Source of the DNA: Zygnema cylindricum
Lineage: Eukaryota; Streptophyta; Zygnematophyceae; Zygnematales; Zygnemataceae
Assembly (NCBI GenBank): GCA_037447655.1
Contig: JBBHKE010000059.1
Coordinates: 124,001-188,000 of the forward strand
Direction: 5' to 3'
Length of the DNA: 64,000 nucleotides
Positions 1 through 64,000 of this stretch are shown in pieces (the stretch's first letter is position 1; each line of letters opens with the position of its first letter). A model generated the notes under the pieces. The model saw only the letters and a program-made list of their open reading frames with translations, had not been told where the DNA came from and made no database searches. The position numbers were made by a program, and so were the translations under genes.

Positions 1-783
1 GTAGCTTTATCCTATAGACTAGGATCGGTGCTGAGGTATGTAGGGTTTGACAGATATATAAACTGTGAAGCGTGAACAAATTCATTTAACTAAAACTATA
101 GACGTCGCGCATGGATACAGGTTTGTAAAGTACGGAGTACGATACGGTTTCGAAAACGGATACTGCGTATTTTGTTTCGACAACGAAACAAATATCGCGC
201 AACGATATTTGACGACTACAATTAAAACCCGGTTGTGATCAGACGGCTGCGAAGGATGCCGAGATCGCGTATTAGGATTTTGGTGGTTTTCGGTCACTGC
301 CACATCGATTGACACGTAGCACGACCACATTAAATTACAACAACTCCGAGTATTACAGGAACGAATCCAAATATGACATGTATTGACTGGTTGGCCATGT
401 CGTACAATGGTCGTACAGAAAGAACACCGACACCTGTACCTTTCTATACGGCACAATATTTTGATTGGTGCCGTACTGCAATAGATAGAGTTTTAGAGAG
501 AGATAGGACTTAGGAAAATTTGGTAGATAATACCCTCTCTCTCAGACAGCCTCTGTATAAAAGGTCAACTTTGACCCTCCATAACTATTTGCTCAGGGGA
601 GCAAATTTTGAGATTCTTTTTGTTATCAACTTAGGGGACTCTTGCCTTCACGAGGTGGAGGTGGTCAGTTTTTGACTACTACGGTGGCAGTTATTTTTGT
701 TGAAACACAAAGGGGTCAGGGTTATCCTAGAGGCTTCGTGTGAGCTGCTTACTCTGAGGGCTAATGGAGGTCTTAGAGTTGTA
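1..783 (+). mobile_element. Copia LTR (main family), 5' part cut by window edge
   Basis: This is the 3' two thirds of an LTR of the main Copia family of the window. It aligns by eye with the LTRs at 2434-3459, 34020-35110 and 51126-52173. It shows the shared blocks AAACAAATATCGCGCAACGA and ACTCTGAGGGCTAATGGAGG, and it ends ...GTTGTA just before the primer-binding site. Its 5' start lies outside the window. It is the 5' LTR of the deleted element that continues to 3459. Confidence 0.8.
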
Positions 784-798
784 GGTTATGGGCCCACC
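784..798 (+). other. Copia primer-binding site (half-tRNA type)
   Basis: The sequence GGTTATGGGCCCACC directly follows the LTR end. It is complementary to nucleotides 25-39 (anticodon arm) of plant initiator tRNA-Met as I remember that tRNA, not to the tRNA 3' end. The same 15 bases follow the LTR at 35111-35125 and, on the minus strand, at 56944-56958. Confidence 0.7.
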
Positions 799-1000
799 CT
801 CTAGAGTTCCCATCTTTAATGGAACTAGCTTCATATACTGGGAGAGTATGTTGACCGGAGCTCTATGTGAGAAAAGTTTTTAGGGAATAGTGAGTGGAGG
901 GGTGAGGCGTCCACCTAGTCTTGGCATCCCTCCAGGGTTAAGAGGAAGCAGATTCACTAGAGATGCAGATCCATCTCCAACGGAGGAGACAAAGGAAGGG

Positions 1001-2037
1001 TGTAACTCTGTGTCCCCCATTTTGACTACAAAATTCATGAAGCCTCAAGGTAGTTTTTCACTAATCCACTTTCAACTAGAACAGCTGCTACCCAAGCAGG
1101 CAAATAGACAATCTGACTGCACCTTTATGTAGTCTGGACTCCTCGAGTCCACAGCTAAAAGAATCACTAAAAACGCCCAACTAAGCGATTAGTTTTCAAG
1201 TGGCAAAGATGCCAATATTTATATAAGCTTGTTCGGAGAGAGGTGGCTACCTCCTCAATCCTCTAAGTCCTAAACCCCTCTCATAACCCCTATCTTCTAA
1301 TGTACGAACCAATCACAAGATTGTACAGTATAGAAAGGTACTAAGGCCGATGTACTTTTTGTACGACCTGTGTACAACAAGGCCATGTGTAACAGGGTTA
1401 CAGAATTGGGTACTTAGTAGTTAGGGCTAGGCTGCTATAGTTGCGATTTCAGAGCAGCGCAGTTGCGATGCCAGAGCAGCGCAGCTGCGATTCCAGACCA
1501 GCGCAGCATAGCAGCATAGCAACTTAGCGGCGTAGCAACTAGTAGCGCAGCGGCGTAGCAGGAGGGCTGTCGGATCCAAACCGACTTTTAATGCTAGCCG
1601 TTCAAAATAACAAACGTCCGATAAATTTGTTTCGTGCGTACTAAAAACTATACTAGTTTCTATGTCCTCAATTTGTTATTCCGTTAATCGAATTAATGAT
1701 CTAGCTAATGTTTAAATAGCAATCAAACCATATGTATTCTAACGGACTACTACGACAGATCGGTAAGAGCTGACAGCTACGCGTTGCTCTGCCGGTTGGA
1801 GGTTCGAGTCCTGGCGGACTCAACCTTTTTGTTGAGAGTGACTTAGGTCACTCTTTAGCCTTGCCTAAAGAGGTGAGGCAACCATGGCTCCACCACCCTC
1901 TTTCTCCTTTAGTGACTACAACAAGTATGGGGGCTAAAGAGAGAAGATGGAGGCAGGCTGCCTACGCTTTTTCTTTTAGCTTATTCTAATCAATTAAGAC
2001 ATAGAAAATATCTCCCCTAAATCTAGTGATTTCAACA
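1001..2037 (-). mobile_element. Solo Copia LTR nested in gag, with 5-bp target duplication
   Basis: This is a minus-strand LTR of the same family. In its own sense it begins TGTTGAAATCACTAG and ends GAGTTACA. It is flanked by perfect 5-bp target duplications AAGGG at 996-1000 and 2038-2042. No internal domain is attached, which fits LTR-LTR recombination. A short tandem repeat (1440-1560) and an antisense tRNA-like module (about 1753-1825) lie inside it. Confidence 0.85.
1440..1560. repeat. Short GC-rich tandem repeat inside the LTR
   Basis: Degenerate units of about 23 bases with the core GAGCAGCGCAG and TTGCGAT are repeated about three times. They are followed by shorter GTAGCA units. The block is absent from the sister LTRs, so it is a local expansion. 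Confidence 0.6.
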
Positions 2038-2433
2038 AAGGGGAGGTGGTGGACAAAGGAAAAGAGAAAGAGACGATCACACCGATAGCAATCGGTTTGG
2101 CATTCATGTCACCTATTCTGAGGAACAAGGAGAATGATACCGATACCTGGGAGTAAAACAATATAGCGCCAAAGCACTTCATCCTCCGCCATCTTACTCA
2201 AGGGCTTGCATCTCCTTATTTGCACGTAGCGAGGGCATCCGATCTTTGGGTGGCTCTCATAGAGATGTATTGAAGTGGTACAATTTAGCAACAACAGTTG
2301 GCTGATTAGAAAATTAGCGCATATGTATACAAGGGGGGGGAAATGTTGGATTTTTTTAATGAGCTCGCAACACTTTTCACAAAGCTAGAGAGTGCTGGAC
2401 AGGTTGAAACTGAAAAGGTGAAGGTATTTCTTA

Positions 2434-3459
2434 GTATTTTCTAGGTCTAAAATGAAAGACAGAAAAGAAGTCGAAGGAGGCTGCTTCTAACTCCTCTCTT
2501 CGGCTCCCACACTTCTCGCAGTCACTTAATGTTGAAGAGGAAGATAGAGCCATGGCTACCTATGTTGTTTAAGAGATAGAGAGAGAGGTGGTAGATTTTG
2601 GTAGATTTACCAAAATATATTTGTAGACCAAGGATTTTATCCTGGTACCTATCGTCCATCAAGTCTAATATAGATGGTAGCTTTATCCTATAGACTAGGA
2701 TCAGTGCTGAGGTATATAGGGTTTGACAAATATATTAACTATAAATCGTGAACAAATTCATTTAACTGAAACTATAGACGTCGCGCATGGATACAGGTTT
2801 GTAAAGTACGGAGTACAATAGGGTTCCGAAACAAATACCGCGCATTTTGTTTCGACATCGAAACAAATATCGCGCAACGATTTATGACGGCTATGATTAA
2901 AACCCGGTTTTGATTGGACGGCCGTAAAGGATGCCGAGATCGCAGAATAGGATTTTGGCGGTTTTTGATCACCGCCACATCGATTGACACGTGGCACAAC
3001 CACATTCGATTACGACATCTCCGAGGAATACGAGAACGAATCTAGATATGACATGTGTCGACTGGTTGGCCATGTGGTAGAATGGTCGTACTGAAAGTAC
3101 ACCGGTAACTGTACCTTTCTATACGACACAGTATTTTGATTGGTGTTGTACTTTAGAAGATAGAGTTTTAGAGAGAGATAGGTCTTAGGAAAATGTGGAA
3201 GATAGGGCCCTCTCTCTCTGAGAGCCTGTACAAAAGGTCAACTTTGACCCTCCATTACTTACTGCTCAGGGGAGCAAATTCAGAGATTATTTTTGCTATC
3301 GACTTAGGGGAGTCTTGCCTTTACATGGGTGGAAGTGGACAGAGTTTTTGTCTGCCAATGTGGCAGTTATTTTTGTTGAAACACAAAGGGGTCAGGGTTA
3401 TCTTAGAGGCTTCGTGTGAGCTGCTTACTCTGAGGGCCAATGGAGCTCTCAGAGTTGCA
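2434..3459 (+). mobile_element. Copia LTR (3' LTR of the deleted element)
   Basis: Full-length LTR-like sequence from the gag junction to ...GAGTTGCA. It shares the AGTATTTTCTAGGTC start block, the CACGTGGC/GTACGGC-rich centre and the ACTCTGAGGGCCAATGGAG end with other copies. The joining point to gag lacks a polypurine tract, so an internal deletion removed pol. The base after the LTR end is already hAT-derived sequence, so the element landed in an old hAT copy. Confidence 0.75.
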
Positions 3460-3600
3460 TAGGTCATCTAAAAGTCTGAACGTCAATCCATTAGGGAAGA
3501 AAGTTGTGGCCAACGCTAAATCTACCTCTTTGTTATTATGCTTGTTAAATGCATTTTTAATTATTGCACCATAACTACTAGATTTTTTTCCCTATAATAG
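3460..3600 (-). pseudogene. hAT transposase fragment
   Basis: About 130 bases align with 21200-21330 of the hAT transposase pseudogene (for example TCATCTAAAAGTCTGAACG). This is the part encoding the region just before DUF659, on the minus strand. It is the relic into which the Copia element at 1-3459 inserted. No open frame remains. Confidence 0.65.
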
Positions 3601-5329
3601 TGCTTAATGTACAATTGTGTCAATGAATAAACCGAGAATACTATTATTGTCATCGAAATAACCACAAGCTTCCATGCACCTTTTACTTGATAAGTTATGA
3701 TTCACTCAGTCAACGTGATCTGCGCTATTGAGAATTATGCAACATTGCTGAATCTCATTGGTATGTGTTTAATGCATCATTATTGAACCTCATTGGGGTA
3801 CGTTTTGAGAAGAAAGCTTGTTTATCTTTCATCCGTTCGTTGGGAACCATGTCCAAATATATTTGTGGGTCTGCCCTTAACACAAGTCATTAAGAGCAAG
3901 GGGGTGTTGCTCGTCCCTTGCCCTATAGAATGGCTCTCTCTAGATTGCGGCGTTAATAACGAGTTTGGGGTGAATCAAATGTCCTTCTCCATTGGGTTGC
4001 TAATTAAACCCTTATTTTTTTATGTTTTGCTCTTGTAAAGTCCACCTTTTCTTATTGATATTTCTCTCTAAATTCCGGTTTATCTTTTTTTTTTGTTTGA
4101 GAGGTTGTTTTTTTGTGCACCCCTGTCCTTTTCTAAAGGGTCCCCACTTATAATCCTTACCTTCCCACCTCTTCGAAGGGTGGTCTCTATAAAGATGACG
4201 AAGCGGTAAGTGCCTTAATAAAAGCACCTTACTATAAAATTACACTTAAAAGACTTATATATATTACCAAAAGGCAACAAATGGGCACAAGTAATTAAAT
4301 AAAACACTCAAATGACCTTAACCATCGTAGAGCTGCAACTGTAAACACCCAATAACTCTTACTATCACGACCCAAATAAATGCTTTACCAATAAGGAAAT
4401 AAAAGACATAACCTCTCTCATAGACGAAGGAGTTTGAAAGAAATGTTAAGAACGTGATCGCCATGCTTGACATAGATGACTTTTGAATCACCTCAAAATA
4501 AACACCCACAAAGAACCATGACCTCACAAGCCCCACCAAAATCCCTACGATTTAATAGGAAAAATACCCAAAGAGAAAACATGAGAAAAATATGCCAATA
4601 TGTAATTTTTGTTGGATACGAAAAAATATGACACAGTGGAAAGCGAATGCCTTATCATACCAAAGGACGCATACTGATAAAGATACGAATGTGTGATTGA
4701 TGATGAAGGAATATCTAAAAGTCACAAATGAAGGCCTAATCCTCATCCGTATGTGATGATAGAGGTATTGTCGAAGGTAGTGGAGTTATTGTAAACATGT
4801 AGTTTCGTTTACGAGATGTGGGTAGAGTGAAAAGGGTTAGAACAGTGGTTATTATATAGCAAAACAATCAACCAGATTTTTAAAATAGATGATAAGGGGA
4901 ATTCATTTTAAAGCATATGGAACAAACTACAAGAATGATGGCGTGAAAAAAGAGAGGGCGGAAAGGTCGGGATAGAGGATGAAGAGGAGAGAAAAAACAA
5001 ATAAAAGAAAAATGATCGATTTTTTTTATTCGAGGTTTTTCTTAGCTGTAGCGTTTTTTATTGTTGTTTTTTTGTGTTGTCATTTGGTTTGGTTAGTAAA
5101 ACTATGAAAAGTAAAGGGTCAAGGTGAGAGAGAAAAATAGAGGAAACTACTCGAAAGAGCTAATTGGAATGGTTAAATAGAGTTTGGTAGGCGAAGAATT
5201 TTGTCCCACGGAGAGCGATAATTAATGTTGTCGCCTAAGCGAAGGGTTGAAGAATAGAGAGGAACCAAAATATTGATGCGGGTGGGTGGTGTCGCTATCC
5301 GAGGAAATGTGGCGATGTCAACTCTGGGG
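3601..5329. other. AT-rich intergenic DNA, no gene recognised
   Basis: Only short open frames without domain signatures occur here. I see no splice-consistent coding pattern and no clear transposon ends. Confidence 0.5.
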
Positions 5330-6311
5330 ATGGAGTACAATCTGTTGTTCTACGACCACCTTTGCGAAGGAGGACCAGCAGTAGTAGTGGAAGTAGACAT
5401 GGAAAAGAGCAGAAAATATCAAGCACCTACTCAACAGCCAACTTTCACCTTACACAAAATAAGACTTTAAAGGCCAATATGCCTCAAATTTTTCACAGTG
5501 ATACAAAACAGAGTACAGTGACAATTCCCAAAATTGCAGCCCAAATGACCCTGTAAACCATAAGATATGACGCTTGGAAGTTTCCCAAAAACTGCCCTTA
5601 AAGTATCATAATCCCAAAATTGGATGAATCAAAATTGGCCAAGTCCTAAACTATATACTCCCAGTTAGTATCTACTGGTCACACTAATTCGGGTGACCGT
5701 ACTACAGTACTATCCTGACTTGCAACAAAGTATACAACCTGTACGAGTACTTCCAAAACCCTAATTACTACTTGCCGCTAAATGAGCAGTGTAACACTAT
5801 TTATTAATGCACTAAATGTTAACTATTTGTTTTTCAGATATTCATAGATATTTTTCGTACAATTAATGTTGCCGATGCTTAGTCAACATTGGTCACAAAA
5901 ATCTAGATGAATGTTGGTTCAGTGGTACGGACGTCCTGGGTGCGTACGGCGCACTTAGTCATAGTGGTCCCCACTTTAATCGCGTCCGTCGAATCTGTTT
6001 CGTGTCAACGATCTTCTTTCAATTCCGTACAATACTCTCCCAGATGTTCGGTTCAGTCTTTGTCCGTCCGATTCACCGAAAACTCCCGTAAGATTTGTGA
6101 CACGCGTATGTGGGTGTCGGTGCCACTCCGGAATACCTGCATCATCTCCGACTGTCGACACGTGTCCCTGCAAAAGTACAGTACACCCTACACGTGTCCC
6201 TGCAGTAGTACAGTACACTCTACTGTCTACCTGTTACTGTCACACTATCAAAGGTAAGTATTTACATCTGAATTAGATAAAAATATTCTAAGTCCCTAAT
6301 CTCTCCTCACA
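5330..6311 (-). mobile_element. Copia family 2: LTR plus gag start (fragment)
   Basis: On the minus strand this aligns over several hundred bases with 37445-38310 on the plus strand. Shared marks are the likely LTR start TGTGAGAGGAG, the block GTGTGACCAGTAGATACT, and the gag leader TTCCATGTCTACTTCCACTA. It has indels and no intact gag. The two copies form a 32-kb spaced inverted pair. A small two-unit tandem repeat (cACGTGTCCCTGCA...) lies at about 6158-6224. Confidence 0.65.
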
Positions 6312-6641
6312 GCCTTGTTTACTAAACTAAAGATTTTATATTTCAACAATTGTCGTGCTGTGGATCATGTGATCAATGCGTGTCTGGCGGTGAAACCGAA
6401 ATATGAATGACAAGGTGGATGGGTCGTGGACGTGGCACTTTGTGAACAAGCATCGTTTGCCTAAAATTTGGCGCCGAAATGATAGGGGAGAATTTACTAA
6501 TGGTTGTTTGCTTATAGGGCGAGGTGGGGGGGGATTGTCGATGTTTGGGGGGAGGGAGAAGAGGGAAAAGAATAGAATTGATGTTATTTGTTTGTGAGGG
6601 AAGGGGGTTGGAGGATCGAGGACGTAGAGAGGAGTGGGGCC

Positions 6642-7875
6642 TGAAATTATATGGGCTCCATTCCCCACAGAATTCGCAGATCCAAAAGAAGCTAATCTAG
6701 ATAGTGCCAACTCCAAGTTGATATAAACTCAAATGAATGATCCCTTGACAATAAAAACCCCAATACACCTTCACCCCTGTGAAGAGAAGACCTTCTGTGT
6801 GCTCAGTTCCACCACAGAATGCAAAGTTTGATATGTGTTTTGGACAATATTCCCCACTTTGACTTTCCCACTGAATAAGTGCTACCCTGGCACACAAAGA
6901 CTCTGGCCGACTACACCCGTGTGTAGCTTGGACTCCCCTGAGTCCACAACAAAAAGAATCACTGAATTTGCTCACCCGAGCAGTAAGTTATGGCTGGTCA
7001 AAGATGACCTTTATAGTTACAAGCTCTCTTAGAGAGAGGTACCTAAATATCACTAAGTCTTGGTCTGCCTACTCACGACTACCTACTACTAAACCCTAGT
7101 CCAATAGGAACACTATATAGTAAAAGAAGGTACAATAGGAGATGTACTTATTGTACGGCCATTGTACGACATGGTCTTCAAGGTGACACCTGTGAAATCG
7201 GGAGCCATGTTTCCTCCTCCCATCTTCTCCGGTATCAAATAATGTGGCGCCACGTGGCACCGCGTGACGCTATCTCCAAATGCCGCCAAAAGCTCACTTC
7301 GCGTGGCGGCTACAATGGCGGCCGTCTGATCAAAACATATTTTACACGGTTCAGATTCGCGTACATGCATGAATTGCTCCTTTTCGTTAGTCTGTCGTTA
7401 ATTAGCCGTTGCGTTAATGTTTACATATCTTTGAAACTCACACCGTCTATCGTTACGCCAACGCCTTATTGGTTAAGCCTTACCTCTGCAAATATAACCA
7501 CAGACCATGGATCAAATCCGGTCTAAAGCAATTTTTGGTTATTTGTTAGTTGTTACAACTCTCTACTTCTACACTTACAAATCCCTATTGTACCCCACAT
7601 ATGCCTTCGTTGACTCTAAGCTATAGGCTAAAACTAATGGCTGCTATTGGAAGGTAGGTACCAAGATCAAATCCTGATTCTGGCATCTTCATTTTGGTAC
7701 AAACTACGATTTGCCTATCCTCTTTAGACAGCCATGGCTCTAGCTCTCTCTTTGGTCTTCAGTGACTGCAACAAGTATGGGGACCGGAGAGATTTGAGCG
7801 AGAAGCAGGCTGCCTTTATTGACTTACTCTATTTATTTTTCCAATACAGACCTAGAAAATACATAAATTTCAACA
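6642..7875 (-). mobile_element. Copia LTR, solo-like
   Basis: A full-length LTR of the main family, longer-subfamily type, matching the LTRs at 53759-55001 and 56959-58168 (for example GATCCAAAAGAAGCTAATCT). In its own sense it starts TGTTGAAATTTATG and ends in TTTCA. No internal domain lies on either side. Candidate flanking 5-mers (gggcc / tggtc) do not match well, so the target duplication is decayed or absent. Confidence 0.75.
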
Positions 7876-8371
7876 TGGTCCTCAATATTTTGTTTTTTTC
7901 TTTTTATTTATTATGTTTTCTATTGTTTGTTTTTTCTTGTTGGTTATTTTTGTATAAATTACTAGGTTTCAACAAGAGAGTGTTTTTTTTTTTTCTTTTG
8001 GCTTTCATTTTGATTCATTTGTTTTGTTTTAGAAACAATACTGAACCGAGTTCAAATTCCATTAGTATTGTTGATTGTAAGCTAGATTTTTGACTACTCG
8101 AAATTATCCATTGAAAATATAAGTTTGAAAAGGTGGATATTGGGTGTAAGTTTGGAGGGGGCTTCAATACGGTATTGCCGGTCGTAAATATAGAGTTATT
8201 CTCGAGAAGAACTATGTGACTCTCTCTCTCTCTCTCTCTGTCTCTCACTTTCCCTCTCCCCCTCTCCCTCCCTCCCTCTCTCCCTCTCTCCCTCTCTCCC
8301 TCCCTCCCTCCCTCCCTCTCCCTCCCTCTCCCTCGCCCTCTCCCTCGCCCTCTCCCTCGCCCTCTCCCTCG

Positions 8372-8414
<43 letters not shown>

Positions 8415-9881
8415 CCTCTCCCTCCCTCCCTCTCTCTCTCTCTCTCTCTTTTTTTCTTGTGACCTCTTTGTCTTTAAGTTTGTACCTTTTTTGACACAGA
8501 TGGTTTTACCATCTCGATTTTTGCAATAAAGACATCACTTTTCTCTTCTCCTTTCTAATCAACGTGCATTTCATTTGCTGCACTAAATGGGTCTTATATC
8601 CAATCCTAAGAAAATATCTGTTTCATTGCTAATGAACCCCTCTATTGACTTTTGACCAAATGGCATTACGGGTGGACAGTACGGCCGTACGTGTGGAGGG
8701 TGCTTCGGTACGGTATCGCTGATTGGAATTTGGAAATTCACGATTCTCGCCACTTTTCTTTAATGAACACTGGCCGTGCAAATCTTTTGCAATGAATGGG
8801 TCCGTACATAGGCCAAAGGAGAAATCAGATTCATTGCTTCCTCTAATGATCTTTCGCCAGATGGCACGATTATGTAGGAATTTTTCTATGAGATGTACCA
8901 AATCTGCAAATCTCACGTTTGTCGGTGCATATACGTTATTAACTATCCCACGTGTATGCACGTCATGATCGATGTTTGCCACGAGGCAACACGTAGGATA
9001 TGCTGTCGTTTACAACGAAGATTGGCCCTTAGCAGCGTCGTTATCAAAACGATAGATAGCTTCCGATACGACAAAATACACATCTGCAAAAATCTCATCT
9101 GAGCCGTCCAACTCCCAGCCTTACAAATATATTTTGCCTTGCCCTGTTTTCAGGCAACCATAGAACAAACGTGTCTCGCGAAAAAATAGAGACAAATCTT
9201 CTTGTCACGCTCCCAAAATAGAGTTCTACGGTATTTGTTAATGTAAATGCTGTTTGTACTTTCTAGTACTCTAGGACAGCGCTGTGCTGTGATGTTACCC
9301 TGTACTTATTCTATTCTGTCGTCCACAACGGAATAAAGGATTCAAATTTACTGCAAGGGGACTGAGATTCTGGTCCGTCACGCGACGTGGCTTGCTTAGA
9401 CGCCAGTGCTAGAATTAAACCGTTTTACTGCTGTTGGGACTGTCCACATGGAGACCTGTAAATGCTGTAAGTTTCTGATCTCTTGAAGGATTCCAAGTCA
9501 AATCAAGGTGTTTCCTCGAGTTCATTGAAGATGATGACTCATGACTTCTGTGCCGGAAAGCTCTAGCATCCATGGAGTGTTTTTGTAGTTTAAGTGTCAG
9601 TTTTCTCTTTTGAGGACATTCGCGTCGGCAGCAATTCCTTGAAGTCTTGATTTTTTCTTTTACAATTCTTAGGTCAGATACCTTTGGGAACATGCTGACC
9701 TAAAAAGTGGAAATTAGGTTTTTTCTTTCTTTTTTATCTCTTCTCTCTTTCAACCGTAGAAAACTGAATTATTTTTCATGAGTTTCCTGCCAACATTTAT
9801 TTTGAGGTTCTCTTTAAAACAAGCGTACACTAAGATAAAGGTTTCAGTCCTGGACAGAATTACTTTTTTTTTCTTGTAGTG
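7876..9881. other. T-rich intergenic DNA upstream of the host gene
   Basis: No coding gene is recognised. It holds T-rich sequence, the CT microsatellite at 8217-8452, a GATGGTTTTACCATC hairpin at 8499-8513 and the presumed promoter and 5' UTR intron of the gene at 9882. The AG at 9878-9879 after a long pyrimidine tract is a good acceptor, so a 5' UTR intron or a further upstream exon is likely. Confidence 0.5.
8217..8452. repeat. (CT)n / CCCTCT microsatellite
   Basis: Almost pure pyrimidine tract of CT, CCCTCT and CCCTCGCCCTCT units. The Ser/Pro/Leu open frame it creates is an artefact. Confidence 0.95.
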
Positions 9882-12800
9882 ATGGGCTCGTCTGTGTACT
9901 ATGCCGGTATTGCTGAATATGTCGTTAGAGCATCTAAATCATACGGGAAAGGAAGCCATGGCCATGGCTATCATAGAAATGGTAGTAAAGGTGATAGACA
10001 CTTCCACCGGGTGTCAGTTGCTGCAAAAATTTCATCCTCCTCCTATGTGCCTTCATCTCAAACAAAAACTAACTCTTCTTCATTTTCTTCATCGGTCAAT
10101 CCTGGCTCTCCTCTCTCTCTCGATGACACATGGCGACCTCCTTCATCTATGCCTAATTCAAATTCCTCACCCTCTCCTGTCATTCTTGTGGCGTCCTCCT
10201 CTCCACAGCCTCCACTTGCGAAACCTCTGACTTCATCCTCCATGAATTCCTTGCATTCTGGACCTGGAAACGGATTGAACAGCCATTCTTTTGACAGCAG
10301 TTACAAATACGCCCAACTTAATCACCACAGTAACGATTTCTCTCAAAATTTGAATTCTGTCTCGTCTCCAGGTTTGTCAACTATGGCTTTTGAGTCAACT
10401 TCGAAACCGTCAGTTATTCCTTTTGGTGGTTACGTGGAACAGAGGTCCTCTGCTTCTTTAAGAAACTCCCAGAGCACAACCACGACCACAACCAGCAGTT
10501 ATGGTGCTTTCACTCCGTCATTCCCCAATATGGAAGAAGAAATGCTTCTTTTTTCCACAAAAGGTTCAAAACAGAACGTGTCTTCTTTCTCCTCCCCTGA
10601 TTTCTCTTCTTCATATGCCCCCTTTCCTCTTCCTGGAGAGTACAGAGACTCGGATTGCTCCCTCTCCTGTTCCACTCCCACTCTCTATGCCGTTTTTCGT
10701 CCTTCTCCTCTTTCATCTCATCCTACAGTGGTGTTATCTATGCCTTTTCAGACTCAGGGAAGTTCTGTAGGTGAGGTTCGATGTTTCCGAGATGACGATA
10801 TTGTATTTCCGGAACAACCTTTGGAAAAAACAAGTACTTTTGGAGAATCTGTATTTCGAACAAAAATGCAAGTTGCTTACAGTCCTTGGGCTCTACAAAT
10901 GATGGACTCGTTCTCTGTTCCGGAAACCGTTCCGTCAAAGGAAAATGTTGGAGGTGGAAACGACGGCAAGGGACCGCGAAATGGAGATGGCGGAGGAGAC
11001 GACGGAAATGGGGATGAAGGAGAGGGAGAAGAGGGAGAGGATTTTCTTCTTCCAGGGTTGACTTTAGCTTTTGCTGCCCTTCAAATTGGATATTGTGTGA
11101 CGACTTGGTTAAAAGAGGATGGATTGGATCCAGATTTCACCCGAACTGCCCTAAGTTTATTAGGGCTTCTTACGGTTTCTCTCATCAGAATGAGTTGGTG
11201 GGTTGTTCACTTTTCAACTTCTCTGGTTTCCTTTTTTGGAGGGAAATTTTGTTTTCAATGCGTGTCAAGGCATGTTGTTGACCTGGATGTGATTTTCTTT
11301 CCTATTGCATATGTTTTTTCGGTTTTTTAGGTTTAAAAGCTTGTTACATGTCAGTTTTTCTGAATCATGTTTAGTTGCTGGCCCAGCTAATCTGTGGAAC
11401 TGTATGTCCTGTCACTGATTAAGGTGGTATTGGATTTTTCTGAGGTTTTTATTTTGGGTTGTAAAGTCTCCTTTTCTTTTTCGTTGTTGATGTATTTTGG
11501 ACTGTAAGCTTTTCCTGAATATGTGTATGTATATTAGTCTGTTACTCAGTAAGGATTTCTGTATGTATATTTGTGTGTATAAAGTTTAGGGTTTTTTTTT
11601 TGCTTCGGATGCCAATATTCCATGTCTGTTAACAGTTTGATTTAGTGCATATCCGAAAATCATTTTTCTTTAGAGTATGTTTGTTTGCATTGTGACTTTT
11701 GAATTTGTTCGATGGTTGATGTTGTTTCACAATCTGTCTCTGTTGTCTTTGCCACCATTTTACTTGAGATTTTTAATAGTGCTTCAGATTCGACTCATTT
11801 TCTTATGTTTTTTGGAGTTGTGTGCTAAGGGTTTTAATTTATGATGTGTGGAATAATAGTGGATGTTATCAGTATTCGAAAATGGATAATGTTTTGGTGG
11901 TTCAGAACTGACCATAGCAATTTCCGGTGTGGTTTTGAGATTGCTTTGAGTCTCAGAAAGAGCTTCTTGCTTTGGCTGAATATGAAAATGTCCTGAAATA
12001 TTTTTCAGCTGTCCGCCAGTTTCTATTAATCAGCTTTTTAGGAAATGATGATTATGTAAATTTCTCGGGTTGTTGTCCGTTCTGGTTGATCTCACCATGT
12101 TATGTAAATTTTTCCATTTTAACCTTCAGTTTTTTTTGTGTCTTTTGCAGTCAGGGAGGAGTGGATGCTTACATTATCGGTCTTAGCGCCTCTGTGGGAG
12201 TGATGATTTGGGCAGGTTTGTAAAAAATACCTCAATGCTTAAGCAATTCCAGTTGTTAACCTCCATTGAATTGACTTTTGAATCCCTTTCAAGTTTTCTC
12301 TCCTGTGGCTTTTGACTATTCATGGCTTGTATTGATAAACTTTATTTATTCCCCCATTCTTAAGTGTTTCTTGTTGCACCTTACAACTGTTTCACTTGTA
12401 GAAGAAGTTTTGTGGAGAATCATTTGGTTTATTAATTAATTTACCCATCCTGTTTACTCGTGCTTTTTGTTTAACCCTGCAGCTGTTAAACTGTCCTTGT
12501 GTATGTGTGTGTATTTTTTGTGAGTATATATACACACACACACACACGCAACATATATGTCTATATGTATTGACATATGTATGGGGTTTTCTCTATATTC
12601 GATAGACAGTATTTTAATTCAATGTGTTGTAGTGGTTTGCCAATTTGTCAATTATCACGATATATTGGTGTCAATATCGTGATTCCATCAGTATTTATAT
12701 CATTTCATGATACTGTATCAAGTAAACGGATTGGGCTGCAAGCAGGTACACCATGAATCGCTATTAGAGTTCAGAAATAATTAGTGTAAAGAAACAATTA

Positions 12801-13971
12801 ATGTTATTAATTCTATTTTGGGTTCAAGGGCCTAACGCCAACAAAAATTTAACACTAATTTATACACCTAACACTAATTTTGATACACATTCCCATATTG
12901 TAACCGCGATAGTCTGTGTTCACATGTTCGACTTTTGAACGTGTGCGAATAGGTTCTAACGATTTTCCATCGTCTTTATGACTGGGAATCAAATATGAGT
13001 GCGCTTTTCCTTGCACGCACTGAATTTCCCGTGTCGACGCCTTTATCCAACACTTATTCTGTAGGTCTGTACAAAATAATGAGCAGTTTTAGTACGGACT
13101 GACACATTTTGTACATTACACTATTTAAAAACAGTTGAAATTAGAGTAATTGACGCTTATTAAACAGTACCTATATTAACATAAAAAAAATAGAGTTATT
13201 AATTTTATTTTAGGTTCGAGGGTCATAATTTGGGGGCGCCGAATTAGCGTTATTAACGTTATTAGCGATTCACGGTGTACCTTTTGATTCGAGTCAATAC
13301 AGTTAAAAATTGTACTGGCATTTACATTATAATGTTTTTGGGAGTACCGATTCTTTGAACTCGGACGATGGACGTGATGCGCTGAATACAAATGACAGCG
13401 TGGATCAAATGGTGTCATATGAAGATTCATTGACATGCCTTTTGCTATCATATCTTATAACTGCGTACCGTACATTGTTGGCCTGTTTTTGCAGTTATCG
13501 TGATATTGACATTTATCGGCAGAGTCGATAATTGAACTGTTTTTGTAGCTTGTTACTTTGATAGATTATTGTGATCGATCTAGCCAATTTGCTTGACATA
13601 GAATACTAATTTGTATATTACATTTCTATTGTTTCAATCTGTTTCTTCTCTGATTTTTTTTTTTTTTAGTACTATTTGAAAGGCTGCTCTGGATTTTTTG
13701 TGATATGATATCTGCATCAGGCCTTTGTTTTTTTTTTTCCCTTCTATATCTGTAAAAGCCCATCATCTGTTCCTTTTTTTTTCTGCGTCATATCTGATTG
13801 GTACTTTTATATTTTTAATTTGTTTACTTTACTTTTTTTTGTTTCTGTTTTGCATTCTTTTCAGCGGAAAGGTCGGTTTCACAGCGAAAAGCGACACCGG
13901 GAGGAATTATGGCTCTCTTTGGAGCCGTGATGTCTTTCATTTTCACAGCGGCCTTGTACGAATGTGCTTAA
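9882..13971 (+). CDS. Three-exon host gene: Ser-rich protein with TMEM14/FAX-like membrane domain
   Basis: Exons 9882-11197, 12151-12215 and 13865-13971 join with matching phases (TTG|GTGGGT donor with TTTTGCAG acceptor, then GCAG|GTTTGT with TTCTTTTCAG) into a protein of about 495 residues ending ...ALYECA. The N-terminal 330 residues are rich in Ser, Pro, Thr and Asn, and the first 60 are basic and hydroxylated, as in plastid transit peptides. A Gly/Asp/Glu-rich acidic linker follows (about residues 350-385). Four hydrophobic segments come next: LTLAFAALQIGYCVTTWL, TALSLLGLLTVSLI, DAYIIGLSASVGVMIWA and GGIMALFGAVMSFIFTAALY. Acidic linker plus four helices with a late Pro-Gly-Gly-Ile-Met motif resembles the TMEM14/FAX fatty-acid-export family of plastid envelopes. 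That family call is tentative; the gene model itself is well supported. Intron 2 carries a MITE (12747-13279). The first ATG is preceded by an acceptor-like AG, so an upstream exon is possible. Confidence 0.6.
12747..13279. mobile_element. Long MITE of the TACACC...GGTGTA family, in intron 2
   Basis: It starts TACACCATGAATCGCTATTAG and ends CTAATAGC-type inverted repeat ...TTATTAGCGATTCACGGTGTA. The interior is non-coding and AT-rich. The related copy at 17777-18196 shares the internal block ATTTTGGGTT...GGCCAAACGCCAACAAAA. The ends suggest a TA target duplication. Confidence 0.7.
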
Positions 13972-16900
13972 CATTATGGCAAAAACGGAGGAGATTGAGA
14001 GTTCAAACTTTCTTTCCCGAAGACTTACCGGTTGAAGGTCTTTTAACTTTTGTAAATGTATTGGTGTTTCTCTGTTCACTCAATTTGTTTCGTCTTCATC
14101 GGTTTACGAAGTAGTAGTAGACTCTATTGGAATTCTAAAATTTGTGAGGGCTGGCGATTTGTTGGACGACTCGGCATTGATTTCATAAATCAAAATACCT
14201 GAGATGTTTATGAGAAAACAGTCTGTTAAAATCCTTCAGTTTGTTCAAATGTTTCTTCTTCGTCGGCAACCATGGCTGCCGAAAGCGAGATGTGTGATGT
14301 CAATTTGAATATCTATTTGAATATCGGTTTAAAATATCGACCTGAAGACAGTTCTACAGGAAACTGCTATTGCATGTCTGTCCACGATCGTGGGAAACTT
14401 GCAGACAGAGAGTATAGAATTAGGGTTTGTTTGTCAGACAAACCGGTGTTTGTTAGCGAAAGTTGGGGAGAGGAACAGGAAAAGAAGGGCCTGTAGGAAG
14501 GTGATCAGGAACAGACAAAAATTTCCATCTAAGGATCAGTTTGGATGGCGTGTTGGGAGTTGCTTTTAATGTCCGGAATTTACGTTGCTTCTTGCATGGA
14601 AATCTTATTAGACCATGCTCCGGTACTGATTATACCGGCAACAATTTGTCGGAAACAGACTGAAGAGTGATTGTAAATAATACTTAAGCTGTTTCTTTGT
14701 ATGTGTTTTTTTTTTCTTTTTGGTTCGGGTTCGTGCAAACATTTACTGAGGTCTGTTGGTACAATAAGATGGCGTGCTTTTATTTATTCATATCACAAGT
14801 GTATTTTTTTTTTCTTGGAGTTTGTGAATACTATTTTTTGTCTGTCAGTAGTTTGCAGTCGATTGCGAGGGTTAATATTATAAAGTAATGCTGATTTAGA
14901 TGGAGTTACCTCAGTTTGTCTTGTTTGCCGAAACGGCGTTTCATCTTAATCTGCAATTTTAGTTCTGAAAGATGGTTTTACGCTTATGAGCATTTTGCTT
15001 GCAAGTTACATTTTATTCGTTTTTGATTCTCAATCTTTTTGTCACAGAGTCAATTTCGTTTTTTAAGGAACTGTAGTATTAATTTGTTAGAGAAAGGAAC
15101 TCAAGGCTTACACTGTCTTGGTCCGCTTTTGGTTGGCGAAAAAAATTTGTAGTAGTGATAGTAACACTATCTCCGCACAGTACTACACTGCCTACTGTTA
15201 TTAAGTTCAATGAACTGGTACTAGCTCCTCAAGATATTTCGTTGTTTGGGTGTGGCTCTGGATGAGTTTCTCCGTGCTTGTGGTTGGTGGTGTTTTACGT
15301 CTTTCTATCGTCAACGTTTTTCGGTGGCCCTACACCGAGTGCAGGCTTCTATCCTCCTTCGATTGTCTATTGCAATTATGGATCGTCGATGTGTTTCGGA
15401 ACTCCCTCCTCGTGCTCCTCCAAGATGCGGGGACTTGCACGGTTGCTTTCCGTAGATTTTAGTTATGTTGGGGTTTGTTTGAGTCATTGTGGATCTTTCC
15501 TTAGCTGTTCCGGTTGGTGGCTTTTGTTTATTTGGGTGTTTTCGGTTTACCTGCCATCTTTTGTATTTTTGTTGCTTTTGGCTTGCTTATGCCTCGATTC
15601 AATTAGGCGGTCCTAGTAAACGTACGGACACGTCTATTGACAGGCTTACTGGCAAGGCGTTCCATTTTGTCGGGCTAATAAACAACCTTTCGCAGTTATG
15701 ATTGGTGCCACCTAGGTTAGTGTTCACATTTTGAAAATCTAAAAATATTCTTCAAATGGAAAATCTGAATGTAATATATGTACCAGCGGAGGTAGTTAAT
15801 GATTCTTACGAAAAAATTGCGGCCGATTTTATTTTTGAAAATGGAAATCAAAATTTCGAAATGGAATGTCAAAAGGACACGGCAAACTTTGAAGGTCGAT
15901 GGATGTCATACGAAGCGTGCGGGGATACTTTCGGTTGACCTGCATCCAACGTGGGAGGATTCACATGGCCTGTACGACGTGTGGGCCTCTGATCGCCTGT
16001 TCGAGGGGGGTATTTTTTTGCTTTTTCACACGACCTGCGTGAAGCAACTCTTAGTGCGAGGAGAGTTTCCTCACATTGGATGATTTGCGCGATTGCTTCG
16101 CGGATTTTAAAAAATGAAACATCCAAAGGTCAATACTTGCGCTGCATCTTGTCATCTATCCGGTAAACATGTTTTGTCTGGCAAAAAACTACAATAATAC
16201 GAATCTGTACGAAAACGTAAGGCGACCAGTAAACAATCCCACTTTTCCTCTAATGGAATCTCACCTTATCCTTTTTGTTTTATTCCACCCACGTGTAGTT
16301 TTTCAGTTTTAGCATTGCTACCTCCTTTTGTTCCCATTGACTCAAATGGTTTACCATCGCGCTTTTTAATAAAGTCGGCACCTTTTTTTTTAACAATAAT
16401 TAATTGGACTGTCGTGTTTTCCACCGTTGCTTGATGTTGGCTACTTACTTGAATAATGTCATGATATTGGTTCAAAGAGACACTACTTTGAGGGTTTAAC
16501 ACTGCTTAAAGCGATTGACTTTAATAACTATAGGGTGCACACTTCGTTTGTAACATTTTACCATTTTAAACCAATTGTTCTCCACTGTGAAAAAATCTAT
16601 GAGCATGTCTATGCTTGTTGAGATTTTCAGTTTTTATTTTTCTTTTTCTTCACATATGACAATAATTTAATGCCATGGAGTCGTACTTGGCGGTAAATAG
16701 ATGTTGATGACTTGCGTGGTCTTACAAACCACGAAATGTCACCGAAGACGTGGACGGACATTTTTTCTTTGTTTCCGGTGCTAAGTCTTTTGTTTTTCTG
16801 GTATGTAAGTTTTAATTGTGTACTCTTACTGACATATTTATCCATAATTGTAAGGGGGTCCTTTTAGTGTATATGTACTTTCCGTACACATCTGAACATA

Positions 16901-17543
16901 CATACAATTTAACCTTACGAGTATTTGTGACTCCCATGTTCAAAAGAGTTCAAACTGTACTTTAAACTAGGTTTTGACGATTAATGTTTATTGACAGAGC
17001 TCATTTATTCATGAAACATTATTGGAAAACTTGAGATGGAAAAACCATTTGGGTAGAAAGAGAGGTAGAAAAAAAAACATTTAAAAACTACAAGAGTCAA
17101 GAAAAAAAACAAAGTCTAAAAGGTCAAAACAACGTTAATTGAAACAAGTGTCCACCAACTCAAACTAAAACTATTGTATATGACTACACACAAACGGAGG
17201 AAGCCTTGAGAATATGATTAGGCACAATCGTGAGAAGTTGAGGTCCACAACCGCGAGAGACATTTCCTCACAACAGTCATTTTCTCACTTGCGGTTTTTG
17301 GTCAACCACTCCGTTACCGTTAGTGAATAGTGGGGCAATCAGGCTGGAAACCGGCCTCGTAACGAAGAGCCCTACGCTGCGGCTAAAAAAAGAAACACCA
17401 ACATCAGTAACCCGTTATTTGCCATCGGCATTACAGGCTCCACGAAGGGTCACTATATACTATATGGGTATTGCTCATACACATTGGATACATTCTCTAA
17501 GGGTTATGGCCATATTGGACCATACAACGTTACAAGCACGTTT
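13972..17543. other. 3' flank and intergenic DNA, no gene recognised
   Basis: The 3' UTR of the preceding gene should lie at the start. Open frames at 14272-14496 and 15246-15938 lack domain signatures, overlap one another and have no supporting splice pattern. A hairpin ATGGTTTACCAT followed by TTTTTAATAAAG sits at 16346-16372. Confidence 0.45.
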
Positions 17544-17764
17544 CACCGTGTATCGCTATTAGTGTTCGGCGTTTATTTAGCTACTTAAAACATATTTTCG
17601 CCGCGCTCACTTGTATGATTTTGGATTGGAAAAAACAAGTCGGAAGGTGAGAATCTTTCCTTTACATTGCAGGAGTCGGATGAATTATCCAACAACTTTC
17701 TATTGAAAGAAGATGTTTTTAGTTGGCGAAAGAAACATTAATACTTATAGAGATACACGGTGTA
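17544..17764. mobile_element. Short MITE (about 220 bp)
   Basis: Ends CACCGTGTATCGCTATTAGTG and ...TAGAGATACACGGTG are inverted repeats. The core has ACTTAAAACATATTTTCGCCG near one end and GAAGATGTTTTTAGTTGGCG near the other. It belongs to the family found again at 31284-31502 and elsewhere. Confidence 0.75.
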
Positions 17765-17776
17765 TTGTATGTACAC

Positions 17777-18196
17777 CGTGAATAACTATTAGTGTAAAGA
17801 CATTATTAGTGTAAAGAAACAAATTGTGTTGTTAACTGTATTTTGGGTTAAAAGGCCAAACGCCAACAAAACATTAACGCTAATGTACACATCGAGTGTA
17901 GCTGCTCTATTCTGAACATGTGAGAACAGGTTCGCGTAATTTTCCCTCGTCTCTACTACTAGGAATAAAATTTGAGTGTGCTTTCCCGTGTCAAAGCCAC
18001 TCACTTTCTCGTCTCGACGCCAATCTTCTAAACTTTTCTTGTACATTCGTACAAGCCGTTTTAGTACAGACCACCACATTTTGTATGTTAGATGATTTAA
18101 AAACTTCCCAAATTGGTGTTATTGACACCAATTAAAGCGTACCTACATTCACTAATTGTCGACTAATTAATTGTTATTAACATTAATAATGATTCA
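17777..18196. mobile_element. Long MITE, directly adjacent to the previous one
   Basis: It begins TACACCGTGAATAACTATTAG and fades in ...AACATTAATAATGATTCAC. It shares its interior with the intron-2 MITE at 12747-13279. Only 12 bases separate it from the short MITE, a typical MITE cluster. Confidence 0.65.
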
Positions 18197-19131
18197 CTTT
18201 CTAGGTCAAAAATTGACTTTTTTGCACAATGACCCGTTTGGTGGGCCCATTAAGTTGAGCGGTTCATTCTTTTGACCAATAATAATTAGCTGGATGACCA
18301 GAACAAAGAAGACGGAAAAAAAGTACGAGAAGAAAAGAAAAGTGAAAAAACATTTTTTTTTATTGTTTACTGTTTACTCATCTCTAAATAGTTATGGGAT
18401 CTAACTCCGTAACTGGATGATTCGGTTTCCTATTTCACACGTGAAAGTGAGCTTTTTTTAATTATCACAGGCAACTCTACTACATCCTGTCTTTTATCCC
18501 TTCCCAAAAAATTCACGCGTAACAAAACAACAGGTGGGGCCCTAACATTTCTTGTGCAACTGTATCAATTTTCCGACGCCTCATATAGACGATATTCATA
18601 ATTTTGACATTAGTGAGGCATTGTCTTATGTTTAAGTGTCTAGAATTGTTTTTAGTGTGCATACGGTTTATAATTTTTTTCCTGTTGTACTTGCTTTCCC
18701 TTTTAGGTTTTTATTGTTGGTTAACCTTTGTTGTGATTTTAGTTCTCAAAGGATTTTGAACTCTTACCTTTGATGGCCATCAACTTTGTTCAATTACAAT
18801 CATGTTTTGTACTTCTATGGTCTTACCATCCTGTTTTAGGCAATAAAATCTTTTATTATTTACTTTAATAGCGTGTACGTAAAAGCTTTGTCCAAACGAC
18901 AAAGCAAATCCATCGTGAGTTTTGCGATACGCTAAGGGTCGTGGTCCTTCAGGCGTATCCATTGATCGATACTGGCAGTAATATTTGTATCACTTCTCCA
19001 TCAAGTTGTGGCAGTAATATTTGTATCACTTCTCCATCAAGTCGTGCCAGCAAGGCACCTATTGCTTACGCGCTGCATTGCGATTGGAACCACGTAGGTT
19101 CTAGCTCAACAGGCCAATAATATTAAAATCA
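18197..19131. other. Intergenic DNA, no gene recognised
   Basis: AT-rich sequence with a hairpin ATGGTCTTACCAT at 18817-18829 followed by GCAATAAAATC, and a 41-base direct duplication at about 18971-19050. No coding signature. Confidence 0.45.
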
Positions 19132-22121
19132 TAGTTGTTCAACACGTATTTTACGCACGTTTCGAACGCGCGTACAATACGTAGAATCATGAGAGGTCGA
19201 TTTGAAAAAAACGTTAATGATTTTTTTCCCGTACAAATCCGTACATTTAAAAAAAATGAATTGAACATGTGCCGCAGTTTGTACGCTTTCCGTTAAATGA
19301 GCGGTGAAAAACATTATTTAATTAAATTATTATCACACTCTACGCATGCATCGAAACATCTACATCAACTGGTTAAGGACTTCTGCACCGGTGTATACTA
19401 GATGACGTACACAGGCGCAGGTTCAATTCTTTCGAAATGCATTTTTATTATAATAAAATTGCCTGTCCTTCACAGACAGGCAGCCATGGCTTTCTTTCTC
19501 TACCTCTCCGAGAGCATGCAACTTCAAAAAAACAAAGTTCAGGCCATATGCAGATTCAATTTTTCATCAATCAACATTGCACGACATAACACATTGATAA
19601 AAAAAAACAAAAACAATCACATTAGAGCAAAAAAAAAATACATATATGTCCTTTAACTACTTTTTACTCTAAATCTTCTTCCACTTCATCAAATTCCATC
19701 ATGTCTTCATCTGCATCGTCTTCCCTAACCTCCCTTTTCTCTTCTTCCCATTCTATCAGATTTTCTTCATAGCTGACATCCGTAATCTTCTTTAAAAGTT
19801 TGAGATTAGTGAAGACCCATACTAGATCATTAGCCCATTTAGCCGTTAACCTATTTCTTTTCTTTGAGTGAATATGGTCATATGTCGACCAATTTCGCTG
19901 ACAGGAGCTGGCAGCCGAGCACTGTGCAAGTATTTTTACTGCTACCTTCTGCAAAATAGGGGTGGCACACCCAAACTCTTGCCACCACTTCCATGCTGGC
20001 ATCAATTTTGCACAAGATATTGTCAGTTCCCTACCAAAAACTCCCTCAAACTCTCTATATTTTGACAACTCTATGCGGGCAACTTGTTGCTCCTCCATAT
20101 TTGGAAGCATCCTCTCCAACATTGTCTGAAAACCTTCCATAACAGTCTCGTTGGCACGCTACCCATATGCATGACTTTGATACTCCTGATCGAGTACAAA
20201 GTCAGCCGCATAAATGGGGCTATGCGCCATCTTCCACCTCGTCAACCATGATGCTTTCATCTCTTCCAAAATCTGCATGCCGTCGTGAATATTATCTCCT
20301 CCTGCGCAAGCTAAATTATCCAAAAACTGTCCAATGGCGTAAAAACCGTGATAAACCTTCCCCACATTCGGGCCACCTCTATTGCATTCCCTCATCAACC
20401 GCACCACAAGTTCCGAAATTGACACGGCCACTTTCGCTCTAACCCAAAACTCCGTGCTTAGAATGTAGTACCTAATTTTAGCCCCCTCCATCTTGTACAT
20501 TGGCTTGCCCACCCATTCATTGAATTTGTCGTCGAACATCAACCGCTCCAAACTCTCTTTCACATCTAATATCCTCTGGAGCATAATAAAATTTGTAGCA
20601 AACCTAGTCTCTCCAGGTTTCAGAAGCCGAAGATTTTAAATTTTATTAAACATGGCTACACCCATGCTATGATTAGTGATGAATTTCAAAATTTCTTTTG
20701 CCTCTCGGACAGGTTTGGAGATAAAGGTCAACCTACTCCAATCTTCCAACATCAAGTCCAGTACATGTGCAGCGCATGGCGTCCACGTGATAGAAGGGTG
20801 CTTTGCCACGAGCAACGAAGTTGCCGCCTTGTTCACTGGGGCAAAATCGGTAACAATCTGCACCACATTCTCGACCCCTACCGCAAGTTTTCCCTTTTCC
20901 AACACCGCACAAATGTAGTCGGCGTCCTTCGTTTTTCCAGTGGTGTCCTCTGCCGTCAAGAACATGTCACCTTTCAGGGTGACAGCTAAAATATTTAGCC
21001 AAGGACTGGCATCTATTGATGTCCACCCGTCTGATGTGATTGTGGCACCGGTGACTTCAATGGTTTTCACATAACTTGACAAATTCTTCATCACATTCGC
21101 CTTTGTCTCCAATAGGAGACAATTTCTCATTGCACTACGGATTGGTAACTTGTAATTCACACCTACATCACCAGTCTTCTTCACCGCATCCTTGAAATAC
21201 GGGTCATCTAAAAGTCTGAACGGCAATCCATTGGCAGAAAAAAATGTGGCCCAAGCTAAATCTACCTCCTTCTTGTTTTGCATGCTGAATGCACTTTGTA
21301 TTTTGTCTGAACAACTGTTGCTTTGGTCCTTGGAGTCAGTGGAAAACTGCACGTCAGTTCATCAAGGTCACTGATTACACGTTTTTTAGAGAAATTAGAC
21401 AATTTTTCGTTGTCACCTGCGATATACTCCTCCTTCACCTCGGCTGGACACATTGTGCAAGCTCTAATCCCTCCACACTTGACATTTCCAGTGAGATGGT
21501 TTCTGATCCTAGTTGCTTGGGCGATAAATTCGAAGCTACAGTAAATACAAACACATAATCTATTGGCTACTAGGATCACACCGTCTGGAGGCTTCACGTG
21601 GTCCCACTCCTCTCCCCGAACTCTAGGCATGGCCGCTTTTTTGGAGGTTCGTGACTTTTTCGTCAACGACTTCAACGACAGTTTACTAACTGTTGCCGTG
21701 GCGACGGTAATGGCGTCTTCTATGATTTTTCGGGTTCAGCTGTTCAAGTAATAATTGCGGCTTCTTTTCAAAATTTGAAGAAGACGCCCGTACAAAATTT
21801 GAACTCACGGTGCTCAAATAGTGTGACGCCGTAACGTCTCTTTTTGGAAATATTTGTAGACGTCACATTATTTTCCCGTGCAATCCATGTACATTATGTT
21901 CGGTTTACTGAACAGAAAGTACGGATACGCGCATCGATTTTTTTTTGTAAACTACCGTACAGTTTTCGTAAAAAAATTAACAGTTACAGTATTTTTTATA
22001 TTAATTTCCATAATATGTCAGTTTCAGTTTACAGTAGACGTTTTTTTGCATATTTTTCAAAAGTCACGTACAATACGTAGAAACTGGAAAATATGGAAAA
22101 AATCCACGTATTGAACAACTA
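19132..22121 (-). mobile_element. hAT DNA transposon, degenerate
   Basis: A transposase pseudogene (19664-21690) is bracketed by imperfect inverted ends: TAGTTGTTCAACACGTA at 19132-19148 and its partner CACGTATTGAACAACTA at 22105-22121. Both sides also share ACAATACGTAGAA blocks just inside. I could not find a convincing 8-bp target duplication. A piece at about 19340-19510 resembles the main Copia LTR (tRNA-like module plus CAGCCATGGCT), perhaps a nested fragment. Confidence 0.6.
19664..21690 (-). pseudogene. hAT transposase, broken (BED finger, DUF659, dimerisation domain)
   Basis: Read on the minus strand, the first piece (21675-21262) is a BED-type zinc finger region (WDHVKPPDG, CIYCSFEF, RIRNHLTG). 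Next, in another frame, comes 21352-20636 with DUF659 hallmarks (ITSDGWTS, VTDFAPVNKAA, WTPCAAHVLDLML). In that same frame an in-frame TAA is followed by the piece with RPGxTRFAT-type sequence and 20584-20159. An in-frame TAG then precedes 20140-19664, the C-terminal dimerisation domain (CQRNWSTYDHIHSKKRNRL). One frameshift and two stops make it non-functional. The closing residues are very acidic. The family assignment is firm; nothing suggests domestication, since the frame is disrupted. Confidence 0.85.
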
Positions 22122-23577
22122 GGATTATAATATTCAAAAAGCATAAAATCTGAAAAGTGTATGTACGGACGAACGTAAATTAAAATATCTAGCAGAGCTA
22201 CGGGAATGTACAATTTGTACATACTTGTCAGTTCGTTGTACCAACCATTTCCAAATCCTTTTCAAAATGAAAATTGTACTTTATCGTTTGCCATTATGTT
22301 TTAAACGCGAAGTCTTTTCCACGAAGGAAAAGACGCGCCAGCAAAGATTTTGTTGTCCCTTTCAAATCCACCCTGTACGAAGGCACATGGCCTTTGCCAA
22401 TTGTGAGGTCGTCATCGCTCGTCTGCGGTGGATTATTCTGATTATTCCTTTTTGTTTCCAAGTGTACCAGTAGACACGTCTAGTGTGAGGGAAGTCTCCT
22501 CTTGGGGGCAATTGAGGAGACTGTCCAAACACTGGACAGAAGGAGTGTTTGCTTCAAAAATTCAAAATCGGACGGTCGAAATTTTCGCCCAAATTTTTGG
22601 AGAATCTTGTCAAATCTTTACTAAACATGTTAAAAAAAAAGAAAAAAAAAATCAGTACGACCTAGTACATAAAGGTACGTTTTCCGGTAAAAAACCTCAT
22701 TTTTTGCCTGATGGAGCCCCACCCTAAAATGTCAAACTAAAGGTATATCCTCATATGTTAAAGTAAGGGTTTTTTCTGTCGTTTTCTTATAAAACTTAGC
22801 GCCGCGTCGCGTAAAGAAAAAAACATCATATTCAAACTTATTTTTAAAACACATTGGCGATGTGTTTTGAATTAAAGTATCAACGCTAAATATATATGAA
22901 CACATTCACACGTGTCGATTTTTTTCAAAATTTTCAAACGATTTCAAGCGACGAGGAAAAGTACCCGATTCGCTATGTTTTGTTCGTTTCCGTTCAATAC
23001 GACGAGTAAAAGTACACAAATCTGTTTTGTTTTGTCTGTTTTGGTGCGGTACATATTTTTTTTGCAAGGGTCTCAAGATTTTTCGATGCCATTTCATGTC
23101 GACCGGACATGAGACACAAAGGCAAAGCGCATCTTCTTCAACCGTGAACCCGCACAGGGTGGAAGGCGGTACTTCTATAATGTCACGGTAAAACATGCGA
23201 CGTCACAAGCTGTTACAAAAAATAACGTCTGCCTTCACAAATTGTAGAGGGTAGCGGCCATCACGGGCATTGTCGATGTATGCAATCGTCACACCTTTAA
23301 TTAACGATTTTGTTGTTACAAATAGGACACCTAAAAATCGGGTTTGGAGGATTTGCGCTAAAATACAAAGTAAGTTCGCTAAGTTACAAGTACATGGGAC
23401 ATACCCTAAATGATTCATCCATAGATACAAACTGTGCGAACGAAAAACAATATAATTATAATATCTTATAGTATTATAACAATAAAATCTAAAAATTGTG
23501 ATGTATGAAATTTTGAACGATATGGGAGCACGATGACATCATAAGGGAATGGTGACGTCGGAAATTTTTCAAACTGT
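22122..23577. other. Intergenic DNA, no gene recognised
   Basis: AT-rich sequence with scattered TACGTAC-like motifs and no domain-bearing frame. Confidence 0.45.
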
Positions 23578-24409
23578 TTGAACCATAGTTCAAAAGTAGG
23601 TGAAAGTAGGCCCATACAATATGCCTATTGTACGCAAAATATACAATATGGCCTTAGACCCATATTGTATTGGTCGCAAAATGAAAAATAATAGCAGCAG
23701 GGTTGAGTTGCACATCGATCGATAGAGAATTAAACGTCATGTCTAAATTTTGAAAAATATTTCCGTGAGTTTTGAGGTATTTTTTATTTAAACCGTCGGA
23801 TTTAGACGATCGGACGGTCGCTGATCAAAGTAGCGATCTAAGAAGATCACATGAAAAGCCCGTAACAGAACTTACAATAGGACTGACGTCCGTGTTTTTT
23901 TTTGGGTTTTTTTTCCTACGGAATGTCATTCTACGCCGTGTCAGTTCGCTAGAAAATTTCGTCCGGCGGCGTGCGATGTACTTTGATGATACGTCAGATT
24001 CGTACGTTCGTACAAGAGTGTGCACAACGCACACACATACAATATGCCTACTCTGCGCAAGTTTTGTGCCAAGTTTTGTGCGCCTACCAAGGGCCTACCA
24101 TAAAAACGCCTACTTTTGAACCATAGTTCAAAAGTAGGTGAAAGTAGGCCCATACAATATGCCTATTGTATGTAAAACATACAATATGACCTTAAGACCC
24201 ATATTGTATGGGTCGCAAAATGAAAAAAAAATAGTAACAGGGTTGAGTTGCACATCGATCGATAGAGAATTAAACGTCATGTCTAAGTTTTGAAAAACAT
24301 CCGGACAAAAAAAATTATATGAGTTTTTAGGTAGTTTTAATTTAAACCGTCAGATTTGGACGATCGGAAGGTCGCTGATCAAAGTAGCGATCTAAGAAGA
24401 TCACATGAA
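23578..24409. repeat. Direct repeat pair of about 280 bp (possible non-autonomous element)
   Basis: 23578-23857 and 24117-24409 are direct copies. Both start TGAACCATAGTTCAAAAGTAGG and end GATCTAAGAAGATCACATGAA. A third copy lies inverted at about 44086-44330. The inner spacer of 260 bases is unique. The layout looks like long terminal direct repeats of a small element, but no primer-binding site or polypurine tract is evident. Confidence 0.65.
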
Positions 24410-24835
24410 TGTAGAAATAAAAAGGTTATTTTAGTATTTTCTAGGTTTTGCAAAATGCAGAAAAGAAGCCGAGGCAGTCTGCCTCTAACTTCTCTCTTCA
24501 GCTCCCACACTTGTCGTAGTCATTGAAGGTTGAAGAGGGAGCTAGAGCCATGGCTGCCTATGCTGATTAGAGATAGAGTTACGGGTTGTAGATTTTGGTA
24601 GATTTACTAAAATGTAAATTGACGGACCTAGGGTTTGAACCTGGTACTTACCGCCCGTCAACTTAGCCTGTAGCCTTAGCCATTTAGTCTGCCATCATGC
24701 TTGGAGATATATAGTTTGATAGTTATTTAAATGTTAACACGTAGTCTATTTCATTTAACGGATCTTTAAACATAGACACACTTTGTAAAGTACGGCGTAC
24801 GAAACATCCGAAACGAATACTGCGCATTTTGTTTA
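24410..24835 (+). mobile_element. Copia LTR, truncated by assembly gap
   Basis: It starts TGTAGAAATAAAAAGG right after the direct repeat and shows the AGTATTTTCTAGG block, the antisense tRNA-like module (GGGTTTGAACCTGGTACTTA) and the ACTGCGCATTTTGTTT block before running into N. Confidence 0.75.
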
Positions 24836-25446
24836 NNNNNNNNNNNNNNNNNNNNNNNNNNNNNNNNNNNNNNNNNNNNNNNNNNNNNNNNNNNNNNNNN
24901 NNNNNNNNNNNNNNNNNNNNNNNNNNNNNNNNNNNNNNNNNNNNNNNNNNNNNNNNNNNNNNNNNNNNNNNNNNNNNNNNNNNNNNNNNNNNNNNNNNNN
25001 NNNNNNNNNNNNNNNNNNNNNNNNNNNNNNNNNNNNNNNNNNNNNNNNNNNNNNNNNNNNNNNNNNNNNNNNNNNNNNNNNNNNNNNNNNNNNNNNNNNN
25101 NNNNNNNNNNNNNNNNNNNNNNNNNNNNNNNNNNNNNNNNNNNNNNNNNNNNNNNNNNNNNNNNNNNNNNNNNNNNNNNNNNNNNNNNNNNNNNNNNNNN
25201 NNNNNNNNNNNNNNNNNNNNNNNNNNNNNNNNNNNNNNNNNNNNNNNNNNNNNNNNNNNNNNNNNNNNNNNNNNNNNNNNNNNNNNNNNNNNNNNNNNNN
25301 NNNNNNNNNNNNNNNNNNNNNNNNNNNNNNNNNNNNNNNNNNNNNNNNNNNNNNNNNNNNNNNNNNNNNNNNNNNNNNNNNNNNNNNNNNNNNNNNNNNN
25401 NNNNNNNNNNNNNNNNNNNNNNNNNNNNNNNNNNNNNNNNNNNNNN
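24836..25446. other. Assembly gap (611 N)
   Basis: Run of N. Order and orientation of sequence across it depend on scaffolding only. The open frames spanning it are artefacts. Confidence 1.
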
Positions 25447-25640
<194 letters not shown>

Positions 25641-25724
25641 CGGAAGGGAGAGTGAAGGAGCAATAGGACAAAAATGTAATTAATTTAGAGTAATGTGAAT
25701 GATTAAAAAAAGAGTAGAATACGA

Positions 25725-26240
25725 TGTGTTTCGCTATTAATGTTAATGTTCTTTTCGCCAGGGCAAACTTTTCTTCTTGACAAATGATCTACTGGAACGT
25801 GACAGATTCAGAGGGAAGTATCTACAGATGTCACACCGAAAATGGCGGTGTAATCAAACCGAAGGAGAAAGCCTAACTGCCTCTTCAATCTCACAATTTT
25901 TTTATCCCGAAGCTATTCTATTGGATGCACAAAATTGAATAGAACTTCAAACTGGAAAACAGACAGAAAATCAGAGACATAGTACAAAATACAAAAACAT
26001 AGCCTAAAAAAACAAAGAAAAGAAAAAAACAGAATAAGGAGAATGTAAACATACTAAGAAACAAGTAGGAAAAGAAATAACACCCAAATGCTAAGTTACC
26101 TCATCGCCAAGCTATCCAATCACCAAGTTACCCAATTACCTAGTTACGCAATTACCCTATTACCCTATTACCCAATTACCCAATTACCCATTTACCCATT
26201 TACCTACTCCAATGCTCGGTTACCCAATTACCCACATTCA
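25725..26240 (-). repeat. MATE intron-4 sequence, inverted-repeat arm A
   Basis: On the minus strand this aligns with 38878-39360 on the plus strand. Shared marks are the GGTAATTG minisatellite (26098-26240), the segment GTGCATCCAATAGAAT versus GTGTATCCCATGGAAT, GAAGAGGCAGT, TCACGTTCCA, TAGATCATTT and a MITE end AACATTAACA-TAATAGCG. Similarity is clear but far from perfect, so the duplication is not recent. Confidence 0.75.
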
Positions 26241-27479
26241 TAAGATGCTGAAAACCCAAATATCTGAATAGAAAGCACATACCTCCAATTCTGCTCGAGG
26301 CAACAATCCCACAACAATTATGGCTGCTTCAAATGCCCAATATTCCATACAAAACATTGTGCAGGAAGGTCCCCCGAGTCGCATAAAAACTCCCAAATTT
26401 TCAAAAGCTTGGAGAGACCAACCTCCCCATGTACTTTTGAATTCAGGAAAGAATCTTAAAAAGGCCAGAAGTCCCAAGAAATTGGCCCAGCACCCAAATG
26501 TAACCGCGAGGGCCGACCCTCGAAATCCGAGATCGAAAACGCAAACAAAAAGGTAATTCAATGGAGCGATTAATAAATAGGTGATTAATGGGGTAACAGC
26601 CAAAGGTCTAACCACACTTTGAGCCTGCAAGCATTAAAAGAGAAATAATATCAGTAAAAAAAGGTGAGGAGGAGAGAGAGTGGGGGGAGGGATAAATTTG
26701 CTTTGTGAAATATTTTCATTAAACCACGAGTGTGTTTACAATGTGAGATAGTACACCTCGACCTGCGTTCTCTAGTAAACTTCAAATATAATATATCCCA
26801 TTTAACGTAGACTCAATTACTTAATGAAATTCGAATCAAAAAATTTGTTCTTATTTTTTTTCTTCAGAACATGATGACATGTCACCAATCCAAAGCTAGT
26901 ATGTCTTTGGTAAAAAAAAATCATACCAAATTTCGGGAAACGGAAGGCAAAATTGTCTTTATAAATAACTCGATTCAATTTTTGTTAAATGAAAAATTGT
27001 CCTGTCAATTAACCAAAGCTTTTTTGCAAAGACATATTTGCCCATACAAAACACTTGATACCCAAAAAAAACAATAAAATCAATAAAAATAAATAAAATG
27101 AATGCTACTAAAAATAATAAAAACATGAAATAAAAAGTTCCAAACCCACCTGCATGAATTTGACAATTGGTTGGGTCCAAGCCATAGCAAAAAGAGACGG
27201 AAGAAGCCAAAAGCAATATATTCCAGCCATGTGAGAAACCTCAGGGTCCAAATTAAAAAACTCAATATAGAGCTTAAATAGACCCATATAACTGCAATGG
27301 GTATCGAAAAACAAGTCAAAACAAGAAATCCTTGTTGCATATAGACTCCAAGGTCAGTGTAATTTTTGGCTCCATAAGCTTGACTGCAGAGTGTATCCAT
27401 CGCTCCAGAAAGCCCTATCTGCAACAAAGAAGTTGATATGTCAAAAGTTGTAAACAAAACAGCAACTCTGATAAGAATG

Positions 27480-28260
27480 ATTCAAAACAGAAAAATGTCA
27501 GAACTAAGCATAAAAGTTGAGAGCAAGAAACACAGGTAACAAAACAATGTCACAATTTGAAAAGAGAAAGCTTCTATGGTAAGAAAGTTTAATAACGAGG
27601 CATTGTCGGAATCTTTGACAAAAAACATCTCTTCTACGAAAATTTGTTAACAACACCATGTGAGAAGATGTAAAAAAACACATCTCTAGTAAGAATTTTG
27701 AGAAACAAACGATTCACTTAAAAAAACAGCTTCTCTAGTACGAAATTGTAGTAGCCAAACAATGTCAGAGTTCTTAAACAGAAAACATCTTCAGGAAAAA
27801 AACTTGAAAACAAGACAACATCAGAATTTGCAAGAAAATAATAGCTCTGGTACGAAAATTTGAAAAAAAAAAATGTCAGTATTTTAAGCAGATTAACATT
27901 TCTGGTATTTAAATTTGGTAACAAAACGATGTCGGACGTTGTAAATGAAGCGGCATGATTGTTCTCATTTGTAAACAAAATAACATCCTTAGTAACAAAA
28001 TTTGACTATACGACATTGTCGACATCTATGAACAAGACAACATAACTAGGAAGAAAAAAAATTACAGGACAGTACCATAATTTGTAAATAGAAAAAGTCT
28101 CTCGTAAGAAAACTTGGTAATAAAATAATTTCAGAATTTGAAAACAAACTGTCCTCTTTAGTAAAAACGAACTTTCAAATCAAAGAATCAAATGCATCCA
28201 CAAGGTTAATGGAAACTTCTACTGAGTTTGAAAACAAAACAACATCTCTAGTAAGGAGAG
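27480..28260. repeat. Degenerate minisatellite in MATE intron 2
   Basis: About a dozen degenerate units of roughly 55-65 bases with the cores ACAAAACAATGTCAGAATTTG and ACATCTCTAGTAAGAAAATT fill most of the 1.5-kb intron. Confidence 0.7.
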
Positions 28261-28654
28261 GCTTCAGGAATCAGGCACAAGTGAAGTTCATGAAAGGTCA
28301 TCGAAATCTACACTTATCAAAGGATTTAATACGAAATTTGAGAACATTGTTAATAGGTCTTTTGTGGAATTCTAACTATCCAGCGACCACAATATGTTGC
28401 TTTCTAATTAAAAGAAGAGAATAAAATACATATAATTCGTCACAATCTATCCCATTGACATTGCTTTCTCCGCTTGTCAAAACCTTAAATAATTGGCTAA
28501 TCTGATATGTTACCTTATAATAACTTACGTACGGCATAAACATTTCTTTCATAAATATGTAAACCATTAATTCTAGCTGGTACACAAGTCTTGCACAAAC
28601 ATACATGCAATTTTTTACAAGATTTGATAAATAAAATATCTTCTAACATTGAGG

Positions 28655-28722
28655 TAAACAATAATAACAATAATAACAATAATAACAATAATAATGATAA
28701 TAATGATAATAATAATATTAAC
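28655..28722. repeat. (AATAAC)/(AATAAT) microsatellite in MATE intron 2
   Basis: Simple repeat of AATAACAAT grading into AATGATAAT units. Confidence 0.9.
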
Positions 28723-29763
28723 TTATGTTGCCACAAGCATCCTGTTAACAGACTCATCCCATGACATAATAAATGACCTCCTCCCTCACATCATATCTTG
28801 ACAATGCCTATATTGTTTTTTTTACCATCGCAAGTCCTCGAAGCGACTTTCTGATGGTGGCATCACCGATTCTAATCAAGAAAGGATCTGAAGGCCAAAT
28901 TGTACGGAAAAACCAAAAAAAGGGACTCAAAAGGAAGGAAGACTTACCAGAACACTATATCCTGTAACTGTCGCCAGACTAGTGGCGATAGAGGAGCTTG
29001 CCAATTCTAGTTTCCCCAAATGGCCCACAAACATAGCTGGAGAAAAAAAATCCCCGTACCCAAAAATCCAAAAAAAATCTGGTAAGATAATAGAATGTCA
29101 AAATGCATTTACAAAAAAAGTACAAAATAACCTCCAGATGCCTCGTTTCTTCCTCTTATTTAATTTATCTTACATTGGGCTGAATAGGTGAAATTATACT
29201 TAGGTACTTTAAAATAGAGTTAAAAAAAAGAGTTGCGAATTGATTTGGAAATAGAGTTGAAATAGAATTGAGACTTGAGTTGAATTAAGAGTTGAAAACA
29301 GAATATAAAATAAAATTGAAAATAGAGTTGAAGCAGATTGCTTACTGGAAATCATAGTGACAAGATGAGTCAGCACTGCCATGAAGCAGGTAGGATATGC
29401 CAGTCGCAATTGATGAAAAATCTCAGCTTTCCTCCTATTGTATTCCCTTGTAACCGTTTCTTTTGTCTTCATTCCTATATCCAATTTCAGTTCCGGTTCC
29501 AGAATCCATTTAGATTCTGAATCAGATTCTGATTCTGGTTCAAATTTTAATTCTTGTTTCGGTTCAGATTTCAATGTGAGAGAGTCTCCATTTAAGTCTA
29601 AATTTTTGTCAATGTAAATGACAATTGTTTTGTGAGGTACTGTTTCCATGGTCCACATTTTCTTTTCGGTCGCTTTCCCGCCTTCCGGTTTCCATAAATT
29701 TGATTCAATTTTAAGAAAATTATCGTCAAGGAGATTTTTTTCGACCATAGAATCAGAATCCAT

Positions 29764-30377
29764 ATTTGATAAAAAAAAAGGGGGGAAAGAGAGATAGAAT
29801 CAAGATAGAGAATTACTCTTGGACCAACCAAAATTTCAGTTTTTTCAAAGGTTTAAGGCAAATGTGCAATTTAAAAACCCTCAAAAACCCTATTTAGAAG
29901 CAACTTTCGAACATGATTGTTAGTACGAAGTTAAGTTTGACGAAAATAGAAAGTTAAAAGAGAAGAAAAGAAAATCTTGGCGTCAATATTGTGGTTATAC
30001 GACAAAATTATGTATTCAAAATGGCGTATTCAAAATTATGGTACGTGAAACGATGTATTCAACAAAATAACAAATTAGGGTTAAGGGCAGAAGACAGTTG
30101 ACTTTAGACACCTTTGACCAGATTTTAAGGATCGTTGACTTGGATTTTTGTTCTAGATAAGGATACGATTAATAATTTGCTTTTAAGCTTTAAAAAAAAG
30201 AATAGGTTTCGCAGCCGGAAAAAAAGATACTGCGGACAAAAAAAAAAAAAAAAATTGGATATAAATCCAGCTGTGATTCTCTTTGTCCTTATCCTTACAG
30301 ACGGGCGCAAACGGCCAATAATTGGCCACTCAACCTGGCAGCCAAAACCTACCGTCAATTTTCGAAAGACTATTAAG
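29764..30377. other. Upstream region of the MATE 5' half
   Basis: Presumed promoter and 5' UTR of the minus-strand MATE gene. A poly-A tract (about 30238-30255) is present. No other feature recognised. The hAT MITE starts at its far end. Confidence 0.4.
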
Positions 30378-31266
30378 TAGTGTTGTGTATCGGTAAGGAT
30401 TTGCCGATAACCGATATGGGCCTTTTTTCGGGGACCCGATAATCGATATATTGGAACGATATATCGATATCGGTCTTATCGCCGATAAGTAGCCGATAAT
30501 ATCGGATACTTATCGGCGATAATGCCGATAACGATAACTATCGGCGATAACTCTACGAGCCGTATAGATAAATGTATGGCGTGTACACTCAACTGTACGT
30601 CTTATTCCCCCGACGCGCCCTACTCACAACCCCTGAGGTACCTACCAATCAGATCATTTGTACAAGCCGAAAGTACAGTAGCCGGCATAAGATGTGTACG
30701 ACTTTAGTACGGCTCCAGTTAAAACGATGTGCCTTTCACATCCGACGCCATGGCTTTGTCCCTTTATTTTTTGGGATCCACTGGAAACCTGCCACGTGTC
30801 AATCCGTCGGCTTTTTTGGCAAAAGCCGCCAAAAAAGCCACTCCGAGATGCCGGCGGCGCTCACGCTGACCGGCCGCTCGTATTTTCTCATTGAATGTCG
30901 TCCGTTCGATTCCGGCGGCGCGCATAATATTATTTTGCATCCGTTGTACTTTGTGCCCGTCGTCTTTTTACCGTTCCATGATAATCAGTTTATCGGTACA
31001 ATTCCGTACGTTCCCGTAAAATTTATGTTCAGTTAACCGCCTAAAAAGTACTACAAAGTGCAACGTATTTTTTTGTCAAATTCCGTACATTTCCCGTAAA
31101 AAACCGTACATTTCTCGTAAATTTACCGTTCAGTTTACCGGACAGAAAGCACTCCGGACAGAAAGTACAGAAAGTACAAATATATCGGGACCGCTGACCG
31201 TTCGATAACCGATAACTATCGGTATCGGTGTTATCGCGATAAGTTTTTTACCGATACACAACACTA
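30378..31266. mobile_element. Non-autonomous hAT element (889 bp) with perfect 8-bp target duplication
   Basis: Perfect 19-bp terminal inverted repeats TAGTGTTGTGTATCGGTAA are flanked on both sides by CTATTAAG (30370-30377 and 31267-31274). The 8-bp duplication and the TAGTG ends are hallmarks of the hAT superfamily. Subterminal CGATAT/GATAACCGATA motifs are repeated in both orientations, likely transposase binding sites. The GC-rich centre (30590-31000) has no domain I recognise, so it is non-autonomous. A left-end fragment occurs at 53697-53745. Confidence 0.9.
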
Positions 31267-31283
31267 CTATTAAGACATTAAAT

Positions 31284-31502
31284 AACCGTGAACCGCTATT
31301 GGTGTTAATCTTTTTTTTGTCTATTAAAACATCTTTTCACCGTACACACTCGTCAGATTGTGGATCTGACGGTTGCGATTGAAAGGTAAGGTTCTCAGCT
31401 TGCGAATGGCGGTCTCCAATTGAAAATCGGACAAGTATGTACGGAGAAAAGATATTTTAAGTGGCGAAAAAAACATTAACACTAATAGCGATACACGGTG
31501 TA
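31284..31502. mobile_element. Short MITE (219 bp)
   Basis: Ends AACCGTGAACCGCTATTGGTG and ...CACTAATAGCGATACACGGTG. The interior has CATCTTTTCACCGTACACAC and TGTACGGAGAAAAGATATTT, an extended inverted repeat. Confidence 0.8.
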
Positions 31503-32330
31503 CTGTACGGAATCTTGCGACTTTTTGCCTCCCAGGGGTGCCGAAGACGTCCGCGACCGCTCGTTTAGGGTTTATTTTTTCTGTTTTTGTTTTTTTTTTA
31601 TTAAATAAACAACCCAAACCCCGAAACCCTATTTCTCGTACCCGATCCCAAGAGGTGCCGAATGTCGGCGCGAGGTGCCGCGAGGTGCCGAAGGTCCCAC
31701 ATTTGTATGGGGGCTTGTTCGAACGGTACTGACGCATTAAATATCTAAACCTACGTGGTACCACTGAAAAAAAATAAAAAATAATAATAATGATAATTAT
31801 AATAATAATAATAAACAGTACGAGAGAGTTTGTTTATACTTAGTGGTTTTGGATTTGTGTGTTGCTGGGCTTTTCATTTTGGGTTTGGGTGCTTTTATTT
31901 GCCTTGTTGTTGTTCCCGTTGCTCTCTTTAGTTTTATTGCCCTGGTAGTTTTTATGTGTTGGCCATACCACCCTTTTTGTACCCTTGGACTTAGATGGTT
32001 TACCATCGGGCTTTTTAATTTATCCTGCCTCTCACCTGACGGCAACAAACATCAAAGCCGCAGCAGATTCAGCGGCAGCTTTGATATTTTCTTCTCCGTA
32101 CATTTACGGGCAGCTCCCGAAAAAACTCTGCGTTACCGTGACAGTACAGATGACGTCCTACGGGCTCCTGAGGCTTTAAAGACGTTGACCAAACGGGCAA
32201 AAAGTTAAAAGATTGGGGCCGAGTTTGACTTGTAGGGAAATACGGTACACCTGAACGGAAATGGCTGTCCAGAAGCATTAGAAATTGCATTTATGAATTA
32301 ATACGCTTAGATGTACAATCCAGCCACATG
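31503..32330. other. Intergenic DNA, no gene recognised
   Basis: Contains a small tandem GAGGTGCCG repeat at about 31650-31700, an ATAATA simple repeat at 31770-31815 and a hairpin GATGGTTTACCATC at 31994-32007 followed by GGGCTTTTTAATTT. Open frames show no domain. Confidence 0.45.
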
Positions 32331-32552
32331 TACCACCGTGAATTGTAATTAGCGTTAAAAAACTTTTAGCCACTTAAAACAGCTTTTCTCCGTACACATT
32401 TGTCGGATTTTCAGTTTGAGACCGCCAATCGGAAGCTGGGAATCTTAACTTTCAATCGCAACCTTCAGATCCACAATCCGACATGTGTGTACGGAGGAAA
32501 GATGTTTTAAGAGACGAAAAAAACATTAACACTAATAGCGGTTCACAGTGTA
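32331..32552. mobile_element. Short MITE (222 bp)
   Basis: Same family as 31284-31502, with ACACCGTG-like left end and ...ACACTAATAGCGGTTCACAGTGTA right end. Confidence 0.8.
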
Positions 32553-32889
32553 GCGTTCCAATTTGTAAAACTGTAACTGAAACAGCGAGTACCCGTTTCA
32601 CAGCTCCTATGAATATTAACAGTTCAAGAAAAACTGTCCTTTTGTTGGTCAAGGCGCCGCAAATCTGGTTGCGCTACGCGACAAAAGTCGTCGTACTTAC
32701 TAAAATGCCCACCCAAAATTTTCGGCGGCATTCAGGTGGATCTAGCCGTACAATTCGCCGATTCGCTGTAACTTTGCAGTCTGCACGCTTTCACGCCTGA
32801 CAGTTGGCACTTTTGTGATTACTACACCAGAAACGACAAATATTACAGCAACTGGTTGCACAGCTGGCAGCGCACCGACAAGCACTTAC

Positions 32890-33052
32890 TACACCGTGAA
32901 TCGCGATTAGCGTTCAATGTTTTATTTCGCCACTTAAAACATCTTTTCTCCGAACACACGTCGGATTGTGAGTCTGACGGTTGCGATTGAAAGGTAACAT
33001 TCTCAGCTTCCGATTGGCGGTCTCAAATTGAAAATCCGACAAGTGTGTATGG
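32890..33052. mobile_element. Short MITE, right end lost
   Basis: Starts TACACCGTGAATCGCGATTAG and keeps the CTTAAAACATCTTTTCTCCG block and the GGTTGCGATTGAAAGG centre, but stops in AAGTGTGTATGG at the border with another repeat. Confidence 0.75.
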
Positions 33053-33263
33053 TAACACACTATTTCTATTTTTGCCCGGTAACCGATACCCGTTTACGAA
33101 AAAACAAAGTTAATCGAAACTTGATTTTTTGCGACTACCCTTACCCGCCCGTACCCGAATAAGTACAAAATTATCGGCAAATCTCACCCCTCATACTTTA
33201 CACAATACCAAGAGAACAAAGGACAACAATGTTGGATAGTATGGACGAAAATGAACAGTTTTG
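33053..33263. repeat. Dispersed CCGATACCCG / CCCGTACCCG repeat, piece 1
   Basis: Contains GGTAACCGATACCCG and TTACCCGCCCGTACCCG. Related pieces lie at 33800-34019, 45540-45740, 50650-50790 and 53250-53640. It looks like fragments of a further non-autonomous DNA element. Confidence 0.5.
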
Positions 33264-33485
33264 TACATCGTGTATCGCTATTAGTGTTAATATTTTTATC
33301 GCCACTTAATACATCTTTTCTCCGTACACATTTGTCGAATTTTCATTTTAATAACGCCAATCGGAAGCTGAGAATCTTACCTTTCAATCGCAACCGTCAG
33401 ATCCACAACTTGACATGTGTGTACGGAAAAAATATGTTTTAAGTGGCAAAAAAAAATATTAACACTGATAACGACATACAGTGTA
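33264..33485. mobile_element. Short MITE (222 bp)
   Basis: Ends TACATCGTGTATCGCTATTAG and ...AACACTGATAACGACATACAGTGTA. It is inserted between the halves of the CCCGTACCCG repeat. Confidence 0.8.
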
Positions 33486-34019
33486 GTGAATTTGCAATTT
33501 TTTGGCTTTGTGAACCTGCGAGGTTGGTTTCGCGGCTTGTGAGAGATCCACGTCGCACCCCCATCATCATTTCATCTTACAACGCGCGTATATATGTATA
33601 TGTATATGCTTAAGGTTTTTTATTATTTTTGATTTTGTTTATATATTATAAAAAAAACACAAAATCAAAAACCCTACACATATAAACCCTACCCAGATAT
33701 CCAGTAGGTTTCTTATCTATGATGAAATTACGGCGCTTTTGCATGGTGAAATGAGTGTACCCATGGTACACCACACTGGGGAAACTTGTAGCCTACCTAA
33801 ACCGTACATTATTGTATTGGATCGAAACCTTTGTTTTTTTCCGTTTTTTGCTTACCCGACCGTACCCTAATTTGTTATTTTTTTTTATTCACCCGGCCGA
33901 ATCCGACCGAGCCCCCAAAATTTGGCACTAGAAACCGTCTTGGTTGGGTACAAATCAAGTGCGGATCAGGTAGGGATTCGAGTACCCGATGTCGTTATGT
34001 GCTTGCAATCCCAACCAAG
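33486..34019. repeat. AT-rich spacer and CCCGTACCCG-type repeat, piece 2
   Basis: No gene. A TATATGTATATG simple stretch (about 33588-33610) is followed by GCTTACCCGACCGTACCC and ACCCGGCCGAATCCGACC sequence related to 53470-53600. Confidence 0.45.
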
Positions 34020-35110
34020 TGTTGAAAAATGGTATTTTATAGTCTATCTCCTTAGGCAGTCTATGGGCATACTTCAGCTCTCATACTTGTCGTAGTCACT
34101 GAGACCTGGCAGGCAGCCATGGCTGCCTCAGAAGACAGGCAAAAGACAGAGCTCCTACAAAAGGAAGGGTGTCATGGACAGGATTTGATCTTGTGACCTC
34201 AAGATGACAAACGTACGGAATAGCCATCCAGCTTATCTTGAAGGTCTTGGTGAATTGATACCTACATTATATTTGATAAATATAGGAAAAGTGACGCGGC
34301 GACCCATTCCATTACGGAGTGAAATAAAACATTGAAACGTACAGTACAGCACGAAATACCGTACCGCACAAAATGAACGAAACGAAATCAAATGTCGTTT
34401 CGCGATCAACGGTTCGCAAAGTAAGACTGAATTTCAACGGTCAAACAGGATGACGACCGTAGAAATTCAACGGTCAACATGGAACGATGACCGTTGACTT
34501 TCAACAGTCAACATTATTCGGCGCGTCGTCAGATAAAACGGTCGACATTGATCGCCGAATTACGAACGGACGGCACTCGTAAGTGCCGGTATGCCGGAAG
34601 GATTTTTTTGGGAGCACTTCGCCAAAGTGGAGGAAAATTACACGTGTTACCATCTTATACAATGCCAAAGAAGAAAAGGACAAAATGGAGACGACTTATT
34701 TGCCACGTTGCGGAACGAGAGTGGTGCCGAATATTTCTGTACATAAAGTACGGCGGCTACCGTACTTTGTATGTACATTATTTAACGTAAGATGTTTTGA
34801 TTAGTCTAGAGGAGTTATGAGTAGGTTCTTTGGACTTAAACAATTTTTTTTTGAAAGCCCACTCTTCTGTGGCCATCTGTATTAATATGTTGTCTTTGAA
34901 CAACCATAACTTAATCCTATGATGAGCAATTTTAGTGATTTTTTTTGCTGCAGACTCGTGGGAGTCCACGCTACAAAACGGTGTAGTTGGTCAAAGTCTT
35001 GTGTGCTTGGGTGGCACTTATTCATTGCCAAAGTCAAAAGTGCAAATATTATCCTAGAGGCTTCATATAAGATGGACATTCTGTGTACCAATGGAGGTAA
35101 CCGAATTACA
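34020..35110 (+). mobile_element. Copia LTR (main family), 5' LTR
   Basis: 1091-bp LTR starting TGTTGAAAAATGG and ending AATTACA, followed directly by the primer-binding site. The antisense tRNA-like module is at about 34185-34255. Confidence 0.85.
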
Positions 35111-37420
35111 GGTTATGGGCCCACCCTCTAGGGTGCCCATTTTCAATGGAACAGGGTTTATATACTGGGAAACCATGATGAGGGGTGCATTTTTTGAAAA
35201 ATGGCTATAGGGCATTATGAGTGGTCGTGTGCGTCGGCCTACCGAAAAATTGCGAGTTCCACCAGGGTTAACATGATCTCGATTCACAAAAGGATCTGCA
35301 GAGACAGAGGTGGTAGAGGATGTTGGAGAAAGCATCTTGTCGGACACAAGGAAGGAGAAACTCACACCAATGGCTACTGCATCGGTTCCGCTAGCAGATG
35401 TTCAAAAAACCGAGGCAAATGATACCGAAATCTAGGATTTCAACAACACTGTGGCGACTTATTATATTCTCGGGCGTCTCACTTAAGCAGTGGCTACACC
35501 TTATCTTCATGTGAACTGGGCTGACGAGCTCTGAGAGGCTCTTGTCAACATTTACAAGAGCGGTACAATTTAGGAGCTGAAGTTGGCAGATCAAAATGTA
35601 CATGCATATGTATAAAGGGGGAAAGGTATTAGACTTTTGTAATGACTTGGCCAGGTTATTTATAGAGTTGGAGAGTGTAGGGAAAAAAAAGACCGTGAAA
35701 TGAAAGTGAATACTTTGTTGATGGAACTCCCAGACGACTATGAAAACATTGTTAACAGGGTTGAAGATTTGCCAGATCATCGATGGATCTGGAACTCTGT
35801 TGTGGGGATGATTTTGGTTTGAGAAAAAACAATTAAGATTCGAAGAGGAGGAAAGAGTGTTGAAGCATTGGTTGTAGGAACTAACAGGGGTGATAAGGAT
35901 TCTAAGAAACCTTATGGGAACTTTGGTGGAGGAGGAAGAGGAAACCAATTGGACGGATATGGATCAAGGCCTCCGAAGGGGCTTATCACTTTTGGAAGGT
36001 GTCGAGACACTTTATGGAAGAGTGTACTAAACTAACAGAGCTTAGATTGAAGGAGGAACAGATCGGAAAACCTGCCGCAAGGAAAAAGAAGGCATTAGTG
36101 GCAACACATGTCATGGGAGAGGATATCAATGAGGACGATGAAGAACTTAGCTGGAGGTGAAAGGTGGGCCAAAGATTCCAAGGAGGCAAAAGTGTGCTTT
36201 CGGTGGAGTAAAAGAAACTCTTGAAGAAGGATGGATTATTGATTAAGGTGCCTCTATGCATATGTGTAGAGAAAAACAATTGTTTACCAAAATGAGAAAA
36301 ATTCCTACTGTAGATATAGAGTATGGGGATGGGAGAATAGTAACCAATAACTTTGTGGGATTTGTGGATTTGAGAGTCTCTTAGTTGATGGAAAAACATC
36401 CATAGTCATTTTCTCTGATGATCTTTATATCCCAGAGTTGAACAAGAATCATTTCTCTACGTCGGTCTTAGATGATAAGGGTTTTGAGACTATTACTAAG
36501 AAAATAGTCTTTGTTGCTAGCTATGAGAATGAAGTGTACTTCACAGCTGAAAAGGGTAGCTAAGGAATGTTTAGGCTGAATTTGAGTAATGGGAAGACAA
36601 GAGTTAACTATGCCGATGTAAGTGAAATAATGATGTGGCATAAAATATTGGGACATGTGCATCTAGATAGATTGAAAGAAATGAAGAAAACAGGTGTAGT
36701 TGAGGGAATACATTTTGGAGACAATGAGACTTTGGATGATTGTAGTGGATGTGCTCAGGGTAAGGCCCACACATTGCCTTTTTAAAAAACCGCAACATAT
36801 AAGGGTGAAAAGGTCTTAGATCGAGTTCATACTTGATATATGGGGACCGACCAAAGTGCCATCAGTTGCAGGAAAAAGATTTATGCTTACTATCACTGAT
36901 CATTGTTCTAGATACTCTAGAGTATATTTCTTGAAAAATAAATTTAAGGCTTCGACTTATTTAAAAGAGTATAAAGAATGGAGTGAAAAGCTTCATGAGA
37001 CACCTATAAAAAGAGTGAGGAGTGAAAATAGGGGGGAATGCACTTTTAATGAGTTTGAGGATTTTTTGAAAGAGGAAGGGGTTCAACACCAAAAGACTGT
37101 TCCAAAGAACACAAAACAAAATGGTGTAGCCGAGAGACTAAATCGAACATCAAGCGATAGTGCCTGCAGTATGTTGTCAGATAAAAAGATAAGAAAAAGT
37201 TTATGGGCAAAAGTTATGCATTGTGCTAACTATCTCAAAAATAGAGTCGTTACCTTGGCGGTAAAAGGACAAATACCTGATGAAAGATGGACCGGGAGAA
37301 ACCTAATATTCAACATTTAAACGTGTTCGAAAGTCAAGTGTTTAGTCTAAACACAGCAAAATCTGATTGGAAGCTAGATGCAAAAGGAAAGCTGAGATAC
37401 CTACTTGGTGTTGTAATTTG
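35084..37420 (+). pseudogene. Copia gag-protease-integrase remnant
   Basis: The gag frame opens at an ATG inside the LTR (MEVTEL) and runs through the primer-binding site into VPIFNGTGFIYWETMM. Further on lie the gag core, a CCHC-like region with lost cysteines (about 35985-36040), a protease active-site region reading IID-stop-GAS (about 36240), and the GAG-pre-integrase domain (WHKILGHVHLDRL, with CxxC at CSGCAQGK, about 36636-36780). The integrase core (ITDHCSRYSR ... RSENRGEC ... QNGVAERLNRT; 36856-37320) and its C-terminal tail (KLDAKGKLRYLLG) follow. There are many stops and frameshifts. Reverse transcriptase is missing; the sequence turns into family-2 LTR at about 37445. The RNase H piece at 41602 may be from the same element. 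Confidence 0.8.
35111..35125 (+). other. Copia primer-binding site (half-tRNA type)
   Basis: GGTTATGGGCCCACC immediately after the LTR, identical to the site at 784-798 and to the reverse complement of 56944-56958. Confidence 0.75.
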
Positions 37421-37444
37421 AAATCTTTATTTCAGTAGATAGAG

Positions 37445-38233
37445 CTGTGAGAGGAGACTAAGTACTTAGAATATTTTTGTCTACGATAGTTTTAATACTT
37501 ACCTTTAATAGTGTGACAGTAGTAGATAGACAGTAAAAGTGTACTGTACTTGCAAGGACACGCGTCGACGATAGGAGATGATCAGGTTTTACAGAGTGGC
37601 GCCGACATTCACTTACACGCGTCACGCAGAAAACGATTAGATTCACCGAATCGGACGAACGCTATCTGAATTATTATTTCGGAAATACATGGTACGGTTT
37701 GATGTTATGATCGTTGATTACATTTGCGCCAACGGACGCGATTCACCTGGGACCACAAGCGTGATTCATGTGGGACCACAAGTGACGAAGCACTCGAGTG
37801 CTTCGTACTACACTACCACAATCAGTTGTACTTTAGCGACTATCGCTGACAAAGCACCTGGAACATTTTATGTACGGTTCGCTATCTGAGAATATTTGGA
37901 AAACATTGTTTTGTAGTTTAGTGTGACAAAAATTAGTGTTTCATTAATTAGGTCTTTAAAAATAATTAAGTTTTGGAGGTACACAAGGTACAGTAAAGTA
38001 CAGGCTGGATACTTTGTCGTAAGTCAGGATAGTCTTGTAGTACGATTACCCGAATTAGTGTGACCAGTAGATACTCATTGTGAGTATATAGTTTAGGACT
38101 AAGCCAATTTTGTAGCATCTAGTTTTGGGATTATGACATTTTAAGGGCAGTTTTTGGGAAACTTCCAGGAGTCATATCTTATGGGTTACTAAGTCATTTA
38201 GGCTCCAATTTTGTAAATTATCAGATGTTTTCC
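37445..38233 (+). mobile_element. Copia family 2 LTR and leader
   Basis: Starts TGTGAGAGGAGACTAAG and aligns with the minus-strand copy at 5330-6311. It precedes the family-2 gag start at 38234. The exact LTR end is not resolved. Confidence 0.6.
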
Positions 38234-38768
38234 ATGTCTACTTCCACTACTACTGCTTGTCCTCCTCTTGCAACGGTGGTTGTAAAACAACAGGTTATAG
38301 GCAATTCGTCAAGAATTCCTATCTTCAATGGCCAAAAGTATGCGTATTGGGCGGCGATGGTTTAATCTTCGTTTGAAACTGCTAACTTATTGGGGGTCTT
38401 GGATGGCTCCTTTGATGAAACAGATCCAAGTTGGGCGAAAAAGAATTGAATGGCAAGGAACAATCTTATTATTTGTATTTCAGAAAAAAAATCTGGTCAT
38501 GTCTCGCCTGAAAACGAAGAAGGCGAATGAGATTTGGACATCACTGAAATCTGCTTTTGAGAAAACAAAAGTACAAGAGGAGCTCTTGGTGGCTGGAAAA
38601 ATTTGGGGGTACAAATACTCGGGGGGAACTATGGTCGAGCATTGTGACAACTTTCGTGCACTTATTGATGCACACTCTTCTGCTGAGGGGTCATTTCTTG
38701 AGTTTCAGCAGACAACTTTGCTTATTAGAGGACTTCCTAGTATCATGAAAGGTGTGTCTGTTCAGTAA
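38234..38768 (+). pseudogene. Copia family 2 gag, truncated
   Basis: Begins MSTSTTTACPP and contains RIPIFNGQKYAYWAAM and the UBN2-type gag core (AFEKTKVQEELL, YSGGTMVEHCDNFRALID, LLIRGLPS). Two in-frame stops fall near the start (after AAMV and after WAKKN), and it ends at TAA before a zinc knuckle. It belongs to a different Copia lineage from the main family, whose gag has FIYWETMM instead. It is cut off next to the MATE intron repeat at 38878. Confidence 0.75.
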
Positions 38769-38877
38769 AGAGTCATGCTAAAGCTAGTTGGTCGTTTCAA
38801 TTAGCATATAATCTTATATTGGAGGAAGAGTCTAATACTAAACTGTGTACTTGGGGAACTAGATGATTGGCAATTTG

Positions 38878-39360
38878 AGTGATGGGGTAATTGGGTAATT
38901 GGGTAATTGGGTAATTTGATAATTGGATAATTGGGTAATTGGATAATTGGATAATTGGGTAATTGGATTTCAAGGTAATTGAGTATCTGTGCATTGTTGA
39001 AATAACTACTTCGTTACGTTTCTACATATGTCTTTGTTTTACGATTTTTGTTATTTTTTAGTTCTTAGTGCTATGGCTAAGTTATGTTTTTTTATTCACT
39101 ATTTCTTAGTTTTTTCCATCGTATTTCAATTTCTATTTCTATCAAATTCGTGTATCCCATGGAATACCATCGGGATCCAAACTTTGTAAGGCTGAAGAGG
39201 CAGTCACGTTTTTTTTTTGTGTTTTTGTATACCGCACCACTTTTAGTGTGACATTTATAGGTCTTTTTTTTTTATCTTTCACGTTCCATTAGATCATTTA
39301 TGTAGCTTTTTTGATGGGGAAAACAACATTAACACTAATAGCGATACACGGTGTAGTTTA
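38878..39360 (+). repeat. MATE intron-4 sequence, inverted-repeat arm B
   Basis: Starts with the GGTAATTG minisatellite (38878-38990) and aligns with the reverse complement of 25725-26240 through ATCGGGATCCAAAC, GAAGAGGCAGT and a MITE end ATTAACACTAATAGCG at 39328-39353. More MITE-like sequence runs on to about 39460. Confidence 0.75.
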
Positions 39361-39504
39361 GGGGTATGAGAACCTAAAATATGTCCAATTTTCGATTTAG
39401 AGAACGCCAATTAGAAGGTGAGAAACTTGCATTTCAATCGCAACCGTTGGATACACGTTTTTCCTAACTGTGTTTATCTATTTATTCATTTTCCCTCTCA
39501 CCAG

Positions 39505-40910
39505 GCTTCCGCCCTCTCCATTTCCCTTTCTACAGTTACCTTGATGTACCTTATTTCCTCGGGCCTATCAGCTGCTGCCTCCACACGTGTGGCCAATGAG
39601 ATAGGGGCGGGACACTGGAGAGCCGCAAGAAGGAGCGCCTATGTGGGCTTTAGTCTCTCGTGCATTTTCGTGAGAACTTTTTTCTTTTCTTTTAAATAGT
39701 TAAATTTCTCTTTTATTCTACATGTATTTGTTCATTTCTTTATTATTTTGCCTGTTTTGTTTTATATTGTTGTCTTTATTTGTTGTTTTTTGAATCTAGG
39801 AGTTCTGTTGTTACCTTCAGTTTCTCGTATAGTATCGAAAGAGTTCTTACTTATTTGATCATTTATTAATTTTTTAACTTTTTTTTTCTTTCGAGAAGAA
39901 AATAAAGGCTTTCAATTTTTTTCATAATTCTTTTCTGTCTGTGTTTTAGGGTTTAATTCATTCAACATTTACTTTTCTCATCCGAAATCGATGGGGTTTT
40001 CTCTTCAGCAACAATTTGGAAGTCGTTGATTACGTGGCTTCAATATTTTGGGTTTCAACAATTATGGTAAAATTCTCATCCTTTTTTCTTTTTTCTCATC
40101 AATTTTTAAGGTTGTGGTTGTTAGGATCAACTTTTATATCTTATTTTCTTTATCAATTTTAGGGTTTTGGTTGTTATGGTGACGCTTTATATCCTAATCT
40201 TTTTTTTTGTTATTACGATCGATTGTTACAGTAAAATTTTGGTATCCTTTTTTTTCAATTCGATGGTTTACCTTCGTGAACTAAAAGTTATATGAATAAG
40301 AAATTATAAGCACTAATCTAACCATCAACCCGCAACGAAATAAACTATAAATTTCCACTAAAATGATGACCCACTCTATTTATGACCTAGCTCTGGCTGT
40401 TTATGTATAATTCTGTTAAGAACATTAACATATCTATTTAGTACAAAGCGATATAAACTTGCTATCAATACGGCGGTAAACGGTATTTGACAGATTTTCA
40501 CGTTTTGTGTTTTTTTCTCTTTCGTTGTTTTATTCTTTCCATTTCTTTTCACTTCCTTGCAGGTTTTTTTTGATGCGTTGAATCTAGTACTATGTGGAGT
40601 TATGATGGGCATCGGAAAACAGATTGTTGCAACATCTTGCATTGTTTTTTCATATTATTTTGTGGGAACTCCAGCGGGAATTGTACTTGCATTTCCCGGA
40701 AAGTTGGGTGCTATGGGATTGTGGATTGGATTAACTTTGGGGTTGATCTTACAAACTAGTCTTCTCACTTTCTATATGTTTAGGACCGACTGGAGAAATG
40801 AAGTTTCAAAATATTGTGTTGAGGCGAACGAAGGTGAAGCTTCTAATCAAGAGGATGTGGAACTTTTGACGATGAAGGAGGGAGAGAGTTGTATAGCCCG
40901 TGTTTTTTGA
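39505..40910 (+). pseudogene. MATE transporter gene, exons 5-7 only (3' half)
   Basis: Exons 39505-39669 (ASALSISLSTVTLMYLISSG, then the conserved ASTRVANEIGAG), 39950-40066 (FLIRNRWGFLFSNNLEVVDY) and 40563-40910 (LNLVLCGVMMGIGKQIVATS, then a hydrophilic tail ending ARVF). All junctions are GT-AG in phase 0, and there is no internal stop. Exon 5 begins exactly where the minus-strand exon 4 (ending AELE at 26283) leaves off, also in phase 0. Together the halves would make a transporter of about 582 residues with twelve helices, the normal size for plant DTX/MATE proteins. On its own this half has no start or first six helices, so it cannot make a transporter. Confidence 0.85.
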
Positions 40911-41295
40911 ATATGGATTTTCGAATAAAGTTTCAATTACAAGTATCTTTTAGGGTTTTAATAATAGACTAAGAGGATTGAGGACGTCTTTTATCGTTTG
41001 AGGATTTTCGAATAAAACTATCTAGTAGGGTTTTATGTAAACATTGGAGCACGAAGATGGAATACCCCTTTATTGCATCACTGTAGGACCAACATAGTTC
41101 GAGTACTTATTAATTTTGTAACTAAAACGCCAACAGTTATGGGGACAAATTAGCTAGAAGTTTGCGGCACCAAATTGTTGACACATAGACCAAGGGCGTA
41201 TCTACATCGAACACATTACAAAATGATGCGCTAGTATTTTAAGTAATGACATGATATTGAACAAGCTCCACTATGGTAGTATCCTATTGGTTGAA
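40911..41295. other. 3' flank of MATE half, no gene recognised
   Basis: Likely 3' UTR with ATTTTCGAATAAA (about 40918 and repeated near 41016), then unassigned sequence. Confidence 0.45.
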
Positions 41296-41601
41296 AGTTT
41301 GTTTATGCCATAACAAAAGTATGTTACGTTCACGAAGGTCCCGATAGATCAATTTAACCATTTTTTGGTGGAGATTTTGGGATCTTCGGACAGGTCCTTC
41401 AAGGATTTCCTTCGAGATTGTGCACGAGAATCTTTTGAATCGGGATGGAGGAGTCCTCCACTGAACCTTTGAGTTGCTTTCAACCGCTGAAGTTGCTTTC
41501 AACCGCTGAAGTGTATCAGTTGCCCTTCAACGAGCTCAAGCTGCGGCCCTCCGGCCCTTCTCTGACAGAGCACAGCAGCAAGGTCGTAAAAAACAGGCAA
41601 A
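41296..41601 (-). repeat. Unidentified 300-bp sequence, copy 1 of a direct repeat
   Basis: Near-identical to 42654-42942 (both start AGTTTGTTTATGCCATAAC and end GTCGTAAAAAACAGGCAA). A minus-strand frame contains KLIYRDLRERNILLLW, reminiscent of a kinase catalytic loop, but nothing else supports a kinase. A 20-base internal duplication (TTGCTTTCAACCGCTGAAG) is present here only. Confidence 0.75.
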
Positions 41602-42272
41602 ACATGTTGTTGGTAGTTTGATCTACTTTATGAACTGTACTTGTCCTGATATAGCTGCAGCTGTGGGAGTATTAAGTAGGAGTCCAAATGATCCTAGGAA
41701 GAAAGATTGGGAAGCGGCCAAAAGGGTCATGCGGTATTTGGTAGGAACAAGAGATTTGTGGTTGCATCTAGGTGGGGATAACACTGACATCACTACTTGG
41801 AGTGATGCCAGTTATGAGGATGCTTCGATGAGGAGGTGTACTTTTGGATATGTGTTGTATGTTGGGAATGGGGCTTGTTGTTGGAGCAGTAAGCAACAAA
41901 AGGTGATTGCTCAGCTCACCATGGAGGCTGAGTATATGGCCTCTTGTTCTACTGTGAAAGAATTAATGTGGGTGAAATCTTTGCTTCAAGAATTGGGATA
42001 CATGAAGAATGGACTACAAAAGATATTTTGTGATAATCAAGCTGCGATTGCAATCGCAGCAAACCCTAAACATCATTTTAAAGCAAAACACATTGATATT
42101 CGTTTGAGCTTTGTTAGGGAGATAGTTGAGAATAAAATCATTAGTTTGGAGTATGGACCAGATGGTGAGATGAGAGCAGTTATGATGACTTAACCGGTTC
42201 CTTCTCCTAAATTAATATTTTGTAGGGAAGAGTGTGGACTGAAGCAAAAGATAGACTAGAAAATAAGGGGAG
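41602..42272 (+). pseudogene. Copia RNase H fragment
   Basis: A 191-residue frame (41618-42193) carries the end of reverse transcriptase (YFMNCTCPDIAAAVGVLSR) and the Copia RNase H domain (WSDASYEDASMRRCTFGYVL, TMEAEYMA, KHIDIRLSFVRE). A polypurine tract AAAATAAGGGGAG at 42260-42272 abuts the LTR. The 5' side is cut at the repeat boundary 41601/41602. The frame is open for its whole length, so this is among the better preserved Copia pieces. Confidence 0.85.
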
Positions 42273-42653
42273 TGTTGAAAAAAAAAAGGGTATTTTGTAG
42301 TCCCTCTTGTGACCTTACTTCAACCCTCATACTTGTCGTAGTCACTAAGGACTTGCAGTCAGCCATGGCTGCCTCTAGCATCTAAAGAGACAGGCAGATC
42401 ACTAATATTAACTTTACAAAACATAGTGTGTTAGTTGTGGGAATTGATCCAAGGACCTCTAGATGACCGCCGTACGGACTAGCCATGCGCCTTATCCAAT
42501 AGGTCTTAGAAGAGCGATACACATATATGACGCGATATTTATTTAAAGATGTACCGCGCCAGATATTCCCTTTTAAACAAATTACGCGACATAGTGGTTC
42601 GCACGAAATTGGACAGCACGAAATATCCGAATCGACATGTAATTTCGACATGT
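42273..42653 (+). mobile_element. Copia 3' LTR, truncated
   Basis: Starts TGTTGAAAAAAAAAAGG after the polypurine tract and contains ACTTGTCGTAGTCACT. The antisense tRNA-like module reads, in reverse complement, GACCTATTGGATAAGGCG (42489-42506). It breaks off where repeat copy 2 begins. Confidence 0.85.
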
Positions 42654-43050
42654 AAGTTTGTTTATGCCATAACAAAAGTATGTTACGTTCACGAAGGTCC
42701 CGATAGATCAATTTAACCATTTTTTGGTGGAGATTTTGGGATCTTTGGACAAGTCTTTCAAGGATTTCTTTCGAGATGTTGCACAAGAATCTTTTGAATC
42801 GCGATGGAGGAGTCCTCCACTGAACCTTTGAGTTGCTTTCAACCGCTGAAGTGTATCAGTTGCCCTTCAGCGAGCTCAAGCTGCGGCCCTCCGGCCCTTC
42901 TCTGACAGAGCACAGCGGCAAGGTCGTAAAAAACAGGCAAGGCCTTTGAGATCTTCCACCAAGAGATGCAATCACATCCGCGACCTCCGAAGTTGTGAAC
43001 CCTAGCTTGTCACCTAATCTAGGTTTCTTCTCTTTGTGGGTACCCATTTT
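42654..43050 (-). repeat. Unidentified sequence, copy 2 with extension
   Basis: 42654-42942 is the second direct copy. The minus-strand frame extends to an ATG at 43053 (MKMGTHKEKKPRLGDKLGFT), giving a possible small exon, unidentified. A gene fragment caught between transposon pieces is plausible. Confidence 0.5.
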
Positions 43051-43802
43051 CACTAATTAATAAGGTAGATACGAGTTTTAGTTAATTAGCGTTGTTAAAT
43101 ACTAGTTTTAATTAGCGTTGCTGTTTAATCCTTTAGACAACACAATTTCTCTTGACTCTATTTTCTAAATGTTTCTTTTGTTTCCCCCTTTGAATTTTGA
43201 TGGTTTTTCCATCGTAGGTTGCTTTATTTATAATACTGTATGTTTTGAGAATGCAGATTAAATTTAGTGTCAAATGTGAATGTCAGTGTTTCCGTCAGCA
43301 AACTTGACATTCCTCGATTCTAACATTAAAGTAACGCCTGAAATTGCTATGTGACCTAAATCAATGTGAGTCGCGGTTGCTATTTTGTTGACCTTCATAT
43401 GACAAGACATGTGACAGTTGAACACTTACAATTTACAAGTGCTTTGATAGCTCACACAATTTGGTAGATGCGTCCATCAGATTAACATGAATGGCTTTAA
43501 TCTTCAATCCTTTAAATACTCAATCGTACAAATGTAGGTCATAAAATATGTCGAACCAGCCAGTTAATTTTGATTTTATTTCCTTTTTATACCAACAATT
43601 TGACTTTTGCAAATATAAAACAGTTTTTTACATGTGCCCTTATTGCACTAAACCTATTTTATTACTTTACTCAACCGCAATTTCGCTTTATGTTTTAAGT
43701 GACATAAAATGTATTCATACCTCCTTTAAAAGGTAAAGGAATGTAATCTCAGAATAAGCCCACAATTAGTCCTTCCATTTGCATACGCCATTTTTATGCA
43801 GC

Positions 43803-44004
43803 TACACCGCCCATCGTTATTAGTGTTAAAGAAAAATTAGTGTAAATGCGAAATTATAATTAATAATACTAATTTAGTGCAAGGTGACGTGGCTAATTTT
43901 GGTCCACTTCCTTAAATAATGTTGTTAACACTATTTTGTGATTTCTGGCCAAAAAAAGTCGTGACAGAATTAGTGTTATTAACACTAATAACGATGGGCG
44001 GTGC
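43803..44004. mobile_element. MITE with long perfect inverted ends
   Basis: Left end ACACCGCCCATCGTTATTAG mirrors the right end CTAATAACGATGGGCGGTG. It is inserted in the segmental duplication and absent from block 2. Confidence 0.85.
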
Positions 44005-44479
44005 AGTTGGTAGCGAGTCGTTTAAATTATCTTTGTTACAACTTTTTAGTTAAAACCTTTATCGTAAGTTATGTTATGGGCTTTTCATGTGATCTTCTTA
44101 GATCGTTACTTTGATCAGCGACCGTCCAATCGTCTTAATCTGACGGTGTAAATAAAAATATTTGGTCCAAATGTTTTAATTGGTCCAATTTTTGGTCTGA
44201 ATGTTTTAATTGGTCCGAATAGGTCCGAGTACAATATGGGTCTTAAGGTCATATTGTATGTTTTGCGTACAATAGGCATTTTGTATGGGCCTACTTTCAC
44301 CTATTTTTGAACTATGATTAAAAGCTAGCAGTGAGTCTCTCAGTCGTTTGTCAGTCGTTCGTTAGTGAGTCAGTAGTGAGTCCTTCCGTTTCCAGGCAAC
44401 ATTTTTGTGCAGCTAGTTGGATTAGCAGTTGGTAGTGAGTCATTTAAATAATCTTTGTCAAAAATTTTACATGGTGTAG

Positions 44480-44700
44480 TACACCATCGATCATAATTAG
44501 CGTGTATATTTTTTTCGCCACGGAAAACATCTTTTCTCTGTACACATTTGTCCAATTTTCAATTCAAGACCGCCATTAAGAAGCTGAGAATACAACCTTT
44601 CAATCGTAACCGTCAGATCCTCAATCCGACAAGTATGTACGGAGAAAATATGTTTTAAGAGACAAAAAAAACATACACGCTAAATACGATCGACGGTGTA
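44480..44700. mobile_element. Short MITE (221 bp)
   Basis: Ends TACACCATCGATCATAATTAG and ...AAATACGATCGACGGTGTA, with the CATCTTTTCTCTGTACACAT block of the short-MITE family. Absent from block 2. Confidence 0.8.
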
Positions 44701-45286
44701 CTGTAGTGAGTCATTTAAATCATCTTTGTCACGACTTGGTGGATTAATAGGTTGTAGTGAATCTGTCATTCATAGGTTTCGACTTTCGAGACATTTATTG
44801 ATAGTTTTTAACTTTTTATTAAGTAATGTGAGTTACGCTGAATTTTTCTAAGTACCTGCCAAGGTACTTTGAACTCTTTCTGTATTTTTACGCTGCAAAC
44901 CATAAAAACAGTTCAAAGATGAGAACAGAAAATGAGTTACAACCCATCCGTACACATCCTAATATTCACATAGAAAGGCATACAAATGCATAAAACAAAC
45001 TGACCAGGGATTGGAATATAATAGAAGTGAAAGTGATACATGGCTGACATATAAAAGAGTGACGTGTCACAGTCGATGACGTGTGACATCAGGTGACTTT
45101 TGGCTGACGTCATCCGAGGCGGCTCCTGCAGAAGATACGACAGAGGGAGTGAGAGGTACCAGAGGGAAGGGTCTGTCACTCTTTTACAGAGGCGTTGGTT
45201 CCGTGTGAGGGGATTTAAGGTTTGGCAGGTTTTTAGTGCAGTAGGTTCCGTGTGAGGGGATTTAGGATTTGGCAGGTTTTTAGTGC

Positions 45287-45322
45287 AGTACACCGTGAAT
45301 CGCTATTAGTGTTAATTGCAGG
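45287..45322. mobile_element. MITE end fragment
   Basis: TACACCGTGAATCGCTATTAG plus TGTTAAT at the end of block 1. No matching right end nearby. Confidence 0.55.
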
Positions 45323-46156
45323 ATTCACACTAGAAACGGATGGTGAATGAGATGACGAAATGAATGCTCTCGTACCATTCATTTCGCATAAAAACAAAAA
45401 ACAGAGGCGCCAAACAGCTCGACCGCTCGGCTGTCAACCTTTTTGGAGCGTAGCGTCAGACAAAATACACTTTTTGGAGCGTAGCGGCGGTCAAAACATT
45501 GTGTACTGTAGTGATGTGTATCTCAAAATTTTTTATTGCGATAAATCAATATATCGAATGTTGACCGGTAAGCAGAGGTCGCAAACGGTCAACCGAAACC
45601 ATGAGCGACCGTTAACCGACCGCCCGCGCCGGATCAGGAACGGATTCCGTTGCCAAATTTTGGGGGTCGGGCGGTTACAGTCATTTGACTCACCAAGAAA
45701 AAAAAATTGGTCAGTTACGGTCGGTCAAACAAAAAACCAAAAAAAGAGAAAAGTTTGTACTTTTTTTTTCCAACATTATTGTTCTTTGTACTTTTGGTAT
45801 CGTGGAAGTACGTGGTATCATGATTAGCGTCGCAAATCTGACAAGGTACTAACACTATTTATTTCGCGAAACTTACAAAAAGATAATCCAACATTCATGT
45901 ACTTTATACTTTTTGGCATCGTGGAAGTACGTGACATCATGATTAGCGTCGCAAATTTGACACGGTACTGTAGTAAGCAATTTATTTCGCAAATCAAAGG
46001 GAACGCGACAAAGCGATGCAAATCTGACACGGTAGTACACTATTCATTTCGAAAATCTTAGGGAACGCGACAAAGCGTCGCAAATCAGACACGGTAGTAC
46101 GGTATTCATTTCACAAATCTTAGGCAACGTGACAAAGCGTCGCAAATCTAACACAA
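45323..46156. repeat. Tandem repeats, two scales
   Basis: Sequence before 45740 has CCCGTACCCG-like and AACCGACCGCCCG fragments. From 45740 a roughly 130-bp unit (GGAAGTACGTGRYATCATGATTAGCGTCGCAAAT) occurs twice. From about 45975 a 60-bp unit (TTCATTTCGCAAATCTTAGG / AACGCGACAAAGCGTCGC) occurs at least three times. No gene. Confidence 0.7.
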
Positions 46157-46359
46157 TACATCGTCGATTGTATTTAGCGTGTTGAACACTAATTCGTCGC
46201 CCCTAAATTTTGACCCTTGAACCTTAAATAGAATAAATGACGCTATTTAAGGATGTGGACCAAAATTTGCCATGTCTCCTGGCACTGAATTAGAATTAAT
46301 GACGCTAATTTTTTCTTTACTCTAATAATTTCTACACGTTAAATACGATCAACGGTGTA
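46157..46359. mobile_element. MITE inserted inside the tandem array
   Basis: Ends TACATCGTCGATTGTATTTAG and ...TTAAATACGATCAACGGTGTA. The 60-bp array resumes right after it (TACACTATTCATTTCGCAAAT), so the MITE split a pre-existing array. Confidence 0.75.
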
Positions 46360-46438
46360 ATACACTATTCATTTCGCAAATCTTAGGGAACGCTAGGTGG
46401 TACTAGGTGCTATTAGTACTAGTGGTACTGCAGTTGGT

Positions 46439-47483
46439 TGAAACTCTGAGACCTCCATAAGTCCTCAGAGTAGACAGCTTCCGAGAAGCCTCTAGGATAA
46501 TCCTGACCCCTTTGTGTTGCAGCAAAAATAGCTACCACCCTGGCAGACAAAAACCCTGATCACCTCACCCGTGTGAAGGCAAGACTCCTCTGAGTTGATA
46601 GCAAAAAGAATCTCTGAATTTGCTCCCCTAAGCAATAAGTTATGGAGGGTCAAAGTTGACCTTTTGTACAGAAGCTCTCTAGGAGAGAGGGTCCTATCTT
46701 CTAATTTTTCTAAGTCCTATCTCTCTCACAGACTCTATCTACTGATGTACGGAACCAATTAGAATTGAGTTCCGTACGCAAAAGTACAGCTGCCGGTGTA
46801 CTGTATGTACGGACATTGTACGACATGGCCAAAATGTCGACACATGTCAAATCCGGATTCGGTGCCTTAATCTCTGGAGATTCCACAATCCAACGGAATT
46901 TTGCCACGCGTCATCCGATGTGGCGATGGCCACAAACCGCCGAAATCTTCCTCCGCGATCTCGGCGCTAATTGCGGCGGTTCGATTAAACTCGGATTTAA
47001 TCGTAGCCGTAATAAATACATGCGCGGTATTTGTTTCACTTACGAAACAAATGCGCGGTATTGATTTTTGTCCGTACCGTAATTCGTACATTATATATTA
47101 CTGGATCTATGTATCCCGTAATCTATAACAGTTAAATGATTTATCGTACGTATACCTATTTAAATAAATATCAAACTATATAGTATGTAACACTATTGCT
47201 AGACTTAACGGCTAAGGCTACCGGCTATTTCCCGTCTGCCGACGGGTAGGTACAAGGATCAAATCCTGCCGCCGGCACATACCTTTTAAATAAATAAACC
47301 CTAATATAAAATTCCCGTAAACCTTAGGATAGCCTAGGTAGCCATGGCTCTAGCTTCCTCTCCAATTTCTCAGTGACTGCGACAAGTTTGAGAGTTGGAG
47401 AGAGAAGTTAGAGATAGACTGCCTCGGCTTCTATATTTCTTTTCAGACCTAGAAAATATTAATAAAAACCATTAGTTTCTACA
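46439..47483 (-). mobile_element. Copia LTR, minus strand
   Basis: 1045-bp LTR running, in its own sense, TGTAGAAACTAATGG to GAGTTTCA. It is highly similar to the plus-strand LTR at 51126-52173. In the element's sense it follows a truncated gag without a polypurine tract. The tRNA-like module lies at 47203-47277. Confidence 0.85.
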
Positions 47484-47991
47484 CTTTCTGATCTGCCAGC
47501 TTTTGCTGCTGAATCGTACTGCTCTTGTAAATATCGACAAGAGCTTCCCACAGCTCGTCTGCCCTCTGCACATGAAGATGAGGTGTAGCCACTCCTTGAG
47601 TGAGACGCTTGAGAATAAAATGAGTCGCCACGGTATTGTTGAAATCCCTGATTTCAATATTATTCGCCTCTGTTTTCTGAACAGGTGCTACTAGAGCCGA
47701 TCCACTAGCCATCGGTGTGATTTTCTCCTTCCCTTTGTCCAACATGGTGCTTTCTGCAACATCCTCCACCCCCTTGGCCCCTGCAGATCCTCTAGTGAAC
47801 CGAGATCCTCCAAACCCTAGTGGAACTCCCAATGTAGCTGATGGCCGACGCACACGGCCACTCACAATGCCCCATAGTCGTTTTTCAATTAATGCACCCC
47901 TCATCATGGTTTCCCAATAAATGAACCCTATTCCATAAAAAATGGGCACCCTAGAGGGTGGGCCCAAGTTATGTAATTCTGTGACCTCCAT
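47484..47991 (-). pseudogene. Copia gag, truncated but open
   Basis: A 170-residue frame without stops starts at an ATG inside the LTR (MEVTELHNLG). It continues through the mutated primer-binding site into RVPIFYGIGFIYWETMMRG and the gag core (FNNTVATHFILKRL, ADELWEALVDIYKSSTIQQQ). It ends abruptly at LADQKV against the LTR at 47483. The rest of gag and all of pol are gone. Of the main-family gags here it is the longest uninterrupted N-terminal part. Confidence 0.8.
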
Positions 47992-49085
47992 TGGTACACA
48001 GAATGTCCAGCTTATGTGAAGCCTCTAGGATAGTATATGCACTTTTGAGTTTGACAATAAATAAGTCCCACCCTGGGACGCAAAAACTCTGACTGACTAC
48101 ACCCTTGTGTAGCCTGGACTCCCCTGAGTCCGTTGCAAAAAGAATCACTGAATTTGCTCACCTGAGCATTAAGTTATGGCTGTTCAAAGACAGCATATTT
48201 CTACAAATGGCCTCTGGGAGAGAGAGGACTTTTCAATATTTTTCTAAGTCCTGAAAAACTCCTAATAGCAATTCTAAACCAATCAAAAACGAGTACCCTA
48301 ATTATCGTACATACAAAGTACAGAAGCCGCCGTACTTTATGTACGGAAATATTCGGCACCACTCCTGGTCTGCCACGTGGCTTATAGGTCAATGCCATTC
48401 TGTCCTTTTTCCTCTTCCGGCATCCAATAGGATGATGCCACGTGTCGTTTCCTCCTATTTCGCCGAGCTTCTCCTAGATAGGTTTTCCGGAATCTCGGCA
48501 CTCATGCGTGCTGTACGTTCTTTTACGGCGACCGATTTCAGCCGTTGGATTTGACGGCGCGCCGATTAAATGTTGACCGTTGAATTTCACCGGTCAATGT
48601 TCCGTGTTGACCGTTGAATTTTGACGGTCAACATTCCGTGTTGACCGCGTGAAATTCGTTCTCGCTTTGTGAACCGTCGATCGCAACATTTAATTTCGTC
48701 CGTTGAAAATTAAATGTTTGTTTCATTAATTTCGTGCGGTACTGCATTTCGTGCGGTACCACACGTTCCATGTAGCGTTTCGTTTCGTAGGATGTTAAAT
48801 GGAATATGCGGTAGATATAAGTTTATATAAATATCAAATACAATAATGTTACGTTTCATCAAGACCTAACGGATAAGGCGGATGGCTAAGTCGTACGGTT
48901 CTTCTCCGTAGGATACAGGATCAAATCCCGTCTGTGGCAATGTTTCTTTTGCAGGAGCCATATCTCATGTCTATCTTCTCATTTGTCTAAGGCAGACATG
49001 GCTGCCAGTCAGTTCTCAGTGACTACGACAAGTATGAGAAATGCAGGACCCAAAAAGATAAAATATAAAATACCATTTTTCAACA
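47972..49085 (-). mobile_element. Copia 5' LTR, minus strand
   Basis: 1114-bp LTR, TGTTGAAAAATGGTATTTT to ...GAATTACA in its own sense, next to the gag at 47484-47991. The outer end abuts segmental block 2 exactly at TAACGC, the point matching 43331 of block 1. The tRNA-like module at 48863-48938 is 76 bases long with a 5-bp TACGG/CCGTA stem and 7-base loop. Confidence 0.85.
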
Positions 49086-50465
49086 TAACGCTTGAAATTC
49101 CTCTTTGACCTAAATTAACATGAGGCGTGGTTGCTATTTTGTTGACCTTCATATGACAAGACATGTGAAAGTTGAACACTTACAATTTCCAAGTGCTTTC
49201 ACAGCTCACACAATTGGCCTGTCTGTGTCTGTAGATGTGTCTGTCAGATTAACATAATTTAATGGCTTTAATTTTCAACTCATTTTAGACTCGATTTTAC
49301 TCTCCATAAAATACATTAAACCAAGCAATTAATTCTGATTTTTTATTTTGAATTAATTGACGTGCTTTCTCCAACAGTTTGACTTTTGCCATTTTAAACA
49401 GCATACTGTATGTGCTCTTTTTGCACTACACCTATTTTACTACTTTAGTGCGTATTTTATGTGCGCACTCAACCACAATTTCCCTTTATGTTTTAAGTGA
49501 CATAGAAGGTACTTAGACGCGGTAAAGAAAGATAATCTCACAATAAGTTCATGATTAGTCCTTCCATTTCCCGTTTCCAGGCAACATTTTTGTGTAGTTG
49601 GATTAGTAGTTGGTAGTGAGTCATTTAAATCACCTTTTTCACATTTTTTTATTAAAAGCTAGTAGTGAGTCGGCCAGTCGTCGGTTTCGAGAAGTTATCA
49701 ATAGTGTTCATTAAATAGTGTGAGTTTTTTTGAACTTCTCTTCGTACCTCGACTGGATGGTGATCAGAAACTACATTGTAACTTATTTGTCCATTTAATT
49801 TTTAATTTGAATTCATTGTTTCATTGCATGCGGTGTAAGTCCTTCAATCAAACATGGTTAAATTGCAAAAATCTGATCTAGACGTTGATAAATTGACACC
49901 TTGTCGTATGGCTATTTTGCATTTTCATCACTTCTCTCGGCGTATTGTCGAATTAACAACATTGAACCACTTCTTCAAATGGCGAATCATTATAGTAGTC
50001 ATAAACCCTAATCTCGACTTACAAGTTATCGCCGCACAAGTCCATTGGCATAATTTGAAAGGTACTATCTGCGTAACAATCTGCTCGATCCTCCTTTCAG
50101 TTGCATTCGCTGTAAAGTACGGAAACAGTTCAACGAACATATCAAAAAATGAGTTACAACTCGTCCGTACACATCCGTAACATTCACATAGAAATGCATA
50201 CAAATGCATAAAACAAACCGACAAAGGGTTGGGATACAGGCGACAGTCAGACAGTGACACCTGCCTCGGACATAAAAGTGAGGTGTCACGCTCGATGGTG
50301 TCATGCTCGATGACGCATGACGTCAGGTGACCTTTGGCTGAAGTCACCCGAGGATGCTCCTGCAGAAGAAACGACAGAGGGAGTGAGAGTTACCAGAGGG
50401 AAGGGTCTGTCACTCTTTTACAGAGGCGTTGGTTCCGCGCGAGGGGATTTAGGGTTTGGCAAGTT
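49086..50465. repeat. Segmental duplication, block 2
   Basis: Direct copy of block 1 without its MITEs. Open frames in it (for example 49854-50180) are not shared in frame with block 1, so I do not call genes. Confidence 0.75.
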
Positions 50466-51125
50466 AATACGGCCGCGGAGTGGTGCTCCACGGAAATGAT
50501 GGACGAGACCGAGATGAGACAGCTTCTATGTAGCGTATCGTTTTGTGAAGCGTATAGTTTTGTGTAGCGTTTCGTTTTCTGCATCGTATCGGCATATGCA
50601 CGGTGTCAGAGGTCGCAAAAGTCAAAATTTTAGAAAACCGAAACCGACAATGTTTTTTTTTTTTCAAAATCCGAGTACCCGACGCCTGGCTGGGTTTTGT
50701 CACGCTCCTAAACTGTTATCAGTTACCCGATACGCGTTTAGGAAATAAAAAGTTAACCAAAACTCGATTTCTCGCGACTTAGGGTACGTCCCCATGTATT
50801 AAAGTGTCTACTTTTCTCTGTCTTTTTGCCCTAATATTCAGGGAACTTTGACAAAAACTTTAGCCGAACGAGAAGATCATTTTTACCAAAGTAGAGTGAA
50901 CATCAATTCATACTTTGGATGTACCGCAAGTTTGTCATCATGCGAACGCATTTTGGCGCTTTCCCCTTTTCGACCCCCGGGCAAGAGAATTCAGCCCAAA
51001 TAAAAAACTTCATCCAAAATCACCTCGAGGGGGTGATTTTAGTTCAAGTACCGCCCAAACAGCGAATGAAAAACGAACCACACAAGCGCCACAAAAGTGG
51101 AAAAAAAACTGAACGAGGGAGAGCC
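50466..51125. other. Intergenic DNA with repeat fragments
   Basis: A short GTAGCGTATCGTTTTGTG-type direct repeat lies at 50530-50590, then CCGATACGCG/TACCCGA sequence of the CCCGTACCCG repeat, then unassigned DNA. No gene. Confidence 0.5.
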
Positions 51126-52173
51126 TGTGGAAACTAATGGTTTTAAGTATTTTCTACGTCTGAAAAGAAATAAAGAAGCCGAGGCAGTCTATCTCTAACT
51201 TCTCTCTCCAACTCTCAAACTTGTCGCAGTCACTGAGAAATTGGAGAGGAAGCTAGAGCCCATGGCTACCTTGGCTATCCTGAGGTTTACGGGAATTTTA
51301 TATTAGGGTTTATTTATTTAATTAAAAGGTATGTGCCGGCGGCAGGATTTGATCCTTGTACCTACCGGCCTGCAGACAAGAAATAGCGGGTAGCCTTAGC
51401 CGTTAAGTATAGCGGTAGTGTTATGTAGCATGTAGTTTGATATTTATTTAAATAGGTATACGTGCGATAAACCATTTTACTGAAATGAATTACGGGATAC
51501 ATAGATCCAGTAATATATAATGTACAACTTACGGTACGGACACAAATCAAGACCGCGCATTTGTTTCGTAAATGAAACAAATACCGCGCATGTATTTATT
51601 ACGGCTACAATTAAAGCCGAATTTAATTGGACGGCCGGGATTAGCGCCGAGATCGCGGAGGAAGATTTCGGCGGTTTGTGGCCATTGCCACATCGGATGA
51701 CGCGTGGCGAAATTCTGTTGGATTGTGGAATCTCCGGAGATTATGGCACCGAATCCGGATTTGACATGTATCGACATTTTGGCCATGTCGTACAATGGCC
51801 GTACATAAAGTACACCGGCAACTGTACTTTTACGTACGGAACTCAATTTTGATTGGTTCCGTACATCAGTAGATAGAGTTTGTGAGAGAGATAGGACTTA
51901 GAAAAATTAGAAGATAAGACCCCCTCTCCCACAGAGCTTCTGTACAAAAGGTCAACTTTGACCCTCCATAACTTACTGCTCAGGGGAGAAAATTCAGAGA
52001 TTCTTTTTGCTACCAACTCAGGGGAGTCTTGCCTTCACAGGGGTATAAGTGGTCAAGGTTTTTGTCAGCCAAGGTGGCAGTTATTTTTGCTGAAACACAA
52101 AGGGGTCAGGATTATCCTAGAGGCTTCTTGGAAGCTGTCTACTCTGAGGACTTATGGAGGTCTTAGAGTTTCA
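51126..52173 (+). mobile_element. Solo Copia LTR, plus strand
   Basis: TGTGGAAACTAATGG to GAGTTTCA, 1048 bp, with no internal domain on either side. Flanks GAGCC (51121-51125) and GAGTC (52174-52178) are a target duplication with one mismatch. It is the near twin of 46439-47483 in opposite orientation. Confidence 0.8.
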
Positions 52174-53753
52174 GAGTCCTCGCTTTTCTTCTCTATGCCC
52201 GTCACGCGCATGTACGGAAAAAAATTTGCAGGGGTCTCGGACCTCCACTTTCTTTCATGGGGTCCTTTTCATATTTTTTCGCCATCGTCGCCTCTCGTCT
52301 CTCCCTCTCACATCATCGCTTTTATCTCACACTTTGTTGAATGAGACATGACAATAGTGGTATGAAATGAAAGATATTTTAATTATTTTTTTTGACAATT
52401 TTTACGTTTTTCTTTAGTGGTAAGTCAAGCGAGAAAAGTGGAAAAAACAAAATCGGAAAACCATGGCGAAAAGTAATTGAATCAGTGACGTTGACGTTGT
52501 CACAAGTGAGCGTGACGTCACAATATCACCAAACCCTAAACATTTACGATATCTACGTACGGGCAACTCTACAGATGGTACATTTACGTGTAATCGTACG
52601 GGCGACTCTACAGACTAGGTTCGATTGAGTCGATGTTCTATCACGAAGAGTTTGTAAGCCACGTGTTTTAAATTGACTAGCGCCACGCAAGCTACGATTC
52701 GATAGTGAATACCTTTCAGATTTTTAGCACAAATGAACTTAACTTCAAATCTTCAATTGCGTACCATGTACCTGCGTACAAAATCATCATACGGCATAAC
52801 TTTGTACTTTTTGCAAACGCCAGTCTATACGCCAGCTCATTTTTTAGGGTTTGTGTTTTCCAACATAACGAAAGTCCTTTGAGAGAAATAGTGTGACTAG
52901 CAAAAGTTACCTCATATAGAGTGACGAAGGAATGTTACAAAATGTCGTATTTATTTTCTGTTGAATTTTGGAAAGCGTGAGTTTTTCTGCAAATTTTAAG
53001 ATTTTTCGTTGGTTTTACATCATGACACGTAGCTTAATCTTCCAGCGTGTCACGGTTCTTTTTTTCTGTATTTGCCAACCCACCTCCTCGAGGTGGGTTG
53101 ACAGTTACATAGAAAAATAAAGTCAACAAGTCGCAGATGAACATCCAACGGTCAGTATTACCTCCAAGACCTTCGGAGAGTATTGGCAAGATTTTTTGTA
53201 ATGTAGTTTTTCTTATAAAAAAAAATAGGCGGTACAATGTGGTACGAAGAGTTGCGGATTTCTGTAAACTTCCCCAATTTTCACACGATGGAACGTTACC
53301 CTTACCCGTACCCACCTGTACCCAAATATGTTCCAAATTAATGGTACATCTCCCTCATACCTTCGCCGATACCAGAGTAAAAAGTACAATAATGTTGGAT
53401 TTTGGTTAAAAGTACAATAATGTTAGATAGTATGGACAGTAAAAAACCCTCAATTTTTCTTTTTTTTTGCTTACCGAATCATAACCGATTTTTTTTATTT
53501 TTTTTTGTGAATCACCCGCACGAATCCGCCCGGCCCCCCAAATTTGTCACCCAAATCCGTTCCGGATCCGACGCAGGCGGTCGGGTAACAATCGATTACG
53601 GTTTCGGGTAACCGATTGTGACCTCTGACCCGTACCCGCCTGAACTTTGTCTTTTTCCCTTATTCGCTCTTTCTCACGTGCTCAAAAAGTTCCTTTGTTG
53701 TGTATCGGTAGCCATTTGCCGTTAACCGATATATACCATTTTTTATCTTCCAA
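52174..53753. other. Intergenic DNA, no gene recognised
   Basis: Contains a 29-base duplication with GGCAACTCTACAGA near 52560-52615, and CCCGTACCC/GGCCCCCCAAATTTG repeat sequence at 53250-53640. At 53697-53745 there is a left-end fragment of the hAT MITE (TTGTGTATCGGTAGCCATTTG). Confidence 0.45.
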
Positions 53754-55223
53754 GAATCTAAAACTCTGAGACCTCCATTGGCCCTCAGAGTATGCAGATC
53801 CAAAAGAAGCTAATCTAGATAGTGCCGACTCCAAGTTGATATAAACCCAAATAACTGACCCCTTTACAGTCAAAACCCCAATATAGATTCACCCCATTGA
53901 AATAACACTTTCTGTGTGCTCAGTTCCACCACAAAATGTAAAGTTAGAATATGAGATTTGGACACATTCACCCTCTTTGACTTTCCCTTAGAAATACAGC
54001 CACCCTGGCAAAAAAAAAACTCTGACCGACTACACCCTTGTGTAGCCTGGACTCCCTTGAGTCCGCAGCAAAAAGAATCACTGAAAATGGTCAAGTAAAT
54101 TGATAGTTATGGCTGGCCAAAGTTTGCCATTTATACAGGGTGCTCTCAGGGAGAGGCAGCTGCCTACCCAAAATTTTCTAAGTCCTATTCCCTCTCTTAA
54201 ACTCTATCTACTGAAGTACGGCACCAATCAAATTAGTGTGTCGTACATAAAAGTACAGGTGCCGGTGTACTTTATGTACAGCCATTGTACGACATGGCCA
54301 AAATGTCGACACGTGTCAAATCAGGATTAGTTCCTGTAATCTCCGGAATTCCCGTAGTCCAATGTTATCACGCCACGTGTCATCTGACGTGGCAAAGACC
54401 GTAAAACGCCAAAAATGCCTTTTCCGTGATCGCGGCGCCTATCGTGGCCGTACGATCAAAACCGGCTATAATCCTAGCCGCTGAAATTCGACGCACGGTA
54501 TTTGTTTCGCTATCGAAACAAATGCGCGGTATTTGTTTCGCTATCGAAACAAATGCGCGGTATTTGTTTCGCTATCGAAAAAAATGCGCGGTATCCGTTC
54601 TGTCCCCATACCGTACTTCGTACTAAATTAAACTGTATCTATGTACTAAGTATCTATTAGCCGTTAAACAGATTAATCTACATATGACGATTTATATATT
54701 TATCAAACCCTATATATCGTAATATCTGTTCTAGACATAACAGCTAGAGCTAACGGCTAATGCGGATTGACGGACGGCAGGTACCAGGATCAATTCCTGG
54801 GTCCGTCAACTAACTTTTGGTAAGTCTACCTAATTTACCTCCTGTCTTCTCTAGAGAGCCTAGGCAGCCTTGGCTCTAGCTCCCTATCCAGCCTTCAGTG
54901 ACTACAACAAGTGTGGGGGCTTGGAGAGGGGAGTTAGAGGCAGACCGCCTCAGCTCTTTTTCTATCCTAATACAGACATAGAAAATACTCAAATATCAAC
55001 ACTCCCCTTGTTTTCTAGTCTATTTTTCTTTCAACTTCCACAAACAAGTAAACAAACAACCCCTCCCCTTTTTCATTTTCTTTTTCCTTTTTCCTTTTCC
55101 TTTTATAAAACTTAAGTATTTAACACAGTGCATTAGATGAACTGAAATGATAATTGTATCACACATTTTATTTAACATCCCATTTTTCTTAAATCCGAGC
55201 AAAGATTTTATCCACTTCATCAC

Positions 55224-56417
55224 TCATTCATCCACACACAAACCGATTTCCTTCTTGCGATCGAAACAGCTAGCCCCATTTCCAATCTGCAACATACACT
55301 TAGATGGTAACCCTTTTACAGGCACATCTTCACAAGTGACGTCACACCAAGTAGTGATGTCAAATCCATCCACCCCCAAATATTCCCAAAAACCACTAGT
55401 CCCCACTAAGTTCCTCATAAGATCTACATCTTTCGTACTCATATTTTTATCCATGATAATTACCCCATTTTTTGAACTTCCCTCACTCTCTCCCATGGAA
55501 TTCTTTCCACTATTACTTTCTAATTTAATTCCCAATAAATATTTATTCTCCCCTAAACCTTTAATCAAATATTTATCTTCTCCCTTATCCTTTGAAACCT
55601 CTTCGAGTTTCACTTCTCCCCTTTCCTCAGAATCCGTTGAAGTCTCCCTTTCCGACCAGTTTTCTGGTTCCCTATTATCTATAAAGTTATCCTGATTAAT
55701 TTTATCTTTCCCGTTTTCACTTATGGATCCTAGAACTGACTTTCTCATTTCTAAGTCATACACTCTACACTCCTCGACATCCTCAAGTACCTCCTCTCTC
55801 TTTACTTCCCTTATACCTCCAAAATCACACTGTTGCTTTCGTGCAATTACTGTGTGATTTTCTCTCTTCCCCATACTACTAATCCGGAGAAGCTCTAAAA
55901 TATCTTCATCCTCTTTCTCCTCTTCCCCTTCTTCCTCCTCATCCACATTCCAACTTCTAAGTTTTTCCAAACAAGGGCATTCCTCCATATAATGACCCGG
56001 CTCCCTACAAAAGAAGCAAGCCCCTTTTTTCAACGCTCCCCTTTCTTTTCCTCTCCCTCTCTTTCCACCAAAGTGCCGATAAGGTTTACCTTTGTCTTTC
56101 TTTCTCTCATCACGCTTCCGCTCGTCACCACCGTTCCTCTCATCACGCTTCCGCCAATCACCACCAGCTGAAAATGCATTGACCCTGTCCTTTCCCCTAC
56201 GAAGCTCCAAAGTGCTTTCCCTCACAAGAATTATCCCCATGGTAAAGCTCCAAGTCCATGAGGAGCCATCCATTGCCTGCATACGACAAATGATGTTTTC
56301 GTACTCATCTGGGAGTTTCATAAGTAGTGTATTAATCTTACTCTCCTCAGATTCTACATATCCCACACTAGTAAGCTCAACGTATAACGCAGCAATATCA
56401 TTGCAAAACTCTATCAT
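55224..56417 (-). CDS. Gag C-terminal region fused to RNase H scrap in the non-autonomous element
   Basis: A 397-residue open frame. Residues 1-110 are the gag middle (INTLLMKLPDEYENIICRMQ). A basic Arg/Gly/Asp-rich stretch follows, then an intact CCHC zinc knuckle (CFFCREPGHYMEEC, about residues 135-148). Next is a long acidic Glu/Lys/Ser-rich segment with no domain I know. The end resembles the start of Copia RNase H (RNLVGTSGFWEYLGV, DITTWCDVTCEDV) but diverges before the catalytic Glu motif. One stop (about 56462) separates it from the upstream gag piece in the same frame, so full gag is made only by readthrough or not at all. The enlarged acidic segment is unusual for Copia. Confidence 0.65.
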   Translation of the reverse strand: MIEFCNDIAALYVELTSVGYVESEESKINTLLMKLPDEYENIICRMQAMDGSSWTWSFTMGIILVRESTLELRRGKDRVNAFSAGGDWRKRDERNGGDERKRDERKKDKGKPYRHFGGKRGRGKERGALKKGACFFCREPGHYMEECPCLEKLRSWNVDEEEEGEEEKEDEDILELLRISSMGKRENHTVIARKQQCDFGGIREVKREEVLEDVEECRVYDLEMRKSVLGSISENGKDKINQDNFIDNREPENWSERETSTDSEERGEVKLEEVSKDKGEDKYLIKGLGENKYLLGIKLESNSGKNSMGESEGSSKNGVIIMDKNMSTKDVDLMRNLVGTSGFWEYLGVDGFDITTWCDVTCEDVPVKGLPSKCMLQIGNGASCFDRKKEIGLCVDE

Positions 56418-56976
56418 GCTACCGTCTTTATAAACGTAGGCATCTATTTCTTGTTTTACTAATTGCTACCTCTGAATAGTCTCACTCTTATAAATCTGAA
56501 TTAGTACTTCCCATATCTCTGAAGACTTGGTTAGACTTAAAAGAGTGATAGCTATCGACTTAGACACATATCTAAGTATGAGATGTTTTGCTATAGTGTT
56601 TTTGTATTCCCATATTTTTGTGTCATTTTCTTCAGTTTTAATCCCTACATGTGGTACCATAGCAGAGAGCCTAGCTCCCCTCACCATAGGTGTCCCTTTT
56701 TCCTTCTCCCCTATTTCCCCATCTACGGAAAGAATCTTCCCTTCACCTTCCGTTGCATCTGAACTCCGGCTGATATTCTGGGCAGCCTCAGATGAATCTC
56801 CATAGTAAGCTCCTCCAAAGCCAGGTGGCGGACATCTCACTTATCCTGAAACAATTCCCCATAAGTGCTTCTCGAAAAGCAATCCCGCCATTGTAAACTC
56901 CCAATAAGTGAAGTCTGTTCCATCGAACATAGGCACCCTAGATGGTGGGCCCATAACCTGAAACTCTGAGACCTCC
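56418..56976 (-). pseudogene. Gag N-terminal part of the non-autonomous element
   Basis: From the ATG in the LTR end (MEVSEFQ) through the primer-binding site to the VPMFDGTDFTYWE motif, then KHLILRYVSKSIAITLLSL and WEVLIQIYKSETIQR. In-frame stops occur before VRCPPP (about 56841) and after ETIQR (about 56463). It is continuous in frame with the 397-residue frame downstream, so only two stops disable this gag. Confidence 0.65.
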
Positions 56977-58173
56977 ATTGGCCCTCAGAGTATGCAGATC
57001 CAAAAGAAGCTAATCTAGATAGTGCCGACTCCAAGTTGATATAAACCCAAATGATTGACCCCTTTACAGTCAAAACCCCAATATAGATTCACCCCTGTGA
57101 AATAACACTTTCTGTGTGCTCAGTTCCACCACAAAATGCAAAGTTAGAATATGAGATTTGGACACATTTACCCTCTTTGACTTTCCCTTAGAAATACAGC
57201 CACCCTGGAAAAAAAAAACTCTGACCGACTACACCCCTGTGTAGCTTGGACTCCCTTGAGTCCGCAGCAAAAAGAATCACTGAAAATGGTTAAGTAAATT
57301 GATAGTTATGGCTGGCCAAAGTTTGCCATTTATACAGGGTGCTCTCTGGGAGAGGCAGCTGCCTACCCAAAATTTTCTAAGTCCTATTCTCTCTCTTAAA
57401 CTCTATCTACTGAAGTACGGCACCAATCAAATTAGTGTGTCGTACAGAAAAGTACAGGTGCCGGTGTACTTTATGTACGGCCGTTGTACGACATGGCCAA
57501 AATGTCGACACGTGTCAAATCAGGATTAGTTCCTGTAATCTCCGGAGTTCCCGTAGTCCAATGTTATCACGCCACGTGTCATCTGACGTGGCAAAGACCG
57601 TAAAACCCCAAAAATGCCTTTTTTGTGATCGCAGCGCCTATCGTGGCCGTCCGATCAAAACCGGCTATAATCCTAGCCGCTGAAATTCGACGCGCGGTAT
57701 TTGTTTCGCTATCGAAACAAATGCGCGGTATTTGTTTCACTATCGAAACAAATGCGCGGTATCCGTTCTGTCCACATACCGTACTTCGTACTAAATCAAA
57801 CTGTATCTATGTACTAAGTATCTATTAGCCGTTAAAAGGTTTAATCTACATATGACGATTTATGTATTTATCAAACCCTACATATCGTAATATCTGTCCT
57901 AGACTTAACGGCTAGAGCTAACGGCTAATGCGGATTGACGGACGGCAGGTACAAGGATCAATTCTTGGGTCTGTCAACTAACTTTTGGTAAGTCTACCTA
58001 TTTCACCCCCTGTCATCTCTACAGAGCCTAGGCAGCCATGGCTCTAGCTCCCTATCCAGCCTTCAGTGACTACAACAAGTGTGGGGGCTTGGATAGGGGA
58101 GTTAGAGGCAGACCGCCTCACTCTTTTTCTATCCTAATACAGACCTAGAAAATACTCAAATATCAACAGAATC

Positions 58174-60318
58174 AATAAACTGGCTTCGACATATCTGTCA
58201 TGCCATAAGAGGTCAACGGGTATTTTGATTAAAACCTGTACTAATTGAAGTTTCAGTGACGTGACAAGTACATATCCGAGAGTACAACTAGAGATTCGTA
58301 CGGGACAAAGGTCGATATATACTCTCGTACGGCACCACGGGAACACAATGTGAAATCAGCGTGGCACTGGACCATGGTACGGCATCAAACGTCAGGAATT
58401 CAAACGGCTACAAACCTGACAGGTGTCTGAAGTCATGAACACTAGGAGGTTCATGCATCATTTTTTCTTAGCTTAGGGAGGGTTTTTATCCTCGAGGTGT
58501 AGGTGTAAGGCAGTCCGAGGCGGCCACGCAGCGGTCGTCTCTTGAAACTGGCAGCGTTTTAACATAGAAACCTGCCTACTCGGAGACATGTAGGAATTAG
58601 TGTTTCCGTACGGATTAGTGAAAGCATAGGATAAATGCCATTTGTCGAGATAGGAACTTTTGCAAATTAAGTACGGGAATCCAACATTGGAAGGTTGTCG
58701 TTTTCTGACAAGCATTATTCTCGGGATTTGTTGAACTCTACTGTTAGGGTTTCACCTGAATATTTAGTGACAGGCTAGTTTTTGAGTTAGGGTTTTTCCT
58801 TTTTCAGACCCATAGTTTCATGCTAGTAATTGTCTCTGAGCTTCTCCTTTTATTTATTTTAAGACCTTACCTAATCTACCGGCGCAAGCAAGCTTGCAAG
58901 GTTTCCCTCCAGACTATTTTCTACTTGCTGTGATTTGTGAATTGTGTCTGTGGACTTGGCGTTTTCTCGTTGTCTAGACGTTGACCGCACGGGCTGGTAC
59001 TCACCTTGTCTGGCCTTAGAGGAATGCCGGTTTTCTCGGCTCTATCATCCGGCTAAGGAAGGGTTCTTACAAACTGATTGGACTCCTGTAGGGAATATTG
59101 ATGACTTCAGGGCCTAGTGGCTACTATCGCAAGTATTCCCGTACTTAATTTGTTTTTATTTCTAATTTTTTGTATTCCTGGTGTTAATTAGTTTCTTTAA
59201 TTCTAGTTTATTTTAATTTGCTTATTTCTATTTTTCTTCATTATTGGTGACAATTGCTTTCTTTCCATCTACTTATTATTATTTGTTTCTTTCCCAGTCT
59301 TGTATTTTCGATCTTTAGGGTTTCGTTGCTAGTGTGCTTGGAGTTTGATATTTCCGATTTTATATGGACATCCGGTATAGTTTCCTCTTGCTGTCCACCT
59401 ACCGGATTAACTCACTCAAAAAACCTAGCAAACCTAAAAAAAAAAAAAAAACTTATATAAAAAAAAAATCTATATTCAAAACTAAGAAAAAAAAAACAAA
59501 TATTCATTCATTTAAATATATAAATTAGCTTGCATGAATTATCACATAAAATTATAATTGTTTTAATAGTTGGGTAGAGCGTGGCTTAAAGCTGATACGC
59601 GTACCCTAACAGGCTACTGACTACGTTGGTATTTTGAGTTGTGAAATCTTTTCGACGATTCGGAGTTGGAAGGAGGTTGCAGCATCGCTAGAGACCTTAC
59701 AGATCGCGCCATGTGAGTAATCAAGTCCTTGTGGTTGCAGGCGCGTGATAGGTTGTTAAGCGCGATAACCTAGAGGGGTTAGAATCCGACCGAAGGCTGC
59801 GCCTTCCTTTTCGCATAGGCATTGTGGTTGCATTTTCTTGAGATCTGACCGTGATTGGTCTTGGATAGCGACTTCTTGCCTATTACACTTGGCCTTGTTG
59901 GGCCAGGATAATTTCCTGTTTTATTACATTTGGCCTTGTGGGCCTTGGATAGTTTCCTGTTTACTACATCTGGCCTTGTGGGCCTTGAATAGTTTTCTGT
60001 TTTATTAAATCTGGCCACAAGTGGCCTTGCATAGGTGACATGTTTCTTCTTGGAGTGGCTTGACGTGACTTATTGTGGTATTGCTTAGATCTGGCTGTGA
60101 ACAGCCTTGTTATGGGTATTCACGATTAGACTAACCCCGGTGATACAGAATAGATCAAATCGTTTACGGGGGTGCTTGTTTGCGTGGGTGCTTGTTTGCG
60201 TGAATTTGAAGACTTACTGTGTGATTTGATTATTAGATCTGGCGGCAGACATTTGCACACTGACCCTGAGTAGGGTCTTGCATCTAGTTGCATCCGGATA
60301 GGACGACTATCTGTTTAC
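58174..60318 (+). other. Non-coding region upstream of the Gypsy-like gag (probable LTR and leader)
   Basis: No domain-bearing frame in 2.1 kb. AT-rich and pyrimidine-rich parts alternate. I could not fix LTR borders or a primer-binding site, because the 3' LTR needed for comparison lies beyond the window. A tandem repeat sits at 59870-60040. Confidence 0.4.
59870..60040 (+). repeat. Tandem repeat in the Gypsy leader
   Basis: About four units of 41-46 bases with the core TTGGCCTTGTGGGCCTTGGA and TAGTTTCCTGTTTTATTACA. A related CTTGTTTGCGTG doublet follows at 60168-60200. Confidence 0.7.
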
Positions 60319-61328
60319 ATGCCAACGGACTGGAAGAATTTACCATTTCCAGCGGGTACCACTAGAAGCTCCAGTCTTTACCGTGGACCGCACCGGGATC
60401 TGATTCCCGCCCGCTCACCTTCTATCATGTTTCTAGGTCATACTGGTCATACCGCTCAGTCTCAACTTACGGGTTCACCCGACTCTAGATCTGGTATATG
60501 CCACTACATATAGATCTACATCATCGGTCTCCTCATCCTCTTCCCATAATTGGGGGGAAGATTCGGGCATATACTCCCTTGATATCCGGGATCTAAATCT
60601 ACCACCTTCGATTTTTCCTTTGAGCAAAAATACACACACTAACTCCGATACCTCTTTTGGGGATATGGCCTCGCCCATAAACACCGGAGGAGGTAGAAAT
60701 CAGTTTTGTTTTTCGGGTCTCAAGGACACTATGTCCTTGTCACATTTTCGAATGCTTTTTGATACCGAGATGCGCAATCTCGCATTCCGATATCGAGACC
60801 GTTATGATTTGCGGGTTGCTTTCTCGTTACTTGGGCGATACCTTAGGGGATCTGCCCTATCCCTATATACACAGAAATATGCGGCAATTTGTGCTATGAC
60901 AGAAATGGCACCCGCATATTCTGGATCTTTAGCCATAACTGGCAGTCCAGAAATTCTTTTCCAAGCTGCGGTACCCGCAGTTTATGACTCTGCAGGTAAC
61001 AAAATTTCACCTGAAATACTTGAGGTCCCTCATCAGTTCGCCGTTGTGGCTCGGGCTGCAATTCCAGCCCGCCCTGCAATGCTGGTTCCTCTAAGGGATC
61101 CAGTATCAATTGTTTTCAGTTTATTACAATAAGAGTACCGAATGCAAAATCCCGATCAGGTTAAAGAACTAATGAATTTCGAACGTCGCCCGTGCGAAAC
61201 TGCTCCGGCATTGAAGCCATATGGAAACATTACGTGAAGCACTGCCAGATCTCATGTCAGACGCAGAGGCAGTTCAAAAATTTGTGGGGCAATTTCCCAC
61301 CCAATCTCGACGTTTTATTTAAAGCCAT
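60319..61328 (+). pseudogene. Gypsy-like gag, capsid part (broken)
   Basis: An ATG at 60319 opens a basic Pro/Ser-rich N-terminus (MPTDWKNLPFPAGTTRSS). Around 60480 the likely frame changes. 60437-61132 reads SSSSSHNWGEDSG, then capsid-like SHFRMLFDTEMRNLAFRYRD and FSLLGRYLRGSALSLYTQKY. An in-frame TAA (61130-61132) follows, the frame continues to about 61235, then shifts to METLREALPDLMSDAE (61221 on) with a TAA at about 61318. The pattern (globular helical region with YLRGSAL) suits an LTR-retrotransposon capsid. At least two frame changes and two stops make it inactive. Confidence 0.6.
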
Positions 61329-62303
61329 TTGACTGAGGCATATGACCTCAAATTTACTATCGAGCAGGCTGCAGAATACGCCGTACGGTATGAAATGGAA
61401 ACCAGCTGGTGGGACACTCACGCGCGACCTAATTCTTCTCCCAATGCAAACCCGAATCCTAATCCTAACCCACGCAACCCACGGCCCAATCCGAGACCTC
61501 CAAGGGCTCCGACCATGGGAACATTACCAACAAACCCTGGTGTTCGTATATGTTTTCGATATGGTAACATTGGTCACGACGCACGCAGCTGTCCTGGTAA
61601 GACCGCCACATGTACTCATTGTAATCAAACGGGTCATTATGTACATCGATGTCACATTAAAAATCCCGATTTCGGTTATCAAAATCAAATCAAAAACGGC
61701 GATATACCTGCTTGCTCGGCAAAATTGGTCACTCCACCCAAAGGGGTAGAGAAAGACTACCCTCCAAAAATCAGCAGGAGGGACCGAGAGAAAGCCGAGA
61801 TGCAGGCTACCGTAGCGGCTATGATGAAGGAGCAGTTTGCCGCGCTTATGGCGCAGGTCAAACCGCAATTAACCGGAATGGCCCGAACTGTGGTCCATAT
61901 GCCCTCTTTTGCTGGGCGATCTCTTCGGGAGTCCACTGTTCAACAGCGGGCAGCTCAGTTTAAAGGGACTCCCGATCACAATCGCGAGTCAAAATCCATT
62001 AACACACGAATCCCATTATCATTTGCCAAAGAACCCCGCTCACCTATTCCAGAAACAGCCTCAAGCATCACCGCTGAGGCATTAACTATTTTAGAGAAGA
62101 GTATACAAGACACATATAAGGTCAAAGAACGTCTGTCCATCCTGTCCACAATGCTTCCGGAGTTGGATAGCAACGAAAAAACTATAGATCTAACTCCTTC
62201 AGCAGTTGCGTTACAAGCATTCAAAACCATCGTAATGCTCTCTCTCTTCAAGCTATTACTATTGAGGAGCGGTCTAGCCTCACTCCTCACATCAGTTTTC
62301 TAG
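61329..62303 (+). pseudogene. Gypsy-like gag C-terminus with zinc knuckles
   Basis: An open frame of 324 residues continues the capsid end (AYDLKFTIEQAAEYAVRYEM). It follows with an Asn/Pro/Arg-rich linker (residues about 34-62) and two zinc knuckles. The first reads CFRYGNIGHDARSC, with its second Cys changed to Tyr; the second, CTHCNQTGHYVHRC, is intact. A charged helix (RRDREKAEMQATVAAMMKEQ) and a long linker lead to the protease. Near 62230 the true frame shifts, so the last 20 residues of the open frame are spurious. Confidence 0.75.
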
Positions 62304-62700
62304 ATAACAAATTGGGCATTTTTACGGTTAATGGGTTTGCTCCGGCACTTCCTCTCATTGATACAAGCGCAAAGCCAATTATCCTCGGTTCTGATTTTGC
62401 CATCAAAATAGGTCTTACAACGGATAAGTTACAACCTACTACCACACGTCTATTGACTTCCGCGGTACCACAGAGCCAGTCCTCGGTATTACGATAGATC
62501 CAATCTGTTTTCAGTTTCAGAGTCAGTCAGCGACGGATTTCGCAGAAATTTATGCTCACGCCTTTGTCACCAAGTGTAGTGACTATGAATGCTTGGTCGG
62601 TCAAGACGTTATTTTTCGAGTTGGGGGGGGGGTTGATATGCATGATCACACATTTTCGTACAGGCCGAACAACTTTCCGGAACGTAAAATTTGCTTACCC
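62246..62700 (+). pseudogene. Retropepsin-like protease of the Gypsy-like element
   Basis: In one frame: ITIEERSSLTPHISFLDNKL, then the active-site region LPLIDTSAKPIILGSDFAIK (canonical DTGA is DTSA here). After a frame change at about 62450, the second half reads TTEPVLGITIDPICFQFQSQ and CLVGQDVIFRVGGGVDM. The order (zinc knuckles, then DTxA protease with an LVGQD-type second half) is that of Ty3/Gypsy-like polyproteins. The Gly-to-Ser change at the active site may reduce or abolish activity. Confidence 0.65.
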
Positions 62701-64000
62701 CTTATCTCAGCGCGGCAACCCATGCCTACTACGCCCCATTCGGCGCTGATCTTGCCAGCCTATGCCGCAGTTGGCATAGGTGCAGACATCCTTGAATCTC
62801 TAACAGTGGATGAAATCTCACCAGATTCCCCGAGTTTACCTGAATTATTTAGTACACCGGGATTTATCATAAACTCTTCGGAATTTGACCAGCTTTATAA
62901 ATTTACTATACCAATACCTTTATCTAGTATTCCAGATCCACCCTCCATTACGATGGATCCGTCCGGGTTCCTGCCCATTAAATGGACACCAGTCAATTTA
63001 CAACCTCACCAAAACGATCTCGTTATCTTGGACCTTTTTGCAGGAATAGGGACTTCACTTCTCTCTTGCCTTCGGAACGGTCTTCTGATAAAGCATTACT
63101 ATTCCATAGATATTGATCCTTTAGCCAGGCGCGCTCAGTTGCACCACTGTCAAGTCTTGCACGAAGAGTATCCTCATCTCTTACCCCAGTCTGCGTTCCA
63201 CGATATGCATTCGGCGTTGCCACAGGATATCCGGCAATAGGGAATCATCATTTAATGGAATTAAAACCAATTGATCTCCTCTTTGCCGGATGGGAATGTC
63301 AGGGTATGTCTAGGGCCGGGAAAGGTTTAGGTCTTTCACATCCGCGCACTAAGCTGTTCTTCGAGGTGGTTCGTCTGATCCATTTTTTCCAAAAATTGGA
63401 TCGTCCTTTTGGATACATCTTAGAGAACGTAGCAGCTTACAATGACCCCCGACCTACGGTCCTCGCAGATTATAAACGTATTGAATCATTAATTGGACCA
63501 CCACTGATCATTGATGCCGCACGCCACGGTTCGCTGGCCCACCGGGTCCGTTCCAAGTGGACTAACCTGGTGGACATGGGTCGGCTCCGAGAGGCTAACC
63601 TCGCTGTCCGACCACCTAACCTTTCCATTCAGGATGCACTTCTTCCATTTCATAAAGTCCAGACATGTATATTGACAGACTATCCTCCTGCATTTGGTCT
63701 TAACATCCCGGGCCAACCACTACGTGCACTGCCTACACTAGTTGCATATCCACACTCTCACGCATACTCGCATGATGGACCGGGCATGCTTCAGAATACT
63801 CATATAGGCAGCTTAGAGGAACCTACTGCCACAGAACGAGAACATCTTTTACATTTCATCTCAAGCACCACTGCTGCTCCGGGACTCACCGACAGGCAAC
63901 GTTGCACCTTACTTGGTCGTGTCATGGATCCCCAATGACTGTCATTTGTCTTAGGCATGGGGTTCGCAGCCGGTCGATACGCACAGAACCATCCGTCTCA
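62701..64000 (+). pseudogene. C5-cytosine DNA methyltransferase domain carried by the retroelement
   Basis: It continues in the protease's second frame. Seen motifs: I, DLFAGIG at 63031-63051 (SAM binding); II, SIDIDP at 63103-63120; IV, LLFAGWECQGMSRAGKGLG with the catalytic Cys codon at 63297-63299 (usual PCQ is ECQ); VI, ENV at 63423-63431; VIII-like SLAHRVRSKWTNL with HRVR at 63540-63551; and a C-terminal QRCTLLGRVMD resembling motif X. The HRxR-x2-WxNL block and the closing LLGR resemble DNMT3-type enzymes more than DNMT1/CMT; I see no chromodomain, BAH or PWWP. Breaks: a frameshift near 63240 between motifs II and IV, and a TGA at 63936-63938 after which coding-like sequence (LSFVLGMGFAAGRYAQNHPS) runs off the window. 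The domain is joined to gag and protease in one strand and order, so it belongs to the element rather than to a nearby gene. Confidence 0.85.

Follow-up and report, generated by a model that had tools for sequence, protein, structure and literature searches.

The window, the whole 64,000-nucleotide stretch analysed here (C46:124001-188000), belongs to a genome of 352.8 Mb in 2689 contigs. From 58196 to its end at 64000 it contains the 5' portion of a decayed retrotransposon of Gypsy type that carries a C5 DNA methyltransferase (Table 1). The original prediction had gag zinc knuckles, a retropepsin-like DTSA region and a C5 methyltransferase following one another on the forward strand, and this is borne out by the motifs, by a match to PF00145 and by alignment to an open relative. 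It had also begun the element at 60319. That position is the gag start, an ATG that lines up with the beginning of the open relative, whereas the element itself starts at 58196, as shown by its 940-bp repeat A. The element extends about 4.6 kb beyond the window on the same contig (window position 64000 is L031:1000). Because the reverse transcriptase (RT), RNase H and integrase come after 64000, the methyltransferase lies between protease and RT, as had been expected.

Table 1. Features of the window copy and its continuation, with target duplications of related copies
Feature	Position	Strand	Basis or remark
Repeat A1, element 5' end, begins TGTCATGCC	58196-59135	+	88% to repeat A of C1344, 943 columns
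Leader, A1 to gag, without a B repeat after A1	59136-60318	+	
gag, frames broken	60319-62340	+	tblastn of open relative and reading of sequence
CCHC knuckles (two) in gag	61552-61652		read from sequence
Retropepsin-like protease, two frames, borders approximate	62341-62640	+	weak Pfam match and alignment to open relative
DTSA of protease	62360-62371		read from sequence
DNMT3-type C5 methyltransferase domain, two frames, one in-frame stop near end	62965-63992	+	PF00145, DNMT3A match
Methyltransferase motifs	motif I 63028-63054; ECQ 63294-63302; ENV 63424-63432	+	
Continuation: RT, RNase H, integrase part, PHD, B1, interrupted A2	63993-64000, then L031:1000-5635	+	
Exact 4-bp target duplications	C1344 TTGG; C829 AAGG; C1915 CCCT; C228 GTGG; C1974 AGGT		

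The decay of the window copy is evident from the open relative of 2395 codons, which aligns to it in seven pieces and three frames. That this relative aligns all the way from gag through the PHD finger makes the core of the observation more than chance. The protease of the broken copy matches Pfam Asp_protease_2 only at E 0.023. The methyltransferase matches PF00145 at E 1.2e-9 (38.5 bits, cut-off 22), has DNMT3A as its best solved relative (E 2e-9) and is 94% identical to the C1344 domain over 233 residues. Its FAGIG and SIDIDP motifs share one frame, and ECQ, ENV, HRVR and LLGR lie in another. Two stretches of repeat A1, of 324 and 228 bp, are 92.6% and 92.5% identical to the interrupted A2 of the same copy. 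Directly after this A2 there is an inverted partial copy of the same element (L031:5783-7585, reverse strand; C46:192783-194585). It holds an open frame of 601 aa, from protease to methyltransferase, and stops at an 890-bp LTR of Copia-like type, which is 97.8% identical to another LTR beyond it. Elsewhere in the window, inverted arms of 732 nt (46567-47298 and 51313-52044) are 92% complementary and lie 4 kb apart, with relatives at other places in the window too. Broken frames at 19664-21735 (reverse strand) have, by eye, the look of a hAT-type transposase, and 611 N at 24836-25446, adjoining a GA-rich microsatellite, may mark an assembly gap or a withheld stretch.

Sister copies, which the prediction had proposed to look for, are present in the genome. 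A profile search with PF00145 gave at least 123 matches (123 scored of 782 candidates), at least one of which (L007) resembles a host gene. The L007 fragment is nearest to 9mvy, 7ubu and 4fsx (2.2e-28 to 2.3e-28; next chains 8e-12), the last of which we take to be maize chromomethylase. Such a chromomethylase-like fragment would suit the green lineage and makes the suggested streptophyte host plausible. The most informative copy lies on contig C1344 (L033/L034), where gag, CCHC knuckles, protease, methyltransferase, RT, RNase H, integrase and PHD finger share a single open frame of 2395 codons, so intact copies exist; its protease was placed by motif and is absent from the Pfam matches of the polyprotein. 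Both C1344 and the window copy with its continuation have the Ty3/Gypsy (Metaviridae) order of gag, protease, RT, RNase H and integrase. The integrase matches Pfam rve and H2C2, and a Pfam scan of the open polyprotein found no tyrosine recombinase of the kind that marks DIRS elements. The PHD finger has the PHF12, BAZ2B, KDM5-type and PHF21A fingers as its nearest solved relatives, several of which bind unmodified H3K4, and it may have a targeting role. The genome also contains another family (C1374) with an identical domain order, whose methyltransferase has motif PCQ and shares about 42% identity with that of the ECQ family. Neither downstream sequence without pol domains nor genome-wide copies with the methyltransferase outside gag and protease, which the prediction had named as speaking against it, were encountered.

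The end repeats are where the element departs from the LTR retrotransposon that had been predicted. Its domain order is indeed that of Gypsy, but its repeats are not ordinary LTRs. In C1344 they run A1 (931 bp), coding region, B1 (242 bp), GC, A2 (100% to A1) and B2 (99.6% to B1). This A-coding-B-A-B layout, the split direct repeats of DIRS elements, is also found in C449 and in C1374, the latter having 3.7 kb and one B more. B is absent directly after A1 in all four copies tested, including the window copy. Thus the 5' end carries A and the 3' end B-A-B, instead of the same complete LTR at both ends as in Ty3/Gypsy elements, and the layout rules out a plain-LTR reading. A search for a matching 3' LTR past the window does find repeats (B1 and the interrupted A2), but not a plain LTR. 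In the PCQ copy the 3.7 kb (L037-L039, C1374:31633-35348) lie between two B repeats, the first of which stops exactly at its own CA terminus, a pattern that insertion of an A-coding-B form might leave.

The outer ends of the integrated unit are TG...CA, and short target duplications accompany them, both as in Ty3/Gypsy elements. Among nine copies whose ends were examined, five have an exact 4-bp duplication (chance expectation for an exact 4-mer, about 1/256), C449 is one base off, and C561, C1307 and C1374 have none. C1307 was probably mispaired in this test: its first A runs straight into an A|B joint, which makes it probable that its two A repeats come from different elements. Without C1307 the count is five of eight. 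Ends were also sought by place in nine further copies. Both were found in C829, C1915 and C228, and C2577, C783, C1112, C2526, C82 and C284, in which one or both were not found, were left out of the test. Judged by the identity between A1 and A2, which is 100% in C1344, 99.8% in C829 (over 523 bp) and, at the lower end, 80% in C449, the insertions range from young to old. At C1307:5123-6087 an A is directly followed by B, with non-element DNA before it; this may be a solo A-B, formed when A1 and A2 recombined.

The two kinds of joint between A and B behave differently. The B-GC-A joint, CACGACAGCTGTCATGC, is found exactly at 148 places in the genome (reversed-pattern control 0), and its core, GACAGCTGTC, is a palindrome that is found again in the PCQ family. 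The A|B joint was found in one subfamily at 29 places in 19 different forms (backward control 0), the search for it having had free spacing whereas that for B-GC-A had a fixed GC spacer. Four of the A|B joints recur three times each and two twice each, and these may be inherited. On the A side the break lies within a few bases of the border between A and leader; on the B side it lies in or at the G-rich tract directly 5' of B1. If the LTR is taken to be B-GC-A, these are the places where the cDNA ends made by a Gypsy reverse transcriptase are expected. In the initial 387 bases of A, C1344 and C1848 are 100% identical (rounded), yet they differ by one base at A|B. All five copies aligned to C1344 differ from it in the length of this joint, although further small indels lie no more than about 100 bases from it, so that some of these differences may not be original. 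Six more A|B joints were sought by place, of which one was usable, one had a deletion across the joint and four were missed. Coding-B-GC-A occurs 11 times and A-B-GC-A, the product of cutting the other LTR, 0 times, so any cut would be directed.

How might such an element replicate? The palindromic, constant B-GC-A, the variable A|B, the TG...CA unit and the 4-bp duplications together suggest a circle formed by end joining, which a DDE integrase then opens at a palindrome lying within it. Reverse transcription would yield a linear cDNA with B-GC-A as its LTR, starting at the G-rich tract before B1 and ending at the A/leader border. Host end joining would then link the two cDNA ends, giving the variable A|B joint and a two-LTR circle. 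The integrase of the element would cut the palindromic B-GC-A joint on both strands (GACA^GCTGTC) to leave recessed CA ends, and insertion of the opened circle would produce A-coding-B-A-B flanked by a 4-bp duplication. Before integration the methyltransferase might methylate the element's own new DNA as disguise or protection, and the PHD finger could steer the integrase to histone H3 tails. Read from sequence (domain order, A-coding-B-A-B layout, target duplications, constant B-GC-A against variable A|B, and selection on the methyltransferase), the window copy is thus probably best explained as a decayed member of a multi-copy Gypsy-class element with an end-joined circle, a palindrome-cutting integrase, self-methylation and PHD targeting, of which the circle and the methylation activity are inferred. 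Integrases of the same class are reported to cut palindromic two-LTR joints in HIV-1 (PMC1905944) and foamy virus (PMC1180852). There this is a side activity, whereas here the genomic layout suggests an integration route and the joint lies inside the LTR. If this route is true, an internal palindrome would be the normal substrate of an integrase; hitherto its use has been reported in vitro, for the integrase of HIV-1.

Several observations weigh against the circle. Random cutting of either LTR predicts A-B-GC-A as well as the coding-B-GC-A that is seen, and the scheme does not account for a directed cut. Duplications are missing or imperfect in four of the nine copies (one of them the probably mispaired C1307), some A|B joints recur, other small indels lie near the joint, and inspection by eye of the sequence following A1 in four copies revealed no tRNA primer site. 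What if the circle is instead closed by reverse transcription itself? In DIRS/Ngaro-like replication the internal B-A would serve as a bridging template, and A|B would be a sloppy product of reverse transcription and not of end joining. Templated closure would fit the directed layout, and A-coding-B-A-B is shared with DIRS-type elements, as stated for KnitGypsy-Dnmt3 (PMC5890265). We nevertheless regard this as rather unlikely, given the 4-bp duplications, the position of the G-rich tract directly ahead of B1, and the Pfam scan of the open polyprotein, which shows a DDE integrase where DIRS elements would have a tyrosine recombinase. Far less probable still is that an ordinary LTR element was rearranged locally and a copy of a host methyltransferase gene fell into it. 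The surroundings do invite this thought, the window copy being decayed, with an interrupted A2 and with a Copia element and part of a second, inverted copy beside it. However, the same layout occurs where A1 and A2 are identical over 931 bp, exact B-GC-A joints number 148, and the methyltransferase shares an open frame with gag and pol in C1344 and accompanies RT in 25 of 30 database polyproteins.

The methyltransferase raises a question of its own. The domain is closer to DNMT3 than to other C5 methyltransferases. Motif IV of these enzymes is normally PCQ, and in the window it is ECQ. The same Glu-Cys-Gln, without a match to Pro-Cys, stands in all six open ECQ-family rows, and activity was therefore not assumed. 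Decay of the window copy was rejected as its source, since ECQ is common to open copies and to 15 of 30 related polyproteins (P0002-P0004 and P0006-P0032), the other 15 having PCQ. Shorter element-like matches, 28 of 29 readable, comprise 26 PCQ and 2 ECQ among the matches listed; distant enzymes, again among the matches listed, have P in 91 of 91 and ECQ in 0 of 91. On a tree of 40 domains, from which the motif IV column had been left out, P and E were switched at least six times. ECQ as one clade was rejected (p-AU 5.5e-69, the group having been named after an earlier tree was seen).

Is the ECQ enzyme dead, and retained in the polyprotein only to bind DNA or to play a structural part? The invariant proline before the catalytic cysteine in those distant enzymes speaks for this, but the cysteine, ENV/ENI and the motif VIII arginine region are still conserved, purifying selection on the ECQ methyltransferase is strong, and ECQ and PCQ have been exchanged repeatedly among otherwise similar enzymes. 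A dead enzyme thus seems to us improbable, and these comparisons would rather favour a functional enzyme of DNMT3 type whose motif IV is altered. Two observations count against a working, self-methylating enzyme. There is no clear CpG depletion as a trace of self-methylation (values of 0.86-0.99 in three ECQ copies, 0.66 in one PCQ copy and 0.90 in the window), and the KnitGypsy-Dnmt3 domain gave no methylation in a published yeast test, judged inconclusive in that source (PMC5890265). ECQ enzymes are in any case natural tests of the motif IV proline. A bolder scheme, which we hold only tentatively and would place a little below even chances, is that the lineage combines a circular, DIRS-like life cycle with an integrase of retroviral type, the circle being joined by host end joining and reopened by the integrase at the LTR palindrome. 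Elements with circles of this sort would have recruited methyltransferases repeatedly because the exposed circle needs methylation, and this lineage would have replaced the catalytic-loop proline of motif IV by glutamate several times over to tune or retarget the enzyme.

The kind of element is already known, since its closest described relative, KnitGypsy-Dnmt3 of Klebsormidium nitens, has been published (de Mendoza et al. 2018, PMC5890265). It has Gypsy-type domains with an unrearranged Dnmt3-type domain in Pol, DIRS-type repeats (given with the Gypsy domains in a figure legend) and purifying selection on the methyltransferase, and its listed set of Gypsy Pol, Dnmt3 domain and DIRS-type repeats is found here too. 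The parts of the description compared here make no mention of an ECQ motif, a PHD finger, joints or duplications. SymbioDIRS-Dnmt3 and SymbioLINE-Dnmt of dinoflagellates, from the same paper, are likewise retrotransposons with C5 methyltransferases, and SymbioDIRS has the A-coding-B-A-B layout, but they use a tyrosine recombinase (DIRS) or LINE machinery in place of a DDE integrase. Within the open-licence literature searched, the name KnitGypsy-Dnmt3 is confined to de Mendoza et al., and no other Gypsy-methyltransferase element was found by title and start of abstract. Beyond what was found described are the ECQ motif IV, the joints of the A-coding-B-A-B layout with the circle they suggest, and relatives in Haematococcus, in two orders.

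Protein searches gave 4 matches among 4037 candidates, 27 among 2154 and 177 among 7998 scored (the best 120 of the 177 listed). Two of the 27 are named by source as Haematococcus lacustris, a chlorophyte; no K. nitens sequence was recognised among the matches listed. Chlorophyte and environmental relatives make methyltransferase-bearing Gypsy elements wider than the sole charophyte case found in print (open-licence papers), and a tie between methyltransferases and circle-forming elements becomes testable. Relatives come in two domain orders, with the methyltransferase before RT (type I) in 2 of 30 polyproteins and after it (type II) in 23; RT was not located in 5. P0022, one of the type II rows, resembles two elements fused into one. 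On the RT tree seven type I rows, L030 included, form one branch (support 100/99). The six labelled type I rows alone were rejected as a group (AU, p 0.002), with the unlabelled sister row L030 outside. The two orders may go back to a single capture with a later move, or to two separate captures. With the broken window piece as query, no viral contigs were confirmed. Phage records gave only general C5 methyltransferases (about 30-33%) among 20 matches listed. P0035, an element-type methyltransferase on a 2.4-kb contig, comes from a genome bin named Candidatus Obscuribacterales, and the contig is possibly a mis-binned eukaryotic one. Another relative, P0031 (3794 aa), combines RT, RNase H and C5 methyltransferase with a PCIF1-type domain (PF12237), a domain linked to RNA adenine methylation.
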